Shown piece after piece: positions 1-64,000 of a stretch of DNA of 64,000 nt. Position numbers and translations under genes: made by a program. Numbering within the stretch: position 1 is the stretch's first letter; each line of letters opens with the position of its first letter. The notes beneath the pieces were generated by a model that saw only the letters and a list, made by a program, of their open reading frames with translations, was not told where the DNA came from and searched no databases. This stretch comes from Thioploca sp. GTDB taxonomy: Bacteria > Pseudomonadota > Gammaproteobacteria > Beggiatoales > Beggiatoaceae. The DNA lies in contig DAOUSL010000004.1 of assembly GCA_030627235.1 (NCBI GenBank), positions 1-64,000 of the forward strand. The letters run 5' to 3'.

Positions 1-2
1 GA

Positions 3-152
3 GAACAATCTGTACATTTAGCTCATGTTATTAACGATTATGAAAAATTAATTTTGACATTAAAAGATATTTTACATCGGTTTTCTTGTTCGCTCAATAA
101 ACGAAAAAGAAAACTCAATACAGTTGACCTAATGGACAACTGTATTCCTTAA
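3..152 (+). CDS. C-terminal fragment of an unknown protein running in from the left edge
   Basis: Open frame from base 3 (EQSVHLAHVINDYEKLILTLKDILHRFSCSLNKRKRKLNTVDLMDNCIP*) to TAA at 150-152; no start in window. Confidence 0.35.
   Translation, partial: EQSVHLAHVINDYEKLILTLKDILHRFSCSLNKRKRKLNTVDLMDNCIP
117..146. terminator. Hairpin, possible terminator
   Basis: AATACAGTTG-acctaatgga-CAACTGTATT perfect 10-bp stem at the end of the partial ORF. Confidence 0.35.
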
Positions 153-391
153 GTTGATGTCTATGGGGCAAGATAAAGCTTTACCCACCCTACTTGACTC
201 AGTTTAACCATTTCTATTCCTTTGTCAGCTAATTAATGCTTTATAACCAATAAATCTAAATCAGAATCAAGAGTTTCTTAATTTATTGCATAAGAACGAA
301 ACAACTTTACAAGGTTCAGCAATAGCATCTATATTTAAAATAGTTTGATTAATTATTTAGATAGCATATTTATCTTAAAACTTTAGTAGCT

Positions 392-3300
392 CTACCTCTC
401 CAAAGTATACCGTAAATCCACTCCACTCTGTGTTCCAGTCTCAGTTTCCAAGGTAAAATGTTTACTCAGTTGATATCGCATTTTTAACATATTACTGCCA
501 TCAAACAAACCAATCCCATAACTAACATACAATTCAGGAGTTAGATATTTACCCAATACAAAAGCCGCATTTTCGACTCCATCTTCAGAGGAAATACCAG
601 CTTCATCTAAGCCAAATTCATTGCCAATTTTATTAGTTAAAGCATTGCTCTTACTGAGAGGCAATTCGGCGGCTGCAGCCAATAATAAACTACCACCACT
701 AGAACCTGCCTGAGATGCGGGTTTACCTAACACGATATAGGACAACATATTGCTTTCATCCATTGACGGTTCGGAATATAAATCCATTTTCAAGTTCTGA
801 GCAGTTCCATTAATATGTACCCCAGAAATCACATCCTCATCCCCATGGATCTTAGTGCCACCAGCCAATACCACCTCTTCATTAGCATTACCTTTACCCA
901 TAATTTGGCGGAAAGCTCTAATATCTAAACCAGGATTTTCAATTGCTCCACCTGCAAAAAATATCTTACCTTTATTAATAATTAAGTTCTGTCCATAAGC
1001 TTTGAAAGTTCCGTCTATCCACAGTTCACCGTTACCAACCGTAGGTTTACCCGGCTCATTACTAGCAATCAAAGTTCCTCCCAAACGACTTTTTACCCCA
1101 GCTCCTTCAAAAGTAATATTATCACCGAATATAACTTTCACATTAGTCGCTATCTGCATACCACCACTAGCTTGTTCCACTGGTTCAGCAGTCGGCTGCT
1201 CATCGGAAAAAACAACATCATCGGAAATTGCCACTGCTCCAACCCCACTAGAACCTTTAGGTGGAGTAAAAGCCGCTTCTGGAATCAATAATTCCCCAAT
1301 TACTGCAATATTTTCTGGAGCTAATTTAACGTTTATATCGGGAGAAATTAACACCCACGCATTGGGCATGTTGACCACCTCAAAATCATTACCATTAATA
1401 TTTATCTCAGCATCCCATTTGGTTAAAGATGGTAAGTTGGCTTGACCTTTAATGTTTAATTGGCAACTAGCAGAATCGCATTCTCCAGAACGAATTCCAG
1501 CATCTAAATAGATTTTTTCACTGCCATCACTGCGTAAGGATAAATTAAAATCTTTCAGTATCAAACCTAATTCTGGTAATTCAGTAGCTACATCAATTAT
1601 TTGAATCTTTCCTTTTATCTTTGGCTTATCCAACAAACCAGCTATAGCTACATCTATTCCAATTCGACCTTTAGTATTTTCAGCTTGTGGCACAAAATTT
1701 GGCAGAATATCCAAATCACCAAATTTAGCAGTTAAATTACCTTTTATCGGCTGTTTACCCTTGGGTGGTATGTGAGTTAATTTAGGCATTTTAATTTGGC
1801 CATTGATATTACTGCGATTGAGCATTTTTAATTTTAAACCACCATTTAAACCCTTGTTATTGATTTTTAAGTTTAAATTTCCACCAGCAAACTTCAATTG
1901 TTCCACTTCATCATCAGTTGTTATAGAGAAAACTCCAGGAGAAATTTTTATATCAACAGCAGAATTTATCTTGCCATCAGGACGTAAAGTAGTTTGTAAA
2001 CCACCATTGATAGCTCCATTTTTTATCTCCATATTTTCTGGTAAAAATGCCTGTAATAATTCCAAGGACAGCTTCTTAATATCAACTTGTAGTTCGCTAC
2101 CAGATTTGCTTGACCAATCCACTTTAGTACATAATTTACCAACAGTTTTAGTATTTTGTAGACAAGTTTTAGCTAATTTAACCTGTTCTGCTGATAATAG
2201 GAGTTTGCTTGGTTTAGTTAGTTCCCAATTATCTGCTTTTTCAGTATTTAAATTAATCTGTTGTAACTTACCTTGCCAACTTGACATCTGTTTTAAACCA
2301 CCTTTCAATTGCAACATAAAAGCATCAGTCGGCATATCCAAACTAGCAGTAATAGTATGTTTGGATAGACTGCCATCACCTTGCAGTTTAATGCTATTAA
2401 TTTGGGTAGCACCAGCCGCTAAATTAGTAGCAACAACATCTAAAAATAGCTTCTGCGAACCCTTCATATTTACGTCCACATCCGCAGTCAATTTTTGTAA
2501 GTTATTCTGTTGGAAAACTACGGCATTAGCTTCTAGTTGAGCTTTCACATGAGGTAAATCTAATGCACCAGTAAGGCTGCCTTTACCAATAATACTACCT
2601 TTTGCATCGGGTAAGAAAGCTTGCAAATCTGGGGCATTAATTTCCCATTTTAAATTAGATTTGTTTCCCAATAGACCATTAGCAGTCAAATAAGCTTTAC
2701 CAGATTTAAAGTTCAATTTATTGATTTTATAAATATTTCCATCAATATTAATGTCAGTTTCTAAGTTAAGCGGATAATTACGTAATTTGCCATCTAATTG
2801 ATTGATTTTTAGCTGGGTAGTCAATTTTTTATCCATATTCCCTTCGGTTTGAATATTCATTGCTAACTGACCTGGCCATTCCTGCCATTGTTCACCTGGA
2901 TTCAAATTTTCACCCTGTAAAGTAAACTGCCAATTTAAATTAGGTTGCCACTGCACTTTACCAGACAAATCTAAAATACCTTGTAAAATATCACCTTGCA
3001 AACTACTTAACTGAAAGCTTTTATCATCTCCATAACCCATTGCTTGCCATTTACCAGCAGGAATATCTTTACCTTTTAATTCAGTATCCAATTGCACTTG
3101 ATAGGATTTCATTCCACCGTCAATACTGAAAGCACCTGTCTTACTCTGGACTATCTCTCCATCTTTCAGAGGCCATTGTAAATCCTGCCAATTTAGCACT
3201 GCGGTTATAATTTCACCATCAGTAGTTCCAGAACCAGTCAATGATAGCTCCATACCAGTCTGTGGAATCGATATATCCAATTGATTTATCTGAAAACTAT

Positions 3301-5887
3301 CTCCTTCCAAACCAGCTACTAAATTAGAATTGAGATTCAAGCCTTGCGGCCAATCCGGCCATACTTCTTTTAAAGCAATTTTATCCACATCCAAGTTTAA
3401 TTGAGCTGCTAAAGTTGGTTGCCAGTTGACTTCACCATCGGCAATTATCGTTCCCTGCAATGTTTTGGTATTTAAGGAATTTATGATAAAATGTTCTAAA
3501 TCACCCTGTCCAGATAGCTTGATTTTGCTTTTAGGAACTTGCTGTCCATCAACCTGAGTAGTTATATTTAATTTATAATTTTCAGTATTTCCAACTAATG
3601 TAAGTTTGCCATTTTTACTGTTAACTAGCGAATTTTCCCCAACTAATGGCCATTGTAAGGCTTTCCAATCCAACGTAGCATCAAAGCTTGGAATCTCTCC
3701 CAATTTACCATCCGCCTGTAAGGAAATTTGAGCTGCTGTTTTTGGTAATTTAACTTTTAAACTCTTAACTTTAAATTTATCTCCATCCAAGTTAGCTACC
3801 ATTTTAGTATCCAAGCGTAATTTATTTGGCCAATCTTTCCAGACTTCTTTTAAATTAAGCTTTTTAACATTAAGGTTAAGTTGAGCTGCTAGTTTAGATT
3901 GCCAATTGACTTTACCATTAACATCAATCTTACCTTTCAATAATTCACTGTGCAGAGATTTAAGGTTAAACTGTTGTAAGTTACCCTGTCCGAGTAGGCC
4001 AATATGAGTATTAGGAACTTGTTGCCCATCAACTTGAGTGGTAAGTTTAACTTTATAATTTTCAGTAGTTCCAAATACATGTGCCTTTCCTGTTTTGCTA
4101 GTAACAATAGAATTTTTGCCAACTAACGGCCATTGTAGTTTTTTCCAAGCTAAAGTAGCATCAAAACTAGGAATTTTTCCAAGTTTACCATTAGCTTGTA
4201 AAGTAATTTTAGCTTTAGTATTAGGTAAATTAACCTGTAAGCTTGTCAGTTTAAACTTATCTCCATCCAAATTAGCCGCCAATTTAGTATCCAAACGTAA
4301 TTTATCTGGCCAATCTTTCCATACTTCCTTAAGATTTAACTTTTTTACTGCCAGTTTCAATTCCCCCACTAATTTAGGTTGCCAACTAATTGAACCAACT
4401 GTATTTATTTCTCCTTCTAATAATTTAGTTTTTAATGAATCAATTTTAAACTGTTGCAAATTACCTTTTCCCTGCAAAGTTATTTGGCTAAGTGGAATCT
4501 GTCCGCCGGCAACTTGAGTGGTTAATACAACTTTATAATCTTGCATCGTACCAGAAATATTTATTTTACCTTGCTTACTATTTACTAATTCTCCTCCAAT
4601 CAAAGGCCATTGCAAACCTTCCCAATTTAGAATTGCAGTTTCTATTTTAGAGTTATCTCCAGCAATCAAACCTGCTGCTTGTAAGTAAATTCCGGTCTTA
4701 GTTTGTGGAATATTAATAGCCAAATTATCAACTTGGAACATATCACCATCTAATTTAGCCTGTAACTTAGTATTAATTGTTAATTCATCCGGCCAATCCG
4801 GCCAAAAATCTTTAATCGAAATTGCTTGCAAATCAAGTTCTACATGTCCTAACATTTTAGGTGTCCAGCTAAATTTACCTTTTACATCCAATAAACCTTT
4901 CAATAATTCAGAATGCAAAGTGCTGATAATGACTTGCTGTTGATTACCTTGACCAGTAATTCTCCAATTGCTCTGTGGAATTTGCTGTCCATCAACTTTA
5001 GTTCGTAAAGTGAAATTATAGTTGTCTAAACCACCAGTTACAGTGATTTTACCCTGTTGACTGTTAACAATTTTCTCTGGAATATCTAACGGCCAATAGA
5101 TTTCTTGCCAAGTCAGCTTTGCCTCTAAATTTAAATCACCAATTAAATCGGTAACAGTAGTTTGTAGATCAATAGCTAATGGCTCACTAACATGATGAGT
5201 TAATGTCATTTCTTCCATGTCACCACTTACTTCACCTTGGCCAGCTACTTTAAAATCTGGCAAATTAGCATTCCAATTTAAATCTAACTGAACTGTATGC
5301 GGCTTAACAAAACCAACCTCACCAGCTAATTGAAGATTAAATAATGGCGCAGTAATTTGAAAATTTTGGAGAGTTAAATGGTCACTAGTCTGAGATTGTA
5401 AATTTATGTTATCGATTATAAAAGGTTCAGCATCAGCAGTTTGAATTGAAATATGATTGATTTGAATATCGTCTAATGCAATTTTTACTGGTAATTTTAT
5501 ATCAGGAATTTCAAATGGAGTTGATTCTTTTTTAGGTTCTTCTGTAACTGGTTCAGATTTAGGTAAATTTATTTCTATATTATTTATATGTAATTGTTCT
5601 AAATGTATTTTAGCGGATAATAGAGCCTCGGCATTCCAGTTAAACACAAATAATTCAATTTTAGCTTTAGTTTCACCATCTTGGTAGGAGAGATCGCTAA
5701 AACTAATTCGGTCAATTATACGACCTTCTAATTTAGCAATTTTTAATTCACCAGGAGCAAATTTTTGAGCTTGAGTGCCGATGAATTGTAAACCTGATTC
5801 GGTGCTGATAAGCCAACCTATTGAGGTTATAATAATAATTAGTAAAGATAATGTGGTTAATAATAAATATTTTAGAAAACGTCGCAT
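392..5887 (-). CDS. tamB: Translocation and assembly module protein TamB (DUF490 C-terminus)
   Basis: 1831 aa, N-terminal TM anchor, repetitive beta-rich modules, C-terminal TamB-type sequence (FGDNITFEGAGVKSRLGGTL, LSYIVLGKPASQAG, LSKHFTLETETGTQSGVDLRYTLER). Confidence 0.93.
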   Translation of the reverse strand: MRRFLKYLLLTTLSLLIIIITSIGWLISTESGLQFIGTQAQKFAPGELKIAKLEGRIIDRISFSDLSYQDGETKAKIELFVFNWNAEALLSAKIHLEQLHINNIEINLPKSEPVTEEPKKESTPFEIPDIKLPVKIALDDIQINHISIQTADAEPFIIDNINLQSQTSDHLTLQNFQITAPLFNLQLAGEVGFVKPHTVQLDLNWNANLPDFKVAGQGEVSGDMEEMTLTHHVSEPLAIDLQTTVTDLIGDLNLEAKLTWQEIYWPLDIPEKIVNSQQGKITVTGGLDNYNFTLRTKVDGQQIPQSNWRITGQGNQQQVIISTLHSELLKGLLDVKGKFSWTPKMLGHVELDLQAISIKDFWPDWPDELTINTKLQAKLDGDMFQVDNLAINIPQTKTGIYLQAAGLIAGDNSKIETAILNWEGLQWPLIGGELVNSKQGKINISGTMQDYKVVLTTQVAGGQIPLSQITLQGKGNLQQFKIDSLKTKLLEGEINTVGSISWQPKLVGELKLAVKKLNLKEVWKDWPDKLRLDTKLAANLDGDKFKLTSLQVNLPNTKAKITLQANGKLGKIPSFDATLAWKKLQWPLVGKNSIVTSKTGKAHVFGTTENYKVKLTTQVDGQQVPNTHIGLLGQGNLQQFNLKSLHSELLKGKIDVNGKVNWQSKLAAQLNLNVKKLNLKEVWKDWPNKLRLDTKMVANLDGDKFKVKSLKVKLPKTAAQISLQADGKLGEIPSFDATLDWKALQWPLVGENSLVNSKNGKLTLVGNTENYKLNITTQVDGQQVPKSKIKLSGQGDLEHFIINSLNTKTLQGTIIADGEVNWQPTLAAQLNLDVDKIALKEVWPDWPQGLNLNSNLVAGLEGDSFQINQLDISIPQTGMELSLTGSGTTDGEIITAVLNWQDLQWPLKDGEIVQSKTGAFSIDGGMKSYQVQLDTELKGKDIPAGKWQAMGYGDDKSFQLSSLQGDILQGILDLSGKVQWQPNLNWQFTLQGENLNPGEQWQEWPGQLAMNIQTEGNMDKKLTTQLKINQLDGKLRNYPLNLETDINIDGNIYKINKLNFKSGKAYLTANGLLGNKSNLKWEINAPDLQAFLPDAKGSIIGKGSLTGALDLPHVKAQLEANAVVFQQNNLQKLTADVDVNMKGSQKLFLDVVATNLAAGATQINSIKLQGDGSLSKHTITASLDMPTDAFMLQLKGGLKQMSSWQGKLQQINLNTEKADNWELTKPSKLLLSAEQVKLAKTCLQNTKTVGKLCTKVDWSSKSGSELQVDIKKLSLELLQAFLPENMEIKNGAINGGLQTTLRPDGKINSAVDIKISPGVFSITTDDEVEQLKFAGGNLNLKINNKGLNGGLKLKMLNRSNINGQIKMPKLTHIPPKGKQPIKGNLTAKFGDLDILPNFVPQAENTKGRIGIDVAIAGLLDKPKIKGKIQIIDVATELPELGLILKDFNLSLRSDGSEKIYLDAGIRSGECDSASCQLNIKGQANLPSLTKWDAEININGNDFEVVNMPNAWVLISPDINVKLAPENIAVIGELLIPEAAFTPPKGSSGVGAVAISDDVVFSDEQPTAEPVEQASGGMQIATNVKVIFGDNITFEGAGVKSRLGGTLIASNEPGKPTVGNGELWIDGTFKAYGQNLIINKGKIFFAGGAIENPGLDIRAFRQIMGKGNANEEVVLAGGTKIHGDEDVISGVHINGTAQNLKMDLYSEPSMDESNMLSYIVLGKPASQAGSSGGSLLLAAAAELPLSKSNALTNKIGNEFGLDEAGISSEDGVENAAFVLGKYLTPELYVSYGIGLFDGSNMLKMRYQLSKHFTLETETGTQSGVDLRYTLER
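2820..5110 (-). repeat. Tandem ~480 bp (160 aa) modules inside tamB
   Basis: Corresponding segments recur at ~2821, 3301, 3781, 4261 and 4741 (e.g. ctccatccaa.ttagc...ggccaatctttcc at 3781 and 4261); protein motif EVWKDWPDKLRLDTKLAANLDGDKFK repeats. Confidence 0.85.
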
Positions 5888-6031
5888 AGTTGGTTACTGA
5901 TTTGTCGTAGGGATGGAATATTATAGTTGAATAAAAGTTAAAATGGAAGTTGCTACTCATTGGATGGTATAATTATAATAATTCTTAATTATGAATGCTT
6001 AATTCTTAACTGAATTCAAAATTACTTATAT

Positions 6032-6150
6032 TAGACATCATTCTAAACAAGGTTAAATAAATGTAGGATGCAATGAACGAAGGGAATTGAATCAAGATGT
6101 AATTCGTAAACTTATTATATCCTACATAAAGTCCGTAATTAACTGTGCTA
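6032..6150 (+). repeat. MITE/REPIN-like repeat, copy A
   Basis: TAGACATCATTC... TGTAGGATGCAATGAACGAAGGGAATTGAATCAAGATGTAATTCGTAAACTTATTATATCCTACA; shared with copies at 21852, 24817, 26081. Confidence 0.7.
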
Positions 6151-6214
6151 TATTTACAATATATTTAAATTGAATGTTAACATATTGAGTTTCCAAATAA
6201 AAAAGGTCTGAATA

Positions 6215-6880
6215 ATGACAGTAGCAGAAGCTTTGAAATTGCGTAAATCTACTCGTGCTTTTCTAAATAAGCCAGTGGCTATAGAAGTAATCCAACGTAT
6301 TTTAAATGTAGCTAAGAATGCTCCTTCTGGGGTAAATACTCAACCTTGGCAAGTTGCAGTGGTTAGTGGTGTGAAAAAACACGAACTAGAACAAGCTATG
6401 GAAAATGCTTTTAATAATGGTGTTAAAGGCAAGATGGATTATCAATATTATCCAAATGAATGGCAAGAGCCTTATAAAAGCCGTCGTAGAGCTTGCGGTT
6501 TACAACTCTATTCTACCCTACAAATAGCTCGTGAAGATAAAGCTAGACAAAAACAGCAATGGTTAGCAAACTATAGAGCTTTTGATGCTCCAATTGTATT
6601 GTTTTTCTTCATGGATGCGGCTATGGAAACTGGTTCTTTTCTTGACTATGGGATGTTTTTACAATCAGTCATGTTAGCTGCTGTAGAAGAAGGATTAGCC
6701 ACATGTCCGCAAGCAGCATTGGGTGAATATCCACAAATTATTAAAGAAAAATTGGATTATCCAGCTGAAAGTGTTTTAATCTGTGGTATGGCATTAGGTT
6801 ATGAAGACAAAGAAGCTGTGGTAAATAGCTATCGAACTCCTCGTGAAGAGATTGACAGTTTTACCAAATTTTTTGAGTAA
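6215..6880 (+). CDS. Nitroreductase family protein
   Basis: 221 aa; RKSTRAFLNKPV, APSGVNTQPWQVAVV, GMALGYED motifs. Confidence 0.9.
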   Translation: MTVAEALKLRKSTRAFLNKPVAIEVIQRILNVAKNAPSGVNTQPWQVAVVSGVKKHELEQAMENAFNNGVKGKMDYQYYPNEWQEPYKSRRRACGLQLYSTLQIAREDKARQKQQWLANYRAFDAPIVLFFFMDAAMETGSFLDYGMFLQSVMLAAVEEGLATCPQAALGEYPQIIKEKLDYPAESVLICGMALGYEDKEAVVNSYRTPREEIDSFTKFFE

Positions 6881-6967
6881 AGTGGGTAAATTTAGTATTA
6901 ATTATCTTACAGCAATTTTTTAATGCTATTTATTTAACGAATAAACTTGTAAGTTTTAAATATAATT

Positions 6968-7588
6968 ATGAAAAAATATATCTTTTTGTTGTTAATATTA
7001 TCTGGTTGTTTGGCCTTGCCAGCATTACCTAATATGCCAGCTGAAAAATTAAATTCATGGCAAATTAATGGCCGTATTGCAATTATAACTAAAAATGATA
7101 GTTGGACTGCTAAATTTAATTGGCAACAACAAGCTACTAATTATCAGTTACGCTTTAGTAATCCGATGGGACAAGGTGCTATATTCTTAGATGGTAACGA
7201 TACTGGCGTAATTATGCGGACTGCTGATAATAAAACCTTTACTGCAAACGATCCAGATACGTTAATTGCTGATGTGCTAAAACTACATATTCCAGTGACT
7301 AACCTACATTTTTGGATCAGAGGCATTCCAAATCCAAAGTCATCACCTCAATGGTATTCGTTAGATAAAATTGGTCGCTTAAAAACTTTACGCCAAAATG
7401 CTTGGGAAATAGAATATGGTCGTTATGTTAATATGCAAAATATTAATTTACCTAAGAAAATTTTCTTAAATGGTGATGACTTTCGAGTCAAAATAATTAT
7501 AGATAAGTGGAATATAACCTCACCTACTCTTCTGGATAATCAATTTTCTCTTGCTCCAAAGCCATTATTAGAAGTTCAATATTTTTAG
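6968..7588 (+). CDS. lolB: Outer membrane lipoprotein LolB
   Basis: Lipobox LSGC; WQINGRIAI, FNWQQQATNYQLRFSNPMGQGAIFL, WIRGIPNP typical of LolB. Confidence 0.85.
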   Translation: MKKYIFLLLILSGCLALPALPNMPAEKLNSWQINGRIAIITKNDSWTAKFNWQQQATNYQLRFSNPMGQGAIFLDGNDTGVIMRTADNKTFTANDPDTLIADVLKLHIPVTNLHFWIRGIPNPKSSPQWYSLDKIGRLKTLRQNAWEIEYGRYVNMQNINLPKKIFLNGDDFRVKIIIDKWNITSPTLLDNQFSLAPKPLLEVQYF

Positions 7589-7871
7589 GAACTTCTTCTA
7601 TTATCATGGTGGCTTCAGCTAAATTATTATTTTTCCCTAAAATTTCTAATTGCTTACAAATTTCCACTAAATCATCTGCGCCCATACTGGAGCAAGCACC
7701 CTTGAATTTATGAGAAGCCAAGTATAATTCGTCACCATCTTTTATATCAATAGCTAGTTTTAATTCTTGGAAATAATTAGGAAATTCACTGATAAATAAA
7801 TCGATTAACCAATTAACTCCGTCTCGCATTTCTAATCGTTTACTGGCTAACATTGTTGGAGAGAGTATCAT
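7524..7871 (-). CDS. Hpt (histidine phosphotransfer) domain protein
   Basis: 115 aa with ASHKFKGACSSMGA (HxxKG Hpt motif); convergent 65 bp overlap with lolB. Confidence 0.75.
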   Translation of the reverse strand: MILSPTMLASKRLEMRDGVNWLIDLFISEFPNYFQELKLAIDIKDGDELYLASHKFKGACSSMGADDLVEICKQLEILGKNNNLAEATMIIEEVPKNIELLIMALEQEKIDYPEE

Positions 7872-7937
7872 ATTTTTATTCCTGTAAAAGTTTATTATTT
7901 TTTTTATAAATGGTAATAGAAAATCAGAGAAATAGAA

Positions 7938-8069
7938 TTAATCATTCTGATCTTTTTTAATGTTTTTCTGATATTTATAAGTTATCATGGGCAACATTCC
8001 TAAAATTAAATAAGAATACGCCACCAATACAAAAAATACCAGGAATAATGCTAATAATAAATTTACCAT
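7938..8069 (-). CDS. Small single-TM protein (43 aa), not in the supplied ORF track
   Basis: ATG..TAA: MVNLLLALFLVFFVLVAYSYLILGMLPMITYKYQKNIKKDQND; hydrophobic helix followed by a Lys-rich tail. Confidence 0.45.
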   Translation of the reverse strand: MVNLLLALFLVFFVLVAYSYLILGMLPMITYKYQKNIKKDQND

Positions 8070-8220
8070 TACTTATATTTAAGACTACCAAATAAATCTA
8101 TAAAGTCAATTTATAAAACTTCATCTTTAAATGGTGAAAGAAAAATATTTCCACGTCGGTTAATTGGATATAAAAAGGTTTTATTGATCTAATCCAAATC
8201 TTTGCCAGAAACTTTAAAAG

Positions 8221-8300
8221 TGTGTCGGTGAAACAAAGTGTAACCAACCATTATGATATAGAAAAAATAGTTTGGTCGGTTTCATTGTACCGACTCTACA
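8221..8300 (+). repeat. 80-bp dispersed inverted-repeat element, copy 1
   Basis: tcggtgaaacaaagtgtaaccaaccattatgatatagaaaaaatagtttggtcggtttcattgtaccgactctaca; near-identical to 11301-11382. Confidence 0.85.
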
Positions 8301-8311
8301 TGGCTAACAGG

Positions 8312-8635
8312 TCAAAACTCTTCCTGTTCACATTGTGGTAGTATGATAACAATATCTACAATTTTTAAAATATTAAGGCTGCCTTTATCTCCAATAATAT
8401 CAATATGAGAGCCGCCTTTATATGGCCTAATCATGTCTTTGTTCTTTATTTTCTTTAAAGATTGAAAATTGTGTACATATGATTCAAATAATGCTTCTAA
8501 TACTTTTACTAATTCATTTAAATCATAATTACCCCAGTCAATATCTATCTCTTTATATAAATCACCGCTAATTACCCTTATGGTAGATTTATTTAGCTTA
8601 ATAACTTTTAGCATATTGTTAAGTCCTTGTTTCAA
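8312..8635 (-). CDS. Hypothetical protein
   Basis: 107 aa ORF; internal start MLKVIKLNKS possible; no family recognised. Confidence 0.4.
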   Translation of the reverse strand: MKQGLNNMLKVIKLNKSTIRVISGDLYKEIDIDWGNYDLNELVKVLEALFESYVHNFQSLKKIKNKDMIRPYKGGSHIDIIGDKGSLNILKIVDIVIILPQCEQEEF

Positions 8636-8755
8636 TTTTAGTAATAAGAATTCCTATTGATGAGGTTCGTTTCCTCACCACATCTTACATTGCTGGTTAT
8701 GAGTTGTGGTCAATGATAAAATGTGTTGCACACCATAACAGCTAAATTACAATGT

Positions 8756-10507
8756 TTACCAATACCATTTTAACCCAACAGATGTATATTCTTCATTAGA
8801 AAATGTGGTATAAAAAGCGTATTGTTTATTAAATTGATATTGCATTTTTCCTCCCCATTCAGTGTGATTACTACCTGATTCTGTTCCAATATATAACCAA
8901 GTTTTAGTTTTTCCAAAATCCAACCTCAATCCTAAATGAGGACGTAATCTAATAAGTGGAGAAAGCGTATGGGCTGCAAAATCAACCATTCCATAACCTA
9001 TAATATTTTGATTCCATTGCCGTGCATAACCAACCCCAAAACTAGCAACTCCATCATATTTATTTTTAATACGATCAACTCCAAGTCGTAATTTCCAAGA
9101 TAACTTATTTTCACCTTCTATTTGAATTGGTCGAGTATTAATATTCATAACCCGTATTAAATCAACTGTATCTAAAAATAAATTATCTTCATAAATATTT
9201 ACTGCAAAATCTAAAATTACCAGTTCATCTCCTTCCAAACTATTTGAACCAATTAATTCTTTTTTAAATGGCGACCAATTTAATCTTAAAAAATTACTGG
9301 TTGAGTTGATAAAGTTAAAACCAAATTCTATAGGTAATGAGCCATTGGCTGGCGAAGGTAACTCGGGGATTTTAACTGGAGCAATAGGACGAACTGGGAG
9401 TTGTAAACGGGCTAATAAAATCTGTCTTTTTAATTCCTGTTGAATCTGCTGATCTCCAATAAATTTATATTGATAGTAGGCAAGTAAACTGTCTAAAATT
9501 AAAATTTTTTTATCAACTGAAAAATGGTTTAAATCATAGTTATCTTTACGAATAATAGTGTTAAAAGCTGCTAGTTCTTCTGTTGTTAATAATTTTAATT
9601 TATGATAAAGTTTTCTTTGATTGGATGGGATAAAACGTACTGATTTAATTAACTGTTTGCCATTATTTTTGTCAATATACTTTAAACGGTGAAACAATTC
9701 TACTGGAGCATACCATAGCAAGACTTTATTTAACAGTTTTTCATCTATTACCAAATCCAATAATTCTGCTAAACGATAAGCACAATTTTCATCTAAAAAA
9801 TAATAGTCAAACTTATTACCAACAATTTCCCAAATATGTAATATCAGAAATACACGTTCATAATCCGATAATTGCAACTGATAATCCCAAATATCACGAA
9901 GTTCAGTACGTGAATAAACTATATCTTGAGTATAAAAATATTTATCAGAAAATCCAGCTTTGTATCCTCCCCAAAGACCTCTCATAACATATAGAAATGT
10001 GTTTTCATTTTCTGGTACTAATGCTCCATAATTAATTGTTGAATCAAATAATTGTTCACCAGCAGATTCTGTATTTAATTTGAGGAGAGAATGACCAAAA
10101 GTAGAGGCTGGATTACCTAAATAACCACTGACTAAAAGTAAACTGATTGACTTCACTTTATCAAATAAAGCCCATTTTACTAATTTTTTACATTTAGGTT
10201 CTCTCAATTTATAATTGGGTAAATCAATTTGGGTAGAGAGCCAAAAATAACGAGCTGGAAATTTACAACGTGCATGGTCATTAGTATTTTTATCCCAAGA
10301 AGCAGAATATGCTTTAATTGTAGCTGCCAATTCGGCTTTGGGATCATGTTTACCATTTGGGCTTAAAAAAAAGCTATCTGTCAGAATTACACTATGTTTA
10401 TTAGTATAACGAAGCAATTTAAGCCAAGTTGGATGATTGGCAATATCTGATGCTTGGACATTTGAAATGACAGTGCAGAATAATATTATGATTATTTTTA
10501 ATGGCAT
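8756..10507 (-). CDS. DUF4105 / Lnb N-terminal periplasmic domain protein
   Basis: 583 aa, signal peptide, GNPASTFGHSLLKLN, DENCAYRLAELLD motifs. Confidence 0.8.
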   Translation of the reverse strand: MPLKIIIILFCTVISNVQASDIANHPTWLKLLRYTNKHSVILTDSFFLSPNGKHDPKAELAATIKAYSASWDKNTNDHARCKFPARYFWLSTQIDLPNYKLREPKCKKLVKWALFDKVKSISLLLVSGYLGNPASTFGHSLLKLNTESAGEQLFDSTINYGALVPENENTFLYVMRGLWGGYKAGFSDKYFYTQDIVYSRTELRDIWDYQLQLSDYERVFLILHIWEIVGNKFDYYFLDENCAYRLAELLDLVIDEKLLNKVLLWYAPVELFHRLKYIDKNNGKQLIKSVRFIPSNQRKLYHKLKLLTTEELAAFNTIIRKDNYDLNHFSVDKKILILDSLLAYYQYKFIGDQQIQQELKRQILLARLQLPVRPIAPVKIPELPSPANGSLPIEFGFNFINSTSNFLRLNWSPFKKELIGSNSLEGDELVILDFAVNIYEDNLFLDTVDLIRVMNINTRPIQIEGENKLSWKLRLGVDRIKNKYDGVASFGVGYARQWNQNIIGYGMVDFAAHTLSPLIRLRPHLGLRLDFGKTKTWLYIGTESGSNHTEWGGKMQYQFNKQYAFYTTFSNEEYTSVGLKWYW

Positions 10508-10514
10508 ATAAAAA

Positions 10515-10558
10515 AGCAGTCACAAGAATTATTAATAAGTTTTAATCTTCATGACTGC
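10515..10558. promoter_or_regulatory. Hairpin in the leader of the DUF4105 gene
   Basis: GGCAGTCA...TGACTGC followed by TTTTTT on the minus strand, immediately before the ATG at 10507. Confidence 0.35.
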
Positions 10559-10602
10559 CCTTAAATTAAGACATGATTATTGAATATTTTTATATGCTAC
10601 TA

Positions 10603-11058
10603 TTATATATTTACAATTAAATTATATAATGCTTTTGATTTTTCAAAATGACTTTGTTCAACATAATCAGATTTGGCAACTATTTTAGCAAAACCACTGC
10701 GTAAATCACTAAGTTTTTGTTGAGGTTGATGACCAGCTAATACCATAAGTGAGTCAAGATATGTTCCACTACCTATAGCTAGTTCTTTTTCTAATGTATC
10801 ATAAGATTCATTAATAAAAGCTGCTACTTTTGCTTTTCCACCTTGACAACTTTCTGGGGAAGAAATATTGGAACTAATTGCTGTTGTGCCTGAATCCCAA
10901 GTAACATTAGTTACTACTGCTACAATATCATTAGTCGGAGCGATTATTGAACCAAGCCCACATTCAACATAAATGTCAGCAAATTCCCGTGCTGCCATAC
11001 TGAATTGAGAATAAACTAATAAAGATGAGATGATAAGAGTTTTGATTATTTTAGACAT
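10603..11058 (-). CDS. DUF3015 family protein
   Basis: 151 aa, signal peptide; CGLGSIIAP...SSPESCQGG...AAFINESYDTLEKELAIGSGTYLDSLMVLAG. Confidence 0.75.
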   Translation of the reverse strand: MSKIIKTLIISSLLVYSQFSMAAREFADIYVECGLGSIIAPTNDIVAVVTNVTWDSGTTAISSNISSPESCQGGKAKVAAFINESYDTLEKELAIGSGTYLDSLMVLAGHQPQQKLSDLRSGFAKIVAKSDYVEQSHFEKSKALYNLIVNI

Positions 11059-11300
11059 ATGTTATCCTTGCTATAAAGTTAAATTGAATAATTATAGATT
11101 TAATCATAGTTAAAGAATATAGTCAATTATTTTTGTACAGAATAAAAAAGTTCCATGGGTTTTTATGTTTTATCCCGTTGGGATTAAATATCAATAATCG
11201 AGGATATTGGTGAAATTTGAATCTATTTACTCCTTACCAACGGCCTCGTTGGGAACAAGAGAAAATTACTTTTCCATGTTCTGGTATTTTATAAAGTTTG

Positions 11301-11382
11301 TAGGATTGGTGAAACAAAGTGTAACCGACCATTATGATATAGAAAAAATAGTTTGGTCGGTTTCATTGCACTGACCCTACAC
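11301..11382 (+). repeat. 80-bp dispersed inverted-repeat element, copy 2
   Basis: tgtaggattggtgaaacaaagtgtaaccgaccattatgatatagaaaaaatagtttggtcggtttcattgcactgaccctaca; same orientation as 8221-8300. Confidence 0.85.
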
Positions 11383-11425
11383 GGTTTTTTATTGATATAA
11401 ACAAATAAACTTTGTTAGGGTATTT

Positions 11426-14272
11426 TTAACTTGTTATTCCATTAATAAACGTATCTACAAATCCCAAAATCTTATTTAAAATTTGGTCGCTTAATTTTTT
11501 GCGTTTTAACACGGAAGGTTTTTCACCTTCAATTAGTTCCAGTATCTCGTCTCGCAATGGTTCTCTTTCTGCGAACATGTAGTCATTAATCAATTTTTGA
11601 GTTTTTTCTTTTGATAAATTTTCATTTGTTATCAATTGTTTAAAAGATTTTTGTCGCTCTTTATCCCAAAACTTATCAAATTCTTGTGATATATTATCTT
11701 CATTCTTAATTTCAGGTAAGTTTTTAGATATAAATTTTTCTATCAATACTCGTTTGCTTCTTAGAGTAACTTCTGTATTTAATAAATTATGAATATCTTT
11801 TTCAGTCTGCTCTACATCTTTTTCAGAATTGGATTTTAGTTTAATAAGTAACTGAATTATATAATTTACATTAATTTCATCACGGTGGATTAATTCCAGC
11901 TCAAAATCAACATCTTCCAAAATAGAAACTTTCTCTTTATTGCTTTTTACTTTATCATGTAAATCGAGATATTTGCTTTTGTAATCTTCAAAAAATTGCT
12001 CGTCCATTGCCAAATCTTCCCATTTGAAATCAGCAAAGGCGTTGAGAATATTTTTAATTCGCATTATCTGTCTGAATATAGTGATAAATTTTAATTCTTC
12101 ATTTTCAGTTTGCAAGTCATTAACACTATTTACTGTTGGAGATATTGCTGATAATTCGACAAATGCATCGTTAAATTTTTTGACATGTGTTTCATAAGGT
12201 TCCATGATAATTACCTCAATAGCTTCTTTATTGCTAAATAAGGTAATTGCATCGTCGGTGGCTTGTTTAAGATTGCGGAAAACAACAATATTGCCCTGTG
12301 ATTTTTGTTCGTTAATTATTCTATTAGTTCTTGAATATGCTTGAATTAAACTGTGATATTTTAGATTTTTATCGACATATAAAGTGTTAAGCGTTATGCT
12401 GTCAAAACCAGTTAGAAACATATTTACCACCAGTAAAATATCGATTTCTCGTTCTTTTACTTTTTTGGAAATATCGTTGTAATAATTATAAAATGATTGG
12501 CTGTCTCTAGTTGAAAAATTTGAGCCAAACATTTGATTATAATCTACAATAAACTCATCCAGTTTTTCTCGGCTATCTCGCTGCATTCCATATAATGCCC
12601 TTGTTTCTTCAACCACTGAGACTTCTTCGGGAATAAAACCATTTGCATCGGCATCTTCTTCATTGGCAACATAAGAAAAAATGGTCGCAATTTTCAAATT
12701 ATGCTGGCCTTCTTGCTTTTTCCTTTGCAGAATATCATAATATTTTATCAATGTTTTAATGCTGCTAACGGCAAACATGCCAGTAAATTCTCGATTATGA
12801 GTTTTTCGATCATGATTGGCTAGAATATAATCCGCTATTTTTTCTAATCTTTTTGGTGATTCCATCAATTCTTTGGTATCAATGGCCTCTACTTCAATAT
12901 CTATTTCGGTAGCTGTTGCTTTCTTTTTGTATCTACCAACATATTCAACTGAGAATTTTAAAACATTTTCATCTTTTATAGCATCGGTAATGACATATTT
13001 ATGTAAGGCTTCGCCAAATAGTTCTTTGGTAGTTCTTTTGCCTAAATCATTTTTAAAGGCATTTTCTGCAAAAATTGGTGTGCCAGTAAAACCAAACAAT
13101 TGAATGTTGCGGAAGAATTTTTTAATACGGTTGTGGGTTTCGCCAAATTGGGAACGGTGGCATTCGTCAAAAATGAAGATTAAACGTTTATCTTGCAGTT
13201 TTTCCATTTTGGCTAAATATTGCGTTTTGCTGATGGCTGTATTTAGTTTTTGAATTGTGGTGACAATGAGTTTGGTATTGTTGGAAAATTGTTTGACTAG
13301 GGCTTTAGTGTTGTCAGTTCCATCAATACTGCCTTCGCTAAAACTATTAAATTCTTTAGTAGTTTGATAATCCAAATCTTTACGATCCACCACAAAAACT
13401 ACTTTTTCAACTTCGGGCAGATTCATGATTATTTGACTAGCTTTAAAGGAAGTTAAAGTTTTGCCTGAACCAGTGGTATGCCATATGTAACCGTTTTTGT
13501 TGCTGTTTTTTACTCGATCAATTAACGCTTCTACTGCATAATATTGATAAGGACGTAGCACCATTAATATTTTATGAATTTCGTTTAACACGATGTATTT
13601 ACTAATCATTTTAGAGAGATGGCAAGGTTCTAAAAAATCGCTGGTAAAACCATTAATAATATTAGTTAAACGGTTGTTTTCTTTATCTGTCCAATAAAAA
13701 GTTTGTTTGAAGGATTGGTTGCGGTTGTTGGCATAGTATTTGGTGTTTACGCCATTGCTGATGATAAATATTTGAATATATTGGTATAAAGCTGAGTTTG
13801 AACCGAATGAGTGGCGTTGATAACGGTTAATTTGATTAAATGCTTCTTTTAATTCAAGTCCTCTGCGTTTAAGTTCTATTTGTATTAATGGTAGGCCATT
13901 TATCAATAAAGTTACATCGTAGCGATTTTTATATTTACCGTCGATAGTGACTTGGTGAGTAACTTGATATTGATTTTGACACCAATGTTCGGTGTTTAAA
14001 AATTCAAAGTAAAGGTCTTTGCCATTGTCACGGATAATATGTTGTTTTTCTCGTAGAATTTTTGATTTTTCAAAGATAGAACCTTTGGTAAGTAAGTTCA
14101 TTACTTTTTTAAATTCTGACTCTGAAAAGATAATATTATTGTGTTTTTCTAATTGCTGTTTTAGGTTGGCAATGAGTTCTGGTTCATTTTTTATTTTTAC
14201 CAAAGCATAACCTAATTCTTGAAGTTGGGCAATTAGTTGATTTTCTAATACTTGTTCGGGTTGTTTACTCAT
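11426..14272 (-). CDS. hsdR: Type I restriction endonuclease subunit R
   Basis: 948 aa; IWHTTGSGKTLTSFKAS Walker A, FIFDECHRSQFG, GFTGTPIF; N-terminal nuclease YDVTLLINGLPLIQIELKRRG. Confidence 0.95.
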   Translation of the reverse strand: MSKQPEQVLENQLIAQLQELGYALVKIKNEPELIANLKQQLEKHNNIIFSESEFKKVMNLLTKGSIFEKSKILREKQHIIRDNGKDLYFEFLNTEHWCQNQYQVTHQVTIDGKYKNRYDVTLLINGLPLIQIELKRRGLELKEAFNQINRYQRHSFGSNSALYQYIQIFIISNGVNTKYYANNRNQSFKQTFYWTDKENNRLTNIINGFTSDFLEPCHLSKMISKYIVLNEIHKILMVLRPYQYYAVEALIDRVKNSNKNGYIWHTTGSGKTLTSFKASQIIMNLPEVEKVVFVVDRKDLDYQTTKEFNSFSEGSIDGTDNTKALVKQFSNNTKLIVTTIQKLNTAISKTQYLAKMEKLQDKRLIFIFDECHRSQFGETHNRIKKFFRNIQLFGFTGTPIFAENAFKNDLGKRTTKELFGEALHKYVITDAIKDENVLKFSVEYVGRYKKKATATEIDIEVEAIDTKELMESPKRLEKIADYILANHDRKTHNREFTGMFAVSSIKTLIKYYDILQRKKQEGQHNLKIATIFSYVANEEDADANGFIPEEVSVVEETRALYGMQRDSREKLDEFIVDYNQMFGSNFSTRDSQSFYNYYNDISKKVKEREIDILLVVNMFLTGFDSITLNTLYVDKNLKYHSLIQAYSRTNRIINEQKSQGNIVVFRNLKQATDDAITLFSNKEAIEVIIMEPYETHVKKFNDAFVELSAISPTVNSVNDLQTENEELKFITIFRQIMRIKNILNAFADFKWEDLAMDEQFFEDYKSKYLDLHDKVKSNKEKVSILEDVDFELELIHRDEINVNYIIQLLIKLKSNSEKDVEQTEKDIHNLLNTEVTLRSKRVLIEKFISKNLPEIKNEDNISQEFDKFWDKERQKSFKQLITNENLSKEKTQKLINDYMFAEREPLRDEILELIEGEKPSVLKRKKLSDQILNKILGFVDTFINGITS

Positions 14273-14797
14273 TTGTCTTAACCTTGATTCATTTGATTTG
14301 CTTGATTGCCTTGATTTTTTAAAGAATTATTGTGGACTCTTTTGAATTGTAGGCTTTTTGCTCCAAAATTTATTAGTAATCCAATCTCAACGTTGTATAC
14401 TTCTAAATAATTCATTGCTTGTGCTAAGTGTACATTTTCTAGGTTAATTTGTGCTTTAAGCTCAACCATAATGCAATTTTCAACAAAAAAATCAACTCTT
14501 CTTCCACCAATTCTATTACCTTTGTAAAAAATATCCATTTCGTATTCACGCTGAAAATTTAAACTGATAGAATTCATTTCTATCTCTAAGGCACGTTGGT
14601 AAATTACTTCCTGAAATCCATTTCCCAAAATACGATGAACTTCCATTGAAGCTCCTATTATCTTTCCAGTAATATCCTGATATTTCATTTCTAAAGCCTC
14701 ATTAATTTTATTAAATCAAATCAAGCAAATCAATCAACAAATCAAAAAAATAAATCAAGGTAATCAAGCTAATCAAGTGAATCAAGGTTAAGACAAA
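14273..14797. mobile_element. Candidate GxxExxY insertion unit bounded by ~40 bp inverted repeats
   Basis: Left end (reverse complement) AAATCAAGGCAATCAAGCAAATCAAATGAATCAAGGTTAAGACAAA versus right end AAATCAAGGTAATCAAGCTAATCAAGTGAATCAAGGTTAAGACAAA: three mismatches. Confidence 0.6.
14278..14688 (-). CDS. GxxExxY family protein (PDDEXK_3-like)
   Basis: 136 aa; GASMEVHRILGNGFQEVIYQRALEIEM (GxxExxY), RVDFFVENCIMVELKA; C-terminus NQGNQANQMNQG encoded by the inverted-repeat units. Confidence 0.88.
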   Translation of the reverse strand: MKYQDITGKIIGASMEVHRILGNGFQEVIYQRALEIEMNSISLNFQREYEMDIFYKGNRIGGRRVDFFVENCIMVELKAQINLENVHLAQAMNYLEVYNVEIGLLINFGAKSLQFKRVHNNSLKNQGNQANQMNQG

Positions 14798-16020
14798 CAA
14801 AACATCCGTTGCAGCAATCCTTTTTTCCACAGTTCAGCTTTTTTAATTTGGCTATCAACTCTGTTTATTTTTTCGTCTAGCTTGGTGAGGAAATTGGCTA
14901 TTTTGGTTTGTTCGGGGAGGGTGGGAAATACTATTTTTAAAGTTTTATATTCTTCCGCATTAATGCCCGGTTGCCCTGAACGCATTGACATTATTTTAAC
15001 CCACTTCTGATATGAGGATATTAAAGTTTGAGCATAAATAAAAAATGGATTGCCTTCTATAATTGAAAAACGAATTAAAAAACCAGCAAAGTAAAGTTTG
15101 CCATCATCTATACTGTATAGGTAACTTTTACCCACACTTGCTCCAGTTCTTGCAAATACAACATCTCCTTTTTTTAATTTATATTTTTCTTCAAGTAATC
15201 CATCTGGTGATGTCAGAGGATTTGGAATATATTTTCTGGAATTTTCATTAATATCAGTAATCCGAATATATTTATTCTCGCCATCAAAAGCTAGTGCTTG
15301 AGCGTTCATTCCGTACATTACATTATCACAAACCTCCCTCAACCTCTTCTCCTCCCACGCAGGAAAATAATTACCATTCTCATCTTTAAACCTAATTTCT
15401 TGACTAAAGATTTTTTGCATTACTCCTTTTTTGTACTCTTCCAAAAGGGCTTTCTTTTGTTTTAGTTGGGATATTTTTTTGTCAACTACTGTTAGGAAAT
15501 TGGCTATGCGGGTTTGTTCCAAGAGGCTTGGGAAAGAAATTTGAATATTTTTAATTAAACCGCTACTTAAATTTTTCTGTCCACCATCATTACTTAACTT
15601 TCGTATTTCATTATATTTTCTTACAAGATTTTGGAATAAATAATCTGTATTAAGGTTGCCATTAGTAATAATTGCACAACATGCTTGATTTGTAGATGCT
15701 TCAATACCAAGAATAGCAACTTTACCTCTAGTTTTACCTTGGCCGTACATTGCCATCAAAAGAGTTTCTTTTGGAAATAATTTTGCAGATGAACTTGCAA
15801 GCCCTTTATTTGTTATAAATTCTTCTGTATTGTTAATAGTATTGAAATTAATTAATGTCGTTGAAATCCAAGGAATATTTCCATTCCAATATTCTTTTTT
15901 ATATCTACTTGGAGTTCCTCCTGATGTTATCTTTCCAACATCACCCAATCTCTTCCTTTCCCACTCCCCATCAAACTCAGGAAATCTTAACTCAGGTATT
16001 TTATTTTGTAAATTTTTCAT
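14788..16020 (-). CDS. hsdS: Type I restriction specificity subunit S
   Basis: 410 aa, two target-recognition halves (RKRLGDVGKITSGGTP; EEKRLREVCDNV) each ending in LPEQTKIANFLT-type conserved regions. Confidence 0.93.
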   Translation of the reverse strand: MKNLQNKIPELRFPEFDGEWERKRLGDVGKITSGGTPSRYKKEYWNGNIPWISTTLINFNTINNTEEFITNKGLASSSAKLFPKETLLMAMYGQGKTRGKVAILGIEASTNQACCAIITNGNLNTDYLFQNLVRKYNEIRKLSNDGGQKNLSSGLIKNIQISFPSLLEQTRIANFLTVVDKKISQLKQKKALLEEYKKGVMQKIFSQEIRFKDENGNYFPAWEEKRLREVCDNVMYGMNAQALAFDGENKYIRITDINENSRKYIPNPLTSPDGLLEEKYKLKKGDVVFARTGASVGKSYLYSIDDGKLYFAGFLIRFSIIEGNPFFIYAQTLISSYQKWVKIMSMRSGQPGINAEEYKTLKIVFPTLPEQTKIANFLTKLDEKINRVDSQIKKAELWKKGLLQRMFCLS

Positions 16021-16040
16021 TATTTATTAAGTTTTTATAG

Positions 16041-16069
16041 ACCTGTCAGGTTTTGAAAACCTGACAGGT
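16041..16069. repeat. Palindromic repeat (family ACCTGTCAGG-N-CCTGACAGGT)
   Basis: acctgtcaggttttgaaaacctgacaggt between hsdM and hsdS; also at 28809 and 28978. Confidence 0.9.
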
Positions 16070-16090
16070 ATTGGTTAGTTGTTATGATAT

Positions 16091-17656
16091 TTAAAAAGGC
16101 GTACCAATATTAAGTTCCTTACAAAATTTTACCAATTCATCATCAGTATCCTGCATCGAAATATCAAGTATTTGCAATTCCTTAGCCACAGCCTCAATAT
16201 CCACTGCTTCCTCTTCTTCAAAAGTATCCACATAACGAGGAATATTTAAATTATAATCATTTTCCGCAATTTCTGCCAAACTAGCCACATAACTATACTT
16301 ATCCTCAGCCTTCCGTTCCCGATAAGTTGTAACAATCTTTTCAATATCAGCAAACCGCAACATATTCTGAGTCTTAACCTTCTCAAAATGCTGACTACTA
16401 TCAATAAAAACAATATTCTCAGGATTTTTCCGAAATTTCTTAAACACTAAAATACAAGTTGGAATTGACGTACCATAAAAAATATTAGCCGGCAACCCAA
16501 TCACCGCATCCAAATAATTACAATCCTTAATCAAATACTTACGAATATGTCCCTCAGCCGCACCCCGAAATAAAACCCCATGTGGCAACACAATCGCCAT
16601 AATTCCATTTTCTGCCAAATGATAAATCATATGCTGCACAAAAGCATAATCCGCCTTACTCTTAGGAGCCAACTTACCATATTGACTAAATCGATCATCA
16701 CTCATAAATAACTGATTAGCACTCCACTTAGCTGAAAATGGAGGATTTGCCACAATTGCATCAAACTGAAGCTCAATATGCTGTGGATGTTCTAAAGTAT
16801 CCTCTTGTTTAATATTAAATTTACGATAATGAACATCATGCAAAATCATATTCATTCGAGCCAAATTATAAGTAGTACGATTAAGCTCCTGCCCATAAAA
16901 ATTACTTACTTCCTCAACTTCTTTCGCAACTCGCAATAACAAAGACCCTGAACCACAAGTAGGATCATAAACCGATTTTAATCTAGTTTTCCCAATTGTC
17001 ACCAGCTTTGCCAAAACCATACTCACCTGTTGTGGTGTATAAAACTCCCCAGCCTTCTTCCCAGCTCCACTAGCGAATTGTCCAATTAGATATTCATAAG
17101 CATCACCCAACACATCACGTTCACCATTTTCCAGCTCAAAATCAATCTTATCAAGATGCGAAAGTACCTTTGCAATCAACTTATTCCTTGCTTCAGGAGT
17201 CTTTCCAAGCTTGGTACTATTTAAATCCATGTCCTCAAACAGATGATCAAAATCCTCCTCACTTTCCGTTCCCATCGTAGAAAGTTGGATATTGTTCAAA
17301 ATTGCTTGCAAATCCTCCAAAATAAAATTAGATTCACCATCCCCATTACCTCTTTTAACTACTTCTCTAAATAATTCGGATGGTTTTAGAAAATAACCAA
17401 GTTTTTCCAGAGATTCATCCTTAATAGCCTCAATATACTCTAACCCTTGTTCACGATCTTCATAAATTTCCTTATATTTAATTCCATCAGTTTCCAAAAT
17501 AGCATCAGCATAAAGCTCCATTTTTTCAGCAAGATATTTATAGAAAATAAACCCTAAAATATAATCCCGAAATTCATCAGCATCCATTTTACCTCGCAAC
17601 TCATTGGCTATATTCCAAAGTTGCTGCTCTAACATTTTTTTTTGTTCTTCACTCAT
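16091..17656 (-). CDS. hsdM: Type I restriction modification DNA methylase subunit M
   Basis: 521 aa; GEFYTPQQVS, DPTCGSGSLLLR, DAIVANPPFS. Confidence 0.96.
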   Translation of the reverse strand: MSEEQKKMLEQQLWNIANELRGKMDADEFRDYILGFIFYKYLAEKMELYADAILETDGIKYKEIYEDREQGLEYIEAIKDESLEKLGYFLKPSELFREVVKRGNGDGESNFILEDLQAILNNIQLSTMGTESEEDFDHLFEDMDLNSTKLGKTPEARNKLIAKVLSHLDKIDFELENGERDVLGDAYEYLIGQFASGAGKKAGEFYTPQQVSMVLAKLVTIGKTRLKSVYDPTCGSGSLLLRVAKEVEEVSNFYGQELNRTTYNLARMNMILHDVHYRKFNIKQEDTLEHPQHIELQFDAIVANPPFSAKWSANQLFMSDDRFSQYGKLAPKSKADYAFVQHMIYHLAENGIMAIVLPHGVLFRGAAEGHIRKYLIKDCNYLDAVIGLPANIFYGTSIPTCILVFKKFRKNPENIVFIDSSQHFEKVKTQNMLRFADIEKIVTTYRERKAEDKYSYVASLAEIAENDYNLNIPRYVDTFEEEEAVDIEAVAKELQILDISMQDTDDELVKFCKELNIGTPF

Positions 17657-17668
17657 AAATAACTCTTG

Positions 17669-17782
17669 CTAATCTTGCCATTTTATTAGGGGATGTGACA
17701 ACAACTTTAATCCAAATTCAGCGGCTGCTTGGTTAAATATTTTCCAATTATTAATTAGTATGTTACGATGATTTGCTTCCAT
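17669..17782 (-). CDS. Possible small ORF upstream of hsdM (37 aa)
   Basis: ATG..TAG: MEANHRNILINNWKIFNQAAAEFGLKLLSHPLIKWQD; may be a gene remnant. Confidence 0.25.
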   Translation of the reverse strand: MEANHRNILINNWKIFNQAAAEFGLKLLSHPLIKWQD

Positions 17783-17823
17783 CTCTACATTATAACATTT
17801 ATGCTAAAGGTGTAATACCGTTA

Positions 17824-17895
17824 AGGGCAGACACATAGGTCTGCCCCTACAGAATATATTTCAGTATAGTAGGGGCGAACCTATGTGTTCGCCCT
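17824..17895. repeat. Inverted-repeat element
   Basis: AGGGCAGACACATAGGTCTGCCCCTAC ... GTAGGGGCGAACCTATGTGTTCGCCCT imperfect inverted repeats. Confidence 0.75.
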
Positions 17896-17943
17896 GTTTT
17901 ACCTTCCCAAAAGGAGACAATAAAAGCTTTCATTTCCCAAATA

Positions 17944-18543
17944 TTACCCCCATCTTTTAAATAAATTATGCTTTACTTCTAAATGATCACAAATCCTAGC
18001 TACAATAAAATCTATAATATCATCAATAGTTTGTGGTTTATTATAAAATCCTGGATTAGCAGGTAAGATTAAAGTTCCCATATTAGTTAATCTCAACATA
18101 TTTTCTAAATGGATCACTGATAATGGTGTCTCTCTGTGGACTAAAATTAGCTTACGTCGTTCTTTCAATATTACATCGGCTGCTCGTTCTAATAAATTTT
18201 GGCTTAAACCACTGGCAATAGTTGCTAAAGTGCTACTGGTGCAAGGACATACTACCATTGCTTGCGGCACAGAACTACCACTGGCAATTGGTGCCATCCA
18301 TTGCTTCGAACCAAATACTTGTAATTGCTCAGGTTTAGCTTGATAACGCTCACTTAAAATTTCTTGAATTACTGTTGGTTGAGCTGGTAATTTAATTCCC
18401 ATTTCCAAATCAAGCACTAATCTTGCTGGTTCTGAAATTAAGAAATACACCTGTTGTTGAGCTAAAATTAATTGTTCTAATAAGCGTAATCCATAAGCTG
18501 CCCCTGAAGCACCAGTCATAGCTAAAGTTATAGCTTTATTCAA
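17944..18543 (-). CDS. ubiX: Flavin prenyltransferase UbiX
   Basis: 199 aa; TLAMTGASGAAYGLRLLEQL, MVVCPCTSSTLATIASG, RETPLSVIHLENMLRL. Confidence 0.93.
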   Translation of the reverse strand: MNKAITLAMTGASGAAYGLRLLEQLILAQQQVYFLISEPARLVLDLEMGIKLPAQPTVIQEILSERYQAKPEQLQVFGSKQWMAPIASGSSVPQAMVVCPCTSSTLATIASGLSQNLLERAADVILKERRKLILVHRETPLSVIHLENMLRLTNMGTLILPANPGFYNKPQTIDDIIDFIVARICDHLEVKHNLFKRWG

Positions 18544-19717
18544 GTAAACCTCTAGCTAAATCAGCTTGTATATCAATTATATCTTCCAAACCCACTGAGA
18601 TACGAATTAAACCATCATTGATACCAGCCGCTTGCCGTTGCTCTGGAGTTATACGACCATGAGTAGTGGTAGTTGGATGGGTAATAGTAGTTTTGGCATC
18701 ACCTAAATTACCAGTAATAGATATCATTTGAGTTGAATCGATTACGTTCCAAGCTGTCTTTTGATCGGCAACTTCAAATGATACTAATCCACCAAATCGT
18801 TTTTGCTGTTTAACTGCAATTTCATGTTGAGGATGAGAAGTCAGACCTGGATAATATACTTTCTGCACAGTAGCTTGTTTGGATAACCAATTTGCTAAAA
18901 TTTCCGCATTATCACAATGTCTTTGCATTCTTAATTCGAGAGTTTCTAATCCTTTTAAAAATATCCAAGCATTGAAAGGACTCATGCTAGGGCCGGCAGA
19001 ACGTAAAATACTAAGAATATCACCATTGACAATTTTACTTGATCCAACTACTGCACCACCTATACAACGTCCTTGTCCGTCTAAATATTTAGTGGCAGAA
19101 TGGATTACTAAATCAGCTCCTAAAGCCAATGGTTGCTGTAAAGCTGGAGTGCAGAAGCAATTATCAACTACTAATAAACAATCATTCGCATGGGCTACAT
19201 TAGCCACTGCTTCTATATCGGCAATTGCCATTAAAGGATTAGATGGAGTTTCTAAAAATAATAGTTTGGTATTAGGTTGAATCGCTGTTTGCCAATCGGT
19301 AAGATCGCTTAGTTCGACGAAACTAGTGCTAATATTAAACTTGGTTAGAATCTTATTAAATAAGGTTATAGTAGAACCAAATATACTCTTTGATGCAACT
19401 ATATGATCGCCAGCTTTTAACAGGCCTAAACAGGTAGTAAGAATGGCAGCCATACCAGAGGCAGTAGCCAAACAGCTTTCTCCTCCTTCTAAAGCCGCCA
19501 GTCGCTCTTCAAAATTACGGACGGTTGGGTTAGTGAACCGTGAATAAATATTACCAACCAATTCTGAGGAGGTAAATCTTTTTGCTGCTTCTTCAGCATT
19601 TTTAAATACATAACTTGAAGTAGGAAAAATAGCTTCACTATGTTCCCCTTCATCACTGCGTACTTGTCCAGCTCGAACAGCACGTGTGTTAAAATTAAAC
19701 TCGTTCCAATCTGTCAT
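18536..19717 (-). CDS. metZ: O-succinylhomoserine sulfhydrylase
   Basis: 393 aa Cys/Met metabolism PLP enzyme; YSRFTNPTVRNFEERLAALEGGE, SATKYLDGQGRCIGG. Confidence 0.88.
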   Translation of the reverse strand: MTDWNEFNFNTRAVRAGQVRSDEGEHSEAIFPTSSYVFKNAEEAAKRFTSSELVGNIYSRFTNPTVRNFEERLAALEGGESCLATASGMAAILTTCLGLLKAGDHIVASKSIFGSTITLFNKILTKFNISTSFVELSDLTDWQTAIQPNTKLLFLETPSNPLMAIADIEAVANVAHANDCLLVVDNCFCTPALQQPLALGADLVIHSATKYLDGQGRCIGGAVVGSSKIVNGDILSILRSAGPSMSPFNAWIFLKGLETLELRMQRHCDNAEILANWLSKQATVQKVYYPGLTSHPQHEIAVKQQKRFGGLVSFEVADQKTAWNVIDSTQMISITGNLGDAKTTITHPTTTTHGRITPEQRQAAGINDGLIRISVGLEDIIDIQADLARGLLE

Positions 19718-20036
19718 TGTTTTAATTCAGGATAAACTTCAATTTGATGGCTATTTATAGCAATTCTTAATTAAATTCAAAATCAATTACTTATATTACT
19801 GTAGTTTATTCAATCAAGAAATGCTATAAAATAGATAGTTTTAAAATTATAAAAATACGTTTTGTACCTTAATATAAAATAGATTGACTGTCAAGTAATA
19901 CGTTGTTATACTGAAATTATTTCAACCAAGCTGGATTATAATGAATGGTTGGATTTTATATAATTATAATCTATCAAATCGGTACGTCCTGTACATATGA
20001 TAAAATATTAAACTTCATCTAAAATATACTTAAATA

Positions 20037-21809
20037 ATGGATAAAACCAAAGCTGGTTATACCTGGCAACAAATTATTAATATTGCTTTCCAACACAAAA
20101 AAGAAATTATTTTAGCTAATATAATAGCAATTATAGCCACAATTTTAAGTGTTCCTACCCCATTGTTCATGCCATTATTAGTGGATGAAGTATTACTTGA
20201 TAAGCCTGGTTTCATAGTAAATACAGTAAATTGGTTCTTTCCAACTAGTTGGCATAGTCCAATTTTGATTATCACCGTTATTACCATATTAGTAATAGTT
20301 CTAAGATTAATAGTGTTAGGTTTAAGAGTATTGCAAATCCGCCAATTCACTATAATATCTAAAGATGTAATTTATTGTATTCGTAAAGATTTAATTGGCC
20401 AATTACAAAGGGTTTCTATGCGAGAATATGAAACTTTAGGTCGTGGTGAAGTAATTTCTCATTTTGTAACTGACTTAGATAGTATTGACCGATTTCTTGG
20501 AAGTAGTATTGGTAATTTTTTGGTTGCTGTTTTAACTATTTTAGGAATTGCAATAATACTACTATGGATGCACTGGCAATTAGCCTTAATAATTTTATTA
20601 ATCAATCCATTAGTAATCTATGTTACAGTCAAATTAGGCCGTAAAGTTAGAATTTTAAAGAAAAAAGAAAATGCGGCTTATGCTGATTTTCAACAAAACT
20701 TAACAGAAACTTTAGAAGAAATTCAACAAATTAGAGCTTATAATCGTGAAAAATATTATTTGGGTAAAGTTATAGCTAATGCCAAGAAGGTTAAAAATTA
20801 TGCTATTGATTATGCGTGGAAAAATGATATTGCTAGTATGTTATCGATCAATATATTTCTGATTAGTTTTGAGGTATTTAGAGCTGTAAGCATGTTGATG
20901 GTATTGTTTACAGATTTATCCATAGGTCAAATGTTTGCTGTATTTGGTTATTTATGGATAATGTTAACTCCAATTCAATCAATCATTGACATTCATTACA
21001 GTTATCACAGTGCAGAAGCAGCTTTACAACGGGTTAACAAATTATTTACCTTGGCTTGGGAGCCAAAATACCCAAATAAAATTGATCCATTTGCAAATCA
21101 AATAACCAGTTCAATCCAATTACAAAATATTAGTTTTTCCTACAATAAAACGATTCTTGACAATATATCGTTAGATATAAAAACTGGTGAGAAGGTTGCT
21201 TTTGTTGGTTCTAGTGGTAGTGGTAAAACTACTTTGGTGCAAATTTTAATTGGTCTTTACACTCCTCAAGTTGGTGAAATTAAGTTTGATAATATTCCAA
21301 TTACAAAAATTGGTATGGATATAATCCGTCAAAACGTTTTTGCGGTTATGCAACATCCAGTGCTAAATGGAACTCTACGTTCTAGCTTAACTATGGGTCG
21401 AGAGTTATCAGAAGCTAAATTATGGGAAGCTATTGAAATATCTCAGTTAACTTCAGTAGTAGAAGATATGAGTAATGGTTTGGATACTATATTGGGTCAA
21501 CGTGGAGTAAGATTGTCTGGTGGACAACAACAACGAGTTGCGATAGCTAGAATGATTTTGGCCGATCCTAAAATTGTGATTTTGGATGAGGCCACTTCAG
21601 CTCTTGATATGGAAACAGAAGCAAAATTACACGTTGCTTTACAAGATTTTTTGCAGAATAAAACTACTATTACTATTGCTCATCGTTTAGGTACAATAAA
21701 ATCAGTTGATAGAATTTTTGTCATTGGTAATGGGAGAATTATTGAAGAAGGCAGCCATGCTAGTTTATTGCAACAAAATAGTTTTTATGCAAAGCTGTAT
21801 AATATATAA
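20037..21809 (+). CDS. ABC transporter, fused permease/ATP-binding protein
   Basis: 590 aa; N-terminal TM helices, GSSGSGKTTLVQ, LSGGQQQRVAIARMILADPKIVILDEATSALD. Confidence 0.92.
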   Translation: MDKTKAGYTWQQIINIAFQHKKEIILANIIAIIATILSVPTPLFMPLLVDEVLLDKPGFIVNTVNWFFPTSWHSPILIITVITILVIVLRLIVLGLRVLQIRQFTIISKDVIYCIRKDLIGQLQRVSMREYETLGRGEVISHFVTDLDSIDRFLGSSIGNFLVAVLTILGIAIILLWMHWQLALIILLINPLVIYVTVKLGRKVRILKKKENAAYADFQQNLTETLEEIQQIRAYNREKYYLGKVIANAKKVKNYAIDYAWKNDIASMLSINIFLISFEVFRAVSMLMVLFTDLSIGQMFAVFGYLWIMLTPIQSIIDIHYSYHSAEAALQRVNKLFTLAWEPKYPNKIDPFANQITSSIQLQNISFSYNKTILDNISLDIKTGEKVAFVGSSGSGKTTLVQILIGLYTPQVGEIKFDNIPITKIGMDIIRQNVFAVMQHPVLNGTLRSSLTMGRELSEAKLWEAIEISQLTSVVEDMSNGLDTILGQRGVRLSGGQQQRVAIARMILADPKIVILDEATSALDMETEAKLHVALQDFLQNKTTITIAHRLGTIKSVDRIFVIGNGRIIEEGSHASLLQQNSFYAKLYNI

Positions 21810-21851
21810 TAATCAAGATTTATAAAGTATTCAAGCTAATAAATTATTAAT

Positions 21852-22011
21852 TAGACATCGTTTCCTAAATACCGAAATTAATATAGATATGTATGATTGT
21901 ATTAACTGATTTGATGTAGGATGTAATGAGTTTACAAATTACATCTTGATGCAATTCCCTTCGTTCATTGCATCCTACATTTATATACACTTATTTTAGG
22001 AAAGATGTCTA
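21852..22011 (+). repeat. MITE/REPIN-like repeat, copy B (most complete)
   Basis: Ends TAGACATCGTTTCCTAAAT ... ATTTTAGGAAAGATGTCTA; core TGTAGGATGTAATGAG...TTCATTGCATCCTACA. Confidence 0.8.
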
Positions 22012-22039
22012 TTACATATTTACAAAAAGGAGAATTTAC

Positions 22040-23008
22040 ATGGCTATTTTTAGATGTAACAAATGTGGATACTTACGAGAAGTACCTAATCAGCATATTG
22101 ATAAAAAGGTTAAATGTCCAGTTTGCCAAAAAAGTATGCCAGTATATGATACTATTTTATTTATTAAAGATGTATTAAAACAGTATGTTACTATAAAGAA
22201 AGAATTACATAGTTTGAAACCTGTACCAACTACAACCAATATTTCTGATATGGATATTTTTAATACAACAGCCATGACAGAAAAAAAACAATATCAACCT
22301 ATTTTGGATTGGTTTAAAAGTAAAAATATTGAATTAGATGTAAATGAAAAAACTATTGATACTACTGGTTTTTTTGATGAAATAGCAGTAAAATTAGGTA
22401 AAAATTATGGTACGTTAAGAGTTGTAACTGATAAAATTAAACGTATCCAAAAAAAAGGTTATACTCATGTGACATTGGATTTATCTAATTATAATAAAGA
22501 AGCTGATCTTATTAGAGAATTTTGTGAAGAACTTTATGAATATGCTTTTGTTGCTAAATGTTTTTTTAACAGAAAGAAAAATATGATTCATTTAGATTTA
22601 CAAACTGCACAACCAATTGTCAATTTTTTTAATGGAGAATGGCTAGAATGGTTTGCTTTTATGGAAATATTAGCTTTATGTAATAGATATAAAATTGATT
22701 TTTCTGGTTTAAGAAGTTTTAAAATTAGCTTTCCTAACCAAGATACTAATGAATTAGATATATTCTTTTTAATAAAAAACGTTCCAATATTTATAGAATG
22801 TAAATCAGGTGAATTTCGACCTTTTATTGATAAATATACCAAAATGCGTAAGAGATTAAAAATAGATAAACAAAATTTCTTTATGTTAGTAATAGATTTA
22901 AGCGATGAGCAAATACAAGGTTTGACCAATATGTTTGATATTACTTTTGTTAATGAAAAAAGTTTTGTTAAACAAATATCAACATTACTAACAAATACTT
23001 CCGGATAA
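22040..23008 (+). CDS. Zinc-ribbon protein with C-terminal PD-(D/E)XK-like nuclease domain
   Basis: RBS AAAGGAG before ATG at 22040 (ORF-track start 21968 lies in the repeat); CNKCGYLREV...KCPVCQ; C-terminal ELDIFFLIKNVPIFIECKSGEF. Confidence 0.65.
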   Translation: MAIFRCNKCGYLREVPNQHIDKKVKCPVCQKSMPVYDTILFIKDVLKQYVTIKKELHSLKPVPTTTNISDMDIFNTTAMTEKKQYQPILDWFKSKNIELDVNEKTIDTTGFFDEIAVKLGKNYGTLRVVTDKIKRIQKKGYTHVTLDLSNYNKEADLIREFCEELYEYAFVAKCFFNRKKNMIHLDLQTAQPIVNFFNGEWLEWFAFMEILALCNRYKIDFSGLRSFKISFPNQDTNELDIFFLIKNVPIFIECKSGEFRPFIDKYTKMRKRLKIDKQNFFMLVIDLSDEQIQGLTNMFDITFVNEKSFVKQISTLLTNTSG

Positions 23009-23011
23009 ACA

Positions 23012-24775
23012 ATGAAGACCATATTCACTTTGATTTTATTAACTTTCAGTGGGATATTATTAGCTACTGATAAAATCGAAATAATAATTGAAGGTGTAGA
23101 AGGAGAAATATTAGACAATGTAAAAGCCTATTTAAGTATTGAAGAACAAAAAGAACACCCACGTCTATCAGTTCGTCGAATTAAGCGATTACACAAGCAA
23201 GCTCCTGAAGAAATAGAACAAGCTTTACAACCATTTGGTTATTATCGAGCTAAAATTACCACAGCTGAATTAGTCGAATCTAAACAAACAGATTATTCTT
23301 TATGGCAAGCAAAATATATAATTGAATTAGGAGAACCTTTAAAAATCCAAATTATTGATATTAATTTTCAAGGTGATGCTAAAGAAGATGACTTATTACC
23401 AAAATTATTAGCCAATTTTCCTCTCAAAATAGGCGATACTCTAGTTCATAGCAATTATGAAAAAGCTAAACAATTAATCAGTAGTTTTGCTGAGGAAAGA
23501 GGTTATTTTAATACTATTATTACTAAGCATAATATATATATTGATAAAGATACTTATACTGCTAAAATTGAGTTAGAAGCTGATACTAAACAACGTTATC
23601 GATTTGGAGAGATTACTTTTGAGCAAAAGCTATTTAAAGATGAATTTTTACAACGATTTTTAGCTTTTAAACCTGGTGATTATTATGTTGGTAGCAAAGC
23701 AATAGCTCTTAAGAACAATTTAATAGGTAGTGATTACTTTGCTACTGCTGATGTAAATATAAATCGTACTGTATTTGATAAAGATTTACAATTACCAGTT
23801 AATATTGTATTAACTCCTCGTAAACCTAATAAGTATACGGCTGGAATCGGTTATGGAACTGATACTGGAGTTCGAGGTAGTTTAGGTTGGGAACGTCGCT
23901 ATTTTAATCGTTATGGCCATCGTTTTTCGTCTAAACTGGAGCTATCTGAAATACGGCAAAGCATGACTAATCGTTATACCATACCGCTTAGTACCTTGGA
24001 TAGTTTTGTAGATATAACAGCTGGTTATCAGAATGAAACTACAGATATTAGTGAAAGTGAAGTTCTACTGCTTGGTATTAGTAAACATCATACTCGTGAT
24101 CTATTTGGAACTAAATTGAGCGAAGTCATTGGTTTAGAATATCGAGATGAAAGATTTGCGATTGGTAGTGATACTGGTCATGCTAAGTTACTAATGCCAA
24201 ATATAAATTGGACTTATATTAAAGCTGATAATCGAGTTTATGCTCTAAAAGGTTATAAAATTGGTTTAAATGTGCGTGGAGCAATGGATGGTTTTGGTTC
24301 TAATACTTCGGTGTTACAAACTCGTTTAGATGGCAAATTTATCCATAAACTATTTAAAAATAGCCGGATAATTCTACGTGGAGAGATGGGCAATAGCTTT
24401 GTATCCATCTTGGATGGAGATTTTCGAGAATTACCACCATCCGTCCGATTTTTTGCTGGTGGAGATCGTAGTGTACGTGGTTATGATTATCAAGCTTTAG
24501 GCCCAAAAAATGTAGAAGGTCAAGTGGTTGGTGGTAAAAATTTACTGGTGGGTAGTGCAGAATATGAACATACAATTATAAAAGATTGGAGTTTAGCAGT
24601 CTTTTATGATATTGGTAATGCTTATAATGATGTTACCGAAACTATGAAACATGGAGCAGGAATAGGAGTTCGCTGGCAATCACCAGTGGGTTTAATCCGG
24701 ATTGATGTAGCAGCTGCTTTAAGTGAAAATAGTACACCAGTTAGATTACACATTACTATTGGCCCTGATTTTTAG
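23012..24775 (+). CDS. tamA: Translocation and assembly module protein TamA (BamA/Omp85 family)
   Basis: 587 aa; POTRA region, RFFAGGDRSVRGYDYQALGP, GAGIGVRWQSPVGLIRIDVA. Confidence 0.92.
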   Translation: MKTIFTLILLTFSGILLATDKIEIIIEGVEGEILDNVKAYLSIEEQKEHPRLSVRRIKRLHKQAPEEIEQALQPFGYYRAKITTAELVESKQTDYSLWQAKYIIELGEPLKIQIIDINFQGDAKEDDLLPKLLANFPLKIGDTLVHSNYEKAKQLISSFAEERGYFNTIITKHNIYIDKDTYTAKIELEADTKQRYRFGEITFEQKLFKDEFLQRFLAFKPGDYYVGSKAIALKNNLIGSDYFATADVNINRTVFDKDLQLPVNIVLTPRKPNKYTAGIGYGTDTGVRGSLGWERRYFNRYGHRFSSKLELSEIRQSMTNRYTIPLSTLDSFVDITAGYQNETTDISESEVLLLGISKHHTRDLFGTKLSEVIGLEYRDERFAIGSDTGHAKLLMPNINWTYIKADNRVYALKGYKIGLNVRGAMDGFGSNTSVLQTRLDGKFIHKLFKNSRIILRGEMGNSFVSILDGDFRELPPSVRFFAGGDRSVRGYDYQALGPKNVEGQVVGGKNLLVGSAEYEHTIIKDWSLAVFYDIGNAYNDVTETMKHGAGIGVRWQSPVGLIRIDVAAALSENSTPVRLHITIGPDF

Positions 24776-24816
24776 ATATGATTAGATAGCACATAGTATT
24801 TTATGTCTATCAATAA

Positions 24817-24941
24817 TAGACATCTTTTCCTAAATAACGAAATTAATGTAGGATGTAATGAGTTTACGAATTACATCTTTCGAGTCACATTAACATGATT
24901 GATGCAATTCCCTTCGTTCATTGCATCCTACATTTATATAA
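24817..24941 (+). repeat. MITE/REPIN-like repeat, copy C
   Basis: TAGACATCTTTTCCTAAATAACGAAATTAATGTAGGATGTAATGAGTTTACGAATTACATC...TTCATTGCATCCTACATTTATAT. Confidence 0.8.
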
Positions 24942-24960
24942 CTATTACATAAGTGAATTT

Positions 24961-26070
24961 ATGACATTATCCTCTGAAGACAATTTACGCTTGAATGTAT
25001 TATTAGCAAACACTTTGCAGTCAATTAGGATTGATGAATCCAAAATGATTATCTATGGTTTATCAGAAAAAGGTGAAGCAAAAATTCATTTACATCCTAA
25101 CTGCCGACATGAAAAATATCTACGTCAAATACGAGAAGTAATTGCTAGTTATTTGCGTAACTCTTCTGGAGTATATCCAGTTTATTTACGCAAATGGGGA
25201 GAAATGGGCGAAACTCAGGATGAAAATCTAGCTCAATGGTTAATGTTGGGAGAAGATGAAGCTGTAGTAGCAGTGGCAAATGCTTCTGGTTTAACTCCAG
25301 AATTAGCTCGTCGAGTTTGGTGGTCTATGCCTAATTCTGATAATGCTCGTAGTATGCTCAAAAATCCTAACTTGATTGCTAGTGAATTTGGTAAGGAATT
25401 GGCTCAATATATAATTGAGTATCTGCCATTTGAAGAAGAGCAAGTTAATATTATTGAGTCTGTACGTTTGGTGTTGCAAGCTGATTTAATCTCTGAGGAA
25501 GCTTGTCAAAAATTATGGAATAGAACTAGAAATACTAATTCATATTTAATTGGTTTTTTATCGACTCGACCAAATAATTTACCTATACAAACAAATGAAC
25601 ATATTGATTTTAAAGATATTAATCTTAAATTAGCATCTCTAAAAGAAAATCATTTGGCTGCTCAATTAATTAAAATAACTTCTGCCACTGGTCAAAGTTT
25701 TTTGCATGTTTTCAAACAAATATTACACAAACCAAGCAATCAAGAAGTAGTTAATATTCTATTTGATGTGGTAACTAATTATTTTAGTAAGATATATCCT
25801 TCAGAATATCATGATGATATGACAATAAAAGAATTATTAGAACGAGCTGAAAAAACCTGTGATTCTGCCCAAGAAATATTGACTTTACTACCTGAATCTC
25901 GTAAGGCAATAACGGCTATGTTAGTATTATCTGGTCTAAATTATTCAATTTTACGGCCAATATTTTCTAAAACTACGGCAATTGGAAGCTTAATGCGTAA
26001 AAAATTACTTCCAGTCACTGAACCAATTCTTGAACAGATTAATATTTTACAAAATGAAAGAATTTTATAA
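24961..26070 (+). CDS. dsrS: DsrS-like protein (sulfur metabolism)
   Basis: True start probably ATG 24961 (upstream part of track ORF is repeat); LRLNVLLANTLQSIRIDESKMIIYGLSEKGEAKIHLHPNCR, VRLVLQADLISEEACQKLWNRTRNTNSYLIGFL recalled as DsrS-like. Confidence 0.6.
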   Translation: MTLSSEDNLRLNVLLANTLQSIRIDESKMIIYGLSEKGEAKIHLHPNCRHEKYLRQIREVIASYLRNSSGVYPVYLRKWGEMGETQDENLAQWLMLGEDEAVVAVANASGLTPELARRVWWSMPNSDNARSMLKNPNLIASEFGKELAQYIIEYLPFEEEQVNIIESVRLVLQADLISEEACQKLWNRTRNTNSYLIGFLSTRPNNLPIQTNEHIDFKDINLKLASLKENHLAAQLIKITSATGQSFLHVFKQILHKPSNQEVVNILFDVVTNYFSKIYPSEYHDDMTIKELLERAEKTCDSAQEILTLLPESRKAITAMLVLSGLNYSILRPIFSKTTAIGSLMRKKLLPVTEPILEQINILQNERIL

Positions 26071-26080
26071 AAATATATCA

Positions 26081-26235
26081 TAGACATCATTCCTAAATAA
26101 GTGTATATGTAGTATATGTAGTATATGTAGGATGCAATGAACGAAGTGAATTGCATCAATCGTGTTGACTCGAAAGATGTAATTCGTAAACTCATTACAT
26201 CCTACATAAAGTTTGTAATTAACTGTTATACTTAA
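26081..26235 (-). repeat. MITE/REPIN-like repeat, copy D (inverted relative to copy C)
   Basis: TAGACATCATTCCTAAATAAGTGTATATG...TGTAGGATGCAATGAACGAAG...AAACTCATTACATCCTACATAAAG; contains 3x GTATATGTA. Confidence 0.8.
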
Positions 26236-26241
26236 CTGTAA

Positions 26242-26556
26242 TTACTGCAACATATTTAACATTGTTTTATGCCAAAATTTTAGAGGAATCTCTCCCATTT
26301 TTTCTTTTAGACGAATCTTATCAATACAACGAATTTGATCAAGAAGAATTTTGGATTGTTTACCGCAAAAATAAATTTCTGGGCGGCAACCTATTGATTG
26401 CCCTTTGCTGGTAATTGGAGCTACTAAAACTCTTGGTAAATGCTGATTCATATCATCAGGGGAAACGATTAAACATGGGCGAATTTTTTTAATTTCAGTA
26501 CCAATGGTTGGGTCAAGTACTATCCAATATACTTCTCCCCTTTTTACCATTCCCAA
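26242..26556 (-). CDS. mazF: Type II toxin MazF/PemK family
   Basis: 104 aa; KRGEVYWIVLDPTIGTEIKKIRPCLIVSPD, RVLVAPITSKG. Confidence 0.92.
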   Translation of the reverse strand: MGMVKRGEVYWIVLDPTIGTEIKKIRPCLIVSPDDMNQHLPRVLVAPITSKGQSIGCRPEIYFCGKQSKILLDQIRCIDKIRLKEKMGEIPLKFWHKTMLNMLQ

Positions 26557-26792
26557 TCACTCTCTTCTGATTTTAAAGATTGAAAACCTTGCCAAGCATC
26601 ATTATCTTTCTCTACTTGGTAGTTGTCATACCAACCTTCTCTAATTTGAACTGGTGTAATAATGATAGATTTATCTTTTAATTCTATTTCTATCGTTTTT
26701 TCTATACCAAGAGATGCCAAAAAAGAAGCTGGAATAATTACTCCTTTGGAATTACCTAGTTTTCTAATTGTTGTTCGCATTATTTTTTCCAT
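26544..26792 (-). CDS. mazE: AbrB/MazE family antitoxin
   Basis: 82 aa; RTTIRKLGNSKGVIIPASFLASLGI; overlaps mazF by 13 bp. Confidence 0.92.
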   Translation of the reverse strand: MEKIMRTTIRKLGNSKGVIIPASFLASLGIEKTIEIELKDKSIIITPVQIREGWYDNYQVEKDNDAWQGFQSLKSEESDWEW

Positions 26793-26848
26793 AAAGTAAT
26801 AACTTAGTTATAACTATAGTCTAAAAAATGTTAGTTTGCAATATCTTG

Positions 26849-28864
26849 TCACAAATCCCTCTTCCCCAATTCCTCCAATTCCCCATCCCGCAAATGATAG
26901 CCAGTTTTGTCAATCAATCGTTTGGCTATTTCATATTCTTCATGAGCTGGTTTATTTAGGTCAAGATTTAAATTACCCCGCAACAAAGCAGCATCTACAG
27001 CATAAAGTTCCATGCCACAACGGTCGATTATTTCTTGGGCTTCTTCGAGGTCGGTTTGGGCTTGGGGAAAATCCTGTTGGTGGAGGTGAAATTTGGCTCG
27101 TTCTAATAGAAATTCTGGCATAAAATTGATTTTTCCTGCTTTACGAATCCCGGCCACAGCTTGATCAAATTCCTCTCTTGCTTCTTCAAAACGATTTAGG
27201 GCAAATAATGCACGGGCTATTGTTAGGTGATTATTAGCAATATCAAGAAGATTACGGCTACCATTCAATACTATTTTCAAAGCATACTGCCCCGCTCCAA
27301 AACCTTCTCACATTCCGCTGTATCTGTTGCTAAATCTAACAACAAGGCACAATATTGACTACCTGGCAATGAATACAACTTAGGGTATTCATTGCCATTC
27401 ACATTGAATTTTCTCAGTTAGTTCAAACTGTTCTAATGCAGACGCTAAATTTCCCTGTCGGTGCAGAACTGTGGCAAGTCCACTATTATTTACCATTTGT
27501 TGAAACTGATCATCTGTCCGTTCTGCAAATTCAATCGCTTGCTGGGCTACTTGTTTGGCTTTAGTCAGTTGACCAATTGGTAACAGTAAATCTACCAGAT
27601 TTTGGGCAGCTTTGGCTGCATCTTCCCAATCTTCTAATTTTTCACAAAGTTTTAAATGTGCTCGTCTCGGTTCAACGGCTTCTGCTAGTCGTCCTAATGA
27701 CATCAGATAAAATGAAGCTTCTGACAATAACCAAGCTTGATTTGCTTCCGATAAACCACTACTGACCGGTTGTTCCCAACCTTTAGGAAAGAACGCAGCA
27801 ATGGCGGTTAAATCTTGGGCATAAGCACCGAGTTTTTTTAGACTGTAATATTCATCACCTCGTTTAATACGTTCCCAATATACATCAAAATCAGCTTTAT
27901 AATATTCACCAGCCAAACAACCATGCTTCACCGCCCGATACAACGGCTCTAATTCTTGCAAAGTATCCGGATGCTTTTTATCTGGAACAGTTTGAAAATA
28001 TTCAAATAATACTAAATGAGCTTGTTGCCAAATGGCCGGATTTTGGGTTTTTAATATATCGCCAAAATAATTGCGTACTAACGGATGCGTGTCATAACCA
28101 TTATCTTTTTCCAACAACAAACCAATATCCTGTAAATCAATCAGCATAGCTTGCCAATCTAATTCATTGAAATCAGCCAATGATTTTGCAATTTCAGCCT
28201 TATCAAGCAATGCTTTCAATTCACCTTGACCCATTGGACGATCAAACAAACCCAATAAATTCAAAAAACAACGCTCAGGTGTATCGCTTGTCCAAAAATC
28301 AATATAAAACTGCATTACTCGCTCGGCATGATGAACCTCTGGTTTACCCTTTGAATGGCGTAATTTGAGTAAAGTTGGCAATTTAATATGTTGATTCACA
28401 TCACCCTTATAATACCTTACCAAAAAATTGCCCAACAACACCAAAACCAACGCATGACCACCATAAGCCTTCACCGCAGTCTCAAGCTCCGACTTTAAAC
28501 CCTCAACCCCCAAAGATTGCAACAATGCCACTCCATCATCAACCAACAAATTATCCAATTTCAACGGTTGATAACTGACACTATTATCTAATTCCAGCAA
28601 AGGCTGCCGAGAACTCACGATAACTAAAGAATATGCCCCCAAACCATGACTTATAATATCCCGCAACAAAGCCGCTAATCCAAAATCCTTAAACCGTCCT
28701 CCATCAACCACAACCGAATTTTGCAACGGCTCTACCCCATCCAACACTAAAATTGATGGATGATTCCGTAAAAGTTCCGCCAGCTTCCTACCTTTAACTT
28801 CCAAAGGCAGACCTGTCAGGTTTCCAAAACCTGACAGGTCTTCTTGTCTTGCAAAAAATGGCAA
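26849..28864 (-). pseudogene. Decayed STAND (NB-ARC/TPR-like) gene, 5'-truncated with two frameshifts
   Basis: ORFs 27389..28864 and 26849..27280 are one protein; the interval reads EYPKLYSLPGSQYCALLLDLATDTAECEKVLERG in a third frame; P-loop region missing upstream. Confidence 0.7.
28809..28841. repeat. Palindromic repeat inside the STAND coding remnant
   Basis: agacctgtcaggtttccaaaacctgacaggtct, read in frame as EDLSGFGNLTGL. Confidence 0.9.
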
Positions 28865-28977
28865 CGCTGCCTCAAAAAACTGAGTAGAAGAGGTCTGCGT
28901 ATCATGGTCCCCTGACTATAAAACGACCAACCAATTTAGCAGCAGGTTTCGGCAAGTGGTAAATATTAATTGTTTTT

Positions 28978-29010
28978 AGACCTGTCAGGTTTTAAAAACC
29001 TGACAGGTCT
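28978..29010. repeat. Palindromic repeat at the 3' end of the TIR-like gene
   Basis: agacctgtcaggttttaaaaacctgacaggtct; encodes the terminal DLSGF*. Confidence 0.9.
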
Positions 29011-29465
29011 TTTTTTATATAACGCTCCAATTCCGACCAAAACTGTAAATGTAAATCTTCAGTAGTTTTATAATTAGTAGGAAAATGCCCCAAATTCCAC
29101 AATTTATCCCAAAATTTAACCAAACTCTCCTGCTTGTCATCAGTTTCCTTAAAATAAGTAAACATTAATGGCTTATCATTTTTATTAAAACTATCCCAAG
29201 CCGTATCAAACTCCCCCTCAGTATACTTTCCAACCTTAGTAAAAAATAATCCCACAAATATATCACAAGTTAGAATCACCTTATTATACTTATCCTGCAA
29301 GCTAATTTTCGACATAGAATTACTGATGCTATTTTCCCATGCAATAACATCAATAAACACGTTCTTCCAAGCTTTACAACGCTGATAAATAAAACTCTCA
29401 AATTGGCGACGTTCCTTTTCCAATTCTTCCGACGAAGCTAAAAAAATAGTTATAGTTTTTTTCAT
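28992..29465 (-). CDS. TIR/DUF4062-like effector-domain protein
   Basis: MKKTITIFLASSEELEKERRQFESFIYQRC...CDIFVGLFFTKVGKYTEGEFDTAW; start reset to ATG 29465 because the longer ORF reads through a repeat. Confidence 0.6.
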   Translation of the reverse strand: MKKTITIFLASSEELEKERRQFESFIYQRCKAWKNVFIDVIAWENSISNSMSKISLQDKYNKVILTCDIFVGLFFTKVGKYTEGEFDTAWDSFNKNDKPLMFTYFKETDDKQESLVKFWDKLWNLGHFPTNYKTTEDLHLQFWSELERYIKKDLSGF

Positions 29466-29481
29466 AATTTCCCCATAAACC

Positions 29482-29521
29482 GGAGTGCAAATTTTAATTT
29501 GCAAAATGAATTTTGCACTCC
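29482..29521. repeat. Hairpin repeat GGAGTGCAAA...TTTGCACTCC
   Basis: ggagtgcaaattttaatttgcaaaatgaattttgcactcc; partial copy at 60595-60617. Confidence 0.75.
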
Positions 29522-29528
29522 TATAAAT

Positions 29529-30051
29529 CTACAAATAACTCACACCAACTTTTACAAACACCGCCAAATTCAACACAAAAAATATCCAAGGAATCTTAGT
29601 TTCTATATTAGTAAACGGCTGATAAACTCTAGTATTCTCACCACGTTCCCCAACTTCCCACTCAGCATCATAAGGAGCAATCGGCAAATGTTGTTCAATA
29701 TGATGAATCACCTTAAACTTAGCCGAATTTAGTTGCCCATAAGAACGTAACAACCTATACCAAACAATACAAAGAATCATCCCTAAGACACTAATAATCA
29801 AATAAAAAATCATTAGTTTGACTAGAATCAACTCCTAATTTAGCCCCCAAATAAACCCCAAACTGCACATAACCAAGCACCGCAATAACAGCACTGTTAA
29901 TAGTCAGAAAAAACGAATTAGTATTATGCCGCCGACTACTAATCCTATCCGCCATTTCCACATACAGCTTATATATTTCCAAATAATGAGCTTGATAATT
30001 ATCACCATACCTATCTACACTAACTTTAAACAATTTTTCATCAATATTCAT
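29529..30051 (-). pseudogene. RipA-family-like membrane protein split by a frameshift
   Basis: ORF 29791..30051 (YKLYVEMADRISSRRHNTNSFFLTINSAVIAVLGYVQFG) and ORF 29529..29831 (FYLIISVLGMILCIVWYRLLRSYGQLNSAKFKVIHHIEQHLPIAPYDAEW) join at a T6 run. Confidence 0.65.
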
Positions 30052-30115
30052 AATATTACCTTGTTAAGTTCGTAAGAACCTTTTAAAAAATTATTTAGAA
30101 TTCTAAATATACTCG

Positions 30116-30170
30116 ACTATCAAGATGTAGAGACAAGGCATGCCTTGTCTCTACAAGAAAACTTGATAGT
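30116..30170. repeat. Nested palindromic repeat
   Basis: GTAGAGACAAGGCATGCCTTGTCTCTAC (30127-30154, perfect 28-bp palindrome) inside ACTATCAAG/CTTGATAGT. Confidence 0.9.
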
Positions 30171-30573
30171 CAAGATATAGCAGTTGTAGCACAGACCTTA
30201 ATGATATACAATTTAATATTATTGAAAAATACCTACCATTGCCATCAGCAGATTGATAGTAAATCAGTTCCACCGATTTCATCGGTGGCTATTCACATTT
30301 AACCTCTTCGAGGTTTATTAACCCCAACAGGGTGGAACATGAATAGCCATAGGTGAAACCTATGGAACTATGGAACTCCGAATCTTTATCTTAAATCCTA
30401 TGCTATAATTAAATTTATGGAATATACATACTTACCGAATAATTCTTTAAATACGAATAATATGTGTATTAATACGGCTTACGAGTTGAAGAAATCGTAA
30501 AAAAATAATATACTCAAGACCAAGAGATATTTATTCAAAATATGATAGCTTTACAAATGATATAAATAAAATT

Positions 30574-32439
30574 ATGTTCAAACCATTGTCAATGCGATAT
30601 ATTTCCCTCAAAATATTAACTGAGGATGCTCCTGTAATAGCCCAATTATTAGCCAATTGTGGCATGTTTAATCCTGAAATAAATGAACAATTGTCAGAAC
30701 AACCAGGAAAAGATTATCGCAACTTATTTAATCAAGCTAAAACTCGTTTGCATAAGATTATGGCATATGTATCCTTTACTGAGCCTACGACAAATATTTT
30801 ACGACCAACATCCATTGGTGAATTACAAAAAAATAATAAAAAATTAGGCGAAATTTGGATACAATTATCTGAATTAGAAGAACAATTACATAAAATAAAT
30901 GAAAAAGAAAATAGTTTAAAGAATTTATTAGAAACTTTAACTATCTTCAAGAATTTAGATATAAATTTAGCTTTATTTCAAAAATCAGCCAAATTTTTAA
31001 ACTTACATATTGGTACAATCCCATTAGAAAATATTGAACAATGTCAAGAAGCAATTGGATTAGCAGAACATTTACTGGATATTTTTCACCGTGATGAAAA
31101 TATAGCCTATTTTGTAGTTGCTGGCCCTTTAACTCAACAAGATAAAGTTAAAGCTATTTTAGAACATGCCGATTTTCAAACATTAAATATACCAGAACAA
31201 TTTCATTCTCATCCACAACAAGTACATGCTGATTTAACTATTCAACTACAGCAATTACAAGCACAAACTAAAACTATAAATAATAATATCCAAGCATTAA
31301 TTCTTAAAAATAAAGATTTTTTACAACAAATCTATCAAAATTTAAATAATGCTTCTGCTTATGCCGAATTAAGTGAAACTATTAGAGGTCAAGGAAGATT
31401 AGCTTTAATCGAAGGTTGGATTCCTAAAACTGATGTGACAACTTTAGAAGCAACTTTAACTGAAAAATTAGCTTCTCCATTTGTATTTAGTAGCCGCAAA
31501 CCAACTCCAGCAGAATATCGACAAGTACCATCATTAATACGCCATCATCCTTATTTAGCTCCATTTGCAGATTTAGTAAACAATTATGGTACACCTCGTT
31601 ACGGTGAATTTGATCCAACTTTATTATTTACTGCTACTTTTATCTTAATGTTTGGTAGCATGTTTGGTGATGTTGGACATGGAGCTTTAATTGTTGGAGC
31701 TGGCTTGTATTGGCGAACTAAATTTACTCCATTTTTCCTAGCTGCTGGAACTTCTTCTATAATATTTGGTTTTTTATACGGCAGTATTTTCGGCTTTGAG
31801 GAAGTTGTCATGCCAGCTTTATGGTTGTCACCAATTCATAATCCGAATATAATGTTAGAAATTGCTTTATATTGGGGTTGTGGTTTTGTGTTGCTGGCAA
31901 CTATGATAACTGTGGTTAATCGTTGGCGAGAAGGAAACTATGCTGCTGCGTTATTAAATAATACTGGAATAGCTGGTATCTGTCTGTACATAGGAGGATT
32001 TATCGCTATTAAGCAGTGGATGCAAACCGATAATTTTTCCACCGATCAACAGCTATTTATAGCAATACCATTGTTAATAATTTTGAGTTACAAATGGTAT
32101 GAAAACAAAATGCCATTGGCAGAACGAATTTTAGTAACTTTGATTGAAGGATTAGAATCATTACTCAATTATTTGGCCAATACCTTATCATTTTTAAGAG
32201 TTGCCGCTTTTAGCCTTAACCACGCAGCGTTAGCTATAGCAGTGTTTACCTTGGCTGGAATGATGGGAAGCCCAGCTGATTGGTTAGTAATTATTTTGGG
32301 TAATTTATTTATCGTGATACTGGAAGGGGCTATTGTTACCATTCAAGTTCTAAGATTAGAATATTATGAGGGATTTTCTCGTTTTTTTAGTGGGGATGGT
32401 AGAGAATTTAAACCTTTAACTTCTAAGATTTTAAACTGA
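30574..32439 (+). CDS. V-type ATP synthase subunit I
   Basis: 621 aa; soluble coiled N-terminus, C-terminal TM region with FGSMFGDVGHGALIVGAGL, LSFLRVAAFSLNHAALAIAVF, YYEGFSRFFSGDGREFKPL. Confidence 0.9.
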   Translation: MFKPLSMRYISLKILTEDAPVIAQLLANCGMFNPEINEQLSEQPGKDYRNLFNQAKTRLHKIMAYVSFTEPTTNILRPTSIGELQKNNKKLGEIWIQLSELEEQLHKINEKENSLKNLLETLTIFKNLDINLALFQKSAKFLNLHIGTIPLENIEQCQEAIGLAEHLLDIFHRDENIAYFVVAGPLTQQDKVKAILEHADFQTLNIPEQFHSHPQQVHADLTIQLQQLQAQTKTINNNIQALILKNKDFLQQIYQNLNNASAYAELSETIRGQGRLALIEGWIPKTDVTTLEATLTEKLASPFVFSSRKPTPAEYRQVPSLIRHHPYLAPFADLVNNYGTPRYGEFDPTLLFTATFILMFGSMFGDVGHGALIVGAGLYWRTKFTPFFLAAGTSSIIFGFLYGSIFGFEEVVMPALWLSPIHNPNIMLEIALYWGCGFVLLATMITVVNRWREGNYAAALLNNTGIAGICLYIGGFIAIKQWMQTDNFSTDQQLFIAIPLLIILSYKWYENKMPLAERILVTLIEGLESLLNYLANTLSFLRVAAFSLNHAALAIAVFTLAGMMGSPADWLVIILGNLFIVILEGAIVTIQVLRLEYYEGFSRFFSGDGREFKPLTSKILN

Positions 32440-32568
32440 TGGATAATATTTATAATAACTTATAATTTGATTAAAATTAATCGATTACCATCTATTAAAA
32501 TACATATTATAAAACTACTTTATAACTAAAAATTGGATTTATTCTAACCTAGATTCTTAACAGATTAT

Positions 32569-33531
32569 ATGAATTTAAATTTTCTTGATTTTGAACAACC
32601 TATTGCTGAATTAGAAGCTAAAATTGATGAATTACGCTATGTTGATGGTGATAATGAAATTAACATTAGTGATGAAATAGCTCGTCTGCAAATTAAATGT
32701 GAAGAGCTAACTCGTAAAATTTTTTCTAATTTATCAGCTTGGCAAATATCCCAATTATCTCGTCATCCTAGACGACCATATTTGCTTGATTATATTGAAC
32801 TGATTTTTACTGATTTTGAAGAATTACATGGTGATCGAGCTTTTGCTGATGATTTAGCTATGGTTGGTGGTTTAGCTAGATTAAAAGGTAAGTCAGTAAT
32901 GGTAATTGGTCATCAAAAAGGGCGAGATACCAAAGATAAAATCCAACGAAATTTTGGAATGCCACGGCCAGAAGGCTATAGGAAAGCTTTACGATTGATG
33001 CAAATGGCCGAACGGTTTAAAATTCCAATTCTTACTTTTATTGATACTCCAGGAGCTTATCCAGGTGTAGATGCGGAAGAACGTGGACAAAGTGAAGCTA
33101 TTGCACGTAATTTGTATGTTATGGCTGGGTTAAAAACACCTATTATCTGTACTATTATTGGTGAAGGTGGTTCTGGTGGAGCATTAGGAATTGGAGTTGG
33201 TGATAAAATATGTATGTTTGAATATAGTACATATTCAGTTATTTCTCCAGAAGGTTGTGCTTCTATATTATGGAAGAGTGCTGACAAAGCTTCAGATGCA
33301 GCCGCTGCTATGAAAATGACTTCTCAACATTTAAAAGGACTTGGTTTAATCGATATTATTATTCCAGAACCTTTGGGTGGAGCTCATCAAAATATTAAAA
33401 TGATGGCAGATAATTTAAGCTCTGTACTACATGAAAATTTAGAAGAACTGAACCAAAAAAGTAATGACGAACTAGTTCAGAGTCGTTATCAGAAATTTAT
33501 GGAATTTGGAACATTTGATGAAGGTAATTAA
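32569..33531 (+). CDS. accA: Acetyl-CoA carboxylase carboxyltransferase subunit alpha
   Basis: 320 aa; [48 protein letters not shown]. Confidence 0.97.
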
Positions 33532-33616
33532 TATCTCAATTAAGCAATCTCTTTGGTTGAAACATAAATTTTCTAAAACCATTTTTTTCATATAGTTAAA
33601 CTTTAAATATATAATT

Positions 33617-34378
33617 ATGTTAGCTAAAAGAATTATTCCATGTCTTGATGTTGATGCTGGTCGAGTTGTTAAAGGTGTCAAATTTGTAAATATCCGGGAT
33701 GCTGGTGATCCGGTTGAAATTGCTAAACGTTATGATGAGCAAGGGGCGGATGAGGTGACTTTTTTAGACATCACGGCTAGTTCTGATAACCGGAATACCA
33801 TGATACATGTTGTAGAAGAAGTTGCTAGCCAAGTATTCATTCCATTAACAGTTGGTGGTGGAATTCGAGAATTAGCTGATATTAGACGAATGCTGAATGC
33901 TGGGGCTGATAAAGTAGCTATCAATACGGCTGCTATCTTTAATCCTGAGTTTGTTCAAGAAGCTACAGCTCATTTTGGTTCTCAATGTATTGTAGTAGCC
34001 ATTGATGCAAAACAGGTTGATGATACTCCACGTTGGGAAATTTTTACTCATGGAGGACGTAAAGCAACTGGAATAAATGCTGTAGAATGGGCTAAAAAAA
34101 TGACTGATTTTGGAGCTGGGGAAATTCTGCTTACTAGTATGGATCGTGATGGTACTAGAAATGGATTTGATTTAAATTTAACTCGGACTATTAGTGAATC
34201 AGTTCGAGTTCCGGTGATTGCATCTGGTGGAGTTGGAACGTTAGAACATTTAGCGGAAGGAGTTATCAAAGGTAAAGCAGATGCAGTATTAGCAGCTAGT
34301 ATCTTTCATTTTGGAGAATATACTATCACTGAAGCAAAACAAGTTATGGCGGCTAGAGGTATTGAAGTTCGCTTATAA
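33617..34378 (+). CDS. hisF: Imidazole glycerol phosphate synthase subunit HisF
   Basis: 253 aa; [31 protein letters not shown]-type GVGTLEH. Confidence 0.97.
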
Positions 34379-34387
34379 ATTAAATCG

Positions 34388-34418
34388 GTAGATGGAAGTT
34401 AGAAAATTGTTCCACTTC
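34388..34418. terminator. Hairpin downstream of hisF
   Basis: GATGGAAGT...ACTTCCATC inverted repeat. Confidence 0.4.
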
Positions 34419-34636
34419 CATCACCATCGTCATAAATACTTTTATACTAGGAGTGCCAAAACTAGTTAACAGTAGTATAACTTTTTAAAAACATGAGTGA
34501 ATCTTTATAATAATATACTAGAAATAATCATGCCATTTTAGAATAAGTTTATTATTCAGCATGTTATGCTAGTATTGAGTAATTTAGTTAATAACTATTG
34601 TGTTATATAACCCACTTCTGAGTTTTTTATAGTAAA

Positions 34637-36325
34637 TTATTTAGTAAAATATAAATATAACAATATCAAATTGCTAATAGCAAAAAATATAGTCGTGCGT
34701 TTCCAAAATGTTATTGGATTACGTTCTCGTAAAGGAAGTGAACGAGGATGAGAAAGGTCGTATAAAAATTCTGATAATGTTTCATAACGTCTAGTTGGAT
34801 AAGGATTAACCGCTTTCTTTAGAGAACTATCTAACCATAGTGGCAAGTCTTGATTATAACGGCAAGCTGAAATATATTTCAATTTATTCGGATCCATTTT
34901 AGGATCATCACCATAAGGCAATTTGTTGGTCATCATCTCATAAGCAATCACTCCTAAAGAAAAAATATCAGAGCGGGTAGTACCAGTATGACCTTGAAAA
35001 TATTCTGGAGCAGTATAATTGCGAGTTCCTAATAAATTAATCCTTTCAATTGGTGTACTAATTTCTTCAAGACCAGCAATTTTAGTAGAACCAAAGTCAA
35101 TCAACTTAATAGTTCCATGTTTATCAACCATGATATTTTCTGGTTTTAAATCTTGATGTAGCATTTCCATCCGATGGAATGCACGTAAACCAGAAGCAAT
35201 TTGTTCAATAATAGCTCTCACTTCACTCAATGGTGGTTGAGTATTCTCTTCCATCCACTCTCGTAAAGTATGACCTTGAATATGCTCAGAAACATAGTAT
35301 AAACACTGACGATGCCGTTTATGTTCATAAACTTTCATCACATGCGGGTGAGTCAAACGTTTACCAATCCATTCCTCATGCAAAAATCTATCAATATAAC
35401 CTGGATCGTCATCGTAATTAATAGAAGGAGTTTTTAATACGACTTGTTTCTGAGTTTCCTCATCTAAGGCTAAATATACTTGAGTACGATTACTTGCATA
35501 AAGTTCTCGTAATATATGATAACCATCTAAGCGCATACCCTGCGATAATGGTGGAGGAAAAGGTAATTCAGTTAATTTTTTATAAACTGCGTTAGGGTCT
35601 TGAGTTGGTAAGCCATCAATTCTTACTATTTGACAAGTTAAATTATCAGGACTTTCATTGGCAAAAGCGGTTGAAACTATTTTTTGGCAGGCTTTTTCTA
35701 AATCTGGTAAATTTTCATGAATGATATCAACAATGACTTCACTACTAACATATTCATGAACTCCATCTGTAGTAAACAGAAATAAGTCGTCTACATCTAT
35801 GCTAGTGCTACTATAATCTATATCTAGGTGTAATTCAATTCCCATCGCCCTAGACAGGTATTCTTGCCCTTGTGCCACCCTAACATGATGATCCTTAGTT
35901 AAACAGTTTAGTTCTTTGCCTCTTAAATGCTGAATTCGTGAATCACCAATATGGAATACATGACCAGTATTTGATTTGATAATCAAGGCACTAAAGGTAG
36001 TAACTAAACCTTTATTCGTTCCATATAAATGATAACCTTGTCCATATAACCAACGATTAAGAGCAGTAAGAATTTTTTGAGCAGCAGTTTTTACACTCCA
36101 AGATTCTGGAGTACTAAAATAATCATTAAGGAAACCTTTAACACTATATTCACTAGCTTTATCTCCTGCTTCACTACTACTTACTCCGTCAGCAATTACA
36201 GCTGCTATTCCTTTAGTAGTTAGCAACGGCTCAGGTGGTGTCATCACCCCAAAAGAGTCTTGATTTTTAGCTTTACGTCCTGCTTCTGAATAGCTACCAG
36301 TTGTAATTGAAAGTGTGCTTGGCAT
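34637..36325 (-). CDS. Bifunctional PP2C phosphatase / Ser-Thr protein kinase
   Basis: 562 aa; N-terminal PP2C (AVIADGVSSSEAGDKASE, GDSRIQHLRG), C-terminal kinase (LHQDLKPENIMVDKHGTIKLIDFGS), C-terminal TM. Confidence 0.93.
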   Translation of the reverse strand: MPSTLSITTGSYSEAGRKAKNQDSFGVMTPPEPLLTTKGIAAVIADGVSSSEAGDKASEYSVKGFLNDYFSTPESWSVKTAAQKILTALNRWLYGQGYHLYGTNKGLVTTFSALIIKSNTGHVFHIGDSRIQHLRGKELNCLTKDHHVRVAQGQEYLSRAMGIELHLDIDYSSTSIDVDDLFLFTTDGVHEYVSSEVIVDIIHENLPDLEKACQKIVSTAFANESPDNLTCQIVRIDGLPTQDPNAVYKKLTELPFPPPLSQGMRLDGYHILRELYASNRTQVYLALDEETQKQVVLKTPSINYDDDPGYIDRFLHEEWIGKRLTHPHVMKVYEHKRHRQCLYYVSEHIQGHTLREWMEENTQPPLSEVRAIIEQIASGLRAFHRMEMLHQDLKPENIMVDKHGTIKLIDFGSTKIAGLEEISTPIERINLLGTRNYTAPEYFQGHTGTTRSDIFSLGVIAYEMMTNKLPYGDDPKMDPNKLKYISACRYNQDLPLWLDSSLKKAVNPYPTRRYETLSEFLYDLSHPRSLPLRERNPITFWKRTTIFFAISNLILLYLYFTK

Positions 36326-36351
36326 AGTGAGGAATAAGTATTGATAAAATG

Positions 36352-36371
36352 GTGGGCAAATTTGCCCACCT
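36352..36371. terminator. Palindromic hairpin between narK-like gene and kinase/phosphatase gene
   Basis: GGTGGGCAAATTTGCCCACC. Confidence 0.5.
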
Positions 36372-36403
36372 GTTAAAGAACCATAATTAGTTCTTTTACA
36401 TTA

Positions 36404-37900
36404 TTAATGAACGTCGATCATTTGGACTGTACCATCAGGTAAAACCTCAGCCATTTGGCCAGATGGCTCATCGAAAAATACAGCTACAATTACAAGTACG
36501 ACTAAAGCTGCAGCACCAATTGTTAAGAAGAATGTAGAAGTTTCAACAAATGATAATACAGTCAAGAAAACAACTGCACCAACATTACCAAAAGCACCAG
36601 TTAGTCCAGCTATTTGTCCAGTCATACGGCGTTGAATGATTGGTACTACGGCAAATACAGCACCTTCACCAGCCATAACAAACATTGAACAGAACATAGT
36701 AACAGCTACTGCTCCAATAATCCACCATGTGTTAGTAATCAAACTCATTAAGAAATACCCAAGAGCTAAACCAGCAAGTAAGATTAATAAGGCTTTTTTA
36801 CGCCCAAAATTATCGCTGAAGAAACCACCTACAGGACGAGCAATTAAGTTTACAAAAGCGTAACTAGCTGCAATCATACCAGCATAAACTTGATTCATCC
36901 AAGGTACTGTTTCAGTGAAGGTATCCAGGAAGAATAAAGGTAGCATTGAAACTACTGCTAATTCAGAACCAAAAGTACAGAAATATGATATATTCAACAT
37001 AGCAACTTGTTTGAATTTATAACGGTGAATTTCTGGTACTGGAGTTGTGAAAATATCTTTGTTGATTTTATAAATATGATAGGTTTGAAATAAATACAAA
37101 GCTACCAAACCAGCATAAATTGAATTAGATTGAAATTCAGTTATCATGCTTAAATTAGCTGGAGATAATTTCCATACTAAAATTGCCAAAGCTAAATATA
37201 AAGGAATATTCATTAACAAGTAGAGGAAGAAATCTCCAGGACTAGTAACTTCCATCGCACCAGTTTTGTTAGGTTTGAAATAAGTAGAGCCACGTGGAGT
37301 ATCCCTAACGTTAATATAGTAAATGATAGAATAAACTAAAGCTACACAACCACTTAAACCAAGGGCATATCTCCAACCATTTGCAGGATCAATTAAACCA
37401 CCTAAAATCATTGCAACAACTGGCAAGGTAAGAGCAGCACCGGCTGAACCAAAGTTACCCCAACCACCATAAATACCTTCCGCTAAACCAACTTGCTTGG
37501 CTGGAAACCATTCACCAATCATGCGAATTCCAATTACAAATCCAGCTCCAACAAAAGCTAATAAGAACCGCATAAATGCCATTTGTTCAAAGGTTTGAGT
37601 TAAGGAAAAACCAATACATAAAAAACCAGAAATAATCAACAATATTGTATACATGATACGAGGGCCAAATTTATCAACCAACATACCAACAATAATTCGT
37701 GACGGAATAGTTAATGCCACGTTCAAAATCATCAACACTTTTATTTGTTGACTAGTTAATCCTAACGCATCTCTAATGGAACCCATTAAAGGAGCGGCAT
37801 TAAACCAGATGTAGAAACTAATGAAGAAAGCAAACCACGTAAAGTGGAGAGTCCGGATTCTTTCGGACTTTAAGTTAAATAAATTAATATTTTCAGACAT
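36404..37900 (-). CDS. NarK/NasA-type nitrate/nitrite MFS transporter
   Basis: 498 aa; [48 protein letters not shown]. Confidence 0.85.
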
Positions 37901-38514
37901 TCAAGTAAATCCTCAGTGGGTTGAGCTTACTATATAAATAAATTATCACATGATATATTTTAGGTAATCACAAAATTATCAATCTCATCCAATACAACTT
38001 TTGAGAGTACCATATAAATCTTGGTAAATAACATAGATAATATGAGTTATAAACTATCATCTTCTATAATTCTGTGAAGATCAATAGAAAACTAAAAACC
38101 ATTATATATAATTTATCTCAAGCTTAATATTATAATGATTTCTATATTTAATAAGCGGAAAAATATTATCAACGTTATTGATAAAAAGCAAGGAAAAAAT
38201 TATATAATTATATTAATACACAGAGTAAAACTCATTTATATTTATTATAAATTGATTAATTAAGCATAAAAACAAAATAATTCAATGAATTAATATATTA
38301 GTATTTGCTTATATTTTATTTATTTAGGTATGAATACAAAAATTTGTAAGTTTTATTAATAATATCAATTTTTATTCTAAAACAAGGTAATGACGTTGTT
38401 TTAAAGCAACTTTTGTGGTAAAAAAATAATTCGACAACATTTGTGGTAAAAATATCTATATATGTAAATATGGATAGCAAATCAAGCTTGCTAACTCATT
38501 TATATTTAAACAAA

Positions 38515-38820
38515 TTAAATATATTTTTTATGTTCTTTACGTCTAGTTCCTGCTCTTTGAGTAATTAATCCTTTAACAGCCTCTAAATCAGAAATTTCTA
38601 AAGTAGGGTAACTTAAATTTAACGGTTTTAAAAAATATTTTTCATTGTCAATGATTAATTGTCTAAAAATATATTCTTCGTCATGCATAGCTAATACATA
38701 AGAACCACTTTCAATTACACCATCTGGTTCAATAATAATAATATGCCCTTCTTTAAACTCAGGTAACATACTATCTCCTAAGACTTGTAAGGCAAATGGC
38801 TCTCTTCCACAATTATTCAT
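38515..38820 (-). CDS. S24 (LexA-like) peptidase-fold protein without DNA-binding domain
   Basis: 101 aa; FALQVLGDSMLPEFKEGHIIIIEPDG; EEYIFRQL at the usual lysine position. Confidence 0.75.
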   Translation of the reverse strand: MNNCGREPFALQVLGDSMLPEFKEGHIIIIEPDGVIESGSYVLAMHDEEYIFRQLIIDNEKYFLKPLNLSYPTLEISDLEAVKGLITQRAGTRRKEHKKYI

Positions 38821-38823
38821 ATT

Positions 38824-39204
38824 TTATGGTAAATTGATTAAAATAGGAGGTGTCCAACCAGTGGTCACATGTTCTACTACAATAGTTGTATAAATTCCTC
38901 CTCTAACATTAAATTCAGATCGTAAACGCATAAAATTTGGCTTACATATTTGTACCAAATCATTTAAAATCTGATTAGTAACAGCTTCATGAAAAGCCCC
39001 ATCATTTCGATATGACCATATGTAATTTTTTAATGATTTTAATTCTATACATAGTTCTTTTGGGACATAATCTAAAAACAGAGTTGCAAAATCAGGCTGA
39101 CCAGTTTTAGGACATAAACAAGTAAACTCAGGAACACGAATATGAATAGTATAATCACGTTCTTGGTTTGGATTAGAAAAAGTTTCAATCTGATTAGTTG
39201 ACAT
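38824..39204 (-). CDS. queF: NADPH-dependent 7-cyano-7-deazaguanine reductase (short QueF)
   Basis: 126 aa; [47 protein letters not shown]. Confidence 0.95.
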
Positions 39205-39313
39205 AAAATGTTTAAATATAATCTTTTGATTGTTATATCAAATTTTGGATAAAATTAAGTATACAAAGTTATCTAAATATATTTTTTATAATTAGAATTA
39301 TTTATAGTAAATT

Positions 39314-40258
39314 TTAATTCTCACTTTGCTTCAACATGGCTTGTCGTTGTTGTTCACAAAAATCATCAGCAGCATTATAACCTTGACTTTTTAAACTATG
39401 GTTACGTACAGCACATTCAAGCAAAACTGCTAAATTACGCCCTGGAGCTACTGGAAGAGAAATTTCAGGAATATCAGTTCCTAATACTGTCCTAACTCTA
39501 TAATCTCCTTGTAAACGATCAATATTTTTTAAATCAACTGCTGTCATATGACGTAATTGTACAATTAGACGTAAATCTTTATCTTTTTCTGTAGCACTAT
39601 CACCAAATAATGCTTGGACATTTAAAACTCCAAGTCCTCTTACTTCTAAAAAGGCATTCATACCTAGAGGACAAGTACCAACTATTATTTGTGGTTGAGT
39701 TTTAGAAAATTCTGGGGCATCATCAGCAATTAAACGATGTCCACGACTCACCAATTCTAAAGCCAATTCACTCTTACCAGTTCCACTATCTCCCATAATC
39801 AGAACTCCTGTTCCCAATACATCCATAAATACACCATGTAATGTAATGTGTTGAGAAAGTAATCTAGTAATAGTTGTATATAAATAATTAATAACTACTT
39901 CACCAGACAATTCTGAAGTTAGTATGGGAACTTTATAATGTTCGGCGGCTTTCCTTAAATCTTGTGGTATTGTAGAATAATCAACTAAAATAATACAAGC
40001 TAGACTACTATTTTTAAATAACTGAGTAATAGTATTTTTGTAAAAATCTTTATCCAAATTATTTAAATAAGCAAATTCATGAATACCAATAATTTGAATT
40101 TGAGGAGGATGAATAAGATTTAGATAACTAACATTAGCAAGTTTTTGATTATGTTCTAAAACTAATGCACGTTGGTTATCATCTTGTTCTACTAACCATG
40201 TTAATGCAAGATCATGTGCATGTTGTTCAAATAGTTCGGTAATACTGAGTTTAACCAT
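39314..40258 (-). CDS. hprK: HPr kinase/phosphorylase
   Basis: 314 aa; GVLIMGDSGTGKSELALELVSRGHRLIADDAPEF, EVRGLGVLNV. Confidence 0.95.
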   Translation of the reverse strand: MVKLSITELFEQHAHDLALTWLVEQDDNQRALVLEHNQKLANVSYLNLIHPPQIQIIGIHEFAYLNNLDKDFYKNTITQLFKNSSLACIILVDYSTIPQDLRKAAEHYKVPILTSELSGEVVINYLYTTITRLLSQHITLHGVFMDVLGTGVLIMGDSGTGKSELALELVSRGHRLIADDAPEFSKTQPQIIVGTCPLGMNAFLEVRGLGVLNVQALFGDSATEKDKDLRLIVQLRHMTAVDLKNIDRLQGDYRVRTVLGTDIPEISLPVAPGRNLAVLLECAVRNHSLKSQGYNAADDFCEQQRQAMLKQSEN

Positions 40259-40712
40259 GATGCCATTGAGTTAAAAGCTTAAATTTATCTTGACAGTTTT
40301 TAGTATCGCGTAATTTATCACGAAAATTATTTTCTTGAAACATACCAGCTAATTGAGCCAATATTTCTAAATGTTCTTCGGTAGAATTTTCTGGTACCAT
40401 TAGTGCGAATAATAAATCAACTGGTTGTTTATCAAGAGCTCCAAAATCAACCCCTGTTTCAAGTTGTAAAAATGCTGCTAAAGTCACATCACAGTTTACA
40501 ACTCTTGCATGTGGAATTGCAACTCCATGACCTATAGCAGTACTTCCAAGACGTTCTCGTATTAATAAACTATCAAAAATATCATGACTAGAAAGTTCAA
40601 TATTTTCTTCTTGAGCTAATAATCTACTAAAGTATTCAAAAACTCTTTTTTTGCTAGTCACTTCAACGTGGCATAGCATTCGTTCTGGAGTCAGAATATT
40701 TGAAATTTGCAT
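40251..40712 (-). CDS. ptsN: PTS IIA-like nitrogen regulatory protein
   Basis: 153 aa; GSTAIGHGVAIPHARV, ALMVPENSTEEHLEILAQLA. Confidence 0.92.
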   Translation of the reverse strand: MQISNILTPERMLCHVEVTSKKRVFEYFSRLLAQEENIELSSHDIFDSLLIRERLGSTAIGHGVAIPHARVVNCDVTLAAFLQLETGVDFGALDKQPVDLLFALMVPENSTEEHLEILAQLAGMFQENNFRDKLRDTKNCQDKFKLLTQWHHG

Positions 40713-40735
40713 GTTTATTTTAGTTTCATAAAGAA

Positions 40736-40757
40736 AACCGGGTTATAAAAACCCGGG
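40736..40757 (-). terminator. Hairpin downstream of hpf
   Basis: AACCGGGTTATAAAAACCCGGG stem-loop, T-rich on the minus strand. Confidence 0.5.
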
Positions 40758-40779
40758 CTATATTTATACTTATAATTAC

Positions 40780-41112
40780 TTATTCTTCAATCGGTTGGCG
40801 AGTTTTAATTCCACCTTCAGATTGGCGATGATCTTTTACTTTTTCTTTATGTTTTTTAAGTTGTCGATCTAATTTATCAGTCAGACCGTCAATTGCAGCA
40901 TACATATCTTCATGTTCAGATTCTGCAAATAAATTAGCTCCACTAGCATGTAAAGTTGCTTCTGCTTTTTGACGCAATTTTTCAACACTAAGAATCACAT
41001 GTACATTAGTAACATGATCAAAATGACGTTCTAAACGTTCCATTTTAGTAGAAACATAAGAACGTAAAGCAGGAGTGATCTCTACGTGATGACCACTAAG
41101 ATTAAGTTGCAT
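40780..41112 (-). CDS. hpf: Ribosome hibernation promoting factor
   Basis: 110 aa; MQLNLSGHHVEITPALRSYVSTKMERLERHFD. Confidence 0.93.
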   Translation of the reverse strand: MQLNLSGHHVEITPALRSYVSTKMERLERHFDHVTNVHVILSVEKLRQKAEATLHASGANLFAESEHEDMYAAIDGLTDKLDRQLKKHKEKVKDHRQSEGGIKTRQPIEE

Positions 41113-41239
41113 TTAGATAAGCTCCTTATTAAAATTAATTACTAATATGTCATATTCACAAAAATGATATGACTACAATTCGTATATAACTGGTTACAAT
41201 TTTGGAAATTAACAGTTAAATTACTAACTATTAATCAAA

Positions 41240-42703
41240 TTATTCTAAACGTTTTCTTTCATTTGAAGGAGGAATTACCATTGCTTCCCGATATTTAGCA
41301 ACAGTCCTTCTAGCTACTTTAATTCCCATATCAGCTAATAAATTGGCAATTTTACTATCACTAAATGGTTTAGTGGTATTTTCATTAGCAATTAATTTCT
41401 TAATCATAGCACGGATTGCTACAGATGAACATTCACCACCATTTTTAGTACTAACATGACTAGAGAAAAAATATTTTAACTCAAAAATTCCTCTAGGAGT
41501 ATGTAAATATTTTTGAGTAGTCACCCTAGAAACAGTTGATTCATGCATTTCTAATTCATTAGCAATATCATGTAAAACCAATGGTTTCATAGCTTCATCA
41601 CCATAATCTAAGAAACCAGCTTGCCGTTGTACGATACAGTTAGCTACTCTTAATAAGGTATCTTGACGACTTTTTAAACTTTTAATAAACCAACGAGCTT
41701 CTTGTAAATGGGTTTTTAAGTTGCTTACATCTACATTTCTATCTTTTTGTTTTACAAGACCAGCATATTGAGAATTGATCCTAATTTTAGGAGAAATATC
41801 TGGATTTAACTCAACTCGCCAACTATTTTTAATTTTTTTAACATATACATCTGGAGTTATATAATTAGTTTGCTGATTATTAATTATAGAACCTGGTCGA
41901 GGATTTAAAGATTGGATTAAGTCAACTACTTCACGTAATTCTTCTCGAGTTAGTTTCATGCGTTTAACTAGCTTAACATAGTCATGTGAACCTAATAGAG
42001 ATAAATATTTGCGAATCAAAATTTTGGTTTCTCTTAACCAAGGAGTATCAGGGTCACACTGTGTTAATTGTAACATCAAGCATTCACTTAAATTTCTAGA
42101 ACCAATCCCAAGTGGATCAAAATGTTGAACTCGACGCAACACAGTTTCTATTTCTTTATCAGTAACATGATTTCCATTGCCTAAGCTTTGAGATATATCT
42201 TCAAATGAAGCCTGTAAATAACCATCATCGTCTATACCATTAATGATGGTAGTTGCAATAGCCCGATCTATTTCTGTGAAAGGAGTTAAATCTAATTGCC
42301 AGTATAGATGTTCTTGTAAAGTTTCTGTAATACTACTCTGTTCAAGTAAAAAATCTTTTCCGTTGTTATCTTCTTGGTTATTTGAGGATACATTTGTGCT
42401 AGTAAACGAGTTATCATAAATATCATCCCATTCACTATCAGTTGCTAATTCAGTAGGAATATCCTCAATCAGTTTATCACTTTCATTTGCCTCAGAAGTG
42501 TCGTATTCTTCAATTTCAGCGCTAAATTCTAGTTCTTCTTCATATTCATCTTCAATAGATTCCAACATTATATTAGAATCTAACACTTGTTGTACTTCTA
42601 AGCGTAATTCAAGAGTAGATAACTGCAAAAGCCGAATTGCCTGTTGCAGTTGTGGGGTCATGGTGATTTGTTGACCAAGACGTAATTGAAGACTTTGTTT
42701 CAT
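41240..42703 (-). CDS. rpoN: RNA polymerase sigma-54 factor
   Basis: 487 aa; MKQSLQLRLGQQITMTPQLQQAIRLLQLS, C-terminal ARRTVAKYREAMVIPPSNERKR (RpoN box). Confidence 0.97.
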   Translation of the reverse strand: MKQSLQLRLGQQITMTPQLQQAIRLLQLSTLELRLEVQQVLDSNIMLESIEDEYEEELEFSAEIEEYDTSEANESDKLIEDIPTELATDSEWDDIYDNSFTSTNVSSNNQEDNNGKDFLLEQSSITETLQEHLYWQLDLTPFTEIDRAIATTIINGIDDDGYLQASFEDISQSLGNGNHVTDKEIETVLRRVQHFDPLGIGSRNLSECLMLQLTQCDPDTPWLRETKILIRKYLSLLGSHDYVKLVKRMKLTREELREVVDLIQSLNPRPGSIINNQQTNYITPDVYVKKIKNSWRVELNPDISPKIRINSQYAGLVKQKDRNVDVSNLKTHLQEARWFIKSLKSRQDTLLRVANCIVQRQAGFLDYGDEAMKPLVLHDIANELEMHESTVSRVTTQKYLHTPRGIFELKYFFSSHVSTKNGGECSSVAIRAMIKKLIANENTTKPFSDSKIANLLADMGIKVARRTVAKYREAMVIPPSNERKRLE

Positions 42704-42745
42704 GACTTTAGCAAAATTCCATTCAGCCTATATATGAATTCATAT

Positions 42746-43468
42746 TTACAATTTAAAATTATGACCTAAATAGACTTCCTTAACATGTTCATTGTGTAAA
42801 ATATTTTCAGGCGTGCCTTCCGCAATTAACATTCCATCGTTCACAATATAAGCACGAGCACATATATCCAAGGTTTCACGCACATTATGATCGGTTATTA
42901 AAACTCCGATATCTAAACTACATAAATGAGCAATAATCCGTTGAATATCAAGAACTGATAATGGATCAACTCCGGCAAATGGTTCATCAAGTAAGATAAA
43001 ACGAGGTTCAGAAGCTAAAGCACGAGCAATTTCAACTCTACGTCTTTCACCACCAGATAAACTCATACCTAAACTATCACGTAAATGCTGGATATGTAAT
43101 TCTTCTAATAATACATCAAGTCGTTGTTTACGTTGACTACTGGTAAATTTTTGAACTTCAAGAATTGCCATAACATTATCAGCAACGGTTAATTTACGAA
43201 ATACTGATGGTTCTTGTGGTAAATAACCTAATCCCATTTGGGCTCGTCGATGCATTGGGAAATTAGTTATGTCTTTATCGCCTAGCAAAATTTTACCTTG
43301 ATCACAGGCAATTAAACCTACCATCATATAAAAACTAGTAGTTTTGCCAGCACCGTTTGGTCCCAATAATCCTACTACTTCACCACTTGTTACGCTAATA
43401 CTAACATCTTTTACGACTGGTCGAGATTTATATTTTTTAGCCAAATGTTGGGCAGATAATGTACTCAC
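42746..43468 (-). CDS. lptB: LPS export ABC transporter ATP-binding protein LptB
   Basis: 240 aa; [36 protein letters not shown]. Confidence 0.96.
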
Positions 43469-43984
43469 TTATTTTTTAATTTGTTGAGGTTCAATCGAAA
43501 TTGTAATTCTACCAGTTTTCTTATCGCCACCGTCAGCTTTAGTAAAACCTTTTTTGGTATCATACAATATACGTGGTGCATTGGAAGTATAAATATCTTT
43601 ACCATTCTTCTGTTTACGGAGTTCAGCTTGATTGGTAAGATGTAAAGTGTCTTTAATAGCGTTATATTCCATATATTTAGCTTTGGCTTTTATATCTTCA
43701 TCATTATCAAGATGTTGAGTAAAACTAGCTAAATTACCAGTAGCAATAATTTTTTCAATCGCTTGTTCAGGGGTATAATTTAAAGTTATTTTATCGGCAT
43801 TTATCTTGATAGAACCTTGAGTTACTACAACATTTCCTTCATAGATGGCAACTCCTTTAATATTATCAATTGCTGCTTGATTAGCTTCAATTAAAATAGG
43901 TTTATTGCGATCATTTGATAAGGCATAAATACTACTATTACAAAATAAAATTAAAATAATAAATAAGCTTCTATTGAAGTGCAT
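43469..43984 (-). CDS. lptA: LPS transport periplasmic protein LptA
   Basis: 171 aa; signal peptide, NRNKPILIEANQAAIDNIKGVAIYEGNVVVTQGS; position next to lptB. Confidence 0.92.
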   Translation of the reverse strand: MHFNRSLFIILILFCNSSIYALSNDRNKPILIEANQAAIDNIKGVAIYEGNVVVTQGSIKINADKITLNYTPEQAIEKIIATGNLASFTQHLDNDEDIKAKAKYMEYNAIKDTLHLTNQAELRKQKNGKDIYTSNAPRILYDTKKGFTKADGGDKKTGRITISIEPQQIKK

Positions 43985-44525
43985 AACGTCCTCTCACTTG
44001 AGAAAATAATTCTATTTGTTCAATTGGCATAAATATACGCATACCTTTAGCCTTAGTTTCACCAAACTTACTTATAATTGTAGTTAAAGCGTCAGTATAA
44101 GCATATTCAGTATCAATCCTTACCCATAAATCTTGGGATATAATTTTAATTGATTTTTCTGGTTGTTTTTGATTGTGTTGTTGTAAAGTTGTATCACCTA
44201 ATAACCATATTTGATCAGCTGCTGGAGAAACTTCACCATTCTCAGCTTTTATTGTCCATGACGGATTGTTGTCTTGATAAAATACCATAATTGGATCAGC
44301 AATACTAGTATTGGTATTAGGATAATGGATCATATCAGTTGCTGTCAATTGGCTTTTTAATTTTCCTATTTCATTCATGCGTATAGTATCAAAATTTTTT
44401 AAGGTGTAATCTGGCATTTTAAGATTATTTTTAGGAATGATTATCAATTCATCATCAACGCTTCGAACTAACCAAGTTGTTATAAGTACTAGGCTTACTA
44501 AAATTATCCACCAATGTTTTAACAT
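43971..44525 (-). CDS. lptC: LPS export periplasmic protein LptC
   Basis: 184 aa; single TM, MPDYTLKNFDTIRMNEIGKLKSQLTATDMIHYP; synteny. Confidence 0.88.
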   Translation of the reverse strand: MLKHWWIILVSLVLITTWLVRSVDDELIIIPKNNLKMPDYTLKNFDTIRMNEIGKLKSQLTATDMIHYPNTNTSIADPIMVFYQDNNPSWTIKAENGEVSPAADQIWLLGDTTLQQHNQKQPEKSIKIISQDLWVRIDTEYAYTDALTTIISKFGETKAKGMRIFMPIEQIELFSQVRGRYALQ

Positions 44526-44528
44526 ACA

Positions 44529-45047
44529 TCATATTCCATATTGGCTTAGTTGCTCATCCCAAGTTGCTTGACTTTGCATGATAAGCTCACATACCTCTCT
44601 AGCTGCACCTTCCCCACCACTAGCTTTAGTTTGCCAATGAGAGTATTTTAGCACTAATCTATCTGCATTTGCTACTGCTATTGCTAACCCTACTTTGGAC
44701 ATAACTGGAATATCCAGAATATCATCTCCTACATATGCTATCTGCTGACAATCTAATTGCAACTCATTCCGCAGCTGTTCAAAAGCAATTAATTTATTAG
44801 TTTGTCCCTGAAAAATATGTTTAATACCAAGTTTCTGCATTCGGTTAGTTACAATAGTTGATTTTTTGGCGGTAATAATTCCGATTTCTACTCCTGTTCT
44901 TTGTAGCATTACCATACCTAAACCATCTCTAGCATGAAATGATTTATATTCTTGATCAATGTCACTAAAATATAAACGACCGTCAGTAAGAACTCCATCA
45001 ACATCAAATATTACTAAACGGATCAATTTAGCTTTTTCAATAATCAT
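44529..45047 (-). CDS. kdsC: 3-deoxy-D-manno-octulosonate 8-phosphate phosphatase KdsC
   Basis: LVIFDVDGVLTDGRLYFSD, FHARDGLGMVML, YVGDDILDIPVM; start placed at ATG 45047, track ORF extends to 45086. Confidence 0.93.
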   Translation of the reverse strand: MIIEKAKLIRLVIFDVDGVLTDGRLYFSDIDQEYKSFHARDGLGMVMLQRTGVEIGIITAKKSTIVTNRMQKLGIKHIFQGQTNKLIAFEQLRNELQLDCQQIAYVGDDILDIPVMSKVGLAIAVANADRLVLKYSHWQTKASGGEGAAREVCELIMQSQATWDEQLSQYGI

Positions 45048-45233
45048 AGTGGTCACTAGTTTAAAGTAGAATTTAATAAATATCAAATTAGTTCAAAATT
45101 ATTTATAATTCAATCCATGTCTATACAATATCATATAAAATAATTAATTATTGTAACATGGCATGCAAAAAAATTATGGTGAATATTTTTTACCGAACAG
45201 TTACCAAAATAGTAAAATATAAAAGCTATTCAG

Positions 45234-45404
45234 ATTTCTTTACTAGTTAATCCAATTAGTAATATATGTGATAATTTACCAGAATTAATTGCAGTTTGTA
45301 AAAATATTTATTTTATATCTGATGAGATTTATTATGGATTAGTGTATGATAAGTTTATACATATAGCATTAAACCATTTATTTAAATCTAGACTAAAGCA
45401 ATAA
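45234..45404 (+). pseudogene. Relic of a PLP-dependent aminotransferase
   Basis: Open frame ISLLVNPISNICDNLPELIAVCKNIYFISDEIYYGLVYDKFIHIALNHLFKSRLKQ*; resembles the NPTG...LISDEIYYGL segment of class I/II aminotransferases; no full ORF. Confidence 0.5.
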
Positions 45405-45440
45405 TTTTAAGGTAAATATATATTTAATGAGGCTTAAAGT

Positions 45441-46166
45441 ATGACTGAACATGATTCTCAAACGACCATGTTACAACAAGAAAAATTATTACAAGGTTTA
45501 GTTAGTTGTTTTACTGATTTAACTGATACTATGAAGAAAATTCAAACTGATAATGATCAGCGTGAAGAACTTCGTAAAGAAGAAATTAACAAGCTAGAAC
45601 AACAGATTAAATTACAAAAAGAATCGTTAGAGACTCAAGTTGAAATTCATAAACACCAAGTAACTCTTCAGAAGGAAGCAAATAAAAAATTAGTAATTTT
45701 ATCAATCCCAATAGGAATGGTTTTGTTGATATTAGCTATTATTATGTTTGGTTGGTTTTATTCTATGGTAGAAAATATGAATAATATGGCTACTTATATG
45801 AAAAGTATGGCTCCAGATATAAAAAATATGTCTAGTTATATGCGAACTATGTCACCAAATATAAAAAGTATGTCTAAAAATATGGGTAATATGACTATTT
45901 ACATGCGTACTATGTCTTATGATATGAATGCTATGTCTGGCGATATAAATGGCATGTCTGGTGATATGAAAGCTATGTCAGGCGATGTAAAACAAATGTC
46001 AAAAGATATGACTATAATGTCAAAAAACGTACATATTATGCGTAATGCAACAGTTTCTATGGATAGAGGTATGCAATATATGAAACATGATATGAATGAA
46101 ATGTCTAATACAATTTCCCCTGTTATGGGTGGTATTTTACCATTTATACCATGGAATAATCATTAG
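45441..46166 (+). CDS. Membrane protein with cytoplasmic-type coiled coil and ~17 Met-rich heptads
   Basis: 241 aa; N-terminal coiled coil, one TM (LVILSIPIGMVLLILAIIMFGWFYS), then (xMSxxMx)n repeats. Confidence 0.75.
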   Translation: MTEHDSQTTMLQQEKLLQGLVSCFTDLTDTMKKIQTDNDQREELRKEEINKLEQQIKLQKESLETQVEIHKHQVTLQKEANKKLVILSIPIGMVLLILAIIMFGWFYSMVENMNNMATYMKSMAPDIKNMSSYMRTMSPNIKSMSKNMGNMTIYMRTMSYDMNAMSGDINGMSGDMKAMSGDVKQMSKDMTIMSKNVHIMRNATVSMDRGMQYMKHDMNEMSNTISPVMGGILPFIPWNNH

Positions 46167-46345
46167 GATGGTTGAATAAGCTAAATAATGTAATATATAA
46201 TATGTAAATAGTTAAAATGTATCTAACTAAAAACAATAGATTATAAAATATATTCAAGATAATTTTGATTTAATGAATTTTTAAAAAAAGTGTTAACCTT
46301 TTATTTGCATACCATTATGGTAATTTATATTTAAATAAATACACA

Positions 46346-46918
46346 ATGATAAAAATATTCGGTAATATTATTGAAAAGCCAGATGAAAGTGAAGGATATC
46401 TGGTAATTGGATTTTCGCCAAATTCAATACCTATCCAACAAAGATGGAGAAACAATGGGCTTTCAGCTGATTTTTTGGCTGATTATATTATTTCATTTTT
46501 TCCAAAAACTAAAAATAATCCAAATGATATTGATAAACATATTGAAATTAAAGGTATTGTAAGTTATGTTGCAAATGAGTTATTGGAAAATGCTATGAAA
46601 TTTAGCGATAAAAACTGGTCATTTCCCATTAGTATGCAACTACAATTATACGAAAATAGTATCGGATTTTTTGTAACTAATAGTATATTGGATAAATCGG
46701 TAGCAAAATTTCAGACTTATATTCAAACAATACTAGGCTCTGATACTGAAGCATTATATATAGAGCAATTAGAAAAAAATGCTACAAATGATAATAGTAC
46801 AGATTCGGGTCTTGGTTTACTAACTATGATAAACGACTATACAGCTAAAATTGGTTGGAAATTTGAAGTTAATAATCAAAGAACCATTGTAACTACAATA
46901 GTTCAACTTTCTATTTAA
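46346..46918 (+). CDS. slr1658-superfamily-like regulator (HATPase-like)
   Basis: 190 aa; IKGIVSYVANELLENAMKFS (N-box-like), DSGLGLLTMINDYTAKIGW. Confidence 0.65.
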   Translation: MIKIFGNIIEKPDESEGYLVIGFSPNSIPIQQRWRNNGLSADFLADYIISFFPKTKNNPNDIDKHIEIKGIVSYVANELLENAMKFSDKNWSFPISMQLQLYENSIGFFVTNSILDKSVAKFQTYIQTILGSDTEALYIEQLEKNATNDNSTDSGLGLLTMINDYTAKIGWKFEVNNQRTIVTTIVQLSI

Positions 46919-46921
46919 TAT

Positions 46922-47266
46922 ATGGAAATTAAAAACGAAGATTACTATATTAGTTATAATAATGAAACAACAACTATAAATTGTGAAGGATCGTTACGAT
47001 TAGGTGGGATTACAGATTATGTTCCAGTTGTAGAGCTATTTAATAGAGTGCTTGATATGGAACCGCCTTTAATCACTTTTGATATACGACAATTACAATT
47101 TCTGAATAGTTCAGGGATTAATGTACTGTCTAAATTTGTTATAAAGGTACGTCAGAAAAAAAATGTTCAAATGGTAGTACAAGGTTCAAAGCAAATTCCA
47201 TGGCAAGGTAAATCCTTAAAAAATTTGAAACGATTAATGCCATCTTTACAGTTAGAATGGATGTAA
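46922..47266 (+). CDS. slr1659-superfamily-like STAS-type regulator
   Basis: 114 aa; ITFDIRQLQFLNSSGINVLSKFVIKV; directly follows the HATPase-like gene. Confidence 0.7.
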   Translation: MEIKNEDYYISYNNETTTINCEGSLRLGGITDYVPVVELFNRVLDMEPPLITFDIRQLQFLNSSGINVLSKFVIKVRQKKNVQMVVQGSKQIPWQGKSLKNLKRLMPSLQLEWM

Positions 47267-47287
47267 TTTAAACTTAGGAAATAATTT

Positions 47288-49033
47288 ATGTTAAATCGAA
47301 TTTTTATAATTTTATTAGTCACAATCTTATCAAATTGTATCCAAGTACCTAAACAAGCAGACCAGCAAGTTTTTGTCGATCCGGCTAAAAAAGCTAAAAT
47401 GCTTGAAAAACAAGGTGATTATCAACAAGCTGCTAAAGAATACTTGCTAGTAGCAAACCAAAATTCTTCACCTACTAAACAAGGCCATCAAGTATCAGCA
47501 ATTAGAACTTTTTTAAAAGCTAATATGATTGATGCTGCCAAAGCAGAATTAGACAAATTAGATACTAAACATGGATATGGTTTGGAAATTCCATTGGCGT
47601 TGATTAATGTACAAATAGATATAGCTAGAACTCGATTTGAACAAGCATTTAAAACACTTAAAAGTATTGAACCAAATTCTTTAAAACCAACTTTGAAATT
47701 AGAATATGAACAATTATATGCTCAAGCATTAGGTGGAAATGGTAATACATTAGAAGCCATCTATGAATGGGCTAAAGTAGAAAAATTAACTCATCTTGAT
47801 CCAATGGCATTAAAATTAAATCAGCAACGTTTATGGGATGACTTATCTAAGCAAGATTTAACTAAATTACAAAAAATTAAATCTCCAGATGACATTGCAA
47901 CTGGTTGGTTGGAATTAGCTGTTTTGGATAAAATTTCGCATATAGAACGAGTGCAAAAAGATATTAATAAATGGCAACAACTATTTCCTAAACATCCAGC
48001 TTCACAATATATTATTCCACAAGTTGTCCAACATTTAAATACTATTTCTATTCGACCTAAAAAAATAGCTTTATTATTGCCAGCTGTAGATAGTCGATTT
48101 GGTGGATATGCTGAAGCTGTTAAAAATGGTTTTTTAGAAGCTTCTAAAATCAAACAAAAGTATAATAAACCACAAATTACTGTTTATAACATAAACTCAG
48201 ATAACATATTGACAGAGTATAAAAAAGCCATAAAAAATGGAGCCGAAGTTATAGTAGGGCCATTATTAAAAAAGAATATAGAAATTTTAGCTAAAAATCA
48301 ATTAACAGTACCAACACTAGCTTTGAATCATATAACTGATAAAGCTAACAATTTATATCAACTTGGCTTATCTCCAGATGATGAAGCTTTAGAAGTTGTT
48401 AAACGAGCTTGGGGTGATGGACATCGTTCTTCAATAATATTAGTTCCAGATGGCTCTTGGGGAAAAGGAATTTTAAACACATTTAGTTCGCAATGGGAAA
48501 AACTTGGTGGTCAATTAGTTAAGATTGTTTATGGGAAAAATTTTGAATCTTCCATACGGAAAAAATTGCAGAAGTTTAAGAAGGTTGATATGGTTTTTCT
48601 GGTAGCACCACAACATGCTAGGCAATTTGTACCTCTTATTATAGCAAAATTGGTTAATAAAATTCCTATTTATAGTATTTCCAAAGTGTATAGTGGTACT
48701 CAAAATTCTAAATTAGATAAAAGTTTAAATGGAGTTTTATTTGTAGATATGCCTTGGATATTAAAACCAAATGAGACTGCTGTTCAAATACAGTTAGCTT
48801 TAAAACAAAGTGAACCAGAAAAAGTTAAAAAATTTAACCGCTTATATGCGTTAGGAATTGATGCTTATAATATAAGCATGCAACTTCGATATTTAAAAAA
48901 ACAACAATGGCAAGGACAAACTGGACAATTGCATTTAGAAGAAAATGGAATTATTCATCGTAAACAAATGCCTTGGGCTCATTTTGTAAAGGGTTTGCCA
49001 CATCTACTTGATAAAACTGTTGTATCTAAATAA
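47288..49033 (+). CDS. lpoA: Penicillin-binding protein activator LpoA (LppC family)
   Basis: 581 aa; KKIALLLPAVDSRFGGYAEAVKNGFLEA, EVIVGPLLKKNIEILA. Confidence 0.88.
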   Translation: MLNRIFIILLVTILSNCIQVPKQADQQVFVDPAKKAKMLEKQGDYQQAAKEYLLVANQNSSPTKQGHQVSAIRTFLKANMIDAAKAELDKLDTKHGYGLEIPLALINVQIDIARTRFEQAFKTLKSIEPNSLKPTLKLEYEQLYAQALGGNGNTLEAIYEWAKVEKLTHLDPMALKLNQQRLWDDLSKQDLTKLQKIKSPDDIATGWLELAVLDKISHIERVQKDINKWQQLFPKHPASQYIIPQVVQHLNTISIRPKKIALLLPAVDSRFGGYAEAVKNGFLEASKIKQKYNKPQITVYNINSDNILTEYKKAIKNGAEVIVGPLLKKNIEILAKNQLTVPTLALNHITDKANNLYQLGLSPDDEALEVVKRAWGDGHRSSIILVPDGSWGKGILNTFSSQWEKLGGQLVKIVYGKNFESSIRKKLQKFKKVDMVFLVAPQHARQFVPLIIAKLVNKIPIYSISKVYSGTQNSKLDKSLNGVLFVDMPWILKPNETAVQIQLALKQSEPEKVKKFNRLYALGIDAYNISMQLRYLKKQQWQGQTGQLHLEENGIIHRKQMPWAHFVKGLPHLLDKTVVSK

Positions 49034-49056
49034 ATTTAACAAATTTTTCATCCAAC

Positions 49057-49413
49057 ATGCAAAGAAATGAACTAGGAAAATGGGCTGAAGAAATGGCTCA
49101 TGTTTATTTGTGTAATCAAGGTTTACAACCAGTAGAACGTAATTATCGTTGTAGAACTGGGGAAATAGATTTAATAATGTTGGATGAAAAAACTTTGGTG
49201 TTTATAGAAGTGCGTTATCGGAAGAGTCAACGTTATGGTGGGAGTTTAGCAAGCATTGATATACGAAAACAACAGAGAATATTAGCAACAGCAACTAATT
49301 ATCTACAAATTCGTAGACTGGATCAGCAATGTCGTTTTGATGTGGTATTAATTGATGGAAAAGTAGAAAAATCAGAATTGAACTGGATAAAGGATGCTTT
49401 TAGAGAAGAATAA
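49057..49413 (+). CDS. YraN family (UPF0102) endonuclease-like protein
   Basis: 118 aa; GKWAEEMAHVYLCNQGLQPVERNYRCRTGEIDLIMLDEKTLVFIEVRYR. Confidence 0.95.
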   Translation: MQRNELGKWAEEMAHVYLCNQGLQPVERNYRCRTGEIDLIMLDEKTLVFIEVRYRKSQRYGGSLASIDIRKQQRILATATNYLQIRRLDQQCRFDVVLIDGKVEKSELNWIKDAFREE

Positions 49414-49414
49414 T

Positions 49415-49491
49415 TGGTAGCGAGGGAGGGATTTGAACCCCCGACCTTCGGGTTATGAGCCCGACGAGCTGCCAGACTGCTCCACCTCGCA
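49415..49491 (-). tRNA. Initiator tRNA-fMet (CAT anticodon)
   Basis: TGCGAGGTGGAGCAGTCTGGCAGCTCGTCGGGCTCATAACCCGAAGGTCGGGGGTTCAAATCCCTCCCTCGCTACCA; GGG:CCC anticodon stem, 1:72 mismatch, encoded CCA. Confidence 0.95.
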
Positions 49492-49575
49492 TCAACTTCC
49501 ACAATCATACATCATATCTTTTATTTTTGCAAGCATTATTTTAATTTTTTTGATAATTAAAATAAAATATAATCA

Positions 49576-50776
49576 TTATTTCGGTTTAACTATAGATAAT
49601 ATATCAATTTTTTGTAAAATACTTTTAATTTTATCAGCTTGTTCCTGAGCCATTTTTTCTATACAAACATCTTTTTCTACATCGAAAAAAGTTGAGTACC
49701 ATTGACAATGCTTATTACTATATTCCATCCATGCTTGTTGAGAATTATTAAAATCAGGTATTGCAGTGTTAAAATCATCATTTGGAAATTTTTCCAATAA
49801 GCTATTAATATTGTTTTGTATATCAGTGAGACGTGTTACTTGAGTTTTAAAAGTTTCAACAATTGGAATGGAACGATCTGGTAGTATTTTTTCTTCCATT
49901 AAACTCGAATCAGCAAACCAAATAAATTCGATCAACTTAGCATTTTCCAAAGCTTTAATTGGAGATATATCAGTTTGTGGTTTAAAAACATACTTAATTG
50001 TTGGAATGTTTTTAAAAGAACATATTGTTTTTCCTGCTAATTTTTTAATTCCGGCTTTACAATCGATAACCATTTCAGGATTATTAAATATATCTGTATA
50101 AGTCATACCTATTTTTGAATTAGCTGGAGCTATAGCATTTTTATCAAAAATATTTATATAACTAATTCTAAGATTATTAGGATACACTTCTAACATTAAT
50201 TTATCTTTCTTATAAAACTTAAAATTTTCATCAATAGTATATTTTGGTAAATAAGTAGTTAGAATTTTAGAATCAAACTGACTTTTAGAATTAATCATAC
50301 CAACACTTTGTGGAGTTATTAACAACGTATTAGATTTATCTTGTTTTGCAAAAAAGAATAATACTCCATCCCAATAACCAAGCATATGAATATCTGATAT
50401 TTTAGTAAACCAGCGAGATTTACTTAGCCAACTGTTAGTTTGACAAGTTATTTTTATTAATTGAATATTTTTTTCAACGATACCTAATTGATATGGTTTA
50501 ATCTTATAACCAGTTAAAAAATAAGCTTCAGAATTTTCAGTGGTAACTTGATAATCGAATTTGGGACATGTATGACTAGATTTACCATCGTTTAATGTAA
50601 TTTGTTGATTAAACTCAATTATATTGCCAAGCCAGTTATTCCTTTCAATTTCCTCCATTTTTGGATAACCAATAATTTGATAACTAACAATTTGCCATTT
50701 ACCAATGATAGGAAGTGTTTCTATTGCAAACAAATTACAGCTAAAACATAAACTAATTAGAACTAATATCTTTTGC
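49576..50776 (-). CDS. Secreted protein with LprI/DUF1311-like C-terminal segment
   Basis: Signal peptide MQKILVLISLCFSCNLFA; QQAWMEYSNKHCQWYSTFFDVEKDVCIEKMAQEQADKI; start approximate, track ORF extends to 50805. Confidence 0.5.
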
Positions 50777-50838
50777 ATAAAACACCTAAAATTATTTGAT
50801 TTCATGGGAATAAATTAGCTAACATTTTAAGGAAAATT

Positions 50839-52032
50839 TTAATTATTTTGCCCAAAAAACTGATTTTGTAAATTATTTACTACTTTTTGTTGGGAATCGA
50901 TGCGATAATATATATTGACTGTTTCAATGTCCAGTTCTTTAGTAGCTAATTGAACAAAATGTTGGGATATAACTTTGGTATCTTTAATATCCTGTATCGT
51001 TGGTAAAAATAAATAGACATCTATAGTTAATTTACCAGATAAGTAATGTAGATTAATATTTTCAATTGGTAAGTCCATTGTTTGCCAAATTTGTTGCAAA
51101 TGTTCTGTTATTTCTACTCTTGATGGTAATTTTAAATTAGTATTATTAATATTGTCATCATTTTCTGGATCAATGTGTACTAATACATCCTTTATATTTT
51201 TCATTTTAGTTATCAACTTATTGCGTACTCGTTCACCAATCTGATGGCCTTCAGAAACAGTTATTGTAGAATTTACCAAAATATGTACATCTACTAAAAC
51301 ATTAGTTCCTCCCATTTTACGAGTACGCAAATCATGTAATGTAACAACGCCATCTGTAGAATTAATGATTGTTTTAATTTCTGCTAATTGCTTGCTATCT
51401 AAACCTGTATCTACTAATTCACTAACTCCACCCCAACCCAATGACCAACCAACGTGAGCAATCATAAAACTTACTCCAATTGCGGCTACTGCATCTAACC
51501 AATGTATTCCAACAATACTGCCAGTTATACCAATTAATACGATTACGGAGGAAATAGCATCACTACGATGGTGCCAAGCATTAGCTTCTAATAGTTTAGA
51601 CTTAATTTTTTTAGCAACTTGTGCAGTATATTGATACAAGGCTTCTTTGACTACAATAGATAAAAAAGCAACTATAAGGGTAAATTTACTGGGATGTAAT
51701 AATAAGTCTGGACTGAGTAATCTTCGGCCAGCATCCACAAACATGCCAATAGCCACTAAAATTAATAATGCTCCAATTGCCACTGTTGCTAAAGTTTCAA
51801 AACGGGCATGTCCATAAGGATGATCTTTATCAGCTGCTGCAGTACCGTATTTAGCTGCTACTAATACTACTCCATCACTAATCAAATCAGATAATGAATG
51901 TAATCCGTCAGCTATTAAAGCCTGAGATTTACCGTAAAAACCAAATACAAGTTTGATAATAGTAATGACAACATTACCAAATGCTCCAACTAAGGTTACA
52001 TTGCGTATTTTTATATATCGTTGTTCAGACAT
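50839..52032 (-). CDS. Cation diffusion facilitator family transporter
   Basis: 397 aa; ALIADGLHSLSDLISDGVVL, DKDHPYGHARFETLATV, ANAWHHRSDAISS. Confidence 0.92.
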   Translation of the reverse strand: MSEQRYIKIRNVTLVGAFGNVVITIIKLVFGFYGKSQALIADGLHSLSDLISDGVVLVAAKYGTAAADKDHPYGHARFETLATVAIGALLILVAIGMFVDAGRRLLSPDLLLHPSKFTLIVAFLSIVVKEALYQYTAQVAKKIKSKLLEANAWHHRSDAISSVIVLIGITGSIVGIHWLDAVAAIGVSFMIAHVGWSLGWGGVSELVDTGLDSKQLAEIKTIINSTDGVVTLHDLRTRKMGGTNVLVDVHILVNSTITVSEGHQIGERVRNKLITKMKNIKDVLVHIDPENDDNINNTNLKLPSRVEITEHLQQIWQTMDLPIENINLHYLSGKLTIDVYLFLPTIQDIKDTKVISQHFVQLATKELDIETVNIYYRIDSQQKVVNNLQNQFFGQNN

Positions 52033-52404
52033 AATTTAAGTATTACAAAATATTGGTGATTTAATATTATTATCTTTAATAGTATGATTTATCTAATAAT
52101 ATATGAGATATTTTATTAAAATAAAAGTGGGATTTTAATTGTTAAAATATTGTAACTATATGATTTTTTAAAATTTTATATGTTATTATTTTTATATTGC
52201 TATATAGCATATATTAATGAACAATTATAGTAATTCCTTTATTTTTTTTATCATATATTATATCATCTACATTACAGAATTATCCCAAGTTATAATTTAA
52301 TTAATTAAATATCCCTAACCCCAAAGCTTTAAATTAACAAAAATTTTAATAAATTGTATAGAAATTATATAGTTATATTCTGGTATTATTTGCGAGTCTG
52401 AAAA

Positions 52405-53310
52405 ATGCACACTAAATTTGGTAAAGTAGCTGTATTGATGGGTGGTAAATCTGCTGAACGAGAAATATCATTACAAAGTGGTAAAGCAGTTTTACAAGCG
52501 TTGTTGAATCAAGGAATTGATGCTGAAGGTATTGATACTAATAATGACTTTGTAAAAAAATTAGAAAAATTTGATCGGGTTTTTATCGCTTTACATGGTA
52601 GAGGAGGTGAAGACGGTACTATCCAAGGCCTATTAGAGTTGTTGAAAATACCTTATACTGGTAGTGGAGTATTAGGTTCTGCTTTAGCATTGGATAAATA
52701 TCGCACTAAACAGATTTGGCAAAGTTTAGGACTACCAACTCCAAAATCTAGTATTGTAAATGTTGATAGTAATTTTACTGAATTAGTTGAGCAATTAGGA
52801 TTACCAATTATGGTAAAACCAATTCTAGAAGGTTCTAGTGTTGGAATGGCTAAAGTAAATAAGATAGATGAATTGGCAAATGCAGTCACAATTGCAACTC
52901 AGTATAACTGCCCAGTTATAGCAGAAACTTATATTAAAGGTAACGAATATACTGCCGCTATTTTAAATAACTCAGTACTACCTATGATACGGTTAGAAAC
53001 TCCCAGGGGGTTTTATGACTTTAACGCTAAATATAGTGATGATTCTGAGACTAAATATATCTGTCCTTGTGGTTTATCAAATTCACAAGAACAAACATTA
53101 CAAAATATCATGATGCAGGCATTTTTAGCAATTGGAGCTAACGGTTGGGGAAGAGTAGATTTTATTTGTGATAAATTAGGTCAACCATGGTTATTAGAAG
53201 TAAATACAGTTCCAGGAATGACGAATCATAGTTTAGTACCTATGGCAGCCAAACAAGCAGGAATTAATTTTGATGAATTAGTTTTAAATATTTTAGCTCT
53301 TACTATATAA
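52405..53310 (+). CDS. ddl: D-alanine--D-alanine ligase
   Basis: 301 aa; GKVAVLMGGKSAEREISLQSG, VKPILEGSSVGMAKV, LEVNTVPGMTNHSLVP. Confidence 0.96.
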   Translation: MHTKFGKVAVLMGGKSAEREISLQSGKAVLQALLNQGIDAEGIDTNNDFVKKLEKFDRVFIALHGRGGEDGTIQGLLELLKIPYTGSGVLGSALALDKYRTKQIWQSLGLPTPKSSIVNVDSNFTELVEQLGLPIMVKPILEGSSVGMAKVNKIDELANAVTIATQYNCPVIAETYIKGNEYTAAILNNSVLPMIRLETPRGFYDFNAKYSDDSETKYICPCGLSNSQEQTLQNIMMQAFLAIGANGWGRVDFICDKLGQPWLLEVNTVPGMTNHSLVPMAAKQAGINFDELVLNILALTI

Positions 53311-53984
53311 TGGTCGTGCAGAAAAAATTCATCTTTAATATATTATCAATTGGTTTATTATTGAGTCTAATAGTTGGATGCTTATTATTAGCTATTGAAC
53401 CTCATATTTTACCAATAAATACTGTACAAATTAAAGGTAAATTAATTAATACAAATTTATTAACTTTGCAAGATACTATTTCAAAACTAACTTCAAACGG
53501 ATTTATAGGGACTGATTTGGCTAAATTAGACTCAGCTCTGTTAGCTTTACCTTGGATAAAAACAACACAAGCACAAAAAATATGGCCAGATACTATTATT
53601 ATAAAAATCCAGGAATATAAACCAATTGCTAAGTGGCAAGATAAACTTATAGACATTAAAGGGAACATTATATCACTTGAATATACTAAAGATAATTGGG
53701 ATTTACCAAAATTTATGATACCAATAAAATATCTAAATAAAATAATATATTATTATATAAAATTTATTCCAATAATACGAACGGCTAAATTAAATATTCA
53801 TGAATTTGGATATGATACTTATAGAGCTTGGTATATATTATTTGATAATGGAATTAAATTATGGTTGGGTCATACTGATATTGAAACTCGGTTAAAGCGT
53901 TTTTTCAAAATATATCCTTATAAATCATTGGGAAGGAATTCTCATATTGACTTACGTTATAATAATGGTATTGCAATATATTAA
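53310..53984 (+). CDS. ftsQ: Cell division protein FtsQ
   Basis: 224 aa, one N-terminal TM, POTRA-like region (WPDTIIIKIQEYKPIAKW); between ddl and ftsA. Confidence 0.9.
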   Translation: MVVQKKFIFNILSIGLLLSLIVGCLLLAIEPHILPINTVQIKGKLINTNLLTLQDTISKLTSNGFIGTDLAKLDSALLALPWIKTTQAQKIWPDTIIIKIQEYKPIAKWQDKLIDIKGNIISLEYTKDNWDLPKFMIPIKYLNKIIYYYIKFIPIIRTAKLNIHEFGYDTYRAWYILFDNGIKLWLGHTDIETRLKRFFKIYPYKSLGRNSHIDLRYNNGIAIY

Positions 53985-53995
53985 CAGAGGAAAAT

Positions 53996-55240
53996 ATGTC
54001 ACTTCCCAAAGAAAAGAGTAATTTAATTGTTGGACTTGATATTGGCACATCTAAAATAGTAGCAGTTGTAGGTGAACTTTCTGTTGAGGGAGACTCAGTA
54101 GAAATCATTGGTATCGGACAACACCCTTCTCGTGGCCTGAAAAAAGGAGTTGTTGTAAACATTGATTCCACTACCCATTCAATTCAACGTGCTATAGAAG
54201 AAGCTGAGTTGATGTCAGGGTGTGATATTAATTCAGTATATACCGGAATTGCTGGAAACCATATTCGTAGTATGAACTCACACGGTATTGTTGCAATCCG
54301 TGATAAAGAAGTACATCCAGAAGATATCGAACGGGTTATTGATGCAGCTCGAGCTGTAGCTATTCCGGCAGATCAAAGAATTATTCATATATTACCCCAA
54401 GAATTTATAATTGATAATCAAGAAGGAATTCGAGAACCTATTGGTATGTCAGGGGTACGTTTGGAAGCTAAAGTTCACATGGTTACTGGAGCTGGAAGTG
54501 CAGCCCAAAATATTGCTAAATGTATTGGACAATGTAATTTATCAGTTGATGAAATCATTTTAGAACAACTAGCTGCTAGTGCCGCTGTATTAACAGAAGA
54601 TGAAAAAGATTTAGGAGTTTGCTTGGTAGATATCGGTGGAGGTACTACAGATATTGCAATATTTACTGAAGGCTCAATTCGCCATACTGCAGTAATTCCT
54701 ATAGCAGGTGACCAAGTTACTAATGATATTGCAGTTGCTATGCGAACCCCGACTCAGTATGCTGAAGATATAAAAATAAAATATGCTTGTGCTTTAGCAA
54801 AACTTACTAATTCTGAAGAAATGATAGAAGTGCCAAGTGTTGGAGCACGTCCACCTAGATTGTTAGCAAGACAAACTTTAGCCGATGTAGTAGAACCACG
54901 TTATGAAGAATTATTGACACTAGTTCAAGCAGTTTTACGTCGTAGTGGTTATGAAGACTTAATTGCTGCTGGAATTGTAATGGTAGGTGGTAGTGCCAAA
55001 ATGGATGGAGTTGTAGAACTCGCAGAAAGAGTGTTTCATGCCCCAGTAAGGATAGGTTATCCCAAGCATATTACTGGGTTAACTGATATAGTCAATGATC
55101 CTATCTATGCTACTGGAATAGGCTTACTCTTATTTAGTAATCACCACGGATCCGAGCAAGGTTCAGAAATTGCTGATCCTAGTAGTAATGTTAAAAATGC
55201 ATTAAATCGTATGACAAGATGGTTTAAAGGGAATTTTTAG
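53996..55240 (+). CDS. ftsA: Cell division protein FtsA
   Basis: 414 aa; LIVGLDIGTSKIVAVVGE, VCLVDIGGGTTDIAIFTEGS. Confidence 0.97.
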   Translation: MSLPKEKSNLIVGLDIGTSKIVAVVGELSVEGDSVEIIGIGQHPSRGLKKGVVVNIDSTTHSIQRAIEEAELMSGCDINSVYTGIAGNHIRSMNSHGIVAIRDKEVHPEDIERVIDAARAVAIPADQRIIHILPQEFIIDNQEGIREPIGMSGVRLEAKVHMVTGAGSAAQNIAKCIGQCNLSVDEIILEQLAASAAVLTEDEKDLGVCLVDIGGGTTDIAIFTEGSIRHTAVIPIAGDQVTNDIAVAMRTPTQYAEDIKIKYACALAKLTNSEEMIEVPSVGARPPRLLARQTLADVVEPRYEELLTLVQAVLRRSGYEDLIAAGIVMVGGSAKMDGVVELAERVFHAPVRIGYPKHITGLTDIVNDPIYATGIGLLLFSNHHGSEQGSEIADPSSNVKNALNRMTRWFKGNF

Positions 55241-55310
55241 TTGTTAATATTTAATATGAAGCTCAAACAATTTGAAAAGTGTGAATAATATTCAAATATT
55301 TTAGGTTTTA

Positions 55311-55345
55311 ATTAAGAATTAAGAATTAAGAATTAAGAATTAAGA
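55311..55345 (+). repeat. 5x tandem heptamer ATTAAGA in the ftsZ leader
   Basis: attaaga x5 followed by attat, ~28 bp upstream of the ftsZ ATG. Confidence 0.95.
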
Positions 55346-55372
55346 ATTATTTATTATTTGGAGATCAATTGA

Positions 55373-56545
55373 ATGTTTGAATTGATGGATACTTATAGCC
55401 AAAATGCCGTAATTAAGGTAATTGGAGTTGGGGGAGGAGGCGGAAATGCAGTTGAGCACATGCTTCAAGGTAATATTGAAGGAGTGGAGTTTATTTGTGC
55501 TAATACTGATGCACAAGCATTAAAAAATTCGTCAGCCCGAACAATTTTACAACTTGGCACAGATGTTACTAAAGGCTTAGGAGCAGGTGCTAATCCTGAA
55601 GTTGGTGAGCAAGCAGCTTTAGAAGATCGTGAACGAATTATGGCCGTTCTTGAAGGTACTGATATGGTTTTCGTTACTGCTGGAATGGGTGGTGGAACTG
55701 GTACTGGAGCTGCTCCAGTTGTGGCACAAGTTGCGAAAGAAATTGGAATTTTGACAGTTGCTGTAGTTACTAGACCATTTCCATTTGAAGGTCGTAAAAG
55801 AGCAAAGGTAGCTGAAGAAGGAATTCAAGAATTAAGTCAACATGTGGATTCATTGATTATAATTCCGAATGAAAAATTACGTGATGTATTAGGTAAAGAT
55901 GCTACTTTAATCGATGCATTCAAAAAGGCAAACGATGTCTTATATAGTGCTGTGCAAGGTATTTCTGAACTAATTACCCGTCCAGGTCTAATTAACGTTG
56001 ACTTTGCTGATGTTACTACAGTTATGCAGGAAATGGGCTTGGCTATGATGGGGTCTGGTTATGCCAAAGGAGAAGGTAGAGCTCGTAAAGCTGGAACTGA
56101 AGCTATTTCTAGTCCTTTACTAGCTGATGTTGACTTAAAAGGTGCTAGAGGTATTTTGGTAAATATGACTGCTGGTATGGATTTAAGTATTGGCGAATTT
56201 GAAGAAATGGGTGAAGTAATTAAGGAATTTGCTTCAGAAAATGCTACGGTTGTTGTAGGTACTGCTCTTGACCCAGAAATGAATGATGAATTACGGGTTA
56301 CAGTAATTGCAACTGGAGTAGGAACTACCACTGAAACAGTAGTAGAACATCCTAAAGCAAAAGAAGTATCTAAACAAGTAGTTACTGGTATTAATAAAGC
56401 TGGTAAAATTAGTGATTACAAAGAGTTTGATAAGCCTACAGTAGCACGTTTGCAAGCTGGTAATGATAGTTCACTTGATGAAAATGATAATCAATCTTTA
56501 GACTACTTAGACGTTCCATCTTTTTTACGTCAACAAGCATCTTAA
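55373..56545 (+). CDS. ftsZ: Cell division protein FtsZ
   Basis: 390 aa; [33 protein letters not shown]-terminal [11 protein letters not shown]. Confidence 0.98.
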
Positions 56546-56611
56546 AATTTAATGCTTAATGACTTTAAATCATAATACCGACTGCCTTAATGCGACGGGG
56601 ATACACCTTAG

Positions 56612-57526
56612 ATGATAAAGCAGCGTACCTTGAAAAAGGTAATTAATGCCACTGGTGTCGGTTTACACACTGGTGAAAAAGTATATATAACTTTACGGCC
56701 AGCTTTGGCTAATAGTGGTATTACTTTTAGACGAGTTGATTTGGATGTGCCAGTAGAAATTAAAGCTCGAGCTGAAAATGTTGGTGATACTAGACTTTCA
56801 ACAACTTTAGTAAAAGATGACGTTAAAATTTCCACAGTTGAACATTTATTATCTGCTTTAGCAGGTTTAGGGATAGACAATGCGTATATTGATGTTAGTG
56901 CACCTGAAGTTCCAATTATGGATGGTAGTGCTGGACCGTTTGTATTTTTAATTCAATCAGCCGGTATAGAAGAACAAAATGTACCTAAAAAATATATTCG
57001 CATTAAACGTACAATAAAGGTACAACAAGGTGATAAATGGGCTCGTTTTGATCCTTTTGATGGTTTTAAAGTTAGTTTTAAAATAGATTTTGAGCATCCA
57101 GTTTTTAGACAAAATCCAAATTATACTGAGATCGACTTTTCTAAAACAGCTTTTGTTAAAGAAGTTAGTCGAGCTCGTACCTTTGGTTTTATGCGTGATA
57201 TAGAATTATTACGTGAAAACCAATTAGCTTTAGGAGGTAGTCTTGAAAATGCTATAGTGGTGGATGATTATCGCATTTTAAATGAAGACGGTTTACGTTA
57301 TGAAGATGAATTTGTGAAACATAAAGTACTTGATGCAGTTGGAGATTTGTATTTACTAGGCCATGGCTTAATTGGTGCATTTAGTGGTCATAAGTCTGGG
57401 CATGAATTAAATAATATCTTATTACGTACTTTATTGGCAAATGAAAATGCTTGGGAAATGGTATGCTGCGAAGACAATGATGCAGTTACACCAATATTAG
57501 GTTCACTTCAACCTCTAGCATCTTAA
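56612..57526 (+). CDS. lpxC: UDP-3-O-acyl-N-acetylglucosamine deacetylase
   Basis: 304 aa; [56 protein letters not shown]. Confidence 0.97.
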
Positions 57527-57548
57527 TGTGAGATTTTAAATGGTATGA

Positions 57549-57863
57549 TTATTGAAGGTAGTAGTTTATTAAAGTTGGACGTACTTTAACTATAATTTTG
57601 TTGATGGTAGGCATAGATGATTCTTGTTGCCACTTTGCAATAAGAAAAGGGGTCATATAACGCAGTCTAGTTGCCCATAAAGAAGAATCAGTGTGTATTA
57701 TTAAAGTTTTCTCACGCCAATTTGCAACATGACAGTGTTGGTTTAATGGTAGTGGTAAACTTTTATTTAACTCTTTATTAATTGACTTCAATGTCTTACA
57801 ATGTTGTGATAAATGGTACAACCAACTAGACTTATTTGTTATTATACTAGTTACAGATTTCAT
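57549..57863 (-). CDS. DUF721 / DciA-like protein
   Basis: 104 aa; LSQHCKTLKSINKELNKSLP...HVANWREKTLIIHTDSSLWATRLRYM; sits beside lpxC. Confidence 0.75.
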   Translation of the reverse strand: MKSVTSIITNKSSWLYHLSQHCKTLKSINKELNKSLPLPLNQHCHVANWREKTLIIHTDSSLWATRLRYMTPFLIAKWQQESSMPTINKIIVKVRPTLINYYLQ

Positions 57864-57898
57864 GAAGATTTTAACCGAATTAAAAAAAGGAACATATT

Positions 57899-58669
57899 AT
57901 GAACATAATTCTGACTAAAAAGAATTTTGCAAGTAGATTTTATTGGATTTATCCAATTATTATATCAATTTCACTTGTATTTATGCTTACAGTAGCAAGT
58001 GCTTATTCAGCTTTACAATTAAGCAAACGGGTTACTGAATCTAGTAATAATTTAGCATTAAGAGTTAATGCTTTAACCAATAAAACGAAACGTATTAATC
58101 GATATAGTAAAAATACTGATTTTAGTGTTTCTTGGGATAAACTAGCAGGAAAAAAACCAAATATTCCTTCTAACATAAAACGTTCAATTCAATTAGTTTC
58201 TAAGAAATTTTTAAGAGAATATCGTTTTCGTACTAAAAGTCTACCAAAAAATTGGCCTTTAAAACAAGGTAGAGTTTCTTCAGGTTATGGAAAACGTGGA
58301 CGACGTATGCATAAAGGTATTGATATTGCTGCTAAAAGAGGTACGCCAGTATTTGCAGTAGAAGCTGGAGTGGTAGTTCGTTCCAAACGTGTAGGTGCTT
58401 ATGGTAATTTAGTAGAGATTAAACATAGTAATATTTATTCTACTCGTTATGGTCATAACAGCAAAAATTTAGTCAAAGCTGGAGATATAGTGAAACGTGG
58501 ACAAAAAATAGCTCTAGTTGGTTCAACTGGGCGTTCCACTGGTCCTCATGTCCATTTTGAAATTCGTCAAGCTAAAGTTGCTATTAATCCTATTAAGTAT
58601 TTAGGAGCTATAGAAAACTTTAGATTATCTGAAAATATAAAATTATCACAATACGTTAAATTTAAATAG
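57899..58669 (+). CDS. M23 family metallopeptidase
   Basis: 256 aa; GRRMHKGIDIAAKRGTPVFAVEAGVV, VGSTGRSTGPHVHFEIR. Confidence 0.93.
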   Translation: MNIILTKKNFASRFYWIYPIIISISLVFMLTVASAYSALQLSKRVTESSNNLALRVNALTNKTKRINRYSKNTDFSVSWDKLAGKKPNIPSNIKRSIQLVSKKFLREYRFRTKSLPKNWPLKQGRVSSGYGKRGRRMHKGIDIAAKRGTPVFAVEAGVVVRSKRVGAYGNLVEIKHSNIYSTRYGHNSKNLVKAGDIVKRGQKIALVGSTGRSTGPHVHFEIRQAKVAINPIKYLGAIENFRLSENIKLSQYVKFK

Positions 58670-58674
58670 ATATA

Positions 58675-58712
58675 ATATTCAGATATCGGGATTTACATTG
58701 ATATCTGAATAT
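58675..58712. terminator. Hairpin after the M23 peptidase gene
   Basis: ATATTCAGATATC-N12-GATATCTGAATAT perfect 13-bp stem. Confidence 0.5.
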
Positions 58713-58774
58713 AATAATTCTTTGCTATTTAAACGTCACTTTATATTGTAAACTCCTCTTATTCATTCCTAACC

Positions 58775-59758
58775 TCAAGCAACTGATTGATAATAAATAT
58801 TTTGAGGGTGTTTGCCTTCACTAAAAAAATACCAACGTTCTGCAAGCAAACCTAAATACTGAATTACAAAAGCAGCTATAGTCAAATATAAAGTAAATAC
58901 TCCAGATATTGCTAATATAAGCATAAAGATTGGAACTGGAAAAACTAGTAATAGAAAAATATTTTTTACTACTGTCAGTTGAGTTGCAGATTTATTATGG
59001 AAAAATTCACGAGTATTAAAAGAGCCACACATAGCTCCTTGAGATTTTTGAGCAATAACTGTATGGCGTATTCCAATAGCTGTCTGAAGATTTGATTTGG
59101 AAACAATGTTACGGTTGCGCAATATTGTAGCAGCTCGAGTTATAAAGGCTGTAATAGTTAGCACAATAGCCCATAATACATAAAAGCCAACCACATCAGC
59201 TTCCATAATTACTGAAAATACTGCAGCTAAAGTAAAACCGGATGCCATACCAAATAATATATAATTAATAACTGTCAATGGGTTATACCATTCTTGCATA
59301 AATTTTACACTAGCATAAATCATGCTGGTACATATAAATAAAGCAAAAGTACTTAATGTGGCAAGCATACCAATAACTAAAGATAAATCAACTGATTGAG
59401 TCTTAGTTATAGAAAATAATATATGATTCCAATCAAAGTAATGAATACAACCATAAAATGCGATAAGTAATATTGTAGCTGGTAAAATTATAACTTCACG
59501 AGATAACCAAGAAGTACGCCATTTACTTGCGGAACGCCAAGCTCGCATAGGACGGCCTAAATGGAAAAAAGAAGCAAATAAACCTGCTATTAAAAATCCA
59601 ACTGCAAGCAAACTACCCAACGCATAAAAACTTTGACTATCTTGAGCTGGTAATAATTCCATCATGGAGTAAACTTGTCCACTATAAAGAGCCAAAAATA
59701 AACCTTGGCCTATTCCTATTAGAGTGGTTAAAAAAATTACGGAAAATGCTGGATGCAT
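58775..59758 (-). CDS. DmsC/SoeC-family membrane anchor subunit
   Basis: 327 aa; MHPAFSVIFLTTLIGIGQGLFLAL, FHLGRPMRAWRSASKWRTSWLSREV. Confidence 0.85.
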   Translation of the reverse strand: MHPAFSVIFLTTLIGIGQGLFLALYSGQVYSMMELLPAQDSQSFYALGSLLAVGFLIAGLFASFFHLGRPMRAWRSASKWRTSWLSREVIILPATILLIAFYGCIHYFDWNHILFSITKTQSVDLSLVIGMLATLSTFALFICTSMIYASVKFMQEWYNPLTVINYILFGMASGFTLAAVFSVIMEADVVGFYVLWAIVLTITAFITRAATILRNRNIVSKSNLQTAIGIRHTVIAQKSQGAMCGSFNTREFFHNKSATQLTVVKNIFLLLVFPVPIFMLILAISGVFTLYLTIAAFVIQYLGLLAERWYFFSEGKHPQNIYYQSVA

Positions 59759-59786
59759 AAATAACCTCTGTATTAATTATCAATAA

Positions 59787-60521
59787 TTACCAACTTGAAT
59801 AGATATCATCCAATGTTTGTTGATCTTTTGATGGTTCTGGTAGTAGACCTTCTTTTTTAAGTGGATTATCAACTCGTTGTAATTCATCCTCATGGATTTT
59901 GAAATGTGTTTTACGGCGAGGTAAATAATGATTAGAAGGGTTAGTACCCCATTCTGGCATCAATTGATAACCACCACTTTCTCGAATTAATTGTGATACT
60001 TCAGAATCAGGATCATGAACATCTCCAAATAAACGAGCATTAGTTGGACATGCCAATACACAAGCTGGTTTACGTTCTGATTCTGGTAAAGTTTTATCAT
60101 AAATCCGATCTACACATAAGGTGCATTTTTTCATGACTTTCTGTTTCTGATCAAATTCACGAGTGCCATAAGGACAGGCCCAAGAACAGTATTTACAACC
60201 AATACATTTATCATAATCAACTAATACAATACCATCTACTTCACGCTTATAACTAGCTCCAGTTGGACAAACTGGTACACAAGGTGGATTTTCACAATGG
60301 AGACAGCTTTTTGGAAAATGTACAGTTTCAGTATTAGGAAATGTTCCTACTTCAAAGGTTTGTACTCGATTAAAAAATGTTCCAGTGGGATTAGCATCAT
60401 ATGGGTTAACATCTGACATTGGCCCAGCCCAACCAGAAGTATTCCATTCTTTGCAACTGGTTACACAAGCATGACAGCCAACACATACATTAAGGTCAAT
60501 AATTAAAGCTAGTTGTTTCAT
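59787..60521 (-). CDS. 4Fe-4S ferredoxin subunit, DmsB/SoeB family
   Basis: 244 aa; four Cys clusters (CVGCHACVTSCK, CLHCENPPCVPVCPTGA, CIGCKYCSWACPYG, CTLCVDRI...CVLACPTNAR). Confidence 0.9.
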   Translation of the reverse strand: MKQLALIIDLNVCVGCHACVTSCKEWNTSGWAGPMSDVNPYDANPTGTFFNRVQTFEVGTFPNTETVHFPKSCLHCENPPCVPVCPTGASYKREVDGIVLVDYDKCIGCKYCSWACPYGTREFDQKQKVMKKCTLCVDRIYDKTLPESERKPACVLACPTNARLFGDVHDPDSEVSQLIRESGGYQLMPEWGTNPSNHYLPRRKTHFKIHEDELQRVDNPLKKEGLLPEPSKDQQTLDDIYSSW

Positions 60522-60594
60522 TTAGACTACTCGCTTGGTTACAAAACTGGATTAAATAAATATTTTTTATTATAGGATTGTTTAATATTATCCA

Positions 60595-60617
60595 TTGCAA
60601 AATAAATTTTGCACTCC
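60595..60617. repeat. Partial copy of the GGAGTGCAAA hairpin family
   Basis: ttgcaaaataaattttgcactcc; compare 29482-29521. Confidence 0.6.
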
Positions 60618-60895
60618 TTTTGAGATTTATTTGCGTAACATCAGTTTATATTTGTATTTACATCCATTTTATCAATGAAAATAAATTATTCTGGAAATTA
60701 AGAGGCAATAAAAATTTCAGCGATGATCAGTGTAACATACGGAGCTAACCAGACTAAACTTAATTTTTTTTTTACCTTTTATCAAGTAACATGTTACCAT
60801 TAAAAATCTTAGATTAAGAACAACTTTTCCTATTCATAAATAATAACCAGCTATTTAAATAGTATGCTTTAAAATGGATGTAAATTCCAAATAAA

Positions 60896-62278
60896 ATGTC
60901 TATTATCATTCTTATACCAGGATTATTAGCAATCTATGTTGCTTTAACACAGTCGCCTCAAAAAGCATTTCTAAATGTATATATACCAGTAGTATTTTTT
61001 TTGCCAACTTATTACACTTGGAAAGTAGCAGGTTTTCCAGATCCAAATTTTCAACAAATCACAGTTTTACCAATCATAATGATTTGGGCTTTACGAGGAA
61101 TGCAGGGATGGAAATTTTCATTCATTGATATAATGGTATTCGGTTTTGCTTTTGGGGTTGGTTATTCTGAATATAGCCATATTGGTTATTCTGAATCTCA
61201 AAACTTTATAGCTAATGGTGTAGCAGGAGCAGTATTATTTCCATACATTTTAGGCAAAAGTTTAATAGAACCCTTTAATTCGCGTGAAGAATTTGCTAAA
61301 CGGATTGTAATTATATTAGCAATAGTTGCTATTTTAGCATCTTATCAGTCTATAACTTTATCTAATTTTACTATATGGCAAAAAGTTTTAGGACGTTTTT
61401 TCGGGGAACAAGGTTGGGATTGGGCAACTCAATATCGTTGGGGATTACCACGTTCTTCTGGACCTTATGGACATGCTATATTAGCTGGAATCATCATGGT
61501 AACCGGATATCGTATTCAGCGTTGGTTAGAATGGAGTAGAGTTTGGCCATCACATATTCGCCAATTATCTTGGTTACCTATTTCACCAGCTCGTTTTTTC
61601 ACTCTAGTATTATTAGTTGGTTCAATTACAACATTAGCACGTGGCCCATTATTAGCTGCTGTAATAGCTGCATTTATTCCGATGATAGGCTATACTAAAA
61701 GACGTTGGTTTGTTGTTGGAATACTTTTTACAGTTATTGTTATTATTAGCATTCCAACTATTAACTGGTTTATAAATTATGTATCTGTTGACCCAGAATC
61801 AGTAGAAACTAAATCACATCAAACGGTAATTTATCGTTGGCAATTAATAATTAATTATATTGAACTTGCGAAGGATAAATTCTATTTAGGTTGGGGACGT
61901 TTTAAATATCCAAAGGTTGGTGGGCAAGGTTCTATTGATAATCATTTTTTATTATTATTTTTAAAACATGGAATTATCGGCTTAGGGTTTTTCCTAGCAA
62001 TTATGTTTACCATGATGATACGTTTGTTCATTCATTCCATGTCACAACCTCAGACTGGATTACCTGGTAGTTCTTTAGGCTTCACATTATTAAGTTTATA
62101 TATGGTTATGTTCATATCTCTTGCCACAGTATGGATGGGCGGACAAACTTTACATCTGTTTTTTTTAATGACAGGTTGGAGCGAAGCTTATTTACTCTCA
62201 AAAAATGAAAATATAACAACTAATTCAACAATTTTACCGACTAAAGATAAATTTCAATTTCGACGAACCTTTAAATAA
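60896..62278 (+). CDS. O-antigen ligase (Wzy/WaaL-like) polytopic membrane protein
   Basis: 460 aa, many TMs; TLARGPLLAAVIAAFIPM, YLGWGRFKYPKVGGQGSIDNHFLLLFLKHGIIGL. Confidence 0.75.
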   Translation: MSIIILIPGLLAIYVALTQSPQKAFLNVYIPVVFFLPTYYTWKVAGFPDPNFQQITVLPIIMIWALRGMQGWKFSFIDIMVFGFAFGVGYSEYSHIGYSESQNFIANGVAGAVLFPYILGKSLIEPFNSREEFAKRIVIILAIVAILASYQSITLSNFTIWQKVLGRFFGEQGWDWATQYRWGLPRSSGPYGHAILAGIIMVTGYRIQRWLEWSRVWPSHIRQLSWLPISPARFFTLVLLVGSITTLARGPLLAAVIAAFIPMIGYTKRRWFVVGILFTVIVIISIPTINWFINYVSVDPESVETKSHQTVIYRWQLIINYIELAKDKFYLGWGRFKYPKVGGQGSIDNHFLLLFLKHGIIGLGFFLAIMFTMMIRLFIHSMSQPQTGLPGSSLGFTLLSLYMVMFISLATVWMGGQTLHLFFLMTGWSEAYLLSKNENITTNSTILPTKDKFQFRRTFK

Positions 62279-62301
62279 TATTCAATAAAGAGAACTAATA
62301 T

Positions 62302-63663
62302 ATGTTTGAAAACCTTACCAGCCGTCTCACTGACAGTTTAAAAAAAATACGTGGTCAGGGACGCTTAAGTGAAAAAAATATTCAAGATGCATTACGTGAA
62401 GTACGGATGGCTTTATTAGAAGCTGATGTTGCTTTATCAGTTGTTAAAGAATTTATTGAACAAGTAAAACAGAGAGCAATTGGTCAAGAAGTTGTTGGCA
62501 GTTTAACTCCTGGTCAGACTTTAATTAAAGTAGTGCGAGATGAACTAACCGCATTAATGGGAGATAAATGTGAAGAACTTAATTTAAACGCTCAAGCTCC
62601 TGTTGTAATCTTAATGGCAGGTTTACAAGGTTCTGGTAAAACTACCACCATTGCTAAATTAGCTCGACGCTTAATTGAACAAGACAAAAAATCAGTTATG
62701 GTTGCTAGTTGCGATGTATATCGTCCAGCTGCAATCAAGCAATTAGAAACCTTAGCTGGCGAAATTAATGCTCAATTTTTTCCTAGTGATAGCAGCCAAA
62801 AACCAGTAAATATTGCTAAAGATGCTATATCTCAGGCTAGGAAGCAATTTGCAGATATATTGTTGATTGATACTGCTGGTCGTCTACATATTGATAATGA
62901 AATGATGGATGAAATTAAGCAACTTCATGCAGTTGCTGAACCAACCGAAACTTTATTTGTTGTAGATAGTATGACTGGTCAAGATGCGGCTAATACTGCT
63001 AAAGCATTTAATGATACTTTGCCTTTGACAGGAGTTATTCTTACTAAAACTGATGGTGATGCGCGTGGTGGTGCTGCTTTATCAGTGAGAAAAATAACTG
63101 GTAAACCAATTAAATTTATCGGTATTGGTGAAAAAAGCAGTGATTTAGAACCTTTTTATCCAGAACGAATTGCTTCTAGAATTATTGGTCAGGGGGATGT
63201 ACTTAGCTTAATTGAGGAAGTTGAACGTACAGTTGATAAACAACAAGCAGAAAAATTTGTTGGGAAATTAAAGAAAGGTCGTGGATTTGATTTTGATGAT
63301 TTTCGTTCTCAATTAATACAGATGCGTAATATGGGTGGTATAGCTGGATTAATGGACAAAATTCCAGGTTCTGATCAGATTCCAGATAAAGCTAAATCGA
63401 TGGTAAATGATAAAGAAATAGGTAGAATGGAAGCAATTATCAATTCTATGACTCCTAAAGAACGTCGCTTACCAAATGTTATCAAGGGTTCACGTAAAAG
63501 AAGAATTGCTAATGGTTCTGGTACTAAAATTCAAGATGTAAACCGTTTATTAAAACAGTTTTCCCAGATGCAAAAAATGTTTAAACAAGTGTCTAAAAAA
63601 CGTGGAATTGGAAATATAATGCGTGGTATGAAAGGCAAAATGCCACCAGGTATGCAATTTTAA
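62302..63663 (+). CDS. ffh: Signal recognition particle protein Ffh
   Basis: 453 aa; MAGLQGSGKTTTIAKLARRL, LIDTAGRLHIDNEMMDEI, C-terminal M domain. Confidence 0.98.
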   Translation: MFENLTSRLTDSLKKIRGQGRLSEKNIQDALREVRMALLEADVALSVVKEFIEQVKQRAIGQEVVGSLTPGQTLIKVVRDELTALMGDKCEELNLNAQAPVVILMAGLQGSGKTTTIAKLARRLIEQDKKSVMVASCDVYRPAAIKQLETLAGEINAQFFPSDSSQKPVNIAKDAISQARKQFADILLIDTAGRLHIDNEMMDEIKQLHAVAEPTETLFVVDSMTGQDAANTAKAFNDTLPLTGVILTKTDGDARGGAALSVRKITGKPIKFIGIGEKSSDLEPFYPERIASRIIGQGDVLSLIEEVERTVDKQQAEKFVGKLKKGRGFDFDDFRSQLIQMRNMGGIAGLMDKIPGSDQIPDKAKSMVNDKEIGRMEAIINSMTPKERRLPNVIKGSRKRRIANGSGTKIQDVNRLLKQFSQMQKMFKQVSKKRGIGNIMRGMKGKMPPGMQF

Positions 63664-63680
63664 CAATACTGGAAAAGTCT

Positions 63681-64000
63681 ATGCGTAAAATATTATTATT
63701 ATCTTTATTATTAAGCTCTTCTATAGTTATGGGAGCTGAAATAAGCGGATATGTTGGTAAACTACAATTTACTCCTGAATTTGCCAATAAAGCAGGTTTG
63801 GATGAAGAAGCTTGGACTGTTGATGGTAGAATCGATTTTGATTTACAAGAATATTTTTCAGTAGAATTTGGAATTGGGGCATTGTTTGTTGATGATGGCC
63901 AAAAATTTTCCCAAGAAGTATATTATATAGATGATTATTATTATCGAGATACATATACCGCAGAATCTTCTGAAACTGGTTTTTTACTTTCTGTAGCTGG
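63681..64000 (+). CDS. Outer-membrane beta-barrel-like protein, 3' truncated by window edge
   Basis: MRKILLLSLLLSSSIVMGAEISGYVGKLQFTPEF...; signal peptide then AEISGYVG. Confidence 0.6.
   Translation, partial: MRKILLLSLLLSSSIVMGAEISGYVGKLQFTPEFANKAGLDEEAWTVDGRIDFDLQEYFSVEFGIGALFVDDGQKFSQEVYYIDDYYYRDTYTAESSETGFLLSVA

Follow-up and report, generated by a model that had tools for sequence, protein, structure and literature searches.

Beggiatoa-type bacteria, purple sulfur bacteria, and vent and lucinid symbionts store sulfur in periplasmic globules, and what holds and spaces these bodies and distributes them at cell division is the question on which the protein described here bears. The globules of such bacteria, whether periplasmic or located in invaginations, are enclosed within a protein coat (PMC10386293, PMC7356093, PMC6509183). 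The sulfur globule proteins (SGPs) SgpA–D, exemplified by those of Allochromatium vinosum and by ALG67575 of Beggiatoa leptomitoformis, are small secreted coat proteins rich in Gly/Asn/Tyr/Pro with a cleaved signal; the SgpA/B type is described by PF17228, and SgpD is predicted to be a coiled coil (PMC10386293). With respect to other storage bodies and organelles, PhaM/PhaF (PHB granules), AlgP (polyphosphate), and McdAB (carboxysomes) act wholly in the cytosol; PhaF and AlgP use histone-like parts to anchor their respective granules, PHB and polyphosphate, on the nucleoid (PMC13052382). Sulfur goes unmentioned in a 2025 review on bacterial organelle positioning.

The protein considered here is encoded in a 64,000-nucleotide stretch of a Thioploca sp. 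genome (NCBI GenBank assembly GCA_030627235.1, contig DAOUSL010000004.1), which we refer to as the window. It belongs to a family of methionine-zipper (Met-zipper) proteins that resembles the SGPs in its predicted periplasmic location and its specificity for sulfur oxidizers, whereas the window protein itself is membrane-anchored, helical, and Met-cored, and gave no match to PF17228 at E values up to 10. PF17228 genes nonetheless share a locus with one Met-zipper subfamily. The likeness to PhaM/PhaF, AlgP, and McdAB consists of Lys-rich tails in some orthologs, a ParA gene beside a sister subfamily, and the storage-granule setting. Unlike the cargo of those systems, however, that of a Met-zipper protein would lie across the inner membrane, and in the window protein both the Lys-rich tail and a neighboring ParA gene are absent.

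Architecture of the Met-zipper protein

The gene, an ORF that begins with ATG, is carried by contig C151 of a draft genome (4.58 Mb) that has Beggiatoa and Thiotrichaceae as its named relatives, and its boundaries are exactly those listed in Table 1. The layout given in the preliminary description, namely a coiled coil followed by one transmembrane (TM) helix and then a zipper, is borne out, as a charged Leu/Ile helix precedes a single TM segment whose hydropathy peaks at residues 84–102. The zipper had been put at about 17 consecutive Met-centered heptads, which is right if slightly low: counting from residue 102 gives an unbroken run of 18 Met residues at an exact spacing of seven, the longest in the protein. 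The topology check proposed at the same time, made here by charge, places K/R more commonly on the N-terminal side of the TM helix in nearly all family members compared (50/55), and the topology predicted from these charges is N-in with a periplasmic zipper.

Table 1. Features of the Met-zipper gene and its product, in window coordinates
Feature	Coordinates	Strand	Basis
Met-zipper membrane protein CDS (241 aa plus stop)	45441..46166	+	ORF call, Met run, homologs
N-terminal region, predicted cytosolic, residues 1–82; charged Leu/Ile-core helix, Met-poor	45441..45686	+	M3 L10 before TM; AlphaFold2 pLDDT about 80–88 over residues 11–80
Single TM helix, residues 84–105	45690..45755	+	Hydropathy peak (3.0 at residue 84); K/R commoner on the N-terminal side in 50/55 members
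Met zipper, residues 106–219; 16 heptads, Met at every d	45756..46097	+	Register assignment; whole-heptad indels in 20/21 clade members
Conserved C-terminal tail EMSNTISPVMGGILPFIPW, residues 220–238	46098..46154	+	M221, S222, P227, M229, and P237 invariant across 17 clade members; family-wide tail pattern

Viterbi assignment shows that the region after the TM helix keeps one register without interruption through 16 heptads; d is occupied by Met in 16/16, and the composition at a is M10 I3 V2 F1 T1. The enrichment in Met is not a property of the whole protein, since the M:L ratio is 3:10 before the TM helix and 28:1 after it. All 18 heptads of the zipper are different words, and the repeat is therefore not the product of a recent DNA tandem duplication. 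The periodicity also exceeds chance: the 4.58 Mb genome contains 15 instances of six ATG at 21-base (seven-codon) spacing, 13 of them in the window gene and 2 in one paralog, as against 0 instances of the reversed control pattern.

Structure prediction, also among the checks proposed, agrees in part. The AlphaFold2 monomer model, built with 17 orthologs, contains helices at residues 4–122, 124–165, and 175–222 (mean pLDDT 69, pTM 0.22); pLDDT is 45–64 in much of the zipper and lowest at 165–177 and in the tail. This model is in keeping with a rod-like helical protein that may be kinked or folded as a hairpin. A Met-core coiled coil after the TM helix, as originally proposed, is favored by the register, the whole-heptad indels, and the conservation described below, and AlphaFold2 concurs on helicity, but with weak confidence within the zipper. 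A Foldseek search with the model gave no match, as is expected of a long low-confidence helix, and a PDB sequence search returned no solved relative, only one designed coiled coil and one weak match. No Pfam or NCBIfam model reaches its cutoff with the window protein. DUF1664 and DUF948, which describe long membrane-anchored helices, show a weak, coiled-coil-like similarity to it (E 1e-4 and 0.018), but the protein falls far under both gathering cutoffs (22.9 vs 34.6 bits and 15.6 vs 37.2 bits, respectively).

Conservation and definition of the family

Six orthologs can be aligned over their full length, with P90, M221, S222, P227, M229, G231, P237, and W238 invariant. Measured from the first zipper Met, the S-x-x-x-x-P-x-M tail lies 75, 82, 89, 103, or 110 residues away in 20 of the 21 clade members; as these values differ in steps of seven, zipper length varies among them by whole heptads only. 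Conservation of the repeats in homologs, on which the preliminary description had let its reading depend, is thus found.

A family profile built from 35 members collects 122 distinct proteins within the fetched loci, most of which end in a tail like S-x-P-M-x-F-M-N-x-F-x-P-W. Across these 122 members, Met pairs at a spacing of 7 reach 3.9 times the shuffled expectation, and spacings of 1, 2, 5, and 6 about 0.1 times. Among 55 members, the d position is Met in 75% and Leu in 8%, and the a position is Met in 48, Ile in 18, Val in 18, and Leu in 5%; before the TM helix Leu (7.0%) exceeds Met (4.8%). Because the core is Met-dominated after the TM helix while Leu outnumbers Met before it, the preference for Met over Leu is confined to the predicted periplasmic side. 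Cys amounts to 0.0% of the residues after the TM helix.

The window protein combines the features that define the family, namely a TM helix, Met heptads, and a Pro-rich aromatic C-terminal tail, and falls within a 20-tip clade (support 0.88) that contains no member of the locus type described below. Beggiatoa/Thiotrichales MAGs, symbionts of tubeworms and lucinids, and a single Chromatiales MAG account for the 24 named loci related to this clade, and sulfur storage is common to most of these hosts. On sequence evidence, the Met-zipper proteins constitute a real, conserved, and undescribed protein family that is strongly linked to sulfur oxidation; a literature search found no paper on a methionine zipper of comparable kind.

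Many paralogs of the family occur per genome, some of which adjoin CBS-domain or cache-domain proteins. In the window's own genome another Met-zipper paralog (G000:C359; L319 700–1862) adjoins a CBS-domain protein, a pair that recurs in L050 and L256. A further Met-zipper subfamily is found in genomes of 1.6–1.9 Mb, 3′ of a gene that is rhodanese-like as judged by N-terminal sequence only (L241, L243, L244). In a same-genus relative (G003; L047 8000–9253), a decayed Met-zipper remnant lies beside kdsC, its start region at 85% DNA identity, with indels, stops, and the zipper missing; the window gene is therefore dispensable, and the copy can be lost. A phage or plasmid origin was also considered and rejected: tblastn gave no match in either collection, and viral contigs matching the heptad pattern encode unrelated acidic or tandem-repeat proteins without Met-zipper architecture.

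Distribution among sulfur oxidizers

Among 369 Gammaproteobacteria genomes, a family profile threshold of E ≤ 1e-8 separates 82 carriers from 287 non-carriers. dsrA, counted at E below 1e-50 (119 genomes, seven of them with fragments under the curated cutoff), is present in 67/82 carriers and 52/287 non-carriers, and soxB in 69/82 and 80/287, respectively. One or the other gene was found in 76 of the 82 carriers vs 88 of the 287 non-carriers (odds ratio 29, p 4e-25) and, counted per GTDB family over 182 families, in 38/40 vs 43/142 (odds ratio 44, p 3e-14), these being presence/absence associations in which relatedness is only partly controlled, by the collapse to GTDB families. Moreover, dsrA is commoner in carriers even among soxB-positive genomes (60/69 vs 44/80, p 3e-5). 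Outside the Gammaproteobacteria, a 90-genome phylum sample yielded 23 further carriers, and dsrA was present in 4/5 of the carriers tested. The window's own genome (G000) has dsrA on another contig (C273, E 2e-175), consistent with a sulfur-oxidizing host.

As judged from gene content, the family is near-restricted to dsr/sox sulfur oxidizers. It is not needed for sulfur oxidation, since 88 non-carriers have dsrA or soxB, and co-occurrence with these genes does not demonstrate contact of the protein with sulfur. In terms of physical proximity, six genomes (G097, G333, G230, G092, G115, G091), which represent four GTDB families, have dsrA about 5–20 kb from family genes, with unrelated genes between; we regard this nearness as weak evidence.

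Gene neighborhoods

The neighbors of the window gene are kdsC-lptCAB, slr1658/1659, and lpoA, and not a sulfur globule locus; a search by composition found no SGP-like ORF within the 64,000-nt window. Directly 3′ of the gene, on the same strand (46346–47266), lie slr1658-type (NF052618, E 3e-76) and slr1659-type (NF047705) regulators. This module is named from cyanobacteria and is seen here in a Thiotrichaceae-like genome. It was not seen beside orthologs in the loci examined, and no fixed gene partner for the window clade emerged from the ortholog loci, whose neighbors are not conserved; in these comparisons genes were called mechanically, compared by BLAST, and annotated in small part. A globule-protein-like neighbor occurs in only one of about 20 window-clade members, Thiotrichales bacterium BB2 (L025/L060), in which a gene for a Gly/Asn/Trp-rich secreted protein lies tail-to-tail, 83 bp from the Met zipper; it has no Pfam match and misses PF17228.

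A sister subfamily resides in a locus that encodes a ParA-type ATPase, a TPR protein with one TM helix, in some cases DUF302, the Met zipper itself, and a dynamin-like GTPase; genes for DUF4412-like and MlaC-like proteins surround these. ParA shares a locus with a family member in 16 GTDB families, of which 9 are gammaproteobacterial and 7 are not, and the dynamin-like GTPase does so in 9. Directly upstream in the sister-subfamily loci are genes for secreted Gly/Asn/Trp/Tyr-rich proteins, of which those at eight loci from four GTDB families and two classes (L303, L315, L322, L326, L331, L345, L348, L355) score above the curated cutoff of PF17228, while the others miss it; none of the globule-like proteins matched an NCBIfam model. 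The arrangement of SGP, DUF4412-like, ParA, TPR, Met-zipper, dynamin, and MlaC-like genes is conserved in L303, L314, L315, L331, L345, L348, and L352–L356, which span many GTDB families. This locus evidence bears on the sister proteins and not on the window protein.

The nine Thiodiazotropha orthologs examined have a Lys/Ala/Thr/Pro-rich, histone-like N-terminal cytosolic tail, with 14–19 K/R vs 0–2 D/E in 60 residues. The first 60 residues of the window protein hold 9 K/R and 12 D/E, which is not a histone-like composition. By analogy with granule-attachment systems, the Thiodiazotropha tails and the ParA loci suggest two routes to the same end, one by way of ParA and the other by direct nucleoid binding.

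Proposed role and alternative explanations

We propose that the window protein is an inner-membrane tether or adaptor for sulfur globules that acts on the periplasmic side, a function to which we assign a probability of roughly 0.45. It is the simplest reading because a membrane-anchored periplasmic rod is found in the same organisms and one subfamily is encoded with coat proteins, ParA, and a dynamin-like GTPase. Specifically, the thioether-lined zipper and the tail would contact the periplasmic globule, either its polysulfane sulfur or its Sgp coat, a preference of the thioethers that we infer. The cytosolic domain would connect the protein to the cell interior, such that globules could be tethered, spaced, or helped into enclosure. 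In the locus subfamily the cytosolic partner may be ParA/TPR/dynamin, and in the Thiodiazotropha orthologs the Lys-rich tail could bind the nucleoid; the cytosolic part of the window protein is predicted to be a coiled coil that would use neither route. A broader version, which we consider rather doubtful, would make the whole family the transmembrane adaptor of an undescribed system for globule placement and enclosure. On the periplasmic side the thioether-lined zipper would recognize the globule, and at its cytosolic end the adaptor would engage ParA, the dynamin-like GTPase, or else the nucleoid; the window protein would be a member that works alone. The family and the sister ParA/dynamin/SGP locus supply named genes for the study of globule positioning. 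The zipper would, moreover, offer a naturally occurring coiled coil with methionine in the place of leucine, which bears on why thioethers might lie next to elemental sulfur.

The protein could instead be a generic structural or signaling coiled coil of the inner membrane (a stalk, dimerizer, or sensor partner) that is present in sulfur bacteria by descent, with the window copy possibly working with the slr1658/slr1659 regulators. Its helical architecture, the many paralogs per genome, those that adjoin CBS-domain or cache-domain proteins, and the same-strand regulator genes are compatible with such a role. We nevertheless find it unlikely, given that the association with sulfur oxidation persists per GTDB family, that the regulators do not recur beside orthologs, and that Leu, which ordinary coiled coils favor in the core, is nearly excluded from this one. 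That the zipper is a repeat or composition artifact without function is scarcely credible: the ORF is of low complexity and the same-genus relative holds a decaying remnant, but 18/18 heptads differ, and 122 distinct members from many families preserve the reading frame, the register, the tail, and the topology. For the family as a whole, this conservation refutes the artifact reading.

The preliminary description had suggested that a surface of this kind could be oxidation- or metal-responsive, and we found no support for either. Soluble Met-rich periplasmic peptides act as oxidation sinks in Azospira and Brucella (PMC8315932). The window protein, with 28 Met after the TM helix, is Met-rich and predicted periplasmic like MrpX/BcrX, and it might serve as a sacrificial methionine sink or redox switch whose residues are oxidized by reactive species and re-reduced by methionine sulfoxide reductase; oxidation would melt the zipper too. 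Over all genomes MsrP is indeed somewhat commoner in carriers (48/82 vs 111/287), but within sulfur oxidizers there is no link (46/76 vs 62/88, p 0.19), and the window's own genome, a 98.9% complete draft, has no strong match (best E 4e-6). Moreover, MrpX and BcrX are small peptides encoded with msrPQ, whereas the window protein is membrane-anchored with heptad-locked Met; a sink does not require core-locked Met, whole-heptad indels, or a conserved tail, and no msr or ECF sigma gene was recognized among the neighbors. We therefore judge this role improbable. Binding of Cu(I)/Ag(I), with facing core Met thioethers chelating the soft metal, is very improbable. The dense M-x2-M and M-x3-M spacing on the periplasmic side resembles Met-only Cu(I) sites, but placement at a and d buries the thioethers, a positions are freely Ile or Val, Cys is missing after the TM helix and His is sparse, and no metal-resistance, copper, or redox-stress gene was recognized among the recurrent neighbors, part of which were annotated. 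Taken together, the data favor sulfur oxidation and a role at sulfur globules, the best-supported reading, over an oxidation or metal response.

Other genes in the window

Elsewhere in the window, type I restriction-modification genes, including hsdM (E 2e-139), occupy 11429–17656, and interspersed with them at 14281–14688 is a GxxExxY gene (TIGR04256, E 3e-38). The protein encoded at 34640–36325 is a fusion of a PP2C phosphatase with a Ser/Thr kinase domain. At 58778–60521, a DMSO-reductase/DsrO/NrfC-like Fe-S subunit, with no equivalog above cutoff, is encoded beside a multi-TM protein, a pair that is possibly SoeBC-like and involved in sulfite oxidation.
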